Shown one piece after another: positions 1-37,912 of a stretch of DNA of 37,912 bases. The notes below the pieces were generated by a model, which made no database searches, was not told the origin of the DNA, and saw nothing but the letters and a program-made list of their open reading frames with translations. The stretch is from a virus, in IMG/VR virus record IMGVR_UViG_3300011440_000039, positions 1 through 37,912 of that record. One strand, given 5' to 3'. The position numbers and the translations under genes are program-made. Position 1 is the stretch's first letter, and the number at the start of each line of letters is the position of its first letter.

Positions 1-741
1 GAAACCAAGGGGCATCTGCCCTTCGCGCTGGTCGATACCAGGGCCATCGTCCTCTTATGCGAAGAGGTTGGCGACAAGCCGGTCATCGCCAACCAGCGGC
101 TCTCCGCGCTCAAGGCCCTATTCCGCTGGGCGTTCAAAGCCGGGGAGACCAAGGACAACCCAGCGAAGGCTGCCGAGCCGATCCCCTACCACAGCGACGG
201 CTTCCACACATGGACGCCTGAAGAGGTGAAGCAATATGAAGAACGCCATCCTGTGGGCACACGGGCCAGGCTCGCTATGGCGCTGCTGCTCCACACTGCG
301 GGTAGACGCGGAGACGCGGTACGTCTCGGGCCTCAACATTGCCGGCTGGGCAGAGTTCGCTTCACGCAGGCGAAAAACGAGCACAGGAAGCCGGTCACGG
401 TCGATCTACCCCTATCGCCCGATCTGGCAGCTATCATCGCGGCCACGCCTACCGGCCACCTCGCCTTCCTCGTGACGGAATACGGCAAGCCCTTCTCCAC
501 GAAGGGTTTTGGAAACAAGATGCGGGTGTGGTGCGACCAGGCGGGCCTGCCGCAGTGCTCCGCGCACGGGCTGCGCAAGGCGGCGGCAACGCGGCTCGCG
601 GAGGTCGGCGCCACGACGCAGGAGATCATGGCGGTGACGGGTCACCAAAGCCTGCGGCAGGTGGAGGTCTACACGAAGGCGGCGGCACGGCCGGGAATGG
701 CCGACAGCGCCATGGCAAAGCTAAAACGGGAACGGGGGTAG
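1..741 (+). CDS. int: Tyrosine recombinase/integrase, C-terminal part (5' end outside window)
   Basis: The reading frame is open from base 1, so the N-terminus lies before the window; about 246 residues are visible. They hold the end of the core-binding domain (NQRLSALKALFRWAFKAG) and the whole catalytic domain. Catalytic residues of the family can be placed: the first Arg in TAGRRGDAVRL, the HGLRK box (His-x-x-Arg), the GHQ box, and the nucleophile Tyr in VEVYTKAA. The stretch GFHTWTPEEVKQYEERHPVG is typical of integrases from alphaproteobacterial prophages. It would integrate and, with a directionality factor, excise the prophage. An ATG at 226 is internal to the conserved fold and is not the start. 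No attachment site could be placed. Confidence 0.93.
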   Translation, partial: ETKGHLPFALVDTRAIVLLCEEVGDKPVIANQRLSALKALFRWAFKAGETKDNPAKAAEPIPYHSDGFHTWTPEEVKQYEERHPVGTRARLAMALLLHTAGRRGDAVRLGPQHCRLGRVRFTQAKNEHRKPVTVDLPLSPDLAAIIAATPTGHLAFLVTEYGKPFSTKGFGNKMRVWCDQAGLPQCSAHGLRKAAATRLAEVGATTQEIMAVTGHQSLRQVEVYTKAAARPGMADSAMAKLKRERG

Positions 742-916
742 TGTCCCACTCGTCCCACCACCCCTGTAAAGTCATTGAAAAATAAGGGGGGTTCCACTTG
801 GGTTCGAACTGGAAAAAGCGATGCCAGCCAACGCCTTGCGCGCGAGTGGGAATAGCAACCGCTCCACAGAGTCGTATGGTGTTCTGGACGCCGAAAGTCC
901 CACACGGAGGAATGAT
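742..916. other. Intergenic region after integrase
   Basis: This 175-base gap holds two close copies of GTCCCAC (about 744 and 752) and a further TCCCAC near 897, but no convincing attachment core or hairpin terminator. An open frame runs in from 821, but the ribosome binding site CGGAGG at 905-910 points to translation starting at the GTG at 917 instead. Confidence 0.4.
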
Positions 917-1138
917 GTGAGCGAGACGTTCACGCTGGACGAAGTTCTCCGCTGGCTCGCGGAGGAGATTGATGACGCGGGCGGGCAGAAAGCGTGGGCA
1001 GAGCGGAACGGCGTTTCGCCGCAATACGTCTGCGACGTGCTGGCTAAACGTCGCATGCCAGGCGCGTCGATTCTGACCCCAATCGGCTTCGAGAAGACCG
1101 TCATCTACCTCTCGCGTCGGCCAGCCCCCGCCGCATGA
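917..1138 (+). CDS. Small helix-turn-helix (Cro/YdaS-like) protein
   Basis: The frame is open from 821, but GGAGG at 906-910 sits 6 bases before an in-frame GTG at 917, giving a 73-residue protein starting (V)SETFTLDEVL. The core GGQKAWAERNGVSPQYVCDVL followed by a turn and KRRMPG is a classic HTH arrangement: helix 2 around QKAWAERNG, recognition helix around PQYVCDVLAKR. The C-terminal GFEKTVIYLSR is a beta strand often seen in small phage Cro-type proteins. Its position directly after int fits a small regulator or directionality factor; the exact role is inferred. Its stop overlaps the next ATG (ATGA at 1135-1138), so the two are translationally coupled. Confidence 0.7.
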   Translation: MSETFTLDEVLRWLAEEIDDAGGQKAWAERNGVSPQYVCDVLAKRRMPGASILTPIGFEKTVIYLSRRPAPAA

Positions 1139-1368
1139 CCTTCCTCCCGCAAGCGAGCCGCCTCAACGGCTTGACCGACGAAGAGCGCAAAGCTCTGGAT
1201 GAATGGCACCGGACAGGGCCTCACCCGGTTTCGCAGGAAGCTCTTGACTGGGCTCTCGCGCAAAAGCCGCTGATCGACGCCGAGCGGGAGCGGCTGTCGC
1301 GCCGAGTCAGCCGAGCTTCGCTGTCACCTCCGAGCGCAGCCGGTCACCGCACGCCTTCGCGCCGCTAA
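1135..1368 (+). CDS. Small hypothetical protein, C-terminus possibly rewritten
   Basis: The 77-residue protein is coupled to the preceding HTH gene by an ATGA overlap. Its first 58 residues look like a genuine small phage protein (LTDEERKALDEWHRTG, then a charged helix ending DAERERLSRR). From 1307 onward the frame reads antisense through the 3' end of the endolysin gene, and the last 20 residues (Ser/Pro/Arg-rich) look like out-of-frame sequence. The natural C-terminus may have been lost when the endolysin cassette arrived. Function unknown. Confidence 0.5.
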   Translation: MTFLPQASRLNGLTDEERKALDEWHRTGPHPVSQEALDWALAQKPLIDAERERLSRRVSRASLSPPSAAGHRTPSRR

Positions 1369-1975
1369 TGGCGGGGTCGAACGCGAGGCGGGTGAAATCC
1401 CACTTTCCGCTTTGATCGATGCCGAGCGTGCCCTCGACCTCGGCATGCGAGAGCACCGTCTCTGGTTCCGCGGGGATATCGTATTCATCGCACAGCTCTG
1501 CCAGGACCGTCGAAAGCACATCCCATTGCGTCGATGTCATCGGATATTGGCCGGCATTGAACGGGCTCTCTATCGCCCCCGCCATGCAGCAGAGGCTCAC
1601 CCCAATCGAACCGGTATTACAATTTTTGCAATGTGCTGCGTATCTGCCATCTGAAGTGCTTACGTTGTCAGCAATGGAATAGATACCTCTGATAAGCTTC
1701 CCATCGCCCTCGATGAGAAGATGGTAGTACTGTCGGTCATGCTCACTGGCCTTGTGAGCGCCCGCCGTCCAATGTGCAATGATGCGAACCATTTTGGCGG
1801 GAGGCATCCATTCGATCGGAATGATGCCGGAAGATTGCACATACGGGGGAGCAAATTTATCGAGAGCATCAAAGACAGCTTCCTCGGTGAGGTCGCCGTA
1901 CAGACCATCGAATGGCCCGGCATCCAGCCCATAGCTGGCAAGCCGCCGCTGAAGCTCTTCGGTTCTTTCGGGCAT
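1307..1975 (-). CDS. Endolysin: peptidoglycan-binding plus N-acetylmuramoyl-L-alanine amidase
   Basis: This 222-residue protein should cleave the amide bond between N-acetylmuramic acid and L-alanine in peptidoglycan at the end of the lytic cycle. Residues 7-40 (RLASYGLDAGPFDGLYGDLT) look like a short PG_binding_1-type repeat. Residues 62-195 fit the Amidase_2/PGRP fold: zinc ligands are probably H68 in IIAHWTAG and H177 in LSHAEVEG, with D193 in GKWDFTR as the third, and Y84 (YYHLLIEGDG) near the active site. IGVSLCCMAGA around 124-134 is the core strand. No signal peptide, so it needs a holin; the two-helix membrane protein ending at 2821 is a candidate. It lies opposite to its small + strand neighbours and its middle is AT-richer than they are. 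Confidence 0.88.
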   Translation of the reverse strand: MPERTEELQRRLASYGLDAGPFDGLYGDLTEEAVFDALDKFAPPYVQSSGIIPIEWMPPAKMVRIIAHWTAGAHKASEHDRQYYHLLIEGDGKLIRGIYSIADNVSTSDGRYAAHCKNCNTGSIGVSLCCMAGAIESPFNAGQYPMTSTQWDVLSTVLAELCDEYDIPAEPETVLSHAEVEGTLGIDQSGKWDFTRLAFDPAISGAKACGDRLRSEVTAKLG

Positions 1976-1992
1976 GTGGATTTTCCGTTAGA

Positions 1993-2229
1993 ATGCGCGA
2001 GCGGGACGAGGCGCAGCGCATGGAGTGGATCAACCTCGACTTGGCCGAGCGGCACATGAACGAGAAGCACGAACGCGGCCGGCAGATTAAAGCCCTTGAA
2101 GCCCAACTCACCGAGGCGCGGGCCGAGATAGAGCGGCTGACGCGCGAGCGGGACGCAGCGCGGGATGCAAACTTTAGTTTTGTGAGAAGTGTGGTCCTCT
2201 CCCGCGCCAAGCAGGAGGATAAGCAATGA
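1993..2229 (+). CDS. Coiled-coil hypothetical protein (possibly 5'-truncated)
   Basis: The 78-residue frame from the ATG at 1993 is almost all coiled coil, with heptads such as IKALEAQLTEARAEIERL followed by TRERDAARD. The ATG has no visible Shine-Dalgarno and lies 17 bases from the divergent endolysin start. The frame opens further upstream (ATG 1912) but only by reading antisense through the endolysin. The sequence around 1993 is nearly identical to inner copies of the TRERDEA repeat, so this may be the surviving 3' part of a longer coiled-coil gene. Its stop overlaps the next ATG at 2226 (ATGA). Function unknown. Confidence 0.5.
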   Translation: MRERDEAQRMEWINLDLAERHMNEKHERGRQIKALEAQLTEARAEIERLTRERDAARDANFSFVRSVVLSRAKQEDKQ

Positions 2230-2485
2230 CCGACGCCGGCTATGAGGAGTTAGAAGCGTGGCTGCGCCCAACTATTGCGTGGACCGCTCCAAACCTTCCT
2301 GAGTTGATGGCACTTGCGCGTAGAGCCGCCGACGCCCTTGCCGACATGCGCCGGCAGCGGGACGAGGCAGAAGCGGCACGCGCCGAACTCACAAAAGCAT
2401 GGGCCGAGTGGGACGAGGCGGAGGCACGGACAGAGCACAACCTGCTCCAACAGGTGGAGCAGCTGACGCGCGAGCGGGACGAGGC
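1995..2485 (+). repeat. Dispersed 18-bp direct repeat in coiled-coil genes
   Basis: GCGCGAGCGGGACGAGGC occurs exactly at 1995-2012 and 2468-2485, with a near copy starting at 2142 that differs by two bases near its end. All encode the coiled-coil unit RERDEA. Identity at the DNA level makes them plausible sites for recombination that reshuffles this small-gene region. Confidence 0.7.
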
Positions 2486-2558
2486 CCGAGCCGTGAGGCA
2501 TCTCGCCAACGCAATCGGCGACACGGTCACAGCCTCACCAACGAAGAAAGAACGGTAA
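2226..2558 (+). CDS. Coiled-coil hypothetical protein
   Basis: The 110-residue protein starts at an ATG overlapping the previous stop by four bases. An N-terminal segment (EELEAWLRPTIAWTAPNLPE) is followed by coiled coil from about residue 40 (MRRQRDEAEAARAELTKAW) through VEQLTRERDEAR. Such proteins are common accessory genes in phages; no enzymatic motif is present. Its last 160 bases overlap, in another frame, the open frame of the HNH-like gene that follows, so its C-terminus (VTASPTKKER) may be fortuitous. Confidence 0.6.
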   Translation: MTDAGYEELEAWLRPTIAWTAPNLPELMALARRAADALADMRRQRDEAEAARAELTKAWAEWDEAEARTEHNLLQQVEQLTRERDEARAVRHLANAIGDTVTASPTKKER

Positions 2559-2824
2559 CTTACAACAGTTGGGCAAACATGCTTCAGCGATGCACTAATT
2601 CAAACTCCCACCACTGGGAGGATTATGGCGGTCGAGGCATTGCGGTTTGTGAACGTTGGGGAAATTACGTTAACTTCCTAGCCGATATGGGCGAGAAGCC
2701 CGCTGGGCATACGCTCGAACGTATCAATAATGATGGTAATTATGAGCCCGGCAATTGCCGTTGGGCAACGCGAGCAGAGCAAGCCCAAAACCGGCGTCAC
2801 AGGCGTTGGCGGCGAAAGCCTTAA
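2399..2824 (+). CDS. HNH/homing-type phage protein (DYGGRGI...CRWA family)
   Basis: The conserved part starts near RRHGHSLTNEERTVTYNSW (about 2507) and runs through YNSWANMLQRC, DYGGRGIAVCERWGNYVNFL, LERINNDGNYEPGNCRWATR and a basic tail. This pattern is widespread in phages, often as free-standing insertions annotated as HNH-like or hypothetical; its His/Asn/Cys-rich core suggests a His-Me-finger nuclease or DNA-binding role, which is inference. The only in-frame ATGs are at 2399, which adds a poor Gly/Arg-rich N-terminus, and 2579, which would cut the conserved core, so the true start is uncertain. The conserved part is clearly AT-richer than its surroundings, a sign of transfer. Confidence 0.62.
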   Translation: MGRVGRGGGTDRAQPAPTGGAADARAGRGPSREASRQRNRRHGHSLTNEERTVTYNSWANMLQRCTNSNSHHWEDYGGRGIAVCERWGNYVNFLADMGEKPAGHTLERINNDGNYEPGNCRWATRAEQAQNRRHRRWRRKP

Positions 2825-3015
2825 GGCAGCCCGAGTTGCCCGCCGAACGCGCGCCACAAATAAAGCAATGCCAGCAGGACGACGATGACCCAGATGATCT
2901 TCATGACCATCGCCGGAATGGGAATGCCGAGTTGGCCCAGAACCCAAATGACCAGCCAGACGACGGCGATGACGATGCACAGGTAGATAAGTGCGATTAT
3001 GACCGACTCGATCAT
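2821..3015 (-). CDS. Small two-helix membrane protein, possible holin
   Basis: The 64-residue protein has two strongly hydrophobic segments, about residues 4-27 (VIIALIYLCIVIAVVWLVIW) and 37-55 (VMKIIWVIVVLLALLYLW), separated by a Pro-rich turn (QLGIPIPAM). It resembles small membrane proteins annotated as Thivi_2564-type. Size, topology and position at the distal end of the late operon, just before the endolysin on the same strand, fit a holin-like role, but no holin signature proves it. It ends four bases inside the convergent HNH-like gene. Confidence 0.7.
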   Translation of the reverse strand: MIESVIIALIYLCIVIAVVWLVIWVLGQLGIPIPAMVMKIIWVIVVLLALLYLWRAFGGQLGLP

Positions 3016-3024
3016 TGGCTTACC

Positions 3025-3378
3025 TCACGTTTCGACGGCGATGGTGAACGCCCGCGATGCCGCCTGCGGCACGGGGTTATGTGCCGGGCCGGAGCGGAGT
3101 TTCAGATGCACCCCGGTGAATTGCGCGGCCGCGGCCATCTCCTCGGCAGTCTGCACGATGATGACCCTGTTGTGCTTGCAGGGGATGGTGATCTCCTTGC
3201 CGGCGCGGTCGTAGGCGTCATAGAAGGTGATGCCATCGTTGGAGACCTGGAATGTCAGTGGTGCGGACGTCCAGGCGGGCGGCGTCGTGAGGCGCAGGAT
3301 GCGGCCGGCGGAGCAGTCGAATGCGCTGGACAGCGAGGCGCTCGCCGCAATGGTTCCGGTGACGATCGCGATGGCCAT
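3025..3378 (-). CDS. Hypothetical virion-associated protein
   Basis: The 117-residue protein begins MAIAIVTGTIAASASLSS and is rich in short beta strands (ILRLTTPPAW, LTFQVSNDGITFYDAYDR, RVIIVQT, VHLKLRSG), consistent with a single beta-sandwich domain of the kind found in tail or fibre accessory proteins. There is no catalytic motif. Its ATG overlaps the preceding gene's stop (TGATG at 3376-3380), so it is co-translated with the membrane protein before it. Function not recognised. Confidence 0.65.
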   Translation of the reverse strand: MAIAIVTGTIAASASLSSAFDCSAGRILRLTTPPAWTSAPLTFQVSNDGITFYDAYDRAGKEITIPCKHNRVIIVQTAEEMAAAAQFTGVHLKLRSGPAHNPVPQAASRAFTIAVET

Positions 3379-3713
3379 CAGGGCTCCGGCGATTGATTGC
3401 GCTGTAGGGCGTCCACGTCAGCTTCCAGCCGATCGATCTTCTCACGATTGGCGCCGAGCGGTGCCGTCTCGAGCACGCACGAACGAACAAGCTCGATCAG
3501 TGCCTGCAGGTTTTCCGCCCGGTATTTTTCCAACTGCAAAAGGAAGTAGCCGCCTACACCCGCGAATACGACATTCAAGAGCACGACCGTGAGCATGAGC
3601 GGCTGGGCGCCGAGCGCCGCGGTGATCTGATGGAGCGATTGGCCGCCGATCTGCAGCGCCGTTGCCGGGGGCAGAATAACGGTGCTGGGTATCTCCGTCT
3701 GGGGAGTGGCCAC
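3378..3713 (-). CDS. Membrane protein with one helix and coiled coil
   Basis: The 111-residue protein has one transmembrane segment, about residues 39-58 (LMLTVVLLNVVFAGVGGYFL), followed by a charged helical tail (REKIDRLEADVDALQRNQ) that should form a coiled coil. This layout is seen in phage holin or spanin-like accessory proteins encoded with lysis genes, but no lipobox or spanin motif is visible, so the lysis role is inference from location. It is tightly coupled to the next gene by TGATG. Confidence 0.62.
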   Translation of the reverse strand: MATPQTEIPSTVILPPATALQIGGQSLHQITAALGAQPLMLTVVLLNVVFAGVGGYFLLQLEKYRAENLQALIELVRSCVLETAPLGANREKIDRLEADVDALQRNQSPEP

Positions 3714-3728
3714 CGCACCGTCCGCCCC

Positions 3729-4523
3729 TCATCCGGTGCGCTGTACCAGCAGCGAGCCGCCGGCATGGCCGCGGCACCGCCATGTGCCGTTCAGGGGCGT
3801 CCCGCCGCCGCCACCCTCGACAATCTGATATTGCCCGCCCGCGCTGCCAAGCGTGGGGGAGACGCTGGCATTGCGGTGCGGTGTCGTGCTGCCGGGGTTG
3901 ACCATGAGGTGGGAGCCGACCGGAAAGTCGAGATTATCGACATCGCCGCCCGTGTAGGGAGTAATGCCGAGATTGGTCTGCGCCCCAGCCACCGTAGTCG
4001 CCCCGGTGCCGCCATTGGCGACGGCCAGAGGCGTGCCGGACCAGTCGTCGTCATCGACGGTGTCTTCCGAGGCCAGATCGCCGAGCCCCAGGACGGTATG
4101 GGCCGCGGCCGAGCCGGTCGCGGAAATGAGGTTTTGACCGAATGTGTAAAACGGCAGCGCCGCCACGCTATCGTCATCTGTGCAATACATGATCGAGAAG
4201 GTGCCGCCGACAACGGCGGTGCCCGGATGCCAGTCGAGGGCATCGATAGCCAGCAACTTAGTCGAGAGGCCCGCCACGGCATCCACGTCTGCCTTCCTGG
4301 CGGCGTCGTTCGCATTGACCGGCGCGGCGAGGTTGGTGACGGTGTTGGTGCCGGCGTCCTGGTCGCCGGTCCAGACAGTACGGCCATCGACCGCCAGCGA
4401 AGCCGTCATCTCGTCGCTGATGTCGGTGATCAGCTCGTTGAAGGCGTCAGCCGAGGCGATGGCGCCGGCCACGGCTTCGGTGCCGACTGGCTGGGTGTAG
4501 ACCCCGGATCCCGATCTCGGCAC
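3729..4523 (-). CDS. Tail fibre-like protein
   Basis: The 264-residue protein carries tail-fibre hallmarks: AAPVNANDAARKADVDA near residue 70, LAVANGGTGATTVAGAQTNLG near 165-185, and a C-terminal Gly-rich beta segment ending in GTWRCRGHAGGSLLVQRTG. The NGGTGATT module is shared by many phage fibres and marks the shaft. It would form part of the adsorption apparatus at the distal end of the virion operon. The receptor-binding tip cannot be assigned. It is one base away from the next gene upstream. Confidence 0.8.
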   Translation of the reverse strand: MPRSGSGVYTQPVGTEAVAGAIASADAFNELITDISDEMTASLAVDGRTVWTGDQDAGTNTVTNLAAPVNANDAARKADVDAVAGLSTKLLAIDALDWHPGTAVVGGTFSIMYCTDDDSVAALPFYTFGQNLISATGSAAAHTVLGLGDLASEDTVDDDDWSGTPLAVANGGTGATTVAGAQTNLGITPYTGGDVDNLDFPVGSHLMVNPGSTTPHRNASVSPTLGSAGGQYQIVEGGGGGTPLNGTWRCRGHAGGSLLVQRTG

Positions 4524-4524
4524 G

Positions 4525-6117
4525 TTATTGTCCTCCCTCTTCCTGGAACAGGCGGGGTGCCATGAGGGCTTGCAGGAGCAATTGCCGGCGCGTCGCCTCG
4601 CTCATCGCTCCCGGCTGCTGGCCGGCAATCCAGTTCTGTACCGGGCGTGTCATGGCAGCGCGTCCATAGATGGCGGGGGCGGCGGCTCCAGCCAGACCAC
4701 CCGCAGTGCTTGCCAGGCCGGCGGCGCCGAGGTTCCCGGTCATAAGTGAGCCGAGCCCTCCTCCTAGGCCTGCACCGATAGCGGTGGGTATCAATCGGGC
4801 CGTAGCACGGGAGGCCGTGCCGGATTGTGGCGGTTCCCGCATGAATGTCTCGCCGGCATGGGCAAGTTCGGAGAGTTCTCCACGCCCGAGCGAATAGGAG
4901 TCGGGTCGGTTTGCCTCCATGGCGGCACGCAGCTTCTGCAGCGGAATGATGCCCTGACCAACCTCTTGGCCGCCTGTGGACATGACATCCTTGACCACAA
5001 GGAAATTCCGCCATTGCCGGCGGGCCTGTTGCCACTCCTCCATGTGTTCCGCCGGCATGTGCCGCTCAACGGCATTGTCGAGCGCTTCCTGCATGTCGCG
5101 GGCAACCTGCTTGATCTCCGGCGGTCCGGTTCTCGTCCATTTTCCCAGTCGGGAACGAATGGTCTGGTAGGCTTCCCCTCGCAGAACGCCACCATTCTGG
5201 GCGGCCAGATCCGCGATGAGATTCATCACGCTTTCGGGTCCGCCCGCGACGCCGCCGGTTGATTGGAACTCCGTTACGGCATCGAGCAAATTGTTCTGCA
5301 ATTGCTGATCCAGGGGAATTACGGCTGTTGAGGCAAGCCGGTCGAAGTCAGTTCCGATACGGGCCTCGGCCCTCGTCAACACCTGTGGCGTTGCGCGACT
5401 TTCGCCCTGCTCGCCGATCTCGTTTAGAACACGTTGCGTTGCGGCCTCGCCCTGCTGGGCGCGCCGCCGTTGATACATCTCGCCGCCGAGTTCCGTTTCC
5501 AGATACTCCGCCGGACGGCTGCCCGTCCGCTGTCCGGCTGTAAGCTCTACAGGCGGCTGACCCTGCTCCAGGGCATCGATGAGCCGCTGCCGGGTAGGCT
5601 CGATCGGCGACGGTCGAGTGACACGTTCCACACTTGGCGCCGTCATGCCGCCGACGAGGCCTCCGGCGATCTCTGCCGGTATCTCGTAGCCAGTCCCCTC
5701 GGCCAAAGCCCCGGCCGCCTCGGTGCCTGCCAAAGGCGCGGCAACCTGCTCGATGCCTCGACGCGCGACGCCTCCAGGCCCGGCAAGGATATTGGGGAGC
5801 CACTCGGCAGCCTTGGCAATGCCTTCTTCAACTCGCCCCTGCGGCTTGTAGACAGGCCCGACGTTCTCTTCGAGCGCCTGCCTCACGTCTGTGCTGGTTG
5901 GCGTCAGGCGCGACGGGGCTTTGACGGAAGCGGGAACCTCTCCGCCCGCCGCCTCGAGCAGGGCGTTGTAGAGGTCGCGCGTGTCACCGAGGATTCCGAG
6001 CGCGCCCGTTCCGGCGTTGATCAGGCCAGCGCCGGCTGCCTTGGCATAGCCGCCGAGCGTCGAGGGAGGAGGAGCTGTACCGGGCGGCGCGACAACCTCG
6101 TCGTCCTGCCAGGGCAT
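4525..6117 (-). CDS. Large internal or ejected virion protein
   Basis: The 530-residue protein has an amphipathic, Gly/Ala-rich N-terminus (YAKAAGAGLINAGTGALGIL), a long helical middle (QRRRAQQGEAATQRVLNEIG), and near the C-terminus a hydrophobic glycine-rich stretch (IGAGLGGGLGSLMTGNLGAA). That mix of membrane-active ends and helical body is typical of podovirus ejection proteins that enter the envelope with the DNA. The last 25 residues hold RRQLLLQALM, one of the LLQAL motifs recurring in this virion module. Its ATG overlaps the stop of the transglycosylase gene (TAATG at 6115-6119), so the two are co-translated. Confidence 0.7.
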   Translation of the reverse strand: MPWQDDEVVAPPGTAPPPSTLGGYAKAAGAGLINAGTGALGILGDTRDLYNALLEAAGGEVPASVKAPSRLTPTSTDVRQALEENVGPVYKPQGRVEEGIAKAAEWLPNILAGPGGVARRGIEQVAAPLAGTEAAGALAEGTGYEIPAEIAGGLVGGMTAPSVERVTRPSPIEPTRQRLIDALEQGQPPVELTAGQRTGSRPAEYLETELGGEMYQRRRAQQGEAATQRVLNEIGEQGESRATPQVLTRAEARIGTDFDRLASTAVIPLDQQLQNNLLDAVTEFQSTGGVAGGPESVMNLIADLAAQNGGVLRGEAYQTIRSRLGKWTRTGPPEIKQVARDMQEALDNAVERHMPAEHMEEWQQARRQWRNFLVVKDVMSTGGQEVGQGIIPLQKLRAAMEANRPDSYSLGRGELSELAHAGETFMREPPQSGTASRATARLIPTAIGAGLGGGLGSLMTGNLGAAGLASTAGGLAGAAAPAIYGRAAMTRPVQNWIAGQQPGAMSEATRRQLLLQALMAPRLFQEEGGQ

Positions 6118-8411
6118 TAGCGTTTCCTCCGCACCGAGCCATCCGGCGCGACGTAATAAGTGCCGCTTGGAAGGGCATCGATGTCTGCGTCGGAAGCCGG
6201 CCGGGCCGGATTATCGCGACTGCTCCCTGCAGCGGCTGTTGCCGGTTCGGTTCCTGGCAGCGTCTTCAGCTCCATCAGGTTCGGCATGATGTCGGCCGGG
6301 TCGATGCCCCAGCGCCCAGCCATCTCCGGGAAGCCCGCCAGCTCGGTATCCGCCGCCTCGCGATACTGCTTCATGCGCCCATGCACGACATCGTAGAGAT
6401 TGCGTCGCGTTTCCGCATCCAGCTGCCCGGTTCCACTCATCAGGGAGGAGATGCCGTTGACCACCTGGTCCGGCAGATTGGCTGTGTTGCGCACAAGGAT
6501 CTGCTCGCCCTCGCGCACCACCGACTCCGGATCGAAGATGGTTGCCATGGCATAGATAAAGTCCAGGTCTCCGGCGCGCGTATTCTTGCCAAACGATTCC
6601 GAGAGCGAATTGAAGACGGGGGCCGCCTTGGCGTATCGCTTATAGGTGTCGAGGCCGTGCAACTCCTTGCGCATGGCTGCGACGTCGGTGATCTTCGGAG
6701 GTGCTTTGCCGCCGGTCGTATCTCCGGGGAAAACCGGCTCGCCGGTATCGACCCACCGAGGAACGCCGTTCGCATCGACAGCCTTGTCGCGCTTCTCCGG
6801 CGTGGCCGGCACGGCTGCTATCGGCTGTCCATCCGGGCCATAGCGAACCTGCCCCGGCCCCAGCGTGAACGGATCCCGCGCCTGCGGCGTCAGGCTCTTG
6901 AGCGCCATGAGCTTGAGGGCGTCCGGCACGCGCGGATTGGAAAGCAGGGAGGCGATCTGCGCCCGTCGAGGATCCATCGGCGCCGCAGGCCCTCCTGCAG
7001 GCGCAGCGGAGGCCACAGGCGCGGCTGGAGCTCCAGCCTGTCCTTGCGGACCACCCCGCCCGAGAAGCGCCTGCAGGAGGTTCCTACGCGGTTGCTGGGG
7101 CTGTCCGGTGACGGGGGCCTGACCGGCACCTTTCGCCCGCATGGCAATCTGCGCCTGGCGGGCGAAGTCCTCTGCCGACATGGGGCCGGAATAGGGCTCC
7201 TGCATAAGCTGGCCCGGCTTCATCGGCATGGCGGCCTGTGGGCGTCCCGGCACGGCGTTGTAGTCGTTCTTAAAGGGCGGCGTATAGACCGGCCGCGCTG
7301 GCGCAGGAGCGGCCACGGTTCCCGTCGTGGCCGGGGCTGCGGGCGCGGCCGGCGGTGCTGGCCGAGGCTGTGGAACGCGGGCCAGAGGATGCTGGGGTGG
7401 CGTGGCCGCGGGCGGCATGACGATCGGCGGAGGAGGCGCACCCATGGCCGCAACGGGGCTGGGCTGCGGCACGGGAGCGATCGGGGGCGGGCGCAGGGCG
7501 GCCTGCTCCGCCGCCTGCCCGGCAACGGGCTGCTGCGGCGGCGTGGCGCCGTAGACAGGACGCGGGCGCGGCAATGGAGGCGGCTGCTCGGCATGCGGCG
7601 ACAGCCGCACTCCGGCCGGCTGCGCTCCACCGCCCAGGAACCCCATCACATCCGGGGACGGCGCGCTGCCTACCGGCTCAGCGCCGGGAATGTCCGCCGT
7701 CTCGTCGGCTGGTGCTGCGGCCCTTCCACGCCCGATGCCGGTCCAGTTGCCAACGCCAACCTTGGCCGCGCCATACCAGGGCGACCAGCCACCCTGCCGC
7801 GCCTGATCCAAAGCGAAATCGATCTGCTGCTTCACCGTGGATGGGTCGCGTGGATCGAGACCGGTCTGCCGGATGAACTTGTCACCCAACCCGCCGCCGA
7901 CGAGAAGCTGGAACGGCCCATAGGAGGTTTCCCTCTTGCCGCCTTGACGGACGTTGCTCTGCCAGACGCCGGGTGCCAGTCCCTCCGACTTGGCCACACG
8001 CACGGCCACATTCGGATCGATGCCGCGTGCCGATGCCGACTGCCGGATGTAGGCCTCGACATCGGATGTCGGCGCGCTGCTGACCGCCTCGGCCCCCGGC
8101 ACATCCGCCGTCTCGCCGCCGGCGCCACCTTCGTAGCCACCACCGCCATAGTCGCCGCCGCCAAAGTCGAAGTCGGCGATAGCCTGCCATGCGGCAGCCT
8201 CGCCCGCGGCATCCTCCTTCTTCAGGCCACGCACCTGCATGCCACCGACCAGCGCCTGCAGCAGCTTGTTGACGCCCTGCGTCCAGTGCCCGACAGGCTC
8301 GCCGCCCATCGACTCCGCCAGCAGCGCCTGCGCCAGCCTGTAGCGGCGCTCGATGTCGTCCGGCGGCGCGACGAGCGGAGCCAGCGTTTCCTGCACGGGA
8401 GCGTAGGCCAT
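6117..8411 (-). CDS. Internal virion protein with lytic transglycosylase domain
   Basis: The 764-residue protein should be a virion-borne peptidoglycan-cleaving protein that opens the cell wall during DNA entry. Residues 20-60 form a conserved N-terminal helix region (YRLAQALLAESMGG, HWTQGVNKLLQALVGG). Residues 120-230 match the SLT/lysozyme fold: SARGIDPNVAVRVAKSEGL, with catalytic Glu E143, then SYGPFQLLVGGGLGDKF and WYGAAKVGVGNWTGI. A near-identical peptide (ETAD[VI]PGAE.V.SAP..DV) flanks this domain at residues 100-118 and 237-255. Residues 265-420 are Pro/Ala-rich and disordered; RRNLLQALLGR is at 442-452. The C-terminal third is helical and of unknown role. Confidence 0.85.
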   Translation of the reverse strand: MAYAPVQETLAPLVAPPDDIERRYRLAQALLAESMGGEPVGHWTQGVNKLLQALVGGMQVRGLKKEDAAGEAAAWQAIADFDFGGGDYGGGGYEGGAGGETADVPGAEAVSSAPTSDVEAYIRQSASARGIDPNVAVRVAKSEGLAPGVWQSNVRQGGKRETSYGPFQLLVGGGLGDKFIRQTGLDPRDPSTVKQQIDFALDQARQGGWSPWYGAAKVGVGNWTGIGRGRAAAPADETADIPGAEPVGSAPSPDVMGFLGGGAQPAGVRLSPHAEQPPPLPRPRPVYGATPPQQPVAGQAAEQAALRPPPIAPVPQPSPVAAMGAPPPPIVMPPAATPPQHPLARVPQPRPAPPAAPAAPATTGTVAAPAPARPVYTPPFKNDYNAVPGRPQAAMPMKPGQLMQEPYSGPMSAEDFARQAQIAMRAKGAGQAPVTGQPQQPRRNLLQALLGRGGPQGQAGAPAAPVASAAPAGGPAAPMDPRRAQIASLLSNPRVPDALKLMALKSLTPQARDPFTLGPGQVRYGPDGQPIAAVPATPEKRDKAVDANGVPRWVDTGEPVFPGDTTGGKAPPKITDVAAMRKELHGLDTYKRYAKAAPVFNSLSESFGKNTRAGDLDFIYAMATIFDPESVVREGEQILVRNTANLPDQVVNGISSLMSGTGQLDAETRRNLYDVVHGRMKQYREAADTELAGFPEMAGRWGIDPADIMPNLMELKTLPGTEPATAAAGSSRDNPARPASDADIDALPSGTYYVAPDGSVRRKR
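7648..8117 (-). repeat. Direct repeats flanking the transglycosylase domain
   Basis: Two 59-base copies (7648-7706 and 8059-8117), 411 bases (137 codons) apart in the same frame, encode ETADIPGAEPVGSAPSPDV and ETADVPGAEAVSSAPTSDV. They bracket the transglycosylase domain and suggest the domain was acquired, or can be lost, by recombination between them. Confidence 0.75.
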
Positions 8412-9176
8412 TTATGCAAATCCTGACTGTGCCCAGCCGCCGAGGATGGTGGTGGGAATGCCGAACAGCCCGCCCATCATGGCGTTGTATTGGTTCATCT
8501 CCGCCTCGTAGGCGGCCTGGGTAATGCCGGCCACGTCGGTCGGGGCCACGCCCGGCTGCGGCGTCGAGACATAGCTCGGCTGCGTCACCGGAGAGAGGCT
8601 CATCAGAGCGGCAAGTTCATTCAGTGGCTGGTTGCGCTCGGTCAGGATGTCCTGCGTAGCTGTCTGGTGCGCGGACAGCAGAAAATCGTCGTAAGCGTCT
8701 GTCTTCTGGTCGGCGAATTGGTTCATCGCATCGTTGTAAGCGGGGTTGCCCGGCATGATGCCCTGATTGGCAAGCTGCGTAGTCAGTTGCTCCTGCTCCC
8801 GTGCCCAATACTCGTCGTTCTGGCCGGTGTAGAGGTCGTAAAGGTAATCCTCCGTGGCGCTGTTGGAGAGGTCAACCGGCTGTGACAGGGTATCGCTTAC
8901 GGAACCACCAAGCAGCTTCTCGGCTGTCTGGCCCCCGAGGAGTGCCACGTTCTCCCCGACATCCATAATCGCCTGCTGGTCGGGCGAGAGCGTCTGCGTC
9001 GCCGTATAGGTCGGCGTGCCGGACTCCGACATGCCCGTCTGTTCGTAGGTCAGGTTGCCATACGGCGTGATCTGGTTGGTGGCGCCTAGCTCGTATTGAG
9101 CAATCGCCGTTTCCTTGTTGGCGGCGGCTTGCGCGGCGGCGGTCTCGGCGGGATCGGGAGGTTCAGGGGCGGAGAT
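8412..9176 (-). CDS. Virion protein; conserved frame begins at an ATC codon
   Basis: The first ATG in the frame is at 9032 (206 residues), but upstream the frame stays open to 9185 and encodes what looks like the family's true N-terminus: PPDPAETAAAQAAANKETA then NQITPYGNLTYEQTG, leading into TPTYTATQTLSPDQQAIMD. That pattern opens many alphaproteobacterial podovirus virion proteins. A perfect AGGAGG (9182-9187 read on the - strand) lies five bases before an in-frame ATC at 9174-9176, and no ATG, GTG or TTG exists between. I therefore take 9176 as the start (254 residues): a non-canonical initiator, a start-codon mutation or a base error. The rest is helical and Gln-rich with a hydrophobic C-terminus. 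Exact virion role unknown. Confidence 0.7.
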   Translation of the reverse strand: MSAPEPPDPAETAAAQAAANKETAIAQYELGATNQITPYGNLTYEQTGMSESGTPTYTATQTLSPDQQAIMDVGENVALLGGQTAEKLLGGSVSDTLSQPVDLSNSATEDYLYDLYTGQNDEYWAREQEQLTTQLANQGIMPGNPAYNDAMNQFADQKTDAYDDFLLSAHQTATQDILTERNQPLNELAALMSLSPVTQPSYVSTPQPGVAPTDVAGITQAAYEAEMNQYNAMMGGLFGIPTTILGGWAQSGFA

Positions 9177-9189
9177 GGCAGCCTCCTAT

Positions 9190-9216
9190 AACAAAAGCGG
9201 CCCGCAAGGGGCCGCT
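9190..9216 (-). terminator. Rho-independent terminator
   Basis: On the - strand, AGCGGCCC (arms 9209-9216 and 9196-9203) forms an 8-bp GC-rich stem with a 5-base loop, followed by TTTTGTT. It lies between the 47-residue gene and the virion gene starting at 9176, ending three bases before the latter's AGGAGG. It may attenuate the late transcript. Confidence 0.75.
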
Positions 9217-9241
9217 GGTGGAAAGGTTTTCGGGTCGGGTG

Positions 9242-9385
9242 TCATTTGGCCGCGAGGGTTTCCCGGATGCGTTCCCGCTCGGCCTCCACAAGAGAATTGA
9301 CCCATTCGATATATTCTTTCGATGCCAAGCCTTCGGGAGGGTCATCGCAAACAATGGCGCGCGGTTCAGTTGGCTGCGTATTCAT
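9242..9385 (-). CDS. Small hypothetical protein, 47 residues
   Basis: A short frame starts at the ATG at 9385 and overlaps the preceding stop by four bases (ATGA). The protein starts MNTQPTEPRAIVCDDPPEGL and ends in an amphipathic helix, WVNSLVEAERERIRETLAAK. Its codons look like those of the virion genes around it, and the terminator directly after it supports it as the last gene of a transcription unit. Function unknown. Confidence 0.65.
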   Translation of the reverse strand: MNTQPTEPRAIVCDDPPEGLASKEYIEWVNSLVEAERERIRETLAAK

Positions 9386-9627
9386 GCTGACTCCTCATCG
9401 TCGCTGAGCGACGGGCCGATATAGGTGCCACGGTCGAACAGGCTCATATCCCGCAGATGCTCGGGTAATTCAAGTTCGTGCTCAAGCGTCCATTTCTTCG
9501 GGGCGCTGTTACCCGGATATGACGCCAAAAGATAGGTCTCGCGCGTGACCGGAACGCCCGCCTTCATCAGCAGGCGCTCTGTGCCGTCCGGCGGCTCACT
9601 TCTTTCGCTGGGCTCTATCCCAGGCAT
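9382..9627 (-). CDS. Small hypothetical protein
   Basis: The frame is open from 9693, but GAGGG seven bases before the ATG at 9627 makes that the best start (81 residues), overlapping the previous gene by 32 bases. A later ATG at 9567 is also possible. The sequence PVTRETYLLASYPGN then PKKWTLEHELELPEHLRD looks like a folded small domain and the tail is acidic (SLSDDEESA). No family recognised. It is coupled to the next small gene by ATGA. Confidence 0.6.
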   Translation of the reverse strand: MPGIEPSERSEPPDGTERLLMKAGVPVTRETYLLASYPGNSAPKKWTLEHELELPEHLRDMSLFDRGTYIGPSLSDDEESA

Positions 9628-10957
9628 CGAATATCCCTGGCTCGCTGGGGCGCTTGGGTCGCTTCTTCGGGTCGGCAATGGCCGCTCGGGCATTAGCTCG
9701 CTCCGCTATTCTCCAGACCTCATCCTGCGCCGACCGCATGGTCCTTCCGCTGTCGTGATATTCCCGCCATGCCTGCTGGATCTCCGCAACGTCGTCACGC
9801 CCCAGGTTCTCGAACAGCTTGCGCTTCATCTCCCATACGACAGATTGCACCTGATTGGGAAGGATGAGGCGACCCGTAGACTGACTGACGTGCCGGGCGG
9901 CCTGCCGGTAACCGTCCGCAAAAAGCGGGTATGTGCCCCAAGAGCCCGCCCGGTTGCTGACTGCAGATCCGTCCGCCAATCCATGCGCTGCGGCGGGACC
10001 GGCCGTGCTCATCACCCCGCCCTCCAGGGCGTGCGTGTCCATGGTCACATCGCCACGCAGCGAGAACGGCATCAGCTTGTTATTAAAGAAGCTCCGCACC
10101 TTGTGGCGATTGCCCATGGCATTGCCGATACGCAACCGGTCGCCATTGGCCAGCAGGCTCTCGACGGCATTGGCAACGGCTCCATTGGAATTCCATGTGC
10201 TGTCGGTAATGTCGCCAAGCTCTTCGTCCTTGTAACGGGCATTGCGCTTGTAATCGCCAAACGTGCCGTCCGGGCGGACGAGGCGGAAGCCGTGCCCGCG
10301 CTCGCCGGTCACATCCCCCGGCGGAATAAAATCCGGGTCGTCTGCCGGCAAATGCGGCGTGCCCTCGACAAGCGGCTGGTTCGGGTCTCCCCAGGCCTCT
10401 TCGCGAATGCGTATCCACATGGCTATGTCTTCGGGATCAGTTAATTCACCTAACGGTTTATTCTTGATGTAATCGATGATCGGCCCCATCGTGGGGACGC
10501 CTTCCTTGCCTTTAATCAAAATTCTCTTGATACGGCCTTCAGCCTCGTTGGCGGTCATGCGACGCGCCACACGTTCCATGTTGGGATCCCACTCCAGGTT
10601 CCCCCGGTTCACAAAATGATCGATCAACTGCTTGCCGAGATGGACATTGATGTTCCAGTCGGCCTGCGGGCTGAGCGCCGCCACCGCGCCGCTCACCGAG
10701 GCGTCGTTCAGTCCATACTGGTCGGCCCACTCGTTCTCGATATCGTGCGCTCCGAGATACCACTTCATCCCTTCCCAATCATCCGGCCCGGCCCGGTCCA
10801 TGAAGTAAAGCAGGTTCTCGGTGATCTGATCGGTGGCGTAACGGGCGAGGTCGTCGGAACTCGTTCCTTCCGTCATGTTCGGGCGCAGGAACGGATAGTC
10901 GTCCGGATTGCGCATCAGGTTCATGTTCGTGTCGAACACGCCCGGATCACGCTTCAT
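9596..10957 (-). CDS. Conserved phage protein with SPQ-DW and DTHA motifs
   Basis: The 453-residue protein sits in the ejected-protein region. Recognisable blocks are GAVAALSPQADWNINV near residue 100, RIGNAMGNRHKVRSFFNNKL near 290, and GDVTMDTHALEGGV near 312. The arrangement of a hydrophobic helix followed by SPQ-x-DW, then K-x-x-x-FF and VTMDTHA recalls a family of phage proteins (DUF7178-like in my recollection) and loosely the VDTH motif of endonuclease III-type glycosylases. The enzymatic idea is inference only; it could equally be a structural protein. Its start lies 11 bases inside the preceding gene. Confidence 0.65.
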   Translation of the reverse strand: MKRDPGVFDTNMNLMRNPDDYPFLRPNMTEGTSSDDLARYATDQITENLLYFMDRAGPDDWEGMKWYLGAHDIENEWADQYGLNDASVSGAVAALSPQADWNINVHLGKQLIDHFVNRGNLEWDPNMERVARRMTANEAEGRIKRILIKGKEGVPTMGPIIDYIKNKPLGELTDPEDIAMWIRIREEAWGDPNQPLVEGTPHLPADDPDFIPPGDVTGERGHGFRLVRPDGTFGDYKRNARYKDEELGDITDSTWNSNGAVANAVESLLANGDRLRIGNAMGNRHKVRSFFNNKLMPFSLRGDVTMDTHALEGGVMSTAGPAAAHGLADGSAVSNRAGSWGTYPLFADGYRQAARHVSQSTGRLILPNQVQSVVWEMKRKLFENLGRDDVAEIQQAWREYHDSGRTMRSAQDEVWRIAERANARAAIADPKKRPKRPSEPGIFDAWDRAQRKK

Positions 10958-12887
10958 GTTTTCGATGGTGGTAGGAACGTAACTCCAGATCGGGGTCGGA
11001 TAGCCTGCCCTGCGTCGAGGGCTTGCTCGGCGAGATCATTGCCGGATGGTCTTCGGCATCGCCCCCGAGGATGGGCGAGACCGGGTAATTGTGCCGCTGC
11101 CGCTGCTGCTCCAGCCGCTGGATGAGCCGCGGATTGCGCTCGGCAGCGCTGAGGACGCTCGAAGGAGCGCCGGCGAAGGTGTAGCGGGGCTCGCCCCCCG
11201 CCGCGAGCAATGGCGCTGCGACAGTCCTGCCGCCCCTGCCGCCGGCCGCCAGCGTCGTGCCGCCGGTGCCGGGCTTCAGGCCCTGTGGCGGGACGTATCT
11301 GGGCTGTGCCGGCAGGGGCGGATATTGCTGCCCCGGCATCATCGTGCGGGCCAGCGACCGCTCCATGAAGATCTGCTGCTCGGGCGTATATTCCGTCGTG
11401 CGCCAGGGCGGGGTGGCAAGCCGCTGCTCATCCGTCATATACTGGCGTGCCTGAACATTGCGCGCTTCCACCTCGCCGGCTACGCGCTGGTAGAGAGGAT
11501 GCGCCTGCAGGCTCGGAAATGCCGAGCGCATCTCCCGCGCCTGCTCCAGGGCCGCTACCCGCTCGGGGAATTGCTGCGCATACAGATCGCGCGCTGTTCG
11601 CTCTGAAAGCGGACCCTGCTGCGACCGCCAAGCGTCGAAAGCGTCCTCCTCCTGTTTGATAGTGGCAATGGCAGCGGGATAGAGCGTTTTCGACCAGCGC
11701 GTTCGTGCCGCTTGGGAAATATCGGTCATCTCATCGGCGTTGCCGCCGCGATGAAATTTCTCGCGGTCTTGCACCGCATGCCCGGCCGCCTCGTGCAGAA
11801 TGACGGAAAGCAGCTTGTCCGCGTCCGAGGCCGTCGCAAAGAGGTTTTCGCGCAGCTGACCCTGCCTGGGCTCATACCTTCCACGCCCCTGCCCACTGAC
11901 GGCCGAATTGATGCTGGCCTCGATCGGGAGATTGGCCAAGTCGGGGTAGGCGGCGAATAGCTCCGGATGGTCGAGCACCTCGCCGAGAGTGGGATTCCTT
12001 CCCAGCGTGGCGTAGTCCATGCCCCCCGCCAGGAAGGCCGGCGTCAGGCTCGCGCCTCTGTCCGAGATCTCGTATTTCCAGTCCTTGCCCTCCTTATACC
12101 AGCGGGTGGCCTGCAGAATCTCTTCGGGCGTGCCGCCGGCTTTCTCCATCAGTTCGGCACGATCGCGCGCCGGGAGATCGGCCGTATGTGACATGCGACC
12201 GGCAAACGCGCCGAGCGTGTTGTCCGGACCGGGGATAGCTCGGCCAATAAGGCCGCCCATCATGGCAAGATCGGCCGCCTTCTCGACCGGGTCGCCGGGC
12301 TCCATGAACTGCACCAGCGGGTTCCCGAGCGCCGCCCGCTTGGCGAGATCCACGGTGGGCGAGGCGGCCAGGGCCTCGGCCCCGGTCTTCTCTCCCGTGG
12401 CGTAGCCGTAGACGTTCTGGGCTTCGTTGACCGCCGCCTGTCCGATCTGCATCGGCATGGTCGCCAGCTGCGTGGCGCGATCCCAGACCATGCTCTTGGC
12501 GAGCGACTTGTCCCATGCCGCCGCCTGCTCCGGGCTGACGCCCTGGCCGCCCGTGAACAGTTCCTGCTGTGTCGGCGGGTTGGCCTCCCAGGTCTCCTGG
12601 CGGGCCTTCAGGTCAGCCGCCTCCCAGGCCTGCTGCTGGCGCTGCTGGTAGTATTCCGGTGGCGCCACCTCGCTGCCGGCGCCGGCAATGCCCGTCGCCA
12701 GCTCCGCGCTGGTGCGCGGCTGGTCTTCCCAGAAGCCGCCCTGCTGCAGGCGTTGTGGCTGGCCGGAGGCGCCCAGGAGCTCGTTCAACAGGCGCCGCCG
12801 TTGCTGATCCTGCTCCAACAGCGCCAGCTTCCCGAACGGCGCCGGCCCCATGGACAGCGCGGCGACCAGATCCTCGCGGGTGGCCAT
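10947..12887 (-). CDS. Large polyvalent virion protein with zincin-like HEAAGH motif
   Basis: The 646-residue protein has a helical, Gln-rich N-terminus (residues 20-100), a middle of small hydrophobic helices (residues 200-230, AADLAMMGGLIGRA), then a conserved block around 260-380: WYKEGKDWKYEISD, LGEVLDHPELFAAYPDL, and SVILHEAAGHAVQDREKF with HEAAGH at 365-370. That order matches phage polyvalent proteins carrying an LPD23-type domain, where the His-Glu-x-x-x-His motif suggests a metalloprotease-like fold. Residues 530-600 are Pro/Gly-rich. It is probably ejected with the DNA; proteolytic activity is inferred, not shown. Confidence 0.72.
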   Translation of the reverse strand: MATREDLVAALSMGPAPFGKLALLEQDQQRRRLLNELLGASGQPQRLQQGGFWEDQPRTSAELATGIAGAGSEVAPPEYYQQRQQQAWEAADLKARQETWEANPPTQQELFTGGQGVSPEQAAAWDKSLAKSMVWDRATQLATMPMQIGQAAVNEAQNVYGYATGEKTGAEALAASPTVDLAKRAALGNPLVQFMEPGDPVEKAADLAMMGGLIGRAIPGPDNTLGAFAGRMSHTADLPARDRAELMEKAGGTPEEILQATRWYKEGKDWKYEISDRGASLTPAFLAGGMDYATLGRNPTLGEVLDHPELFAAYPDLANLPIEASINSAVSGQGRGRYEPRQGQLRENLFATASDADKLLSVILHEAAGHAVQDREKFHRGGNADEMTDISQAARTRWSKTLYPAAIATIKQEEDAFDAWRSQQGPLSERTARDLYAQQFPERVAALEQAREMRSAFPSLQAHPLYQRVAGEVEARNVQARQYMTDEQRLATPPWRTTEYTPEQQIFMERSLARTMMPGQQYPPLPAQPRYVPPQGLKPGTGGTTLAAGGRGGRTVAAPLLAAGGEPRYTFAGAPSSVLSAAERNPRLIQRLEQQRQRHNYPVSPILGGDAEDHPAMISPSKPSTQGRLSDPDLELRSYHHRKHEA

Positions 12888-13301
12888 TCAAAGCCACCGC
12901 TTGGCGCGGTCGGGGAACAGCGCATAGACCAAGGCGTCGTCCCCCTTCTCCGGCCCATACCAGCGCTTGTTGGTGCCCTCGAATTCGAACCCGGCGCGCG
13001 GCAGCATCTTCAGGATATGCGCGTTGCGGCGTGCCGTGCGGGCGGTCACGCGCGTGCAGCCGAGCTGGCCGAAGACATAGCGGGCGGCCTGGCGCAGGAG
13101 ATCCTTGCGCACCACGTCCCCCACCATGGCGATCTCCATATTGCCGTGCCGGTAGAAGGAGTGGAACAGCAGGGCGCCCTTGAGCTGGCCGGTCTTGTCA
13201 ATGACGCCCCAGGCGGTGCAGCCGGGCGGGATGTTGCGGTTGCCCAGTTGCCGTGCCGCCCAGTCCGCCACCGACTGGTCATGGCCGAGGACGAGCGGCA
13301 T
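12888..13301 (-). CDS. GNAT-family acetyltransferase-like protein
   Basis: The 137-residue protein has a GNAT layout: beta strands around WGVIDKTGQLKGALLFHSF, a helix near RKDLLRQAARYVFGQLGC, a strand VTARTARRN, the helix AHILKMLPRAGFEFEG (the usual acyl-CoA helix and aromatic-Gly bend), then a final strand DDALVYALF. Such proteins are commonly encoded among virion genes of alphaproteobacterial podoviruses; their substrate is unknown. The gene is immediately adjacent to the next one (stop at 12888, ATG at 12887). Confidence 0.8.
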   Translation of the reverse strand: MPLVLGHDQSVADWAARQLGNRNIPPGCTAWGVIDKTGQLKGALLFHSFYRHGNMEIAMVGDVVRKDLLRQAARYVFGQLGCTRVTARTARRNAHILKMLPRAGFEFEGTNKRWYGPEKGDDALVYALFPDRAKRWL

Positions 13302-13304
13302 GAC

Positions 13305-15191
13305 CTAGCCGACCACGCCGCCCTTCTCGTAGAGAATATGATGGGCGAAGAGGCGGTAATCGAGATCGTTGGCGGCGCCGCCATCCTCGACCGTCACCCT
13401 GACCGCCGGGCTGATGGCCGCCCCGATATTCATGCCGCTCTGCCAGGCCCTGAACGTCTTTGAGCGCAGCCAGACGGCCTCGTCCCACTCCGACACGTCC
13501 CACGTGAAGACGGCGCCGATCACGCCGGGAGCCGTTCCCCAGGTCGATGGGTCTTCATAATCGACGGCGATGGAGACCTCGGGCGGCGTGGCGACGTTGG
13601 TCTGATAAATCGCCTTGATGAGCTTGATGTGCTTGAGGACGGCCGGCGCGCCGAGGTCGTCATAGGCCGGCAGCAGGTAGGCGGTGATGCCGGCGTCCAG
13701 ATCCTGCGCGCCGGTCTCCGCCTTGTAGACGACACCGCCCGACCCGCCGAAATAAATCTCGTCCTGGAACAATGTCCAGCAGCAGGCATCGAGGCCGGTG
13801 AATTGCGACAGGCCGCCGGTCGCCGTGTTCCAGACGATCTGCTCGGCTGTCGCATTCTCCAATGTTGGAACGTTGAGGATCGCCATGTTGGCGGTTGGCA
13901 GCGTCACCATCTGCCAGCCGGCAATGCTCTTGTAGCGGTGCACCAGGTCGGCAAAGGTCGGGGCGATGTTCTTCGTCATGCTCGACGTCGAGAACACCGC
14001 CTGGTCGAGCATGATGGCCTGCGACAGGGGCAGGATACCGTCCTGCGACAGGATCAGCACGTCGCCGCCCACCTTGAAGAAGCAATTCGGGCCGAGCGGC
14101 GAGCCGACGAAATAGCTGCCGAAGAAGTCCCAGGCCTCCGCCGTGCTCGGATCGTCGCCGGCAAAGATCAGCACCTCGCCCTCCGACGACATGGCGGCGA
14201 GGAAATCCTCCTTGCCGCTGTCGTCCGATACGCTCCAGGACATGCCGGCGATCATCGAGCCGCCGCGCGACAGCAGCGAGCCGCAGGTGACCTTCTCGGC
14301 CGTGCCGGTGATGGCATCGACGGGCAGATACCAGAGGTCGGTGCTGCCGGCCTGGGTGAACCACACGCGCTCTTTATAATTCCAGATGTTGGTGAGGCCG
14401 GTCAGCAGGGTGGTGCCGTCCTCTTCGAAGAGGTCAGCCGATACGGTGTCCCAGGCGCTGCCGTTATAGGTGATGAGGTCGTTCGTGCCGTTGACCATCA
14501 GCAGCCATTGCCCGGCGGTATTGCCGAACTGGGTGTAATGGCAGCGGCTCGAGGTCAGGCCGGTGACGGTGGTGGCGACTGCCGTGGGGCTATCCGTAAC
14601 GTCGTAGATGTCACCGTCGCAGACGGCGAACATCTTCTCCGCGGCACCGCTCGTATAGAGCACCAGCGTCTCGACGGGCGCGACCGCCATGCCGCCGCCG
14701 GTGGCGTGCTCCTGATACCCGCGCCGCATGCGGAGCGCGTCGCGCTCGCAGAACCAGTTCTCGATGACCAGCGCCGTGCCGGCGGGGGCCTCGGCGATGG
14801 AGGCGGCGGTATGCCAGCCGAGCACCGGGGCCGGCAGCTTGGCGGCCTGCGTGCCGGACTGCTTGTTCTGGTTCTTGGCGGGGTTTTCCCGCAGCGCCGG
14901 CTGCGCCTGCATGGATGCAGGAAGCGAGACCGGCAGATCGGCGCGGACCGGTCGCTTCTCTCCCGGCTTCTGCAGGGCCTGCAGGAGCGGTGGAGGGGCT
15001 GGAGGAGCCGGCAGCGCGGCCGGCCGCTGGCCCGGCGGCACGAGCGCCTGCAGGATCTGTGGCCCGGCTGGACGCTCCGCGACCGGCTGCTGGATTGCTC
15101 CCTTGCGCAGCGCCTCCATGGTGACGGGCGGCGCGGCGGTCGTTCGATAGGGCGGTCGCCGACCCTGCGAGAGCGGCAGCAGCCTCACCAT
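13305..15191 (-). CDS. Tail nozzle/head-closure protein (P22 gp10-like) with Pro-rich N-terminus
   Basis: The core starts around residue 120 with APVLGWHTAASIAEAPAGTA, then LVIENWFCERDALRMRRGYQ, the usual opening of the DNA-stabilising tail hub/nozzle family of podoviruses. A beta-propeller-like body follows (repeated strands, ERVWFTQAGSTDLWYLPVD, GDVLILSQDGILPLSQA). It would extend the portal-adaptor channel and keep DNA in the head. The odd part is the first 115 residues: Pro/Ala/Gln-rich, disordered, with two LLQAL-like motifs (QILQALVPPG at 45-54, LLQALQKPG at 69-77). The frame is continuous, so the extension is probably translated unless a start nearer the core is used. Confidence 0.83.
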   Translation of the reverse strand: MVRLLPLSQGRRPPYRTTAAPPVTMEALRKGAIQQPVAERPAGPQILQALVPPGQRPAALPAPPAPPPLLQALQKPGEKRPVRADLPVSLPASMQAQPALRENPAKNQNKQSGTQAAKLPAPVLGWHTAASIAEAPAGTALVIENWFCERDALRMRRGYQEHATGGGMAVAPVETLVLYTSGAAEKMFAVCDGDIYDVTDSPTAVATTVTGLTSSRCHYTQFGNTAGQWLLMVNGTNDLITYNGSAWDTVSADLFEEDGTTLLTGLTNIWNYKERVWFTQAGSTDLWYLPVDAITGTAEKVTCGSLLSRGGSMIAGMSWSVSDDSGKEDFLAAMSSEGEVLIFAGDDPSTAEAWDFFGSYFVGSPLGPNCFFKVGGDVLILSQDGILPLSQAIMLDQAVFSTSSMTKNIAPTFADLVHRYKSIAGWQMVTLPTANMAILNVPTLENATAEQIVWNTATGGLSQFTGLDACCWTLFQDEIYFGGSGGVVYKAETGAQDLDAGITAYLLPAYDDLGAPAVLKHIKLIKAIYQTNVATPPEVSIAVDYEDPSTWGTAPGVIGAVFTWDVSEWDEAVWLRSKTFRAWQSGMNIGAAISPAVRVTVEDGGAANDLDYRLFAHHILYEKGGVVG

Positions 15192-15236
15192 TATCCTCGT
15201 CCCCCAAAAATCGGGCTATTTATCGGGGATGAGAAT

Positions 15237-15944
15237 TCATGGCGTCCAGTTGCCGGCCGGAATGCCGACCATCGGCGCGCCTGGAGGCCGCATGCCGTCC
15301 ATCGAGATGGTGCGCTTGCCGCCGTCGCGCGCGATGGAGTTGGCCACCTGCATCTCATACATCCTGAAGTCTTCCGCGTAATCGAGCCCCTTGAGGTTCT
15401 TCCAGCGCCAGACGACGCCGAGGCGGACCAGCTCCTCGTCGAGCTTGGCGATATCGGTGTCGAGCGCATAGGTGACCTTCTCCACGTCGCCCGTGCTGTC
15501 GGTGACCTTGTACGTGGTCACGTATTCGTAGGCGTAGCTGTCGCCGGCCGGAGGGGTCGGATAGAGGTAGAGGAGGTTGCCGCGAATGCGAAAAACCTCC
15601 TGCACGCCGACGCCGGCCGACTCATTCGCCTGCAGCAATTGCCACTCACGCGGCCCGACCGGCCCGAAAACCTCATGGTTTTCGGAGTAGTTGAACATGG
15701 TTTCGTTGACGAGGAACAGGAAATCGCTGGGGATGGCGCCGCCCTGTCCTGGTGTCGCCGCCGACGTGAAGGTGTTTTCCTTGGTGAGCCGCTGCCAGGA
15801 GGTGCGGCGGGCCAGTTCGGAAAGCTCCTGCTTGCAGAGCCGGAACAGCTGCCGGGCATCACCGCCGGTTCCGGCCGCGATGGCGACTTGGCGCTCGATG
15901 CCAATGATGTCTGCGACATCGTTTGCGACGGTGAGCAGGGACAT
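15237..15944 (-). CDS. Head-tail adaptor protein (podovirus gp4/gp11-like)
   Basis: The 235-residue protein opens with the adaptor pattern of a short helix followed by a conserved QLFRLCKQELSELARRTSWQ helix, then a beta region (FLVNETMFNYSENHEVFGPV, IRGNLLYLYPTPPAGDSYAY) and a C-terminal helical segment (VVWRWKNLKGLDYAEDFRMY). It should form the ring beneath the portal. It lies directly before the nozzle gene in transcription order, the usual position. Start at 15944 is preceded by a purine-rich AAGGAGAC motif. Confidence 0.8.
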   Translation of the reverse strand: MSLLTVANDVADIIGIERQVAIAAGTGGDARQLFRLCKQELSELARRTSWQRLTKENTFTSAATPGQGGAIPSDFLFLVNETMFNYSENHEVFGPVGPREWQLLQANESAGVGVQEVFRIRGNLLYLYPTPPAGDSYAYEYVTTYKVTDSTGDVEKVTYALDTDIAKLDEELVRLGVVWRWKNLKGLDYAEDFRMYEMQVANSIARDGGKRTISMDGMRPPGAPMVGIPAGNWTP

Positions 15945-15955
15945 GGAAAGTCTCC

Positions 15956-16543
15956 TTAAGGAAGGGCGGGGAGCTCGACCGGCTTGTTGCGGGATTTGTC
16001 CTGCGCCGCCATGTCGGAAACGAAGTGCTTCATCTCCTCCAGCTCGGCGCCGAGATTGGCGATCATCTGGTCGCGGCTGTGCAGCGCCTCGGCGATCTGC
16101 GCCTGCCCCTGGGCGGCCTGCAGGAAGGCCTTGGCGCGCCCCTGCATTTCGCGAATGCCGGGGAAGTTCATCTTCATCAGGGTGCTGTCAGGCGCCGTGG
16201 CAAAATCTTCGACGGAGCGCAGATGATAGTCGCGCATGACCTTGACTTGCTGCGTCGTGACGCCCGGCCAGGCGTCCAGTGGCGTGCCGTCGAGCGGTGC
16301 CTCCTGGTTCTTCTTCCAGGCCTCGTAGGCAGGCTGGAGGACGGGCCAGAGCACGCTGTCGAGCTTCAAGTGGCGGATCTTGATGACGGTGGTGCTGCCG
16401 TTGCTGCTGCCCTTCTTGGCCCACTCGACCTTGTCGTGCGTGATGAGTTTGGCCGGATCGGTATGATCCGGCTCGTATTCGGTCCAGAAGCGGATCGGCA
16501 CGACGGCCGGCCGATCGCGCATTTCGAGGGCATCGAAGCTCAT
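15956..16543 (-). CDS. Hypothetical structural protein
   Basis: The 195-residue protein begins with a region of beta character (VVPIRFWTEYEPDHTDPAKL, VEWAKKGSSNGSTTVIKIRH), followed by helical segments including MQGRAKAFLQAAQGQAQIAE and LGAELEEMKHFVSDMAAQDK, which could form a coiled coil. It overlaps the preceding small gene by four bases (ATGA). Its position between decoration and adaptor genes suggests a head-completion or assembly role, which is inference. Confidence 0.68.
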   Translation of the reverse strand: MSFDALEMRDRPAVVPIRFWTEYEPDHTDPAKLITHDKVEWAKKGSSNGSTTVIKIRHLKLDSVLWPVLQPAYEAWKKNQEAPLDGTPLDAWPGVTTQQVKVMRDYHLRSVEDFATAPDSTLMKMNFPGIREMQGRAKAFLQAAQGQAQIAEALHSRDQMIANLGAELEEMKHFVSDMAAQDKSRNKPVELPALP

Positions 16544-16860
16544 TTCTTGTATCCCCTGGCGAGGGTGCGGCGGCCGGGCGACTTGTCGTCATCATCGTCG
16601 CCATTGTCTTTCGGCGCGGGTGCGGACGCATCGGGGATTTCGGCCTTGGCCTTGGCTTCGTCTGCCGCCTTGGCTTCCTTCTGCGCCTTCGCGTCGGCCT
16701 TCCAGGCGTCGTAAGCTGGCGCCGAGAGTGCCCATTCGTCGGGGCGCTCCCGCTTGACGTGGGAAACCTTGGCTGATGTCGTGTCGCCATGCTGGTTGGT
16801 CATGGTGATCCAGTCGTCGCCGTCCTTGACGGAGAATGTCACTTCCGGTGCGATACCCAT
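16540..16860 (-). CDS. Small hypothetical protein with acidic linker
   Basis: The 106-residue protein has an N-terminal beta domain (VTFSVKDGDDWITMTNQHGD) similar in style to the next gene's N-terminus, then a Lys/Ala/Glu-rich helix (KADAKAQKEAKAADEAKAKA) and an acidic run DNGDDDDDK before a basic tail. AAGGAG lies nine bases before the ATG. It is coupled to the next gene by ATGA. Function unknown; low-complexity tails like this often mediate capsid contacts. Confidence 0.65.
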   Translation of the reverse strand: MGIAPEVTFSVKDGDDWITMTNQHGDTTSAKVSHVKRERPDEWALSAPAYDAWKADAKAQKEAKAADEAKAKAEIPDASAPAPKDNGDDDDDKSPGRRTLARGYKK

Positions 16861-16880
16861 TGATCGTGTCTCCTTGCATG

Positions 16881-16907
16881 AAAAAGGGGGAGGATTCCGC
16901 CTCCCCC
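16881..16907 (-). terminator. Rho-independent terminator
   Basis: On the - strand GGGGGAGG (arms 16900-16907 and 16886-16893) makes an 8-bp stem with a 6-base loop followed by TTTTT (16881-16885). It follows the decoration gene and precedes the RBS of the next gene, so it probably limits read-through from the abundant capsid and decoration transcript into adaptor genes. Confidence 0.85.
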
Positions 16908-16920
16908 AGTCCGGGGTGTC

Positions 16921-17382
16921 CTAGATGGCCGCGGCGGCGAGCGCCGGGTAGTTGAGCACCGCCAGCACGTTAGTCGTGCTGCCGGCGGTGGCTGTCAGGG
17001 CCAGGCCGGTGACCTTGAAGGCGCCGGCTGTCGCGTCGTCGTCGAGCAGGCCGGCCGTGGCTGTCGTGTTGAGCGATACGTTGAGCAGGGCTCCGGAGGT
17101 GGCCCTGACCTGGTGCGTGCCCCTGATTGCGAGCCAGCCATAGTCATTGTCCGCGAAAGCGGCCAATGGAACGCCAATCAGGTTGTTGGCGAGGTCGTTG
17201 GAGGTCGAGACCATCGCCGCCTCATAGGCGCTGTCGATGATGCACGTATAGCCGGCGCCGGTGATGGCGCCGTTGGCGTGCACATAGACATACTCGTCGC
17301 CATCGTAGTCCACATGGCGAGATCCGAGGACAAAGCTGCTGGTGGCGGCCGGGGCCGTCAGTGAAACACCGATAAGTGCCAT
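16921..17382 (-). CDS. Head decoration-like protein
   Basis: The 153-residue protein is rich in small residues and beta strands (FVLGSRHVDYDGDEYVYVHA, NNLIGVPLAAFADNDYGWLA, GALLNVSLNTTATAGLLDDD, GLALTATAGSTTNVLAVLNY) with no catalytic motif. Its place immediately after the major capsid gene, and its composition, fit a capsid-decorating or head-fibre protein. A strong terminator follows, matching a highly expressed capsid-decoration unit. Confidence 0.7.
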   Translation of the reverse strand: MALIGVSLTAPAATSSFVLGSRHVDYDGDEYVYVHANGAITGAGYTCIIDSAYEAAMVSTSNDLANNLIGVPLAAFADNDYGWLAIRGTHQVRATSGALLNVSLNTTATAGLLDDDATAGAFKVTGLALTATAGSTTNVLAVLNYPALAAAAI

Positions 17383-17397
17383 GGATCGTGCCCTCCT

Positions 17398-18366
17398 TCA
17401 GGCGCCGGCATCGATCAGCACGCCCTGCAGCGAACGATTGCTGACGGTGAGCTGATGCATGCTGATTAACGGGATGACGACGGCGTCCTGGTTGACCGAC
17501 ATCTTCTCGTCGCCGACCGTCCAGTTGGCATCGCGGTGAACGCAGAGCTCGAGATACTCGGTGTTCAGGAAATACATCTTCTCGGCAGTCGTGGCGAAAT
17601 TGGTGTTCGAGTCGAAGATGACGTCCGCCGTCACGTATTTGAGGCTCTGGAAGCCGGCGGTGGCCGGGTTCGTGTCGTTGGCGTAGCGCTGCAGGTCCTG
17701 CAGGCTTTCCCAGTAGGCGGCGAAGAAGTCATGGGACGAGACGATGAGATCGGGCTTGTCGGCGCCACGGACGCAGCGCATCCACATGGTGTTCATATAC
17801 CCCTTCACGTTCGACTTGCTCCAGGCGTTGGTGCCGGGGATCTCGTAGAACTGGTTCATCCAGAACGTGTAGGTGCCGCTGACGATGCCGCCGACCGTTC
17901 CGGTGCCGTCGTTCTGGATCAAATGGGCAAGACCGCCCATCTGGTTGGCCAGCGCGCCGGAGGAATAGAGGTCGATGGACATGTTGTTGGCGGCGGTGCG
18001 CTTGGCGTTGCGGATGCGGGCCTCGGCCAGATCGACGATCTGGTTCTTGCCCGAGTTCTTGCGCAACTCCTCGCCCGAGGCCGTCACATTGACTGCGCTC
18101 TGCACCCAGTCATATTTGGCGGCGGACAGCACATCGGACGCGCCGATGTTCAACGGGTCATAGCCGGAGAACCTCTGGAATGTGCTGTTCTCAGCATAGT
18201 CAAGTGGGCGGACGATCTCATAGCCGCCGTCCAGCTTCTTGATCTTGCCGTTCTGCTTCAAACGGCGATAGAGTGCATTGTGGTCACTGACATTGTCAGT
18301 GATCTCGCTTGGATGCTCACGGAGCGTGGTCGTCACGATCTCCGTGAAGGTTGCATTTGCAGGCAT
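17398..18366 (-). CDS. Major capsid protein
   Basis: The 322-residue protein starts MPANATFTEIVTTTLREHPS. Features expected of a phage capsid subunit are an N-terminal helical arm, a spine-like helix region (LRKNSGKNQIVDLAEARIRN), an insertion rich in Gly/Thr (NDGTGTVGGIVSGTYTFWMN), and a C-terminal beta region ending in LTVSNRSLQGVLIDAG. The block PDLIVSSHDFFAAYWESLQD is typical of these capsid proteins. It directly follows the scaffold gene in transcription order, the standard head-gene layout. No separate maturation protease gene was seen. Confidence 0.85.
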   Translation of the reverse strand: MPANATFTEIVTTTLREHPSEITDNVSDHNALYRRLKQNGKIKKLDGGYEIVRPLDYAENSTFQRFSGYDPLNIGASDVLSAAKYDWVQSAVNVTASGEELRKNSGKNQIVDLAEARIRNAKRTAANNMSIDLYSSGALANQMGGLAHLIQNDGTGTVGGIVSGTYTFWMNQFYEIPGTNAWSKSNVKGYMNTMWMRCVRGADKPDLIVSSHDFFAAYWESLQDLQRYANDTNPATAGFQSLKYVTADVIFDSNTNFATTAEKMYFLNTEYLELCVHRDANWTVGDEKMSVNQDAVVIPLISMHQLTVSNRSLQGVLIDAGA

Positions 18367-18390
18367 AGCCTAATTCCTTCGATGAGAGGG

Positions 18391-19467
18391 TTATGATCCC
18401 ATCAGGCGATCGGCATGACGCATCAGGCTGTCGCGGATCGTGCCCTTGACGGGCGTCGATCCCTTGCCGTTGGAACTCTGGTTGAGAGACCCGTGCCGGC
18501 GCGCTTCCTTGATCTGCTTGTCCTGCTCGGCTTTGCGCTTGGCCTCGTCCGCCTTCTGCTGGTCCATGAGGATGCGCTGGCGGACGGTCGGGTGCGCCCA
18601 TTTGGCCTTTTCGTAGGCCTGGTCGAGCATTTGCTCGGGGCTGAGATACGGGTCCGATTGCCGGATGCCCGGCAATTGGCGGATGATCTCGTCCTCGAGG
18701 TCGTTGAAGTAAGGATGCGACTTGTCTGATGCGTATTTTTCGATCGACGATGCGACGTTCTGCTCGCGCGCGGTCTGATCGGCCTGGGTGCGCTGGGCGG
18801 CTTCCGCCTCCATACGGCGCAGGCGTGCTTCTAGCCGCGGGTCCGTCGAGACGGGGGCCTGTGGCGTCTGTTGCTGATTGAGCGCGAGCCGGCGCAGATC
18901 GACCCGGTAGGCGTCGGCCAGCCACTTGAGCGTGGCAGCCGGGTTTTGATCCAGGGAGCGGGACGCCTTGAAGAGCTGCGTGACGGCGTCTTCAGGGGTG
19001 CGTCCGATGCGCTGGAGGTAGTCCCGGTGCTGTTCAAGCACGTTGCGGACGGGTTCCGTGGCTTTGAGCTGCGCGCCCATCTGGGACACCTGGCGGAAGA
19101 CCTCCTTGTCCCGTTCCGCCACGTAGGTGCGGACTTCGGGTGGCAAGGCGGCGAATTTCGCCTGCATCTCAGCCGACCAGGAGCGTGGTGGATCGATGGC
19201 CGGCGCTGCCGGTTCGGTCCCCTGCCCCTCGGGCTGGTCGGGTGTTTCTCCGGGCGCTGCCTGATCCGGCGCGTCTCCGTTGCGTGATACGAACTTGCCG
19301 CCTTCGCGCGGCGGATTGTGCTTGTCCCAGACGGCCTCGGCGATCTCGTGGAAGGAGCGCGCTTCCGGCTCCGATGGCGTGTTCTCGGCCGCCGTCGAGG
19401 TTGTTTCGGCCGGCGCGGACGTGCTTTCGGTGACGGTGTTTGCCGCCCCGTTTGGTTCGTCGGGCAT
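18391..19467 (-). CDS. Scaffold protein
   Basis: The 358-residue protein has no hydrophobic core and is strongly helical and charged. Residues 1-35 are Thr/Ala/Glu-rich and disordered; residues 38-62 hold a conserved motif (FHEIAEAVWDKHNPPREGGKF); residues 95-160 (MQAKFAALPPEVRTYVAERD) fit the scaffold core of this phage type; residues 200-235 form a coiled coil. The C-terminus is basic (STPVKGTIRDSLMRHADRLM), as expected of the capsid-binding end. It precedes the major capsid gene and would direct procapsid assembly, then leave the shell. Confidence 0.83.
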   Translation of the reverse strand: MPDEPNGAANTVTESTSAPAETTSTAAENTPSEPEARSFHEIAEAVWDKHNPPREGGKFVSRNGDAPDQAAPGETPDQPEGQGTEPAAPAIDPPRSWSAEMQAKFAALPPEVRTYVAERDKEVFRQVSQMGAQLKATEPVRNVLEQHRDYLQRIGRTPEDAVTQLFKASRSLDQNPAATLKWLADAYRVDLRRLALNQQQTPQAPVSTDPRLEARLRRMEAEAAQRTQADQTAREQNVASSIEKYASDKSHPYFNDLEDEIIRQLPGIRQSDPYLSPEQMLDQAYEKAKWAHPTVRQRILMDQQKADEAKRKAEQDKQIKEARRHGSLNQSSNGKGSTPVKGTIRDSLMRHADRLMGS

Positions 19468-19476
19468 AGTGGATTC

Positions 19477-19767
19477 CTAGGTTCTGTCGTTCAGCAGGCG
19501 CGTCTGCGCGGCGGCCCTGGCGGCGCGCTCGTCCTTGCTCTGGTAACTCGGCCGGAATTCGCTCGGCTCGACCTCCCGGCAGCCGTTGCGCTTCAGATGC
19601 TCGCGGCGTGCCGCACGACCCTCGATCATGCCGTCCCCCAGCGGGGAGGGATACGCCGGGATGTCCGGCATGACCGAGGGACAGGCGATGCGGCGCTCGC
19701 CTGTAAGCATGGGTTCGCCGGTATGCCGATCGACAAACCGGCCATTACGCCAGAGGTAGCGGGCCAT
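19477..19767 (-). CDS. Conserved small phage protein
   Basis: The 96-residue protein begins MARYLWRNGRFVDRHTGEPM and has the block MPDIPAYPSPLGDGMIEGRA followed by ARREHLKRNGCREVEPSEF. The pattern PDI-x-x-Y-x-S-...-G-x-x-I-x-x-R-...-REHLKRNGC-x-E is shared by many small phage proteins encoded next to portal and scaffold genes. Its function is not established. It overlaps the preceding gene by 23 bases, so both are probably translated from one message. Confidence 0.75.
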   Translation of the reverse strand: MARYLWRNGRFVDRHTGEPMLTGERRIACPSVMPDIPAYPSPLGDGMIEGRAARREHLKRNGCREVEPSEFRPSYQSKDERAARAAAQTRLLNDRT

Positions 19768-19981
19768 TATGCCTGTCCCAGATGGCTTCTGCTCTTTTCT
19801 GGAATTCGGTTTTGAAAAGCCCCTTACGCGCCATGATCTCTTCCAATGCCTGTGCCTCGGCGTTCAGGCGGTCCAACAGATCGAACAGGTTGTCCGTGCG
19901 TTGAAAAGCGACCTCCGCGCAGAGCGCAAGGGCGGTCTCCAGCTTTTTCTTCCTTGCCAGATAGGCGCGTGAACGGCTCAT
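19745..19981 (-). CDS. Small helical hypothetical protein
   Basis: The 78-residue, basic and helical protein contains ARKKKLETALALCAEVAFQR and LFDLLDRLNAEAQALEEIMA. Its C-terminus KRAEAIWDRHNGPLP resembles the scaffold motif IAEAVWDKHNPP two genes further along. It is coupled upstream by ATGA to the coiled-coil portal-tail gene and overlaps the next gene by 23 bases. Function unknown; the shared motif suggests a capsid-assembly role. Confidence 0.68.
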   Translation of the reverse strand: MSRSRAYLARKKKLETALALCAEVAFQRTDNLFDLLDRLNAEAQALEEIMARKGLFKTEFQKRAEAIWDRHNGPLPLA

Positions 19982-20739
19982 GACGTCTTTCCCTTCGGCC
20001 GACTAGCCGCCTGCGCTCTCTGCTGCCGCGCCTTCTCTTCCATCATTGCCATATCGACGCGCGCCTTCTGGCCCTGCACGACCATGTCGGTCTGCGCCGA
20101 GCGCATCTTCACCGCCATATCCATTTCCGCTTGCTGCGCCTTGGACTGGGCTGTGATCTGCATCTCCCGCTCTTTCATCATCAGTTCTTCTTGCTTTAGC
20201 TTGATTTCTTGCATCTTGACTTGCAAGCCGACCTGCATTTCCTGCAGCTTCATTTCGTGCTCGGCAGCTTTCGCCTGGGCATCCATCTGCGCCTGCTGCT
20301 GCTTGATGGCGGCGTCGGCCTGGGCCTGTTGCTGCTTCACCTGCGCCTCGGCGGCCTTGATGGCCATTTCCATCTGGCCCTTCTTTTCCTCCGGCGAGGG
20401 TTTTGGCGGCTCCTTGCTCTTCGCCTCGGCCTCCTCGCCGAGCTTGTCGAGGGCGTCCTCGGCCTGCTTGCCGAGCTTGAAGTTGCGGGCGAAGGCGGTG
20501 AAGATCTCCACGGCTGCGTTGGGTGGCAGGATGCCGGCCTGCACGGCCGGGCCGACCGCGGCGAGATAGCCGGAGGTCGCCTGCATGAAGCGTGTCATGT
20601 TCTCCTGATTGCGGGTCAGGTCGGCGCGGATGGTGGAGTCGCTTTCGACATCGATCCGGTAGGAGCGCGCCACGTCGTTGCGCAGAAAGGCAAAGACCTC
20701 CTCGCGCGTCGGCGAGGCGAGGATTTCTTCGAGGGTCAT
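19978..20739 (-). CDS. Portal C-terminal region encoded as a separate protein
   Basis: The 253-residue protein opens with LEEILASPTREEVFAFLRND then ARSYRIDVESDSTIRADLTR and NFKLGKQAEDALDKL, sequence I would expect inside the C-terminal third of a single long podovirus portal. From about residue 120 it is one continuous Gln/Ala/Met/Lys-rich coiled coil (KAAEAQVKQQQAQADAAIKQ and on), like a portal barrel. Here it begins with its own ATG overlapping the stop of a 92-residue gene that separates it from the portal body. It should still co-assemble with the portal ring; that is inference. Confidence 0.72.
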   Translation of the reverse strand: MTLEEILASPTREEVFAFLRNDVARSYRIDVESDSTIRADLTRNQENMTRFMQATSGYLAAVGPAVQAGILPPNAAVEIFTAFARNFKLGKQAEDALDKLGEEAEAKSKEPPKPSPEEKKGQMEMAIKAAEAQVKQQQAQADAAIKQQQAQMDAQAKAAEHEMKLQEMQVGLQVKMQEIKLKQEELMMKEREMQITAQSKAQQAEMDMAVKMRSAQTDMVVQGQKARVDMAMMEEKARQQRAQAASRPKGKTS

Positions 20740-21014
20740 TGGGTGAAGGACACAAGGCGGACCGTGCCGCGACTGGTGCGCAGCCAGACATGGTCCGTGC
20801 CCGGCACGATATGAGCTTCGACGCCACTGTCTTGCGGTGCCCTGAACTCCTCGTAGTGCGGGGTGTCGGGGTCGGGCAGGCTGGGGCTCAGGACAAGCCG
20901 CAGGACATTCTCACGCGAGGGAATGAAGAGCAGGCGGAACGAGCATTTCGCGGCGCCGCCGGAAACGTCCTGGTAGGCGTCGGCCGTCAGCTGGTAGGCG
21001 GTCGTCGGCATCAA
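20736..21014 (-). CDS. Small protein lying between two portal pieces
   Basis: The 92-residue, all-beta looking protein contains AYQLTADAYQDVSGGAAKCS, FRLLFIPSRENVLRLVLSPS and HVWLRTSRGTVRLVSFTQ. It is coupled at both ends by ATGA overlaps to the portal body and to the portal C-terminal piece. No family is recognised; the fold could be a small decoration or adsorption-type domain. Its position suggests it was inserted at the junction of a formerly single portal gene. Confidence 0.65.
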   Translation of the reverse strand: MMPTTAYQLTADAYQDVSGGAAKCSFRLLFIPSRENVLRLVLSPSLPDPDTPHYEEFRAPQDSGVEAHIVPGTDHVWLRTSRGTVRLVSFTQ

Positions 21015-22567
21015 TATGCTCCTGGCGGGGCCATGGGAGGCCGTGGAGAGGCCTGCGGCGGCGGGGATGCCCCATTCCCTGGAGGCGCTGGCGGGGCCTG
21101 CTGTGCCATCTGTTGCTGCATCTGCGCCAGTTGCTGCGCCTGCGCCTTTTCCTGTGCCGTGGGGAGCTGGATGCCGGTCATTGTCATCAGCGTCTCCTGG
21201 GAGAATTTGTTACCGATGACCTCGCTCTTGAGGCGGAAGAGGTCGCGGGCGAAGCGGGCCACCTCCTGCTGCTTGCGCTGGATGCGGATGGTGCCCCATT
21301 GCACCTTCATCTGCTGGGCGCCCTTGGTCTCGTGTGGGTCGGTCTGGCCGCGCATGATGTCGGCGACGCCGGTGACCTCGAAAATGGACTGTTTCACCTC
21401 TTCCCGGTGGGCTGCCAGCTCGCGGATGGTGGCGATGAGCTTGTCGATGGGCATCAGCCAGATGGCGCGGTCGATGCCGCCGGCCTGGCTGTAGAGCGCG
21501 GCGGTGTCCATCATCGGACTGAACTGGCCGTCGTCCAGCTTCGCCAGATCCTCGAATTCCTTGATGCTCGCATCTCTGACCCCGCGCCATTTCAGGCAGC
21601 GGATCAATTTGACGATGCGCTGGGTGACCTCGGCGAGCTCCTGCGCCTGCTTGCGGAACATGCGGTAGGGCGGGATGGGAATGAGGCTGTCGGTGGTGCG
21701 GATGGCGTAGAGCGGGCGCGGGATGGGAAAGAAGTCGAGCATGCCGAGCGGGTCGTCCTCGACCTTCAGCGGCTGCTCCGCCATGCTGGCGGCAACGAAG
21801 AGAACCTGCCGTTTCTCGCGGTCCCAGATCTCATAGACCCTGGCGCGCTGGAAGACCTCCGGCGGCGGCGAGCCGGGGTCGCCCTTCTCGTAGTCCGGCA
21901 TCTGCACGTCGAGGCGGACTTTGTTGCCCAGCTTCGGATTGATCTCGATCAATTGGTCGCGCGTATAGAACTGCTCGAAGCCGACCCATTGGACGTCGGT
22001 CCACATGCGGCCGGGGCCGTGGCGGAAATTGGCCCAGGGGACGTGCTCGCAGGTGGCCTCCTCCCAGACGACGCTTTCCTCGTCGGTTTCCGCATCGGAG
22101 CGTGTGTAGGGGCGATAGCGGACGCGGGTAACGCCGCGGCCGGTGATCTCCATGTCACGCACCACCGACTCCATCACGTAGTCGAAATCATATGAATCGA
22201 CCATCGTGCTGATGGCGCGCTCGAGCATCTGGCTACCGAGCTTGGCGGCCTCGTCCTTGTCGTTGAAGCGGCGTCTTATGTCCGGAACAGGTACCGAATT
22301 GTATAAGGCGGGCACCATGGTCTCGACCGAGGCATAGAGGATGTTGAAGGCGTCGATGCCGGAGCTGACCGAAGGGTCGAAGCCGTAGGCTGTCTCCTCC
22401 TGCCGGTAGCGCCGCACCGTCTCCTCGGCCTCGACGCGCCAGGACTCCTCCTCCTTGTCGGCGGTGGCCCAGGCCGACAGCCAGAGCCGCACGAGCCCGC
22501 GGTCGCCCTCGCCCGCATCGGCGCGAGTTTCGAAGTCATCGCGGGTTTCGACACCATCGATGGCCAT
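21011..22567 (-). CDS. Portal protein, main body
   Basis: The 518-residue protein carries portal landmarks: DAFNILYASVETMVPALYNS near residue 72, YVMESVVRDMEITGRGVTRV near 130-150, PWANFRHGPGRMWTDVQWVG, then a stem helix region QELAEVTQRIVKLIRCLKWR, the block VTGVADIMRGQTDPHETKGA near 410 and IRIQRKQQEVARFARDLFRL. It would form the dodecameric DNA channel. The body ends after a Gln/Pro-rich tail (QQLAQMQQQMAQQAPPAPPG) where the homologous region would be expected to continue into the barrel now encoded at 19978-20739. Its ATG overlaps the preceding stop (TGATG). Confidence 0.85.
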   Translation of the reverse strand: MAIDGVETRDDFETRADAGEGDRGLVRLWLSAWATADKEEESWRVEAEETVRRYRQEETAYGFDPSVSSGIDAFNILYASVETMVPALYNSVPVPDIRRRFNDKDEAAKLGSQMLERAISTMVDSYDFDYVMESVVRDMEITGRGVTRVRYRPYTRSDAETDEESVVWEEATCEHVPWANFRHGPGRMWTDVQWVGFEQFYTRDQLIEINPKLGNKVRLDVQMPDYEKGDPGSPPPEVFQRARVYEIWDREKRQVLFVAASMAEQPLKVEDDPLGMLDFFPIPRPLYAIRTTDSLIPIPPYRMFRKQAQELAEVTQRIVKLIRCLKWRGVRDASIKEFEDLAKLDDGQFSPMMDTAALYSQAGGIDRAIWLMPIDKLIATIRELAAHREEVKQSIFEVTGVADIMRGQTDPHETKGAQQMKVQWGTIRIQRKQQEVARFARDLFRLKSEVIGNKFSQETLMTMTGIQLPTAQEKAQAQQLAQMQQQMAQQAPPAPPGNGASPPPQASPRPPMAPPGAY

Positions 22568-24057
22568 CAGGCGGCACTCTTCAGCGGAAGCTCCACGTCG
22601 CTCCAGGCGCGCGGCACGATGACCAGCTCGGTGAGGCGCATGATGTTGGCCGCCGCGGCGTTGGCCCCGGCGCCGCCGTAGCGGGTCTCCGTGAGGGTCG
22701 GTAGCGTCGGCACTGTCGTGTCGGCCCCCACCGCCCCACCGTTGCAGCTCAGAGCGCAGTCGTTGACCTTGATGCGCGCCGCCGCGGACATGAGGGTATT
22801 GGCGACAATCGAGCTGCCGACGATCGTGCCAAGCGCCGAGCCGCCGTCGATTACACTGAGGCGCAAGCTACCGGCTGTAATGATAAGCTTGCTTTGCTCG
22901 TTGGCCGTCCCGTCCGTCAGAGCGACGGGCGCCATGGTGTTTGTCGTCGTCGGCGAGGCGAACCGCACATAAACGGAATACTCCGCCCCGAGCGCCGGAA
23001 TGGTGGACAGCAAAAAGGTATAGTTGTCGGCCTGCCGCGCCTGCGTCACCGAGAAGGTCGGATAGGGCGAGGTGACGGCGCGTGCCACGGTGGAGACCTC
23101 GCACTGCCAGAACGCCACGTCCACGGCATCGCCGGAGGTGACCAGGCGGATGCCGACTATCGGATTGAGCACCGTCGCCTCGGCGATGACATAGCGTGCC
23201 CAGGACGAGGTGATGGCCTGCGTGGCCCAGGTCGTGCCGTTGTCCTGGGTGATATCGACGTTGCCGCTGCCGGTGCGGCGCTTCAGGTAGACGCTCGTGA
23301 TCTTGAGGCTCGAGGCGTTGGTTATGCTTTGCAGCGCCGTGGCGTTCGCCGCCGTCGCCGTGATCGTCGTGGCGCTGTTGGCGTTCCCCATCGGGCCGGT
23401 CGCCGTCAGCGCCGTATTCATGTTGCTTTTGACCCAGGTCGCATCGGTCAGGTCGCTCGACCACAGGCAGATGTTGGTTATGGCGGCTTCCATCAGCAGC
23501 GTGCGTCCCAAGGTGGGGTCATGGTCGATGGCGAGGCCGAAGCGGCGAGCGGCGGTCGTTGGGAGGTATGCTGTCGCCACCCGCCCGATGTTCATCTGCA
23601 TCGTCGTCAGGCTGCCGCCGAGCGTGAAGGTGCTGCTGGTGGTGGTGGCCACGAAGATGAGCGGCGCGCCTGCCGTCGCCACCCCGGAGGCTCCCGCCGA
23701 GCCGGTCAGGCTGCCGCTGCCGGTGACGGTGACGGTGTAGGGCGCGCCGACGATGGTGGTGACGCTCTGCGTGGCCGGCGTTCCGCTATTGAGGAACAGA
23801 TTGTGCGGCGTCCACTCCAGAAGGGCACTCGGCCCCCAGACGATCTTCGGCCCGATGCCGCCGTTTTGATAGAAGGCGTCGAGACCGGAGGATACGACCA
23901 CTCCGGCTGTCTTCACGGCTATCCGCTGGGCGTCCGTGGCGTCGGAGAAGACGGCGGCAAAGCCGTTCGTCTCGTCAGCCAGCTTGGCCGCGGCGGCGCT
24001 CGTGCCTCCTCCGGCGCCCCCGCCCCGCCGCCAGGCCGAGACCCCCAGACCCAGCAT
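22567..24057 (-). CDS. Virion surface or adsorption protein with carbohydrate-binding-like and LamG-like regions
   Basis: The 496-residue Thr/Ala/Ser-rich, nearly all-beta protein has two recognisable modules. Residues 190-315 (NICLWSSDLTDATWVKSNMN, LKITSVYLKRRTGSGNVDIT, DVAFWQCEVSTVARAVTSPY) match carbohydrate-binding-like domains common in phage head or tail fibres. Residues 330-490 (NYTFLLSTIPALGAEYSVYV ... RLTELVIVPRAWSDVELPL) look like a concanavalin/LamG sandwich. Its place beside the tail spike and tight coupling to it (shared base at 24057) suggest joint action in receptor binding. Confidence 0.75.
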   Translation of the reverse strand: MLGLGVSAWRRGGGAGGGTSAAAAKLADETNGFAAVFSDATDAQRIAVKTAGVVVSSGLDAFYQNGGIGPKIVWGPSALLEWTPHNLFLNSGTPATQSVTTIVGAPYTVTVTGSGSLTGSAGASGVATAGAPLIFVATTTSSTFTLGGSLTTMQMNIGRVATAYLPTTAARRFGLAIDHDPTLGRTLLMEAAITNICLWSSDLTDATWVKSNMNTALTATGPMGNANSATTITATAANATALQSITNASSLKITSVYLKRRTGSGNVDITQDNGTTWATQAITSSWARYVIAEATVLNPIVGIRLVTSGDAVDVAFWQCEVSTVARAVTSPYPTFSVTQARQADNYTFLLSTIPALGAEYSVYVRFASPTTTNTMAPVALTDGTANEQSKLIITAGSLRLSVIDGGSALGTIVGSSIVANTLMSAAARIKVNDCALSCNGGAVGADTTVPTLPTLTETRYGGAGANAAAANIMRLTELVIVPRAWSDVELPLKSAA

Positions 24058-26549
24058 CAGAGCGCGCCGTAGGCGGACAGGTAATAGGCGCTGCCGTCAT
24101 AGGTGACCTCGCACCACTCGTTTGTGGCGAGAGCCTTCAACGGCCCTGGTCCGACATTCAGGGTGCCGGCGCCAGTGCTGGTCCTGGTGATGCGGTAGGA
24201 AAGGCCCTGCGCCATCAGCAGCGCTGCCGGGAGGTTGAGTGTTGCGGCAACGCTGCCAACCATCGTCCCGACATGGCGGGTATGGTATGGAGAGGTGCCG
24301 GGCGTGAGGGCGAAGGCGATATCGGTTATGGTTTGCTGCGAACTCATATCCCGCATGGACTGGAAGACGGGGTCGTTCGGAACATGGGTTGTAAAGTCGC
24401 CGGTCAGGATGCAACGCCAGCCCCACGGCTCGCCCTGCAACGGCGCACTGTTGAGCACTATGTCGCCGGCTGCCCACTGCCCAGTCGTCGGGATAGCATC
24501 GCCATTTGTAAGATGGCGTATGGTGGCGGGATGTCGGCCGAGCCAGATGCCTGACTGGAAGGTTGTGTTGCCGCCAGGGAGGGGAGAGGCTCGCCCGCCG
24601 GTTATTGGGGTGGCTGCGGCTGCGCCGAGATGGGTGGTCGTGAAGCGCTGTGCGATGGTAGCATTAGCATAGATAATCATCCAGCTGCCGGTGGCCTCGT
24701 CCCATTTCCAGGCGAGAGGCTGAGCAGTGGTGGGGTCCGGATTTGTGCCGGCGGTGTCGAGCGACACCCGCATACTCAGCGCCTCGCCGCCGCCGAAATT
24801 GATGCCAGTCATAAAGTTTCGCGTGTTGAGGGAGGCGTCCAGCTTTGCATCTACCCGGATGGATGGAGCTATAGTTGTATAGCCTATGCCAGCCGTCATC
24901 CTGGCTGAAGGGCTTACTTGGTTTTGTGACTGCGCTCGCAGAACCAGAGGATCTTCAACCTGGATAGGCCCGATGACAGTGCTTGGGGAGAAAATGACGG
25001 AGGCGGGCTGATGCCCTTCGGCGTAGGGTAAGATGAGCACAGCTGGAGAGCTGATTTGGTCAAACCAGTAGCAATATCCGTAGCGGTATTCTTTTATCGT
25101 GCTCCCGCCTGTAACAGTATAGGGCCAAAGCGGATAGCTGGTATGGGCGTCGATGGTGCCGACGGGTCCGCCAGTATTGGCGAGGAAGCCCCAACAGACT
25201 TCGCTGTCTGCATGGCCGATCGGAGGAATGCGGGGGAGGACGCCCAGGGGGTGATCCTCGTTAAAAACGAAGTCCCAGACTACGGTGCCATCGGTTTGGT
25301 TCTGCAACGCGAGGTAGGGGCCGGCGACTGGATGCGATGTGCCACCAGTCTGGCATTGGTATAGGCGAGTGTTATTGACGACCAGATCGCCGGGGGAGTA
25401 GGCGGTGGCGGGCTGCCAGGGCAGTGCTTGTCCATTGGCGTATTGCACATTCCGGCAGTAATAGCGCGCCATCTGGGTGATGCCGGGCGTGACGGCATAG
25501 GAGCATAAAGCATCGAGGCCATTGTTATCTGCGTGCGGCCCGATGTGAACGTTGCCGATCAAGGAGCTTTCATGCAACGCCGAGAGGCGGTTGCCGCCCA
25601 TGTCGCAGCCGATGAAGTTGCCAGCGTTGATGTCTGGTCCGTCGATGTAGATACCGCAGCCGCCATTTGTTATGCAAACTACCTGCTCAACATAAACGTT
25701 ATTCACATTGCCGAAGATGGAGCGGTTCTCTGGAGAATTTACGTTCGAAAGCTGAGCTGCGGCTCGCATGTAAATGCCGTGCTGGGGGAAATACTGGATG
25801 ATGCAGTTACGAAGGGAGACACGGGCGCGTAGCCAAATGCCGTGGCCCCAGCCGTGGTGGTTCTCGTTCCACAGGATGGCTCCGCCGCCGTCCAGTTCGA
25901 AGCCTTCGCCTCGAGAATTGAGGGCGGGGTTACGCACACCGAGGCTCTTGCTGGAGAGCTTGAGGCCCTGGATGACAGAAGAGTCTCCGCCCGGGGAGAG
26001 GTTTGAAACATCCGGCTCGGTGGAGGGGATAGGCCAGATCGGCGGGTCGAGATCGCCCCGGTAGCCGGTGCGACAGTTGACCGTGATGCCAGTGATACCG
26101 GCCTTGAAGAGCAAGCGAGAGGAATAGCTGGTCCGGCCGCCTATTCCGTGTCCGGTGAAGGTCAGGGTCCTCTTGATCTCGATGGTGCGGTCGAAATAGC
26201 AGGTGCCGTAGGGGAAAATGACCTCCGGACCGCCCTGGTAGTGGTTTGGATTGTCAGTCTCTATAGAGATGGCCGCCATGGCAGCCTCGAGCGCATCGCT
26301 GCAATCGTATGGCGTAGGATCGGTGTCGGCGGCGTTGGAGAGAATGCCGGCGTGCTCCTCCACCGGGATGAAGTCGAGCAGATGCACGGTGTCGCGCATC
26401 CTGTCCTGCGTGAGGCGCAGGACGGCCGGCGCGGCGCCCGGAAAGTGGATGAATTCTTCTCCCGTTCCGGCCGGCCCTGCTGGCCCTGTTGGCCCTGTTG
26501 GACCGGCGGGGCCTACAGTTCCGGGATTGGGGAAGACGAACTGGTCCAT
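24057..26549 (-). CDS. Tail spike, pectate-lyase-type beta-helix with collagen-like N-terminus
   Basis: This 830-residue protein starts MDQFVFPNP and then has a Gly-X-Y collagen-like run (residues 12-28, PAGPTGPTGPAGPAG), probably a trimerising neck. Around residues 80-120 ALEAAMAAISIETDNPN then PEVIFPYGTCYFDRTIEIKR is the usual entry to a right-handed parallel beta-helix, with typical rungs at RVSLRNCIIQYFPQHGIYMR and CGIYIDGPDINAGNFIGCDM. The C-terminal 150 residues are beta-rich (TPGTSPYHTRHVGTMVGSVA) and likely a tip or chaperone-like domain. It should bind or cut a surface polysaccharide such as capsule or LPS. Confidence 0.82.
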   Translation of the reverse strand: MDQFVFPNPGTVGPAGPTGPTGPAGPAGTGEEFIHFPGAAPAVLRLTQDRMRDTVHLLDFIPVEEHAGILSNAADTDPTPYDCSDALEAAMAAISIETDNPNHYQGGPEVIFPYGTCYFDRTIEIKRTLTFTGHGIGGRTSYSSRLLFKAGITGITVNCRTGYRGDLDPPIWPIPSTEPDVSNLSPGGDSSVIQGLKLSSKSLGVRNPALNSRGEGFELDGGGAILWNENHHGWGHGIWLRARVSLRNCIIQYFPQHGIYMRAAAQLSNVNSPENRSIFGNVNNVYVEQVVCITNGGCGIYIDGPDINAGNFIGCDMGGNRLSALHESSLIGNVHIGPHADNNGLDALCSYAVTPGITQMARYYCRNVQYANGQALPWQPATAYSPGDLVVNNTRLYQCQTGGTSHPVAGPYLALQNQTDGTVVWDFVFNEDHPLGVLPRIPPIGHADSEVCWGFLANTGGPVGTIDAHTSYPLWPYTVTGGSTIKEYRYGYCYWFDQISSPAVLILPYAEGHQPASVIFSPSTVIGPIQVEDPLVLRAQSQNQVSPSARMTAGIGYTTIAPSIRVDAKLDASLNTRNFMTGINFGGGEALSMRVSLDTAGTNPDPTTAQPLAWKWDEATGSWMIIYANATIAQRFTTTHLGAAAATPITGGRASPLPGGNTTFQSGIWLGRHPATIRHLTNGDAIPTTGQWAAGDIVLNSAPLQGEPWGWRCILTGDFTTHVPNDPVFQSMRDMSSQQTITDIAFALTPGTSPYHTRHVGTMVGSVAATLNLPAALLMAQGLSYRITRTSTGAGTLNVGPGPLKALATNEWCEVTYDGSAYYLSAYGAL

Positions 26550-26558
26550 CAGGATGCC

Positions 26559-26795
26559 CTAGAACAGTGCCACGATAAGGGTTGCGGTGGTGTTGGTCGC
26601 CATGACCTTGGAGGCCGAGATGGGCAGCACCGTCCCGGCCGGAACGCCCGACAGCGTCACCGCCGCGCTATCCCTGGACGCCGTGATGGCCACGTTCCCC
26701 GCCCCGCCGACCCACAGCGCCCGGCAGTTCAGCACCGTCGCGTCGGACGGCGTCACCAGCACCAGCGATGTCGCCGGCGCGCTCTCGATGCTCAT
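26559..26795 (-). CDS. Spike base protein, RCAP_rcc01079-like
   Basis: The frame is open from 26846, but the conserved protein starts at the ATG at 26795 (78 residues): MSIESAPATSLVLVTPSDAT, then LNCRALWVGGAGNVAITASR and VTLSGVPAGTVLPISASKVM ending TNTTATLIVAL. This order (LTPSD...RA-WVGGAGN...GVPAGTVLPI...TTAT-LVAL) is the signature of the small spike base proteins known from alphaproteobacterial phages and the Rhodobacter gene transfer agent. It would anchor the tail spike encoded ten bases further on. A terminator-like hairpin lies before it. Confidence 0.82.
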   Translation of the reverse strand: MSIESAPATSLVLVTPSDATVLNCRALWVGGAGNVAITASRDSAAVTLSGVPAGTVLPISASKVMATNTTATLIVALF

Positions 26796-26810
26796 GCAGG
26801 ATTCCCCATG

Positions 26811-26837
26811 AAAAAAGGGGCGGCCGGAGCCACCCCT
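26811..26837 (-). terminator. Terminator-like hairpin upstream of spike base gene
   Basis: On the - strand AGGGGTGGC pairs with GCCGCCCCT (9 bp, one G-U) around a 4-base loop and is followed by TTTTTT (26811-26816). It lies between the large terminase and the spike base gene, so it should reduce read-through from packaging genes into virion genes. Confidence 0.75.
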
Positions 26838-26860
26838 GATGTCCACACGCCGGGAGTGCA

Positions 26861-26884
26861 GAACTTAACTCCCTACTTAAGTTC
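26861..26884. promoter_or_regulatory. Perfect AT-rich palindrome in terminase-virion gap
   Basis: GAACTTAA (26861-26868) and TTAAGTTC (26877-26884) form a perfect 8-bp inverted repeat with an 8-base centre, in the 116-base gap between the large terminase and the spike base gene. It is AT-rich in a GC-rich element, as operators and late promoters often are. No clear -35/-10 pair could be fixed. Confidence 0.5.
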
Positions 26885-26911
26885 AGTCCTGTCTCATTTG
26901 GGACAATGACC

Positions 26912-28309
26912 CTACCAGGCCTGTTCTCTCCGGCGGGTCCTGGCATTGATCAGATCAATAATCCGCGGCCCCTGAATGGTCCCGTCCGGCAGCCCCACCC
27001 ATTCCCACTTCGGCTCGGCAACCGGCTTCGGGACATCCGCCCGCACCGCCTTCCAGGCCAGCCCCAGATACCGGAACGCCGACCCGATATGCTCAGCCCA
27101 GTCCTTGACCGGGTTCTCCCTGAACGTCTTCAGCTCGTCGTCCCATTCCCGCCGATAGTTCTTCAGCCCGTCGATCCCCAGCGAACACCGCCCGCGGTCG
27201 AACGTCGCCGCATTGATCGTCACCCGCCCCGCCTGCAGCCCGTCCGCCACGCTCACCAGCGGAATCCGGTCCGGCTTCCGGCCCAGCAGCTTCAGCATCT
27301 CGTATCGAGTCCGCCTATTCCCCCATTCCGTCGCCAGAATGTCGTGGGGCACGTAGTCCGTCCCGTGATACCCTCGATCATCCAGCCATCGGCACCACTG
27401 CTCCAGATCGTCGCTTTCGGGTCTGTAGAAGTCGACGATCCGGGGCTTTCCTCCGATAACCTGAAAACACCAGATGGGATTGTTGACGGCCTTTCCGAGA
27501 TCCCATGCGGTATGGACAGGGCAGTTGGGGTCCACAGGTACATTCCCAATCCGCCCCTCCGCCTCCGCCCGGCTCATCTCGGCGCCGAAATAAGCCCCCA
27601 GGATCGCCGCGTCGAACGAGCACAAATACTCCTGCTCAAACAGCGCCCGCCCCGCATCCAGCCCATGCAAAGCCTGATACTCGGCCTTCGCCTCCTCGAG
27701 CTGCCCCTCCGTCAGCGCCTTCGTCTCCAGAACCGACGAGACCTCCGCATACCATTCTTCCCTACGCGTCTTCGCGTGCTCCAGAAGGCTGTGCGCGTGA
27801 TTGTGCCCCCGCGGCGTCGTGATGAACAACGCCCACCCGCCATTCTCCACAACCATCGGCCGGTGGTAGCTCCAGGCACTCGGGTTCGCCAACGCCCATT
27901 CCGAATACACAATCCCCGCCGGACCCGCCCCAACCGTCCGGTCATAATGATCCGACCCAATCAACTGCCACGTCGACCCGTTCTTGAACCGAATGAACAT
28001 TTCTTGCTCATTCGTGTTCTCCCGAACCTCCTTCGGAAACGCCTCGTCAATCCGCCGCCTCCCCGTCAGCGCATTCACCTGCGTCCAAAGCGCCTTCCGC
28101 GCCTGCTCATACTCCGGCAGACAATGCCAGTAGCTCCCAACCCGCCGGTGCAGCAACTCACACGTCACCGCCAGCGCAATCTCGTCCTTCCCCCACCGCC
28201 GATGCGCTATCTCAATCGCCCGCGTCCCACCCGAAAGCATGTAACTATGCAACGGCCGCTGATACCACCGAACAACCCGCTTGATCGTCAGCCCCGGCGC
28301 CTTTGCCAT
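26912..28309 (-). CDS. terL: Terminase large subunit
   Basis: The protein (465 residues from the ATG at 28309) is the packaging ATPase and nuclease. Near the N-terminus AHRRWGKDE is the phage variant of Walker A (residues about 37-42); GIVYSEWAL near 132-140 is Walker B with catalytic Glu; ITTPRG near 164 is the coupling motif; HTAWDLG near 267 provides the first RNase H-type nuclease Asp, with later acidic residues in the C-terminal half (GLKNYRREWDDELK, KDWAEHIGSAFRYLGLAWKA). An adjacent GTG at 28310 is a possible start, but the ATG overlaps a 16-residue leader's stop (TGATG) and is preferred. Confidence 0.95.
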   Translation of the reverse strand: MAKAPGLTIKRVVRWYQRPLHSYMLSGGTRAIEIAHRRWGKDEIALAVTCELLHRRVGSYWHCLPEYEQARKALWTQVNALTGRRRIDEAFPKEVRENTNEQEMFIRFKNGSTWQLIGSDHYDRTVGAGPAGIVYSEWALANPSAWSYHRPMVVENGGWALFITTPRGHNHAHSLLEHAKTRREEWYAEVSSVLETKALTEGQLEEAKAEYQALHGLDAGRALFEQEYLCSFDAAILGAYFGAEMSRAEAEGRIGNVPVDPNCPVHTAWDLGKAVNNPIWCFQVIGGKPRIVDFYRPESDDLEQWCRWLDDRGYHGTDYVPHDILATEWGNRRTRYEMLKLLGRKPDRIPLVSVADGLQAGRVTINAATFDRGRCSLGIDGLKNYRREWDDELKTFRENPVKDWAEHIGSAFRYLGLAWKAVRADVPKPVAEPKWEWVGLPDGTIQGPRIIDLINARTRRREQAW

Positions 28310-28359
28310 CACCGACCCTTCGTCAGCTCCCGCCGTTGCTTCTCACTCACCAAAGGCAT
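28309..28359 (-). CDS. 16-residue leader peptide coupled to terL (putative)
   Basis: The frame reads MPLVSEKQRRELTKGR and stops at a TGA that shares its A with the terL ATG (TGATG). A GGAGG is placed five bases before its ATG, a stronger ribosome binding site than anything directly ahead of terL. It may serve to load ribosomes for terL by coupling. The peptide itself may have no function. Confidence 0.5.
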   Translation of the reverse strand: MPLVSEKQRRELTKGR

Positions 28360-28364
28360 ACAAT
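28336..28364 (+). promoter_or_regulatory. Sigma70-type promoter for antisense gene
   Basis: TTGCTT (28336-28341), a 17-base spacer, and TACAAT (28359-28364) give a good consensus promoter on the + strand, opposite to the surrounding packaging operon. The predicted start of transcription near 28371 is about a dozen bases before the ATG at 28383. Confidence 0.6.
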
Positions 28365-28382
28365 CCTCCAAGAGCAGGGATC

Positions 28383-28571
28383 ATGGCCAACCATCGCGGA
28401 TCATACCGGGAAATACGAAGCCTCGGCGAAGAGGTCAGGCAGATCGATCTCAATCGAAAGGCACCACCACCCCTGAAGTGGCAGCACCCAAAATCAAAGG
28501 CTCTCTATCACCCAAAACAAACAGCAATCGAAAAGGCAAACGCAAAACTGAAACTACCGCCCCTCGCCTGA
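28383..28571 (+). CDS. Antisense small basic protein, moron candidate
   Basis: The 62-residue protein (MANHRGSYREIRSLGEEVRQ ..., ending NAKLKLPPLA) is encoded on the + strand in the gap between terL and the next - strand gene, a gap that has no comparable - strand frame. It is basic and Pro/Lys-rich, its DNA is AT-richer than the operon, and a TTGCTT-N17-TACAAT promoter lies just upstream. AGGG precedes the ATG by three bases, a weak ribosome binding site. An in-frame ATG at 28281 would start antisense to terL and is not favoured. A lysogen-expressed moron is the inference; function unknown. Confidence 0.5.
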   Translation: MANHRGSYREIRSLGEEVRQIDLNRKAPPPLKWQHPKSKALYHPKQTAIEKANAKLKLPPLA

Positions 28572-28604
28572 CCCGGACCGCTCCGTCAGGAGCCCCATCC
28601 CACT

Positions 28605-29165
28605 TTATGGGACCCGCCCAGCCTGCTCCGCCTTCCGAACCCGCATCCGCTCCCGATGCGCCCGCTGCTTCTCCGCAGCCGTCAGCGCCCTCTCCCCAAT
28701 AGGCTTCCGACCACGCCTCTTCTCAGTAACAGCCGTTACCGAAGGGGCTGCTTTAGTAACGGATGTTACCGTTTCACCACCCCCCTTCGGTAACAAACTC
28801 GACCCCCGCTTGATGCCCAGGCTGTCGGCAATCGCCAACTTCCGGGCCTTCTCCTCAGGGCTGTTGATCATCGGGCCAGCGGCAGAGAGCGGGGTGTCGC
28901 CGCCAGCCGGAGCGGTCCAGGGGGACTCCTTTTCCGGGATATGGGACCCGATCAGGCCCAGCGCCTGGTAGCGCGTAACTTCGTCATCCTGCTGATATCG
29001 CTTGGCAATCAGATGCAGCGGGATCTGCCGCCCTGCCCGGATGGGATGGTCGGGAGGATAGCCAGCCAGCGGCCCAGACCAGCCCTGATCAGGGTCGGGC
29101 CAGCGATACTTGTCCCGCCAGTCATAGGGACGCAGCCGGTCCTCCGCAGGCCCTGAAATGCCCAT
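28605..29165 (-). CDS. Hypothetical protein with basic C-terminus, near terminase
   Basis: The 186-residue protein has an N-terminal region rich in Trp/Pro/Asp (LRPYDWRDKYRWPDPDQGWS), a middle YQQDDEVTRYQALGLIGSHI, and a C-terminal basic segment RRGRKPIGERALTAAEKQRA then HRERMRVRK. That last block is a recurrent DNA-binding-like tail in small phage proteins. It lies between the terminase genes in transcription order. GTAAC/GTTAC repeats lie inside the gene (28726-28794) and tandem AGGGTAAC sits right before its ATG, suggesting self-regulation, which is inference. Confidence 0.65.
   Translation of the reverse strand: MGISGPAEDRLRPYDWRDKYRWPDPDQGWSGPLAGYPPDHPIRAGRQIPLHLIAKRYQQDDEVTRYQALGLIGSHIPEKESPWTAPAGGDTPLSAAGPMINSPEEKARKLAIADSLGIKRGSSLLPKGGGETVTSVTKAAPSVTAVTEKRRGRKPIGERALTAAEKQRAHRERMRVRKAEQAGRVP
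28726..28794. repeat. GTAAC-N4-GTTAC palindromes and 13-bp inverted repeat
   Basis: GTAAC-AGCC-GTTAC (28726-28739) and GTAAC-GGAT-GTTAC (28756-28769) have centres exactly 30 bp apart. In addition GTTACCGAAGGGG (28735-28747) is the perfect reverse complement of CCCCTTCGGTAAC (28782-28794). They lie in the coding region for SVTKAAPSVTAVTE, so part of the pattern may reflect Val-Thr codons. Confidence 0.65.
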
Positions 29166-29170
29166 GGGAC

Positions 29171-29190
29171 GTTACCCTATGCGTTACCCT
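29171..29190 (-). promoter_or_regulatory. Tandem AGGGTAAC before start codon
   Basis: On the - strand two copies of AGGGTAAC, 12 bases apart (29183-29190 and 29171-29178), end five bases before the ATG at 29165. They cover the ribosome binding site and share GTAAC with the palindromes inside the gene, so they look like an operator or translational control site. Confidence 0.5.
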
Positions 29191-29254
29191 GAGACCGGAA
29201 AGTGGCTAGGAAAGCCCGGAATGCTGGGGTTTCGAGCCTGGGAGCGCCTGGTGG

Positions 29255-29716
29255 CTAACCAGATGTCGGCGTGACATCGATGGTCTTGGGGGGCTCTTCA
29301 TAGACAGTCTGGAAGAGGATGGGGCCGCCGTCGGCGCCGGTCAGCTCGACTTTCTCGCTGTAATCCTGGCGGAAACGAGCCTGCATCGTCCGGATCCAGA
29401 GATGGGCGTTGAAGTTACGGTCCTCGAGGCCCTGCTGGCCCCGGCGCTCCCACCAGCCGCGCTCTAATTCCTTCGCGCGCGCAAGGGCTTCTGCAAAGGC
29501 AGCCTCCTGTTCTCCCCATTGCATCATGGTCCATCGAGGGACGTTGATTTCGGCGCTGACTTGGTAAGTGCTGTAGCCGAGTTTGGAGAGGGCTATGACC
29601 TTATCGCAGTATGATGGATTGTATGTTGTAGGTCTGCCTATGGCGGGGTTACGCATGCGGCGTTTGGCAGGGGCGGGTTTGGGCCTGTTGTCCTGGGCCT
29701 TCTTGGCTTGCGGCAT
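29255..29716 (-). CDS. terS: Terminase small subunit
   Basis: The 153-residue protein has a basic N-terminus (KPAPAKRRMRNPAIGRPTTY), then a helix-turn-helix (YCDKVIALSKLGYSTYQVSA and INVPRWTMMQWGEQEAAFAE) typical of small terminases that recognise the packaging site, then helical segments (LARAKELERGWWERRGQQGL, NFNAHLWIRTMQARFRQDYS) for ring assembly, and a C-terminal tail LFQTVYEEPPKTIDVT, the part that usually meets the large subunit. It is upstream of terL in transcription order. Confidence 0.9.
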   Translation of the reverse strand: MPQAKKAQDNRPKPAPAKRRMRNPAIGRPTTYNPSYCDKVIALSKLGYSTYQVSAEINVPRWTMMQWGEQEAAFAEALARAKELERGWWERRGQQGLEDRNFNAHLWIRTMQARFRQDYSEKVELTGADGGPILFQTVYEEPPKTIDVTPTSG

Positions 29717-29719
29717 GGT

Positions 29720-29956
29720 CTACTCGGTCTTGGGGTTGGGCGGGGGAGCTCCGATGGGGTCGGAGAAGGGGTCGTCTGGGGGGAGGTCTTGCTGGGGCTC
29801 CTGGGCGCCTTCGGCATCGCCGATGAAGTCGCCTACCTTGGCGCCGGAGCCGACCTCGATGACGGCGAGGATCTTGTCTTGGGCGGGGGGCTGGTTGGCT
29901 TCTGCGATGGCGACGATGCGGCCGTTGGCGCGATCGTATTTGGCCCAGAGGGACAT
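29720..29956 (-). CDS. Small hypothetical protein
   Basis: The 78-residue protein starts MSLWAKYDRANGRIVAIAEA; a small beta-rich N-terminal half (ILAVIEVGSGAKVGDFIGD) is followed by an acidic Pro-rich tail (QQDLPPDDPFSDPIGAPPPN). AGGAGG precedes the ATG by about eight bases. It is three bases from terS, so in the same transcript. No family recognised. Confidence 0.68.
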   Translation of the reverse strand: MSLWAKYDRANGRIVAIAEANQPPAQDKILAVIEVGSGAKVGDFIGDAEGAQEPQQDLPPDDPFSDPIGAPPPNPKTE

Positions 29957-30015
29957 GCGAGCCTCCTGTGCGAATCTATACTTGAGGGATACTTTGAGAG
30001 GATTGGCGGGTGGGC

Positions 30016-30039
30016 AAAAGCTGCCCCCGCTGGGGGAGC
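30016..30039 (-). terminator. Terminator-like hairpin
   Basis: On the - strand GCTCCCCC and GGGGG(C)AGC pair with one bulged C around a 3-base loop, followed by TTTT (30016-30019). It separates the 70-residue gene from the 78-residue gene leading to terS, marking the end of the early unit or an attenuation point. Confidence 0.65.
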
Positions 30040-30061
30040 AGGGAGAATTCGAGGAGACGAG

Positions 30062-30274
30062 CTAGGCCGGCTTGGGCTCGGCGTTGGGCTCGTTGCGCTT
30101 GTCGGCGATGCGGCCTGCGGCGAGGGCCTTGCGGACGGCTTCCGGATCGCCCTTGAAGGCGGTTCCGACCGTCCATTTCTTGCCCTGGTCGTCGGTGAAG
30201 TCGGTCTTGACCACGTATTGCTGCTGGCCGGCCTGATCGGGCTTGGCCGGATCTGGTTTACCAATTTCTGCCAT
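30062..30274 (-). CDS. Small hypothetical protein
   Basis: The 70-residue protein has a disordered Pro/Gln-rich start (MAEIGKPDPAKPDQAGQQQ), then a compact segment YVVKTDFTDDQGKKWTVGTA and FKGDPEAVRKALAAGRIA resembling a small beta-alpha unit. GGAGAT lies before the ATG. It follows the Pro-rich gene by eleven bases and is followed by a terminator-like hairpin. Function unknown. Confidence 0.65.
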   Translation of the reverse strand: MAEIGKPDPAKPDQAGQQQYVVKTDFTDDQGKKWTVGTAFKGDPEAVRKALAAGRIADKRNEPNAEPKPA

Positions 30275-30285
30275 GGCGATCTCCT

Positions 30286-30504
30286 TTAGCGCCCTCGCAT
30301 GAGGGCCTGTAGCAATCGCTGGCGATCGGGTTGGGTTCCGGGCTGGCCCATTCCTTGCCCGGCTTGACCCGCGGATGCTCCTGGCTGTGGGAGAGGCGGC
30401 ATGGACAGGCTGGGGACGGCTGGCAGGGTCTGCGCGGGTAAGGGCTGGGGCTGGAGGCCGGGCTGCCGTTGCCCCTTCGGCAGCTTCGCCGGGTTCAATG
30501 GCAT
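30286..30504 (-). CDS. Small Pro/Gln-rich protein ending in the LLQAL motif
   Basis: The 72-residue protein is low complexity (QRQPGLQPQPLPAQTLPAVP, then Gly/Gln-rich) except for its end, DRQRLLQALMRGR. The same short pattern (R-x-x-LLQAL-[LM]) occurs in the transglycosylase virion protein and at the C-terminus of the ejection protein, and variants appear in the nozzle N-terminus. GAGCGAGGAG precedes the ATG. It may be a small virion-associated or assembly peptide; no function is known. Confidence 0.62.
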   Translation of the reverse strand: MPLNPAKLPKGQRQPGLQPQPLPAQTLPAVPSLSMPPLPQPGASAGQAGQGMGQPGTQPDRQRLLQALMRGR

Positions 30505-30714
30505 ATCCGCTCCTCGCTCTGCTCTACGATGGCTCTGGAATCGATTGGGAGGCGTGCCGAACGCTGTTCACGGGTCGTGATGGTATCGGAGTGCCGGGAG
30601 GCGTCAGCGCCTCTCTACGGGCTTCCTAAAGGGTCGAGGTGTTGGGATTTGGGAGGGATCAGGCGAGGCATGTCACCCTGAATTTCCCAAGCGTTGGGGG
30701 ATTTGCTTGGGAAG
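30505..30714. other. Non-coding gap with hairpin and an 18-residue frame
   Basis: This 210-base gap follows the gene ending at 30715. TTCCCAAGC (30684-30692) and GCTTGGGAA (30705-30713) form a 9-bp stem with a 12-base loop right after that stop, but no T-run follows, so termination would need Rho or the element may be regulatory. A possible 18-residue - strand frame (30671 to 30615, MPRLIPPKSQHLDPLGSP) has AGGGTGAC before its ATG; it is too short to call. Nothing else was seen. Confidence 0.4.
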
Positions 30715-31287
30715 TCAAGCGACTAGGTGTTGACGATCGCGTGACATGTGGACAATGCGCCAGATGGCGTTGAGGCCGAGGCGGAGGGCGCCGATCTCGA
30801 TGGGCTTGTCCTCAAGGATCCAGCATTCGAGGGCGAGCATGGCCATGGGCTGGCCGCATTCGAGGATGGCGGTGCGGATCTCGGCGTAGGAGCGCATGGC
30901 GCGCTGGCAGGCCTCGACAAGCTCAGGGGATTCCTCGCCATCGAAACCGGACTGGCGGTCGAGGTCGCCGGCCGAGGCGAGGCGCATGGCGTTGATGGCA
31001 CGGCGATAGGCGCGGCGGCGGCGCTCGAATTCCAGGCCGGCGTCGTAGAGCGCCTGGTTGTAGGCGGGATCGTGGGGATGCAGCTCGTGGGCGAGGTAGG
31101 CGCGTCCGAAGGCGGTGCCGGCGGCCGGGTGCGAGGCCTTGGTGGGGGAGAGGCCGTGAATGCGGACACGGGCCTCGAAGCCGAGGGCGAGGACGTCGCG
31201 CTCGCGCTCCGCCTCGGATGGAGGCACGACGTCGCCGCTGGGATGGCGGCGAGCCGTGACGTTGCGCTTGCGGCCGCGGCGGGACAC
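30715..31287 (-). CDS. Conserved hypothetical prophage protein
   Basis: The 190-residue protein begins with a basic tail (MSRRGRKRNVTARRHPSGDV), then a region HPAAGTAFGRAYLAHELHPH and YNQALYDAGLEFERRRRAYR, and a helical C-terminal domain (IGALRLGLNAIWRIVHMSRD). It is the last gene of the early block before packaging genes, a place where late regulators or terminase-related proteins often lie, but no signature supports a specific role. It is one base from the preceding gene. Confidence 0.68.
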   Translation of the reverse strand: MSRRGRKRNVTARRHPSGDVVPPSEAERERDVLALGFEARVRIHGLSPTKASHPAAGTAFGRAYLAHELHPHDPAYNQALYDAGLEFERRRRAYRRAINAMRLASAGDLDRQSGFDGEESPELVEACQRAMRSYAEIRTAILECGQPMAMLALECWILEDKPIEIGALRLGLNAIWRIVHMSRDRQHLVA

Positions 31288-31288
31288 G

Positions 31289-31816
31289 TCAGAGGCGCTC
31301 GGTCTTATGGTTTATTCCGAGCGGCCCGGTCACCACAGTCACAGCTTGTCCCAAAGGCGCAGCATTGCCCTCCGGAACCATCCAGTCCTCGAGGTAATAG
31401 CCGGGCCCGTTGAGCTGAGCCTGCCGATTGCGAGCGCGCTTCAGCTCACGCTCGGCATAGCCCTGGAAGTGGCGGCATACTTGGGCGAGCCGTGGCGCAC
31501 TCGGCATGAAGTCCGGATGGCATTCGGTCTCACCCTTGAGGATGGCCGTGATGGCCGTGTCCAAAGCCTCAAGGCAGATGCCTTGAAGGGCCAGCACGTA
31601 GCCCTCCATCCGCATTGCCGCATCACCGGAAACCGCTGTTGGAAACTGGGCGAAAAGCACCCTCAGCCGCTCCTCAACGTCGTCGCACGTAACTGGCGTC
31701 AATCGTTTCTCCAGAGAAGAAATCTCCCTCTCCCGCAGCTTTGCGGCGGGCAGCGCGCTCCGCAGCTCTACGATCGAGTTCTTCGATGGCTTGTTGCGAT
31801 CCGGATTGTCTGACAT
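31289..31816 (-). CDS. Hypothetical replication-associated protein
   Basis: The frame is open much further upstream, but the real start is most likely the ATG at 31816 (175 residues, MSDNPDRNKPSKNSIVELRS); beyond it the frame reads through the previous gene in another phase. The helical body (VEERLRVLFAQFPTAVSGDA, LALQGICLEALDTAITAILK) and the block HPDFMPSAPRLAQVCRHFQG resemble phage and prophage proteins encoded after replication initiators. A role in helicase loading or similar is inference. It overlaps the preceding gene by 143 bases. Confidence 0.68.
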   Translation of the reverse strand: MSDNPDRNKPSKNSIVELRSALPAAKLREREISSLEKRLTPVTCDDVEERLRVLFAQFPTAVSGDAAMRMEGYVLALQGICLEALDTAITAILKGETECHPDFMPSAPRLAQVCRHFQGYAERELKRARNRQAQLNGPGYYLEDWMVPEGNAAPLGQAVTVVTGPLGINHKTERL

Positions 31817-32342
31817 GGCCGTTCCCTCCTGCGCGGTTATGGGTTCTGTTTCGAGAGCCGTCCGGCGGCCCCGTCGAGGACTCGGCCGCGCGGCGAAACC
31901 AGTTGCGCCAGGTGGCAGCCCAGTCGCGTTTGAGGCCCTTTTCGCCGGGAGCCGCCAGGAAGTAGTCCACGAAGATGCTCGCTTCCCGCTCCGCCTGGGC
32001 TCTCGAAAGGCCCTCGGCCACCGCCGCGTCGAGGTTGGGCCGATAGTCGGGCGGAATCCGTCCGGCTCGCGCGCGCTCCACCCCGCTAGGGGTGGATGGA
32101 TGAGATAGAGGTTGAGTTTCTTTAGAGGGGTCTGGGGAGACTTTTCTTTTCTCAGGGGAAAGAGAAGGAGTGATATGTGTGATATGTGTGATATCACCAT
32201 TTCTCTTTGAATTCCGCCACTTAGCAGTAGCGGCGCGGCCCTTCGCGAGGCGCTCCTCCTCCATGATCTCGACAGCGTCGAGGAGCTGTTTCTCCGAAAC
32301 ACCGACCGCTCGCAGCGCCTTGAGGAGGCCGGCAACGTTCAT
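31674..32342 (-). CDS. Replication initiator-type protein (primosomal C-terminus)
   Basis: I take the ATG at 32342 as the start (222 residues, MNVAGLLKALRAVGVSEKQL). Residues 1-50 are a helical domain ending KGRAATAKWRNSKRNG. A linker with DITHITHIT and Pro/Ser-rich stretches follows. The C-terminal part, PDYRPNLDAAVAEGLSRAQA and FVDYFLAAPGEKGLKRDWAA then TWRNWFRR, matches the F-x-DY-x-x-A...K-x-DW-x-x-TWRNW signature of phage replication proteins. The last 60 residues share DNA with the following gene in another frame. Start overlaps the DnaA-like gene's stop by four bases. Confidence 0.75.
   Translation of the reverse strand: MNVAGLLKALRAVGVSEKQLLDAVEIMEEERLAKGRAATAKWRNSKRNGDITHITHITPSLSPEKRKVSPDPSKETQPLSHPSTPSGVERARAGRIPPDYRPNLDAAVAEGLSRAQAEREASIFVDYFLAAPGEKGLKRDWAATWRNWFRRAAESSTGPPDGSRNRTHNRAGGNGHVRQSGSQQAIEELDRRAAERAARRKAAGEGDFFSGETIDASYVRRR
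32171..32197 (-). repeat. 9-bp tandem repeat, three units
   Basis: TGATATGTG, TGATATGTG and TGATATCAC run head to tail (the last ending in the palindrome GTGATATCAC together with the preceding G) and encode the ITHITHIT linker. Nine-base units keep the frame, so copy-number change would only lengthen or shorten the linker. Confidence 0.75.
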
Positions 32343-32824
32343 GGCTTCCCCACCTTCGGCTTGATGCCGCGCGGCAGCGGCAGACCGTGCCGCTTCGCAT
32401 AAGCGCGGATGCCGTGGATCACCGTCGTGTGGTCGTAGCCGCCCAATACCGTGCCGATCTGTTGCAGCGTCAGCTTCGTCAGCAGCGCCATCTCGTAGGC
32501 AGCTTCCTGCCGGGCACGTGCAAACGGACGCTTGCGGGTGCGCGTCAGAAAACCTTTCAGCGTCAGCCCGTGCTTCCCGGCAACCCGCCGGCAGATCTCC
32601 CGGCCCGTCCACCGCAGATACTCGCGCCGCCTCGCTCGCACAGCGCGAAAATGCTCATGCTGCAGGGCAAACCGCTCGCACAACTTACGCTTGTCAGGGG
32701 CGGGCGGAGGCGGGGGCAAAGGCGATGGTTCCGGCTCCGGCTCCCTATGCACCTTCCAGCCAAAGGGTGGTGAGGCTGGGCGAGGCATAAGCCTGTGCGT
32801 GAGCGGACCCCTCGGCAGCACCAT
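32339..32824 (-). CDS. DnaA domain IV-like DNA-binding protein
   Basis: The start at 32824 overlaps the GcrA gene's stop (TGATG); the frame is open to 32881. In this 161-residue protein residues 20-45 are Pro-rich; residues 100-145 match the DNA-binding domain of DnaA: ARARQEAAYEMALLTKLTLQ, IGTVLGGYDHTTVIHGIRAY. GGYDHTTVIHG corresponds to the DnaA signature GGRDHTTV-x-HA. There is no AAA+ ATPase domain, so it cannot act as DnaA itself; it may recognise DnaA-box-like sites for phage replication or interfere with host initiation. Function beyond DNA binding is inference. Confidence 0.82.
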   Translation of the reverse strand: MVLPRGPLTHRLMPRPASPPFGWKVHREPEPEPSPLPPPPPAPDKRKLCERFALQHEHFRAVRARRREYLRWTGREICRRVAGKHGLTLKGFLTRTRKRPFARARQEAAYEMALLTKLTLQQIGTVLGGYDHTTVIHGIRAYAKRHGLPLPRGIKPKVGKP

Positions 32825-33273
32825 CAAGCCGCCACCTCCAGAGCCGAGCGCGGATAGACGCGGCGGTAATGCGACAGGCACCAGGACGCGCCGATCACCG
32901 TCTTCTCACCGCAATACAACACGACGTGCACATGCCTCGGATCGGCCTCGATCCAACGGCAGGAACGCGTCGTAAGCTCTTGAATGGGAATGTTCTTCAT
33001 AGGCGGGCGCAGGATTGCCTTCGGCAGCGCCGGCAGCTTGATCGGACGCGAGCCGCCACGCTTGTAAGCATTGACAGCGACGGACCATTGCTGCCCCGGC
33101 GTCAGGTTCGCCCGCTCGGTCTTCAGAAGCTTCAGCCGGGACAGCTTGCCCAGGATGGCGGAGCGCGTCGTGTTGAGCGCCAGGGCAATCTGCGAGGCGG
33201 GGACACCGTCCCGCCAGAGTTGCTCCATGAGCGCGATGCGTTCTGCCGGCCATGCGTTGGGACCGCTACTCAT
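32824..33273 (-). CDS. gcrA: GcrA-family cell-cycle regulator homologue
   Basis: The start at 33273 (149 residues, MSSGPNAWPAERIALMEQLW) is chosen because it gives the canonical GcrA N-terminus; the longer open frame to 33357 is not family-like. Residues 8-50 (AWPAERIALMEQLWRDG, ASQIALALNTTRSAILGKLS, RLKL) form the GcrA HTH. The C-terminus SCRWIEADPRHVHVVLYCGE and GASWCLSHYRRVY matches the family's Cys-rich sigma70-contact region. In alphaproteobacteria GcrA acts with CcrM GANTC methylation and sigma70. The phage copy could retune host transcription during lytic growth. Start overlaps the 50-residue gene's stop by eight bases. Confidence 0.88.
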   Translation of the reverse strand: MSSGPNAWPAERIALMEQLWRDGVPASQIALALNTTRSAILGKLSRLKLLKTERANLTPGQQWSVAVNAYKRGGSRPIKLPALPKAILRPPMKNIPIQELTTRSCRWIEADPRHVHVVLYCGEKTVIGASWCLSHYRRVYPRSALEVAA

Positions 33274-33418
33274 GATAGAGCCAGTACAGGACGGCACGGC
33301 GGATGCTGATGATGTCAATGCCAGTGCGGCAGGCAATCTCGCGGAGCAGCAGGCCACCGCGCTGGTAGCGATGGACGAGGCCCATCATCTCGTCCTGGGA
33401 GAGGATGTCGGGCATCAT
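33266..33418 (-). CDS. 50-residue HTH-like protein
   Basis: The frame starts at two adjacent ATGs (33418 and 33415) and reads MMPDILSQDEMMGLVHRYQR, then LLLREIACRTGIDIISIRRA and VLYWLYHE. The order helix, turn (REIACRTGID) and recognition helix (IISIRRAVLY) is a minimal homeodomain-like HTH, related in style to GcrA's own N-terminus. Its 3' end overlaps the gcrA ATG by eight bases, so the pair is translationally coupled. It overlaps the preceding stop by four bases. Probably a small regulator; no family name. Confidence 0.62.
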   Translation of the reverse strand: MMPDILSQDEMMGLVHRYQRGGLLLREIACRTGIDIISIRRAVLYWLYHE

Positions 33419-33888
33419 GGCCGCGCCTCCGGGCGCAGCACGTCTTTCTGCAGCAGGCTCTTTCGCCCATCCGCGCTACGCCCGATGCGCTTCCAGCCCG
33501 CCTGCTTGAAGCAATAACCGGGATTGGTGGAGCGGATCTTGCGGTCGAATACGTAGGTTAGCAGCCCATCCGGCCCGCAATTGTATCGATCGAGGAGCTC
33601 GCGCTCGGCGGCGAGGATTAGATCACTCGACAGCATCGGGCTTTCGTTGCGGAAGATCGTGCATGTCCAGCCATCAAGGCCATTCATTGCCTTGAGGCCG
33701 CTGCCCGGATCAGGGCGCCACCAGCCGAACACGGCATCGCCTTCCGGCGTCACCAGCACGAGCGTCTGGCCCGGCGGCATCATCTGCGGTGAGCCGATGC
33801 TGCGGCGCGAATAGTGCCTGTCGGCAAGCGCCACCGCGGCCACATGGAACTTGTGGCCACGGCTCCAGAGATTGCCGAACAAGTCCAT
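33415..33888 (-). CDS. Phage GNAT-fold protein, possibly Mom-like
   Basis: The start is at 33888 (157 residues, MDLFGNLWSRGHKFHVAAVA), overlapping the nuclease gene's stop (TGATG). Conserved blocks: LADRHYSRRSIGSPQMMPPG, TLVLVTPEGDAVFGWW, CTIFRNESPMLSSDLILAAE, LLTYVFDRKIRSTNPGYCFK and QAGWKRIGRSADGRKSLLQ. The strand-helix-strand order with a final CFKQAGW-x-x-IGR resembles GNAT folds and phage proteins sometimes compared to Mu Mom, which modifies adenine in phage DNA. I infer a small-molecule or DNA-modifying transferase; this is not proven. Confidence 0.7.
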   Translation of the reverse strand: MDLFGNLWSRGHKFHVAAVALADRHYSRRSIGSPQMMPPGQTLVLVTPEGDAVFGWWRPDPGSGLKAMNGLDGWTCTIFRNESPMLSSDLILAAERELLDRYNCGPDGLLTYVFDRKIRSTNPGYCFKQAGWKRIGRSADGRKSLLQKDVLRPEARP

Positions 33889-34277
33889 CAGCGCGCTTCC
33901 GGCCGCAGCACGCCCCAAGCCCGCAGTTGCGCCTCCGCCTCGGCAAAGCTCCGCGCCACCGCGTGCGGGACGTCGCGCTGATGGCACATGTTGGCGAACG
34001 CCAGTTGCTCCGGTCGCAGCGACGCCTTTCCCCGCTTCAGCTCCAGCCAGTAGTGGCAGCCATCCGCATCGATCAGCAGGAAGTCGGGAATGCCCGCCTT
34101 CAGCCCCATGCGCTTCAGCAGCCTGCCGGTCGCCTCGGTGCGGTATTCGCCGGAGGGAATCGTGCTCCAGAACCAGCCCGGCCGCGCCAGCTTCCAGAGC
34201 ATGTCGGCGACGGCAATGTGGGTCGATCTCTCCGGCGCCGGGCGGCGGGGAGGAAGGGGCAGCTCTGCATGGGTCAT
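33888..34277 (-). CDS. VRR-NUC domain nuclease
   Basis: The frame is open to 34421, but the ATG at 34277 (129 residues, MTHAELPLPPRRPAPERSTH) is the sensible start; upstream residues are Arg/Pro noise. The motif series is that of VRR-NUC, a PD-(D/E)XK fold: GRLLKRMGLKAGIPDFLLID (catalytic D of GIPD), CHYWLELKRGKASLRPEQLA (E-x-K as ELK, then Q) and a final helix AEAEAQLRAWGVLR. Such phage proteins are structure-specific nucleases thought to act on recombination or replication intermediates. Confidence 0.85.
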   Translation of the reverse strand: MTHAELPLPPRRPAPERSTHIAVADMLWKLARPGWFWSTIPSGEYRTEATGRLLKRMGLKAGIPDFLLIDADGCHYWLELKRGKASLRPEQLAFANMCHQRDVPHAVARSFAEAEAQLRAWGVLRPEAR

Positions 34278-34353
34278 GTGGCGGCCCCCCGGTCGTGCGA
34301 GGGGGCGGTGAGACCGGGGGGCGCCTCGGCGCGGAGGGGTGGCCCCGCGCAGA

Positions 34354-34512
34354 TCATGATTCATCCTCGTCCGCAAGCCAGGGCGCGATCCTCTCCGCCA
34401 GGCGGATGTACCCCTCGGCAACCCGGATCAGTGCCCTAGCGAGGCGTGTTCTCAGCCCGCGAAAGGAGTGCTTCGAGCCGGGCGATACGGGTCTTGAGGT
34501 CGTGGAGTTCAT
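34354..34512 (-). CDS. Small amphipathic protein (uncertain start)
   Basis: The frame from the ATG at 34512 (52 residues) ends RLARALIRVAEGYIRLAERI then APWLADEDES. The last 35 residues look real, an amphipathic helix with an acidic tail, but the first part overlaps the preceding gene by 77 bases. It could be a small coupled gene with a start nearer 34440, although no ATG, GTG or TTG is there. Function unknown. Confidence 0.4.
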   Translation of the reverse strand: MNSTTSRPVSPGSKHSFRGLRTRLARALIRVAEGYIRLAERIAPWLADEDES

Positions 34513-34726
34513 GGCGTGCCGCCTCCTCGCGTCGCTTTGCCAGCGCTTCATTGATACGCACGCACTCACTCGGCCCGACGCGCCGCGCCTTGCCGTACCA
34601 GATGTCGAAAGCCCGCCAGTAGGAGAGCCCGGCCCGCCGCGCCGCGCGGTCGATGGCCGCCTTGATCCGATCGCCAGATGGGGAGGGCTCGGAGAGCTCG
34701 CGGAGGGCGGCGGCGAGGTCAGTCAT
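34436..34726 (-). CDS. Small helical early protein, first gene of leftward early operon
   Basis: The start is at 34726 (96 residues, MTDLAAALRELSEPSPSGDR). The block AAIDRAARRAGLSYWRAFDI and WYGKARRVGPSECVRI has HTH character, followed by a coiled coil (ALAKRREEAARHELHDLKTR). The arm TTGGGAG of an inverted repeat lies directly before the ATG and serves as its Shine-Dalgarno, so any factor or hairpin using that repeat would control translation. A DNA-binding early regulator is the inference. Confidence 0.7.
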   Translation of the reverse strand: MTDLAAALRELSEPSPSGDRIKAAIDRAARRAGLSYWRAFDIWYGKARRVGPSECVRINEALAKRREEAARHELHDLKTRIARLEALLSRAENTPR

Positions 34727-34731
34727 CGCGG

Positions 34732-34814
34732 CTCCCAACGAAATTGGGAGCGCTCCCAACGATAGGAATTTTATCTCCCAACGGAATTGGGAGCGCCGCC
34801 GTCGCACTCCCAAC
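34732..34814. promoter_or_regulatory. CTCCCAA/TTGGGAG operator or hairpin array
   Basis: Two near-identical 19-base inverted repeats, CTCCCAACGAAATTGGGAG (34732-34750) and CTCCCAACGGAATTGGGAG (34775-34793), lie 43 bp apart with two further half-sites at 34753-34761 and 34807-34814. TAAAAT on the - strand (34768-34773) could be a -10 element. The array lies between the Cro-like gene and the first early gene and overlaps the latter's ribosome binding site. Confidence 0.75.
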
Positions 34815-34840
34815 CGCGCGCTGGCATGGCTCAGCCATGA

Positions 34841-35059
34841 TCACGCTACAGCCTCCGAGTTCGGGTAAAGGTCCGGCCGCAATTCATGCCGCGAAACACC
34901 GGTTACCCGTTCAACATCGAGCACGCGCTCGGCTGGCACGCGTCGCTCTTCCCACCGCAACACGGTCGTCTTGTTCACACCAAAAGATGTGGCAAGCGTT
35001 TCAAGGCTTAACGCAGCCTCTCGCCGAAATCGGCGAAGCGGTTTCACGGGGGGCGTCAT
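34841..35059 (-). CDS. Cro-like HTH regulator
   Basis: The start is at 35059 (72 residues, MTPPVKPLRRFRREAALSLE). The HTH is LETLATSFGVNKTTVLRWEE, followed by the typical tail RVPAERVLDVERVTGVSRHE and LRPDLYP found in YdaS/Cro-type phage regulators. No Shine-Dalgarno precedes the ATG, and the -10 of its promoter ends seven bases before it, so the mRNA is probably leaderless. It diverges from the repressor gene and opens the leftward early transcript. Confidence 0.8.
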   Translation of the reverse strand: MTPPVKPLRRFRREAALSLETLATSFGVNKTTVLRWEERRVPAERVLDVERVTGVSRHELRPDLYPNSEAVA

Positions 35060-35065
35060 GACCGA

Positions 35066-35094
35066 AGTGTTGCAGAACTTGCAACCATGGTCAA
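35066..35094 (-). promoter_or_regulatory. Leftward early promoter with operator O1 in spacer
   Basis: On the - strand TTGACC (35089-35094), a 17-base spacer and AACACT (35066-35071). The palindrome GTTGCAGAACTTGCAAC (35069-35085 on the + strand, operator O1) fills most of the spacer and part of the -10, so repressor binding would block RNA polymerase. Confidence 0.8.
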
Positions 35095-35153
35095 GGCGAC
35101 GCATTGCAGGCTTCGCTAACGATCTTGATCAGCCGAGGTGCCTACCGTTGCAT

Positions 35154-35480
35154 ATGGCTGCGACGGACTCACCCAACGGCAAAGATCGAGCTTCCCGTAA
35201 GCATTTCATTCCCGAATATGCTCGGCGGAAGCCGATCACACAGGCCGGTATCGCGCGCGAAACAGGCGCGGACAAGGGATTGGTCAGCCGCTGGTTTTCC
35301 GGCACGACTCCGCAGGATAAGTACCTTGACGCCCTAGTGAGGCTGTTCGAATTGTCAGATCGGAGCGCACTGTTCCGACACCCGGATGAGGAGTGGCTCG
35401 TGCAATTCTCGCGCAGCCTCTCCTCGGAGGACGAAAGACAGCGGATGCGAACGCTCCTTGGTGCAGCCTTCCAAAAATAG
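35154..35480 (+). CDS. XRE-family phage repressor
   Basis: I take the ATG at 35154 (108 residues, MAATDSPNGKDRASRKHFIP) as the start. The HTH is ITQAGIARETGADKGLVSRW followed by FSGTTPQDKYLDALVRLFEL, a good XRE domain; the C-terminal region (WLVQFSRSLSSEDERQRMRT) is helical and probably dimerises. There is no LexA-type peptidase part, so induction is not by RecA-assisted autocleavage. A longer start at 35058 would run through O1 and is unlikely. It is flanked by three copies of one palindrome, its probable operators, and should maintain lysogeny. Confidence 0.8.
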   Translation: MAATDSPNGKDRASRKHFIPEYARRKPITQAGIARETGADKGLVSRWFSGTTPQDKYLDALVRLFELSDRSALFRHPDEEWLVQFSRSLSSEDERQRMRTLLGAAFQK

Positions 35481-35496
35481 TTGCACAAAATGCAAG
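35480..35496. promoter_or_regulatory. Operator O2
   Basis: GTTGCACAAAATGCAAG matches the GTTGCA-N5-TGCAAC palindrome except in its last base. It begins at the last base of the repressor stop codon and ends eight bases before the rightward promoter's -35, so it could support cooperative binding with O3, 34 bp away start to start. Confidence 0.75.
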
Positions 35497-35504
35497 CCTG
35501 CGTC

Positions 35505-35533
35505 TTGACCGCCGTTGCATAGAGTGCAACCCT
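35505..35533 (+). promoter_or_regulatory. Rightward early promoter with operator O3 in spacer
   Basis: TTGACC (35505-35510), a 17-base spacer and AACCCT (35528-35533). GTTGCATAGAGTGCAAC (35514-35530, O3), a perfect 6-bp-arm palindrome, sits in the spacer and touches the -10, the same layout as the leftward promoter. It would drive the leader, HNH and helicase genes. Confidence 0.8.
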
Positions 35534-35558
35534 GTCCGCTACCGTCAAGGAGCGGGCG

Positions 35559-35591
35559 ATGCACAGAAGCCTTACAAAATTTGCCGGCTGA
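35559..35591 (+). CDS. 10-residue leader peptide (putative)
   Basis: The frame reads MHRSLTKFAG with a strong AAGGAG seven bases before its ATG. Its stop lies four bases before the GTG start of the HNH gene, which has no good ribosome binding site of its own, so the leader may feed ribosomes to HNH by reinitiation. Alternatively the ATG was the original HNH start and a frame change separated them. Confidence 0.5.
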   Translation: MHRSLTKFAG

Positions 35592-35595
35592 GTAA

Positions 35596-35847
35596 GTGCC
35601 AAAGCGATTGGCAACTTCGACTGAGCGGACGGCTCTTTTCCTTTTGCAAGATGGACGATGCGCCATTTGTGGGGCCGATCTGTCCGACCAGCCATACGAG
35701 GCCGACCACATCGTCGAGTTCAGCGCGCGAGGAGCGACAGAATTATGGAATCTGCAACTGCTCTGCCTTCCCTGTCATTCGGAAAAGAACCGCGTGTCGG
35801 CCAATTACAGGTCTTGCAAGCGCTCAAAACGCACCGAGAGCGACTGA
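35596..35847 (+). CDS. HNH endonuclease-type protein
   Basis: The 83-residue protein starts at GTG 35596. Zinc-binding and catalytic residues are C22 and C25 (GRCAICGADL), D37-H38 (EADHIVEFSARGATEL), N52 in WNLQLLC, and C57/C60/H61 (CLPCHSEKN), a complete HNH core. The residues after position 65 (RVSANYRSCKRSKRTES) are likely non-conserved, because the same DNA in the -1 frame encodes the Q-motif region of the helicase. HNH domains occur fused to SF2 helicases elsewhere; here the two are in overlapping frames. Probably a DNA-cleaving or DNA-binding partner of the helicase. Confidence 0.78.
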   Translation: MPKRLATSTERTALFLLQDGRCAICGADLSDQPYEADHIVEFSARGATELWNLQLLCLPCHSEKNRVSANYRSCKRSKRTESD

Positions 35848-37583
35848 GCGCAAAACTCCCAACCGGTTATGGGAAAACCTACACCTGCTGCATGGTCTAT
35901 TCCACGTTGCAGCATGCCGGTCGCGTAACGAGGCTTCTCGTCGTTTTCCCTACGGATGCGCAACTTGAACAATTCATGGCGGATGCGCCACGGGAAGACC
36001 TGATCAACGCGCGGGTTCAGGGGTCGTATAAGATCAACGACATCCGCTCTGCAGGCGTATACGCGCTGAAGGATCATCGAACCAACGCTGCACAGATATA
36101 CGTTATCACAATTCAATCCCTCATCGCCAACAAGGGATCGATGATCGTCACTGATCTTCTACAACAGGGGCAGTGGATGATCTGCGTTGACGAGCACCAT
36201 CATTATGGCGAGGAAAAAACTTGGGGCAAGGCGGTCATCAAACTGAATCGCGCGTTTCTGCTGGTGATGAGCGCAACGCCACATCGTCCAACCGCAGATG
36301 GAGCTTTTGGTCAGCCCGATGTCATCGTTACCTATGAGGAAGCGTACAAGCAGGGAGCGGTCAAGGAACTCTCCGGACACGCCTATCACTACATGCTCGA
36401 TCTGGAGGACGAGGACGGGAAGCTTCATCGCTACACGACGCAGGAGCTTGCGGAGGAAGCGGGAGGTGAAGACCCCGACAAGATCGAGAAGCTCCGCATT
36501 CAGCGCAAGATGCGGTGGACGCCGAAATACGTCTGGCCGCTGATCTCGATCCCGATCGACCGGATGCTGCAAGAACGCCTGACCAGTGGATTCCCGCTTC
36601 AGGTTCTCATTACCGCAATGTGCGTGTCACACGCCGAATACGTCTGCAATCAGCTCCGCGACCTGTATCCCGAATTGCGGATCGATTGGGTCGGGACTGG
36701 CGAGTATGGGCGGACGAAGGAAGAAAACGATGCGGTCCTCGCACGGTTTTGCCCACCCAAGAAGGAAGGCATGGACGGGAAGGTCCGCAGGCCAGACCCG
36801 GCGCTCGACGTTCTCGTTCACGTCGGCTTGGCTGGTGAGGGTCTCGACTCGATCTTCGTGAGCGAGGTCGTTCATCTGACAAGCGCCTCGCTCTGCAATC
36901 GCGTCAATCAGATCAATGGGCGCGCTGCCCGCTTCCTCTCCGGCGTGCGAGCGAACATCAATTTCGACGCATCAAGCGAGTTCGCCACCCAAGGCTATCT
37001 TGGCTCCGCAATCATGCAGGCCATGGATTTCCTGCCTCCAAAGACAACCGACAAGCCTCCTGATCCGGATCCGGATTTGCCGCCCGAGCCACCGGAGAAC
37101 CCAACCATCCGCATCTTCGACATTGAATTTCAAGGCGTCGATAGCGGCGATATCGGCGTGCAGCGGATGGCGCGCCTGATCAGGGAAGATGCGCCGACTC
37201 GTTATGACTGGCACGCGATGGAGACCGACGGGGATCATCCCGATTGGCAGCAGGTGATCGGCTTCTACAAGAAGATGCGTGAGATCGAGGCGGAGCAGCA
37301 GAACGAGAAGGCCATCATCCAACAGTGGATGGATAATGTTCAACTGTTGCTGCAAAGGGTGACCGGCCTTGCGGTTAAGGTCATGACCCGAAAGGGCTCG
37401 TATATCGACAACCGGACGCCGGGGCTCATCAAGAAGGTCATCAACGGGCGAAAGAAAAAACTGCTCGGTGAACTCAACCAAGACAACCGCGACCTGGATG
37501 TAGCAAAGCGTCACTACGACTGGCTGATCCAGTTGGACCGTCAGATCCGCGCAGAAGGAATCCCGAAATGGCTGGATTCCTAG
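35745..37583 (+). CDS. SF2 DEAD/DEAH-type helicase
   Basis: The start is at 35745 (612 residues), chosen because AGGAG lies ten bases before it and the helicase begins soon after; the frame opens at 35658. Motifs: PRVGQLQVLQAL (R-x-x-Q, residue about 20), LPTGYGKT (Walker A, about 38-45), ICVDEHHHYGE (motif II, DEHH, about 149), LVMSATPHR (motif III), LLVVFPTDAQLEQF (Ia), and RVNQINGRAARF (motif VI). The C-terminal 200 residues (IRIFDIEFQGVDSGDIGVQR ... QNEKAIIQQWMDNVQLLLQR) are helical and unrecognised. It overlaps HNH by 103 bases. Likely an early replication, recombination or DNA-defence function; the exact role is not known. Confidence 0.85.
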   Translation: MESATALPSLSFGKEPRVGQLQVLQALKTHRERLSAKLPTGYGKTYTCCMVYSTLQHAGRVTRLLVVFPTDAQLEQFMADAPREDLINARVQGSYKINDIRSAGVYALKDHRTNAAQIYVITIQSLIANKGSMIVTDLLQQGQWMICVDEHHHYGEEKTWGKAVIKLNRAFLLVMSATPHRPTADGAFGQPDVIVTYEEAYKQGAVKELSGHAYHYMLDLEDEDGKLHRYTTQELAEEAGGEDPDKIEKLRIQRKMRWTPKYVWPLISIPIDRMLQERLTSGFPLQVLITAMCVSHAEYVCNQLRDLYPELRIDWVGTGEYGRTKEENDAVLARFCPPKKEGMDGKVRRPDPALDVLVHVGLAGEGLDSIFVSEVVHLTSASLCNRVNQINGRAARFLSGVRANINFDASSEFATQGYLGSAIMQAMDFLPPKTTDKPPDPDPDLPPEPPENPTIRIFDIEFQGVDSGDIGVQRMARLIREDAPTRYDWHAMETDGDHPDWQQVIGFYKKMREIEAEQQNEKAIIQQWMDNVQLLLQRVTGLAVKVMTRKGSYIDNRTPGLIKKVINGRKKKLLGELNQDNRDLDVAKRHYDWLIQLDRQIRAEGIPKWLDS

Positions 37584-37912
37584 TTGATCGCGGACCCATC
37601 GCGGCGACCGACCGCCTTCGGGATGTGCCGAAAGCGAAATGGCACGATCTCATGATTGCTCGCCGTGCGTTCCTCTCGACGCATCTCTCTTACGATTGCC
37701 GGTGCCTCATCGAGTTTGTCGATGACGCGAAGCTGATGTTCAAGCCGCTTGGGTTCGAAACGCCGGAAACCATGATCCGAGAAGGCTACGGCCTGGAGCC
37801 GGCCGAGATCGAGATCGCCGTGGAGTGGCTGCGGCTCAACCCGCCGGCCGAGCCGCTGTCGATGGCTATGGCAATCGAGTTGGGCAAGCAGGGCCGGCCT
37901 CCCGACGCACCA
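37568..37912 (+). CDS. Hypothetical prophage protein, 3' end outside window
   Basis: The ATG at 37568 overlaps the helicase stop by 16 bases; 115 residues are visible and the frame is open at the window end. It starts MAGFLVDRGPIAATDRLRDV and has the block ETMIREGYGLEPAEIEIAVE then WLRLNPPAEPLSMAMAIELG and KQGRPPD, a pattern recurring in early regions of alphaproteobacterial prophages. No known activity. Coupling to the helicase places it in the same rightward early operon. Confidence 0.75.
   Translation, partial: MAGFLVDRGPIAATDRLRDVPKAKWHDLMIARRAFLSTHLSYDCRCLIEFVDDAKLMFKPLGFETPETMIREGYGLEPAEIEIAVEWLRLNPPAEPLSMAMAIELGKQGRPPDAP

Follow-up and report, generated by a model that had tools for sequence, protein, structure and literature searches.

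How a nuclease and a helicase that share part of their coding DNA are made, and what they might do together, is the question raised by the right end of a virus record in IMG/VR (IMGVR_UViG_3300011440_000039), a linear stretch of 37,912 bases that was analyzed whole and is called the window here. The minus strand carries phage genes of the head and tail type, replication-type genes (GcrA, DnaA-C-type and VRR-NUC) are also present in the window, and the operon in question lies on the plus strand at the right end. Open reading frames and Pfam matches confirm what an earlier note had read from the letters: an HNH nuclease gene (35596..35847, 83 aa, PF01844 E 4e-10) and an SF2 helicase gene (35745..37583, 612 aa, PF04851 E 2e-20), with the helicase in the -1 frame relative to HNH and a dual-coding overlap of 103 nt (35745..35847, HNH stop included). 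The HNH gene begins with GTG directly after an in-frame TAA. The helicase ATG (35745..35747) is embedded in the HNH codons TTA TGG (Leu-Trp), behind a Shine-Dalgarno-like GAGGAG (35729..35734) that also lies within HNH codons. Also present, as the note had stated, is a leader ORF of 10 codons ahead of HNH (MHRSLTKFAG, 35559..35591, from ATG 35559 to TGA 35591, with AAGGAG 5′ of it), and no such leader was seen upstream of HNH in the relatives described below. A third gene (37568..37912), overlapping the helicase stop by 16 nt, is cut by the end of the record. All of these genes are on the plus strand. At the left end, window positions 226-741 hold an integrase gene fragment (phrog_1 E 2.7e-19, C-terminal half matched), consistent with a temperate phage or a prophage cut near an end, and phage-borne GcrA-like and DnaA C-terminal-like genes at 32824-33357 and 32339-32881 point to an alphaproteobacterial host.

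Two regulator genes stand upstream of the operon. The one on the plus strand (35058..35480, with an uncertain start at either ATG 35058 or ATG 35154) has weak HTH_31/HTH_3 matches (E 0.005-0.02, below the curated cut-offs) and matches the phrog_8 transcriptional regulators with E 2e-4. The divergent gene on the minus strand (34841..35104) is a YdaS/Cro-like HTH regulator, with PF15943 YdaS above its cut-off (E 1.3e-10) and the phrog_35 transcriptional repressor at E 3.7e-9. The 37.9 kb of the window contain exactly three copies of the palindrome TTGCA-N5-TGCAA, at 35070..35084, 35481..35495 and 35515..35529, compared with an expectation of 0.01, and all three copies fall within this regulatory stretch. 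Since they sit where operators of both divergent promoters would be expected, the operon is plausibly under repressor control, and the earlier description of the operon as repressor-controlled gains support from them. The adjacent HTH repressor would probably switch the operon through these three putative operators. Neither a consensus sigma-70 promoter nor a terminator was found in 34800-35760, and the window has no Rfam match.

The identity of both enzymes is clear from their family matches. The HNH protein scores 40.1 bits against PF01844 (curated cut-off 21.4 bits) and carries the D-H...N...H residues together with the C-x2-C pairs; D37, H38, N52 and H61 as well as C22, C25 and C60 are invariant in 27 sequences, and C57 is nearly so. 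Its score against PF02945 Endonuclease_7 is 17.5 bits, under the cut-off of 23.6 for this family. Compared with solved structures, the HNH profile matches ZRANB3 best (E 2.7e-9), with McrA, IscB and endonuclease VII (E 7e-4) also found, and the ZRANB3 HNH domain is again among the top fold matches. The helicase scores 73.8 bits against ResIII (cut-off 22.5) and has a DEAD match with E 1.5e-9. Walker A, DExH, SAT and QxxGRxxR (motif VI) are invariant in 25 complete helicases, which places the family in SF2. With catalytic residues and helicase motifs kept in this way, both proteins are predicted to be active enzymes. The helicase model (pLDDT 84.9) has two RecA-like domains, and its nearest folds by VIA-align are RadD (Z 26.5), Mfd (26.4) and FANCM (25.0), with XPB and RIG-I also near. 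The RadD match has an rmsd of 3.9-4.1 over about 330 residues at 18-19% identity and leaves out the C-terminal third of the model. Against solved structures the helicase profile matches RadD with E 1.5e-5, below LGP2 and others, and mainly in the ATPase core. Because SF2 folds resemble one another, ‘RadD-like’ names the nearest neighbor and not a function.

Relatives were collected from IMG/VR contigs with a motif-restricted query followed by profiles made from its matches. The first profile scan gave 31 loci and the second the same contigs, and the helicase family is encoded on 30 IMG/VR contigs besides the window. One of the 31 loci (L045:4334-7051) was set aside and ruled out as a family member: its SF2 helicase, from a phage, is distant, has an apparent intein in its C-terminal half and is not accompanied by an HNH gene. 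Another (L030) is without its 5′ end. A single-sequence helicase scan of the viral contigs gave 0 matches, as the peptide patterns it used are not conserved. In 84,980 prokaryotic species genomes, two scans gave no confirmed relative; because they rely on short peptide patterns, they might miss a cellular copy that has diverged very far, although nearly identical patterns retrieved the 31 viral loci. Searches of phage records with tblastn gave nothing for the helicases of the window and of L036, and only distant SF2 helicases for that of L043. Plasmid records gave only SF2 helicases of 23-25% identity, with no HNH gene in the two of these loci that were inspected. Two proteins of uncultured Caudovirales phages in BFVD (A0A6J5NAD6 and A0A6J5N952) are 40-45% identical to the helicase and evidently belong to the same family; both are catalog entries, and the tables compared describe neither a function nor an HNH overlap for them. 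In one contig shared by two loci (L010:6705-6707; L037), an otherwise intact helicase gene has a single in-frame TAA (FG-stop-P, where the window reads FGQP), which could be a nonsense change, a sequencing error or stop readthrough.

All 29 relatives with a visible helicase 5′ end have the -1-frame HNH/helicase overlap, as does the window, with a length of 52-106 nt that is always 1 modulo 3, and it is retained at helicase identities to the window of 25-57%. No fused or separated arrangement and no helicase of this family lacking HNH was seen among these loci. Such agreement greatly exceeds what chance would give: all 29 loci match the window in frame, and each has a start codon at the HNH motif. 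The earlier reading of the two overlapping genes as a conserved pair, set in one operon next to genes of the repressor type, is supported. The two frames divide the shared DNA between them: HNH conservation runs to K64, whose codon sits at helicase residue 14, and helicase conservation starts at R17 (R17-x-G-Q), where the HNH tail is free. The structure models agree, with a mean pLDDT of 54 for helicase residues 1-10 and values of 45-57 for the last HNH residues, so each frame carries its constraint mostly in the part that the other leaves free. Outside the overlap the two proteins co-diverge (Spearman 0.475, 0 of 5000 permutations). The two genes are probably linked in translation.

What holds the helicase start in place can be read at the codon level. 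The HNH catalytic motif (..G-x-T-E-L|W-N-L-Q..) contains the ATG, which arises where an A-ending codon meets TGG or TGY. This combination is present in all 26 non-redundant loci, with six different amino acids (L, I, T, K, S and Q) encoded at the site. Multiplied over the 26 sites, the chances of an A-ending codon, taken from each helicase gene's own codon usage, come to about 10^-21.7, a figure whose true strength is lowered by the kinship among the loci. In class A, comprising the window and 16 non-redundant loci, an A-ending codon and Trp TGG make the start (TTA TGG, CTA TGG, ATA TGG or ACA TGG, for example). All 17 real sequences have it, whereas 400 synonymous randomisations retain on average 2.45 of the 17 and never more than 8, and the anti-Shine-Dalgarno duplex is likewise stronger than in synonymous randomisations (p 0.0025). 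Class B (L023, L025-L029, L031 and near-copies) no longer has the Trp, and its ATG is found 18 nt further 3′, at CTA/TTA TGT (Leu-Cys). Class C (L042 and L043) starts 27 nt 3′ of the class A position, at CAA/AAA TGY (Cys-His), and an AAGGAG precedes this ATG by 10 nt. Each of these two classes forms one strongly supported branch of the helicase tree, which means that the start site has moved at least twice, and each relocated start is again an ATG from an A-ending codon, still within the HNH gene.

When the A was left free in a pattern scan, seven stretches were retrieved. In the five that have a helicase, the base before TGG is always A; the other two are unrelated HNH genes with no helicase, in which the codons there are GAT and CAT and the -1 frame stays open for only 34 and 19 codons. 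A Shine-Dalgarno-like GGAG stands ahead of the helicase ATG in most lineages, and the class B helicase starts have a weak match only (AGG). In three loci the helicase frame is closed by a stop just upstream of the ATG (ending 3 nt before it in L015 and L037, and 9 nt before it in L022). Folding predictions did not consistently place the helicase start in RNA structure; it looks clearly paired only in L020-L022, L028 and L031. As a separate observation, the HNH starts of class B (L023, L025, L027-L029 and L031) are without a Shine-Dalgarno sequence, and about 10-35 nt upstream of these ATGs there is a similar stretch, ggcggcgc or gcggcgc, which is hairpin-like in several.

The start of the second gene is thus conserved beyond the coding needs of the first. 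Judged by these sequence patterns, it is very probable that the two are separate proteins and that the helicase is made by internal initiation on the HNH message. One operon would then yield both enzymes, with a third, HTH-like protein encoded behind them. Homologues of the third gene lie directly 3′ of the helicase in 24 loci, window included. The copy in L042 has a resolvase-type HTH (HTH_7 E 1.8e-6); the window copy, cut by the record end, and the L002 copy gave no family match.

As for function, neighboring genes in many loci encode YqaJ, RecT, ERF, RecE-like and RusA proteins, primases and DnaB. Together with the helicase fold and the HNH profile, these neighbors suggest a two-subunit helicase-nuclease for branched DNA in phage recombination. 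The HNH protein would be the structure-specific nuclease and the helicase the DNA translocase, acting jointly on branched phage DNA such as recombination intermediates and stalled forks, either in the manner of endonuclease VII and UvsW in T4 or like the HNH and SNF2 motor in the single ZRANB3 chain. We give this branched-DNA role about an even chance. In one locus (L002) a RuvC-like resolvase is encoded nearby, which offers a second candidate resolvase besides HNH. The same locus has, just upstream of HNH (L002:4952-5356), a 134-aa protein that by eye is GapR/DUF2312-like and has no family match.

Helicase-nuclease pairs are common in defense, and the pair could instead be a defense or superinfection-exclusion module that the phage carries beside its repressor, as the earlier note had considered. 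The operon does sit after a regulator gene in the window, and PADLOC gave weak matches to PbeA, DpdF and PtuB. These matches are limited to the shared nuclease or ATPase core, and none is a full-length match to a system's protein set. A defense module would be expected to spread through cellular genomes, so the finding of no homologue in two scans of 84,980 prokaryotic species genomes, and of no close one in phage or plasmid records, argues against a mobile one. The recombination and replication neighbors in many loci also speak for another role, and we consider the defense reading unlikely.

A second alternative holds that the genes have no functional link and that their overlap reflects genome compression or an irreversible ancestral accident. 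Overlaps are common in compact genomes, and long ones, once formed, would be hard to resolve. However, here the start moved twice and yet stayed within the overlap, and no member of the helicase family was seen without HNH. In addition, most prokaryotic overlaps are shorter than 30 bp (more than 80% of them in PMC12548453, where coupling drops as the overlap lengthens), and long ones appear to be selected against (PMC12548453, PMC3887535). An absence of any link is therefore improbable.

More doubtful still is the proposal of a split HNH-helicase fusion that programmed -1 ribosomal frameshifting rejoins into one chain. The helicase frame is indeed -1, A-rich codons (GAA AAG, GAA AAA) occur at the crossing point in many loci, and single-chain enzymes with HNH and a motor exist, for example ZRANB3 (PMC5481773). 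The GGAAAAG at 35781, suggested earlier as a weak slippery site, is present, but it does not have the canonical X XXY YYZ form and no such site is conserved in the relatives. A formal heptamer of this form is found in the HNH frame in only 5 of the 26 loci, leaving 21 without one; the five are at differing positions, and two of them are AAAGGGA ahead of the helicase start. No slippery heptamer is conserved in the overlap, and the ATG, for which frameshifting has no need, is under selection at the codon level, which argues against frameshifting. The first ten helicase residues are of low confidence in the model (the pLDDT of 54 given above). The idea of a fusion split by a frame change also fails, since the relatives all have two ORFs with the same overlap and none is fused, an outcome that had been named beforehand as one that would refute it. 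Although many small HNH genes that stand alone encode homing enzymes and other HNH_3-type genes lie nearby in some loci, a homing endonuclease inserted at the 5′ end of the helicase gene is hardly credible here, as HNH is there, in one fixed arrangement, wherever the 5′ end can be seen, no HNH-less helicase of the family was seen, and co-divergence outside the overlap speaks against a roaming HNH.

Taken as a whole, the best explanation, which we hold to be somewhat better than evenly likely, is a gene pair of uncultured phages with internal initiation of the helicase, in an operon probably switched by a repressor, whose products would act jointly on branched DNA. The placement of the motor's ribosome binding site and start inside the catalytic motif of the nuclease might also fix the stoichiometry or co-translational assembly of the two as subunits of a phage-specific enzyme, a tentative suggestion that we rate as rather unlikely; if true, the loss or re-pairing of either gene would break the other. 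Out-of-frame overlaps exceeding about 60 nt are commonly dismissed as probable annotation errors, and those above 59 bp were excluded from one large survey as likely misannotation (PMC3887535). The codon-level statistics show that this one is real and long-lived, and automatic annotation is likely to shorten or lose one of the two genes. No account of the HNH/helicase pair was found in the literature searched. As an example of coding in two frames across a catalytic motif the locus is clear and open to experiment, and it belongs to an undescribed phage helicase-nuclease-HTH cassette that was not found in the cellular genomes searched.

To our knowledge, the genes for T4 endonuclease VII and UvsW do not overlap, and we know of no HNH partner gene at RadD (YejH) loci. 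A comparison in gene arrangement is the MS2 coat/lysis pair (-50 nt overlap, cited in PMC12548453), in which the downstream start is also inside the upstream gene and out of frame. MS2 differs in being an RNA phage with regulation by RNA structure, whereas for the phage pair no consistent sequestering of the start is predicted and the start lies in a catalytic motif. Among proteins with a similar motor, the bacterial SF2 protein RadD accelerates RecA strand exchange (PMC8887467). Human ZRANB3 (5mkw), an ATP-dependent endonuclease at replication forks, joins HNH to an SF2 ATPase and acts on forked DNA (PMC5481773). Unlike the phage pair, it is a single chain with a C-terminal HNH, a SNF2-type motor and PCNA motifs, while the phage proteins come from two ORFs with HNH first and a motor nearer to RadD, Mfd and FANCM. 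Further parallels among phages are T4 endonuclease VII with UvsW and the T5 branch-migration protein D10 (PMC5180179), where a phage branch nuclease and an SF2 branch-migration helicase are found, as is proposed for the pair described here.
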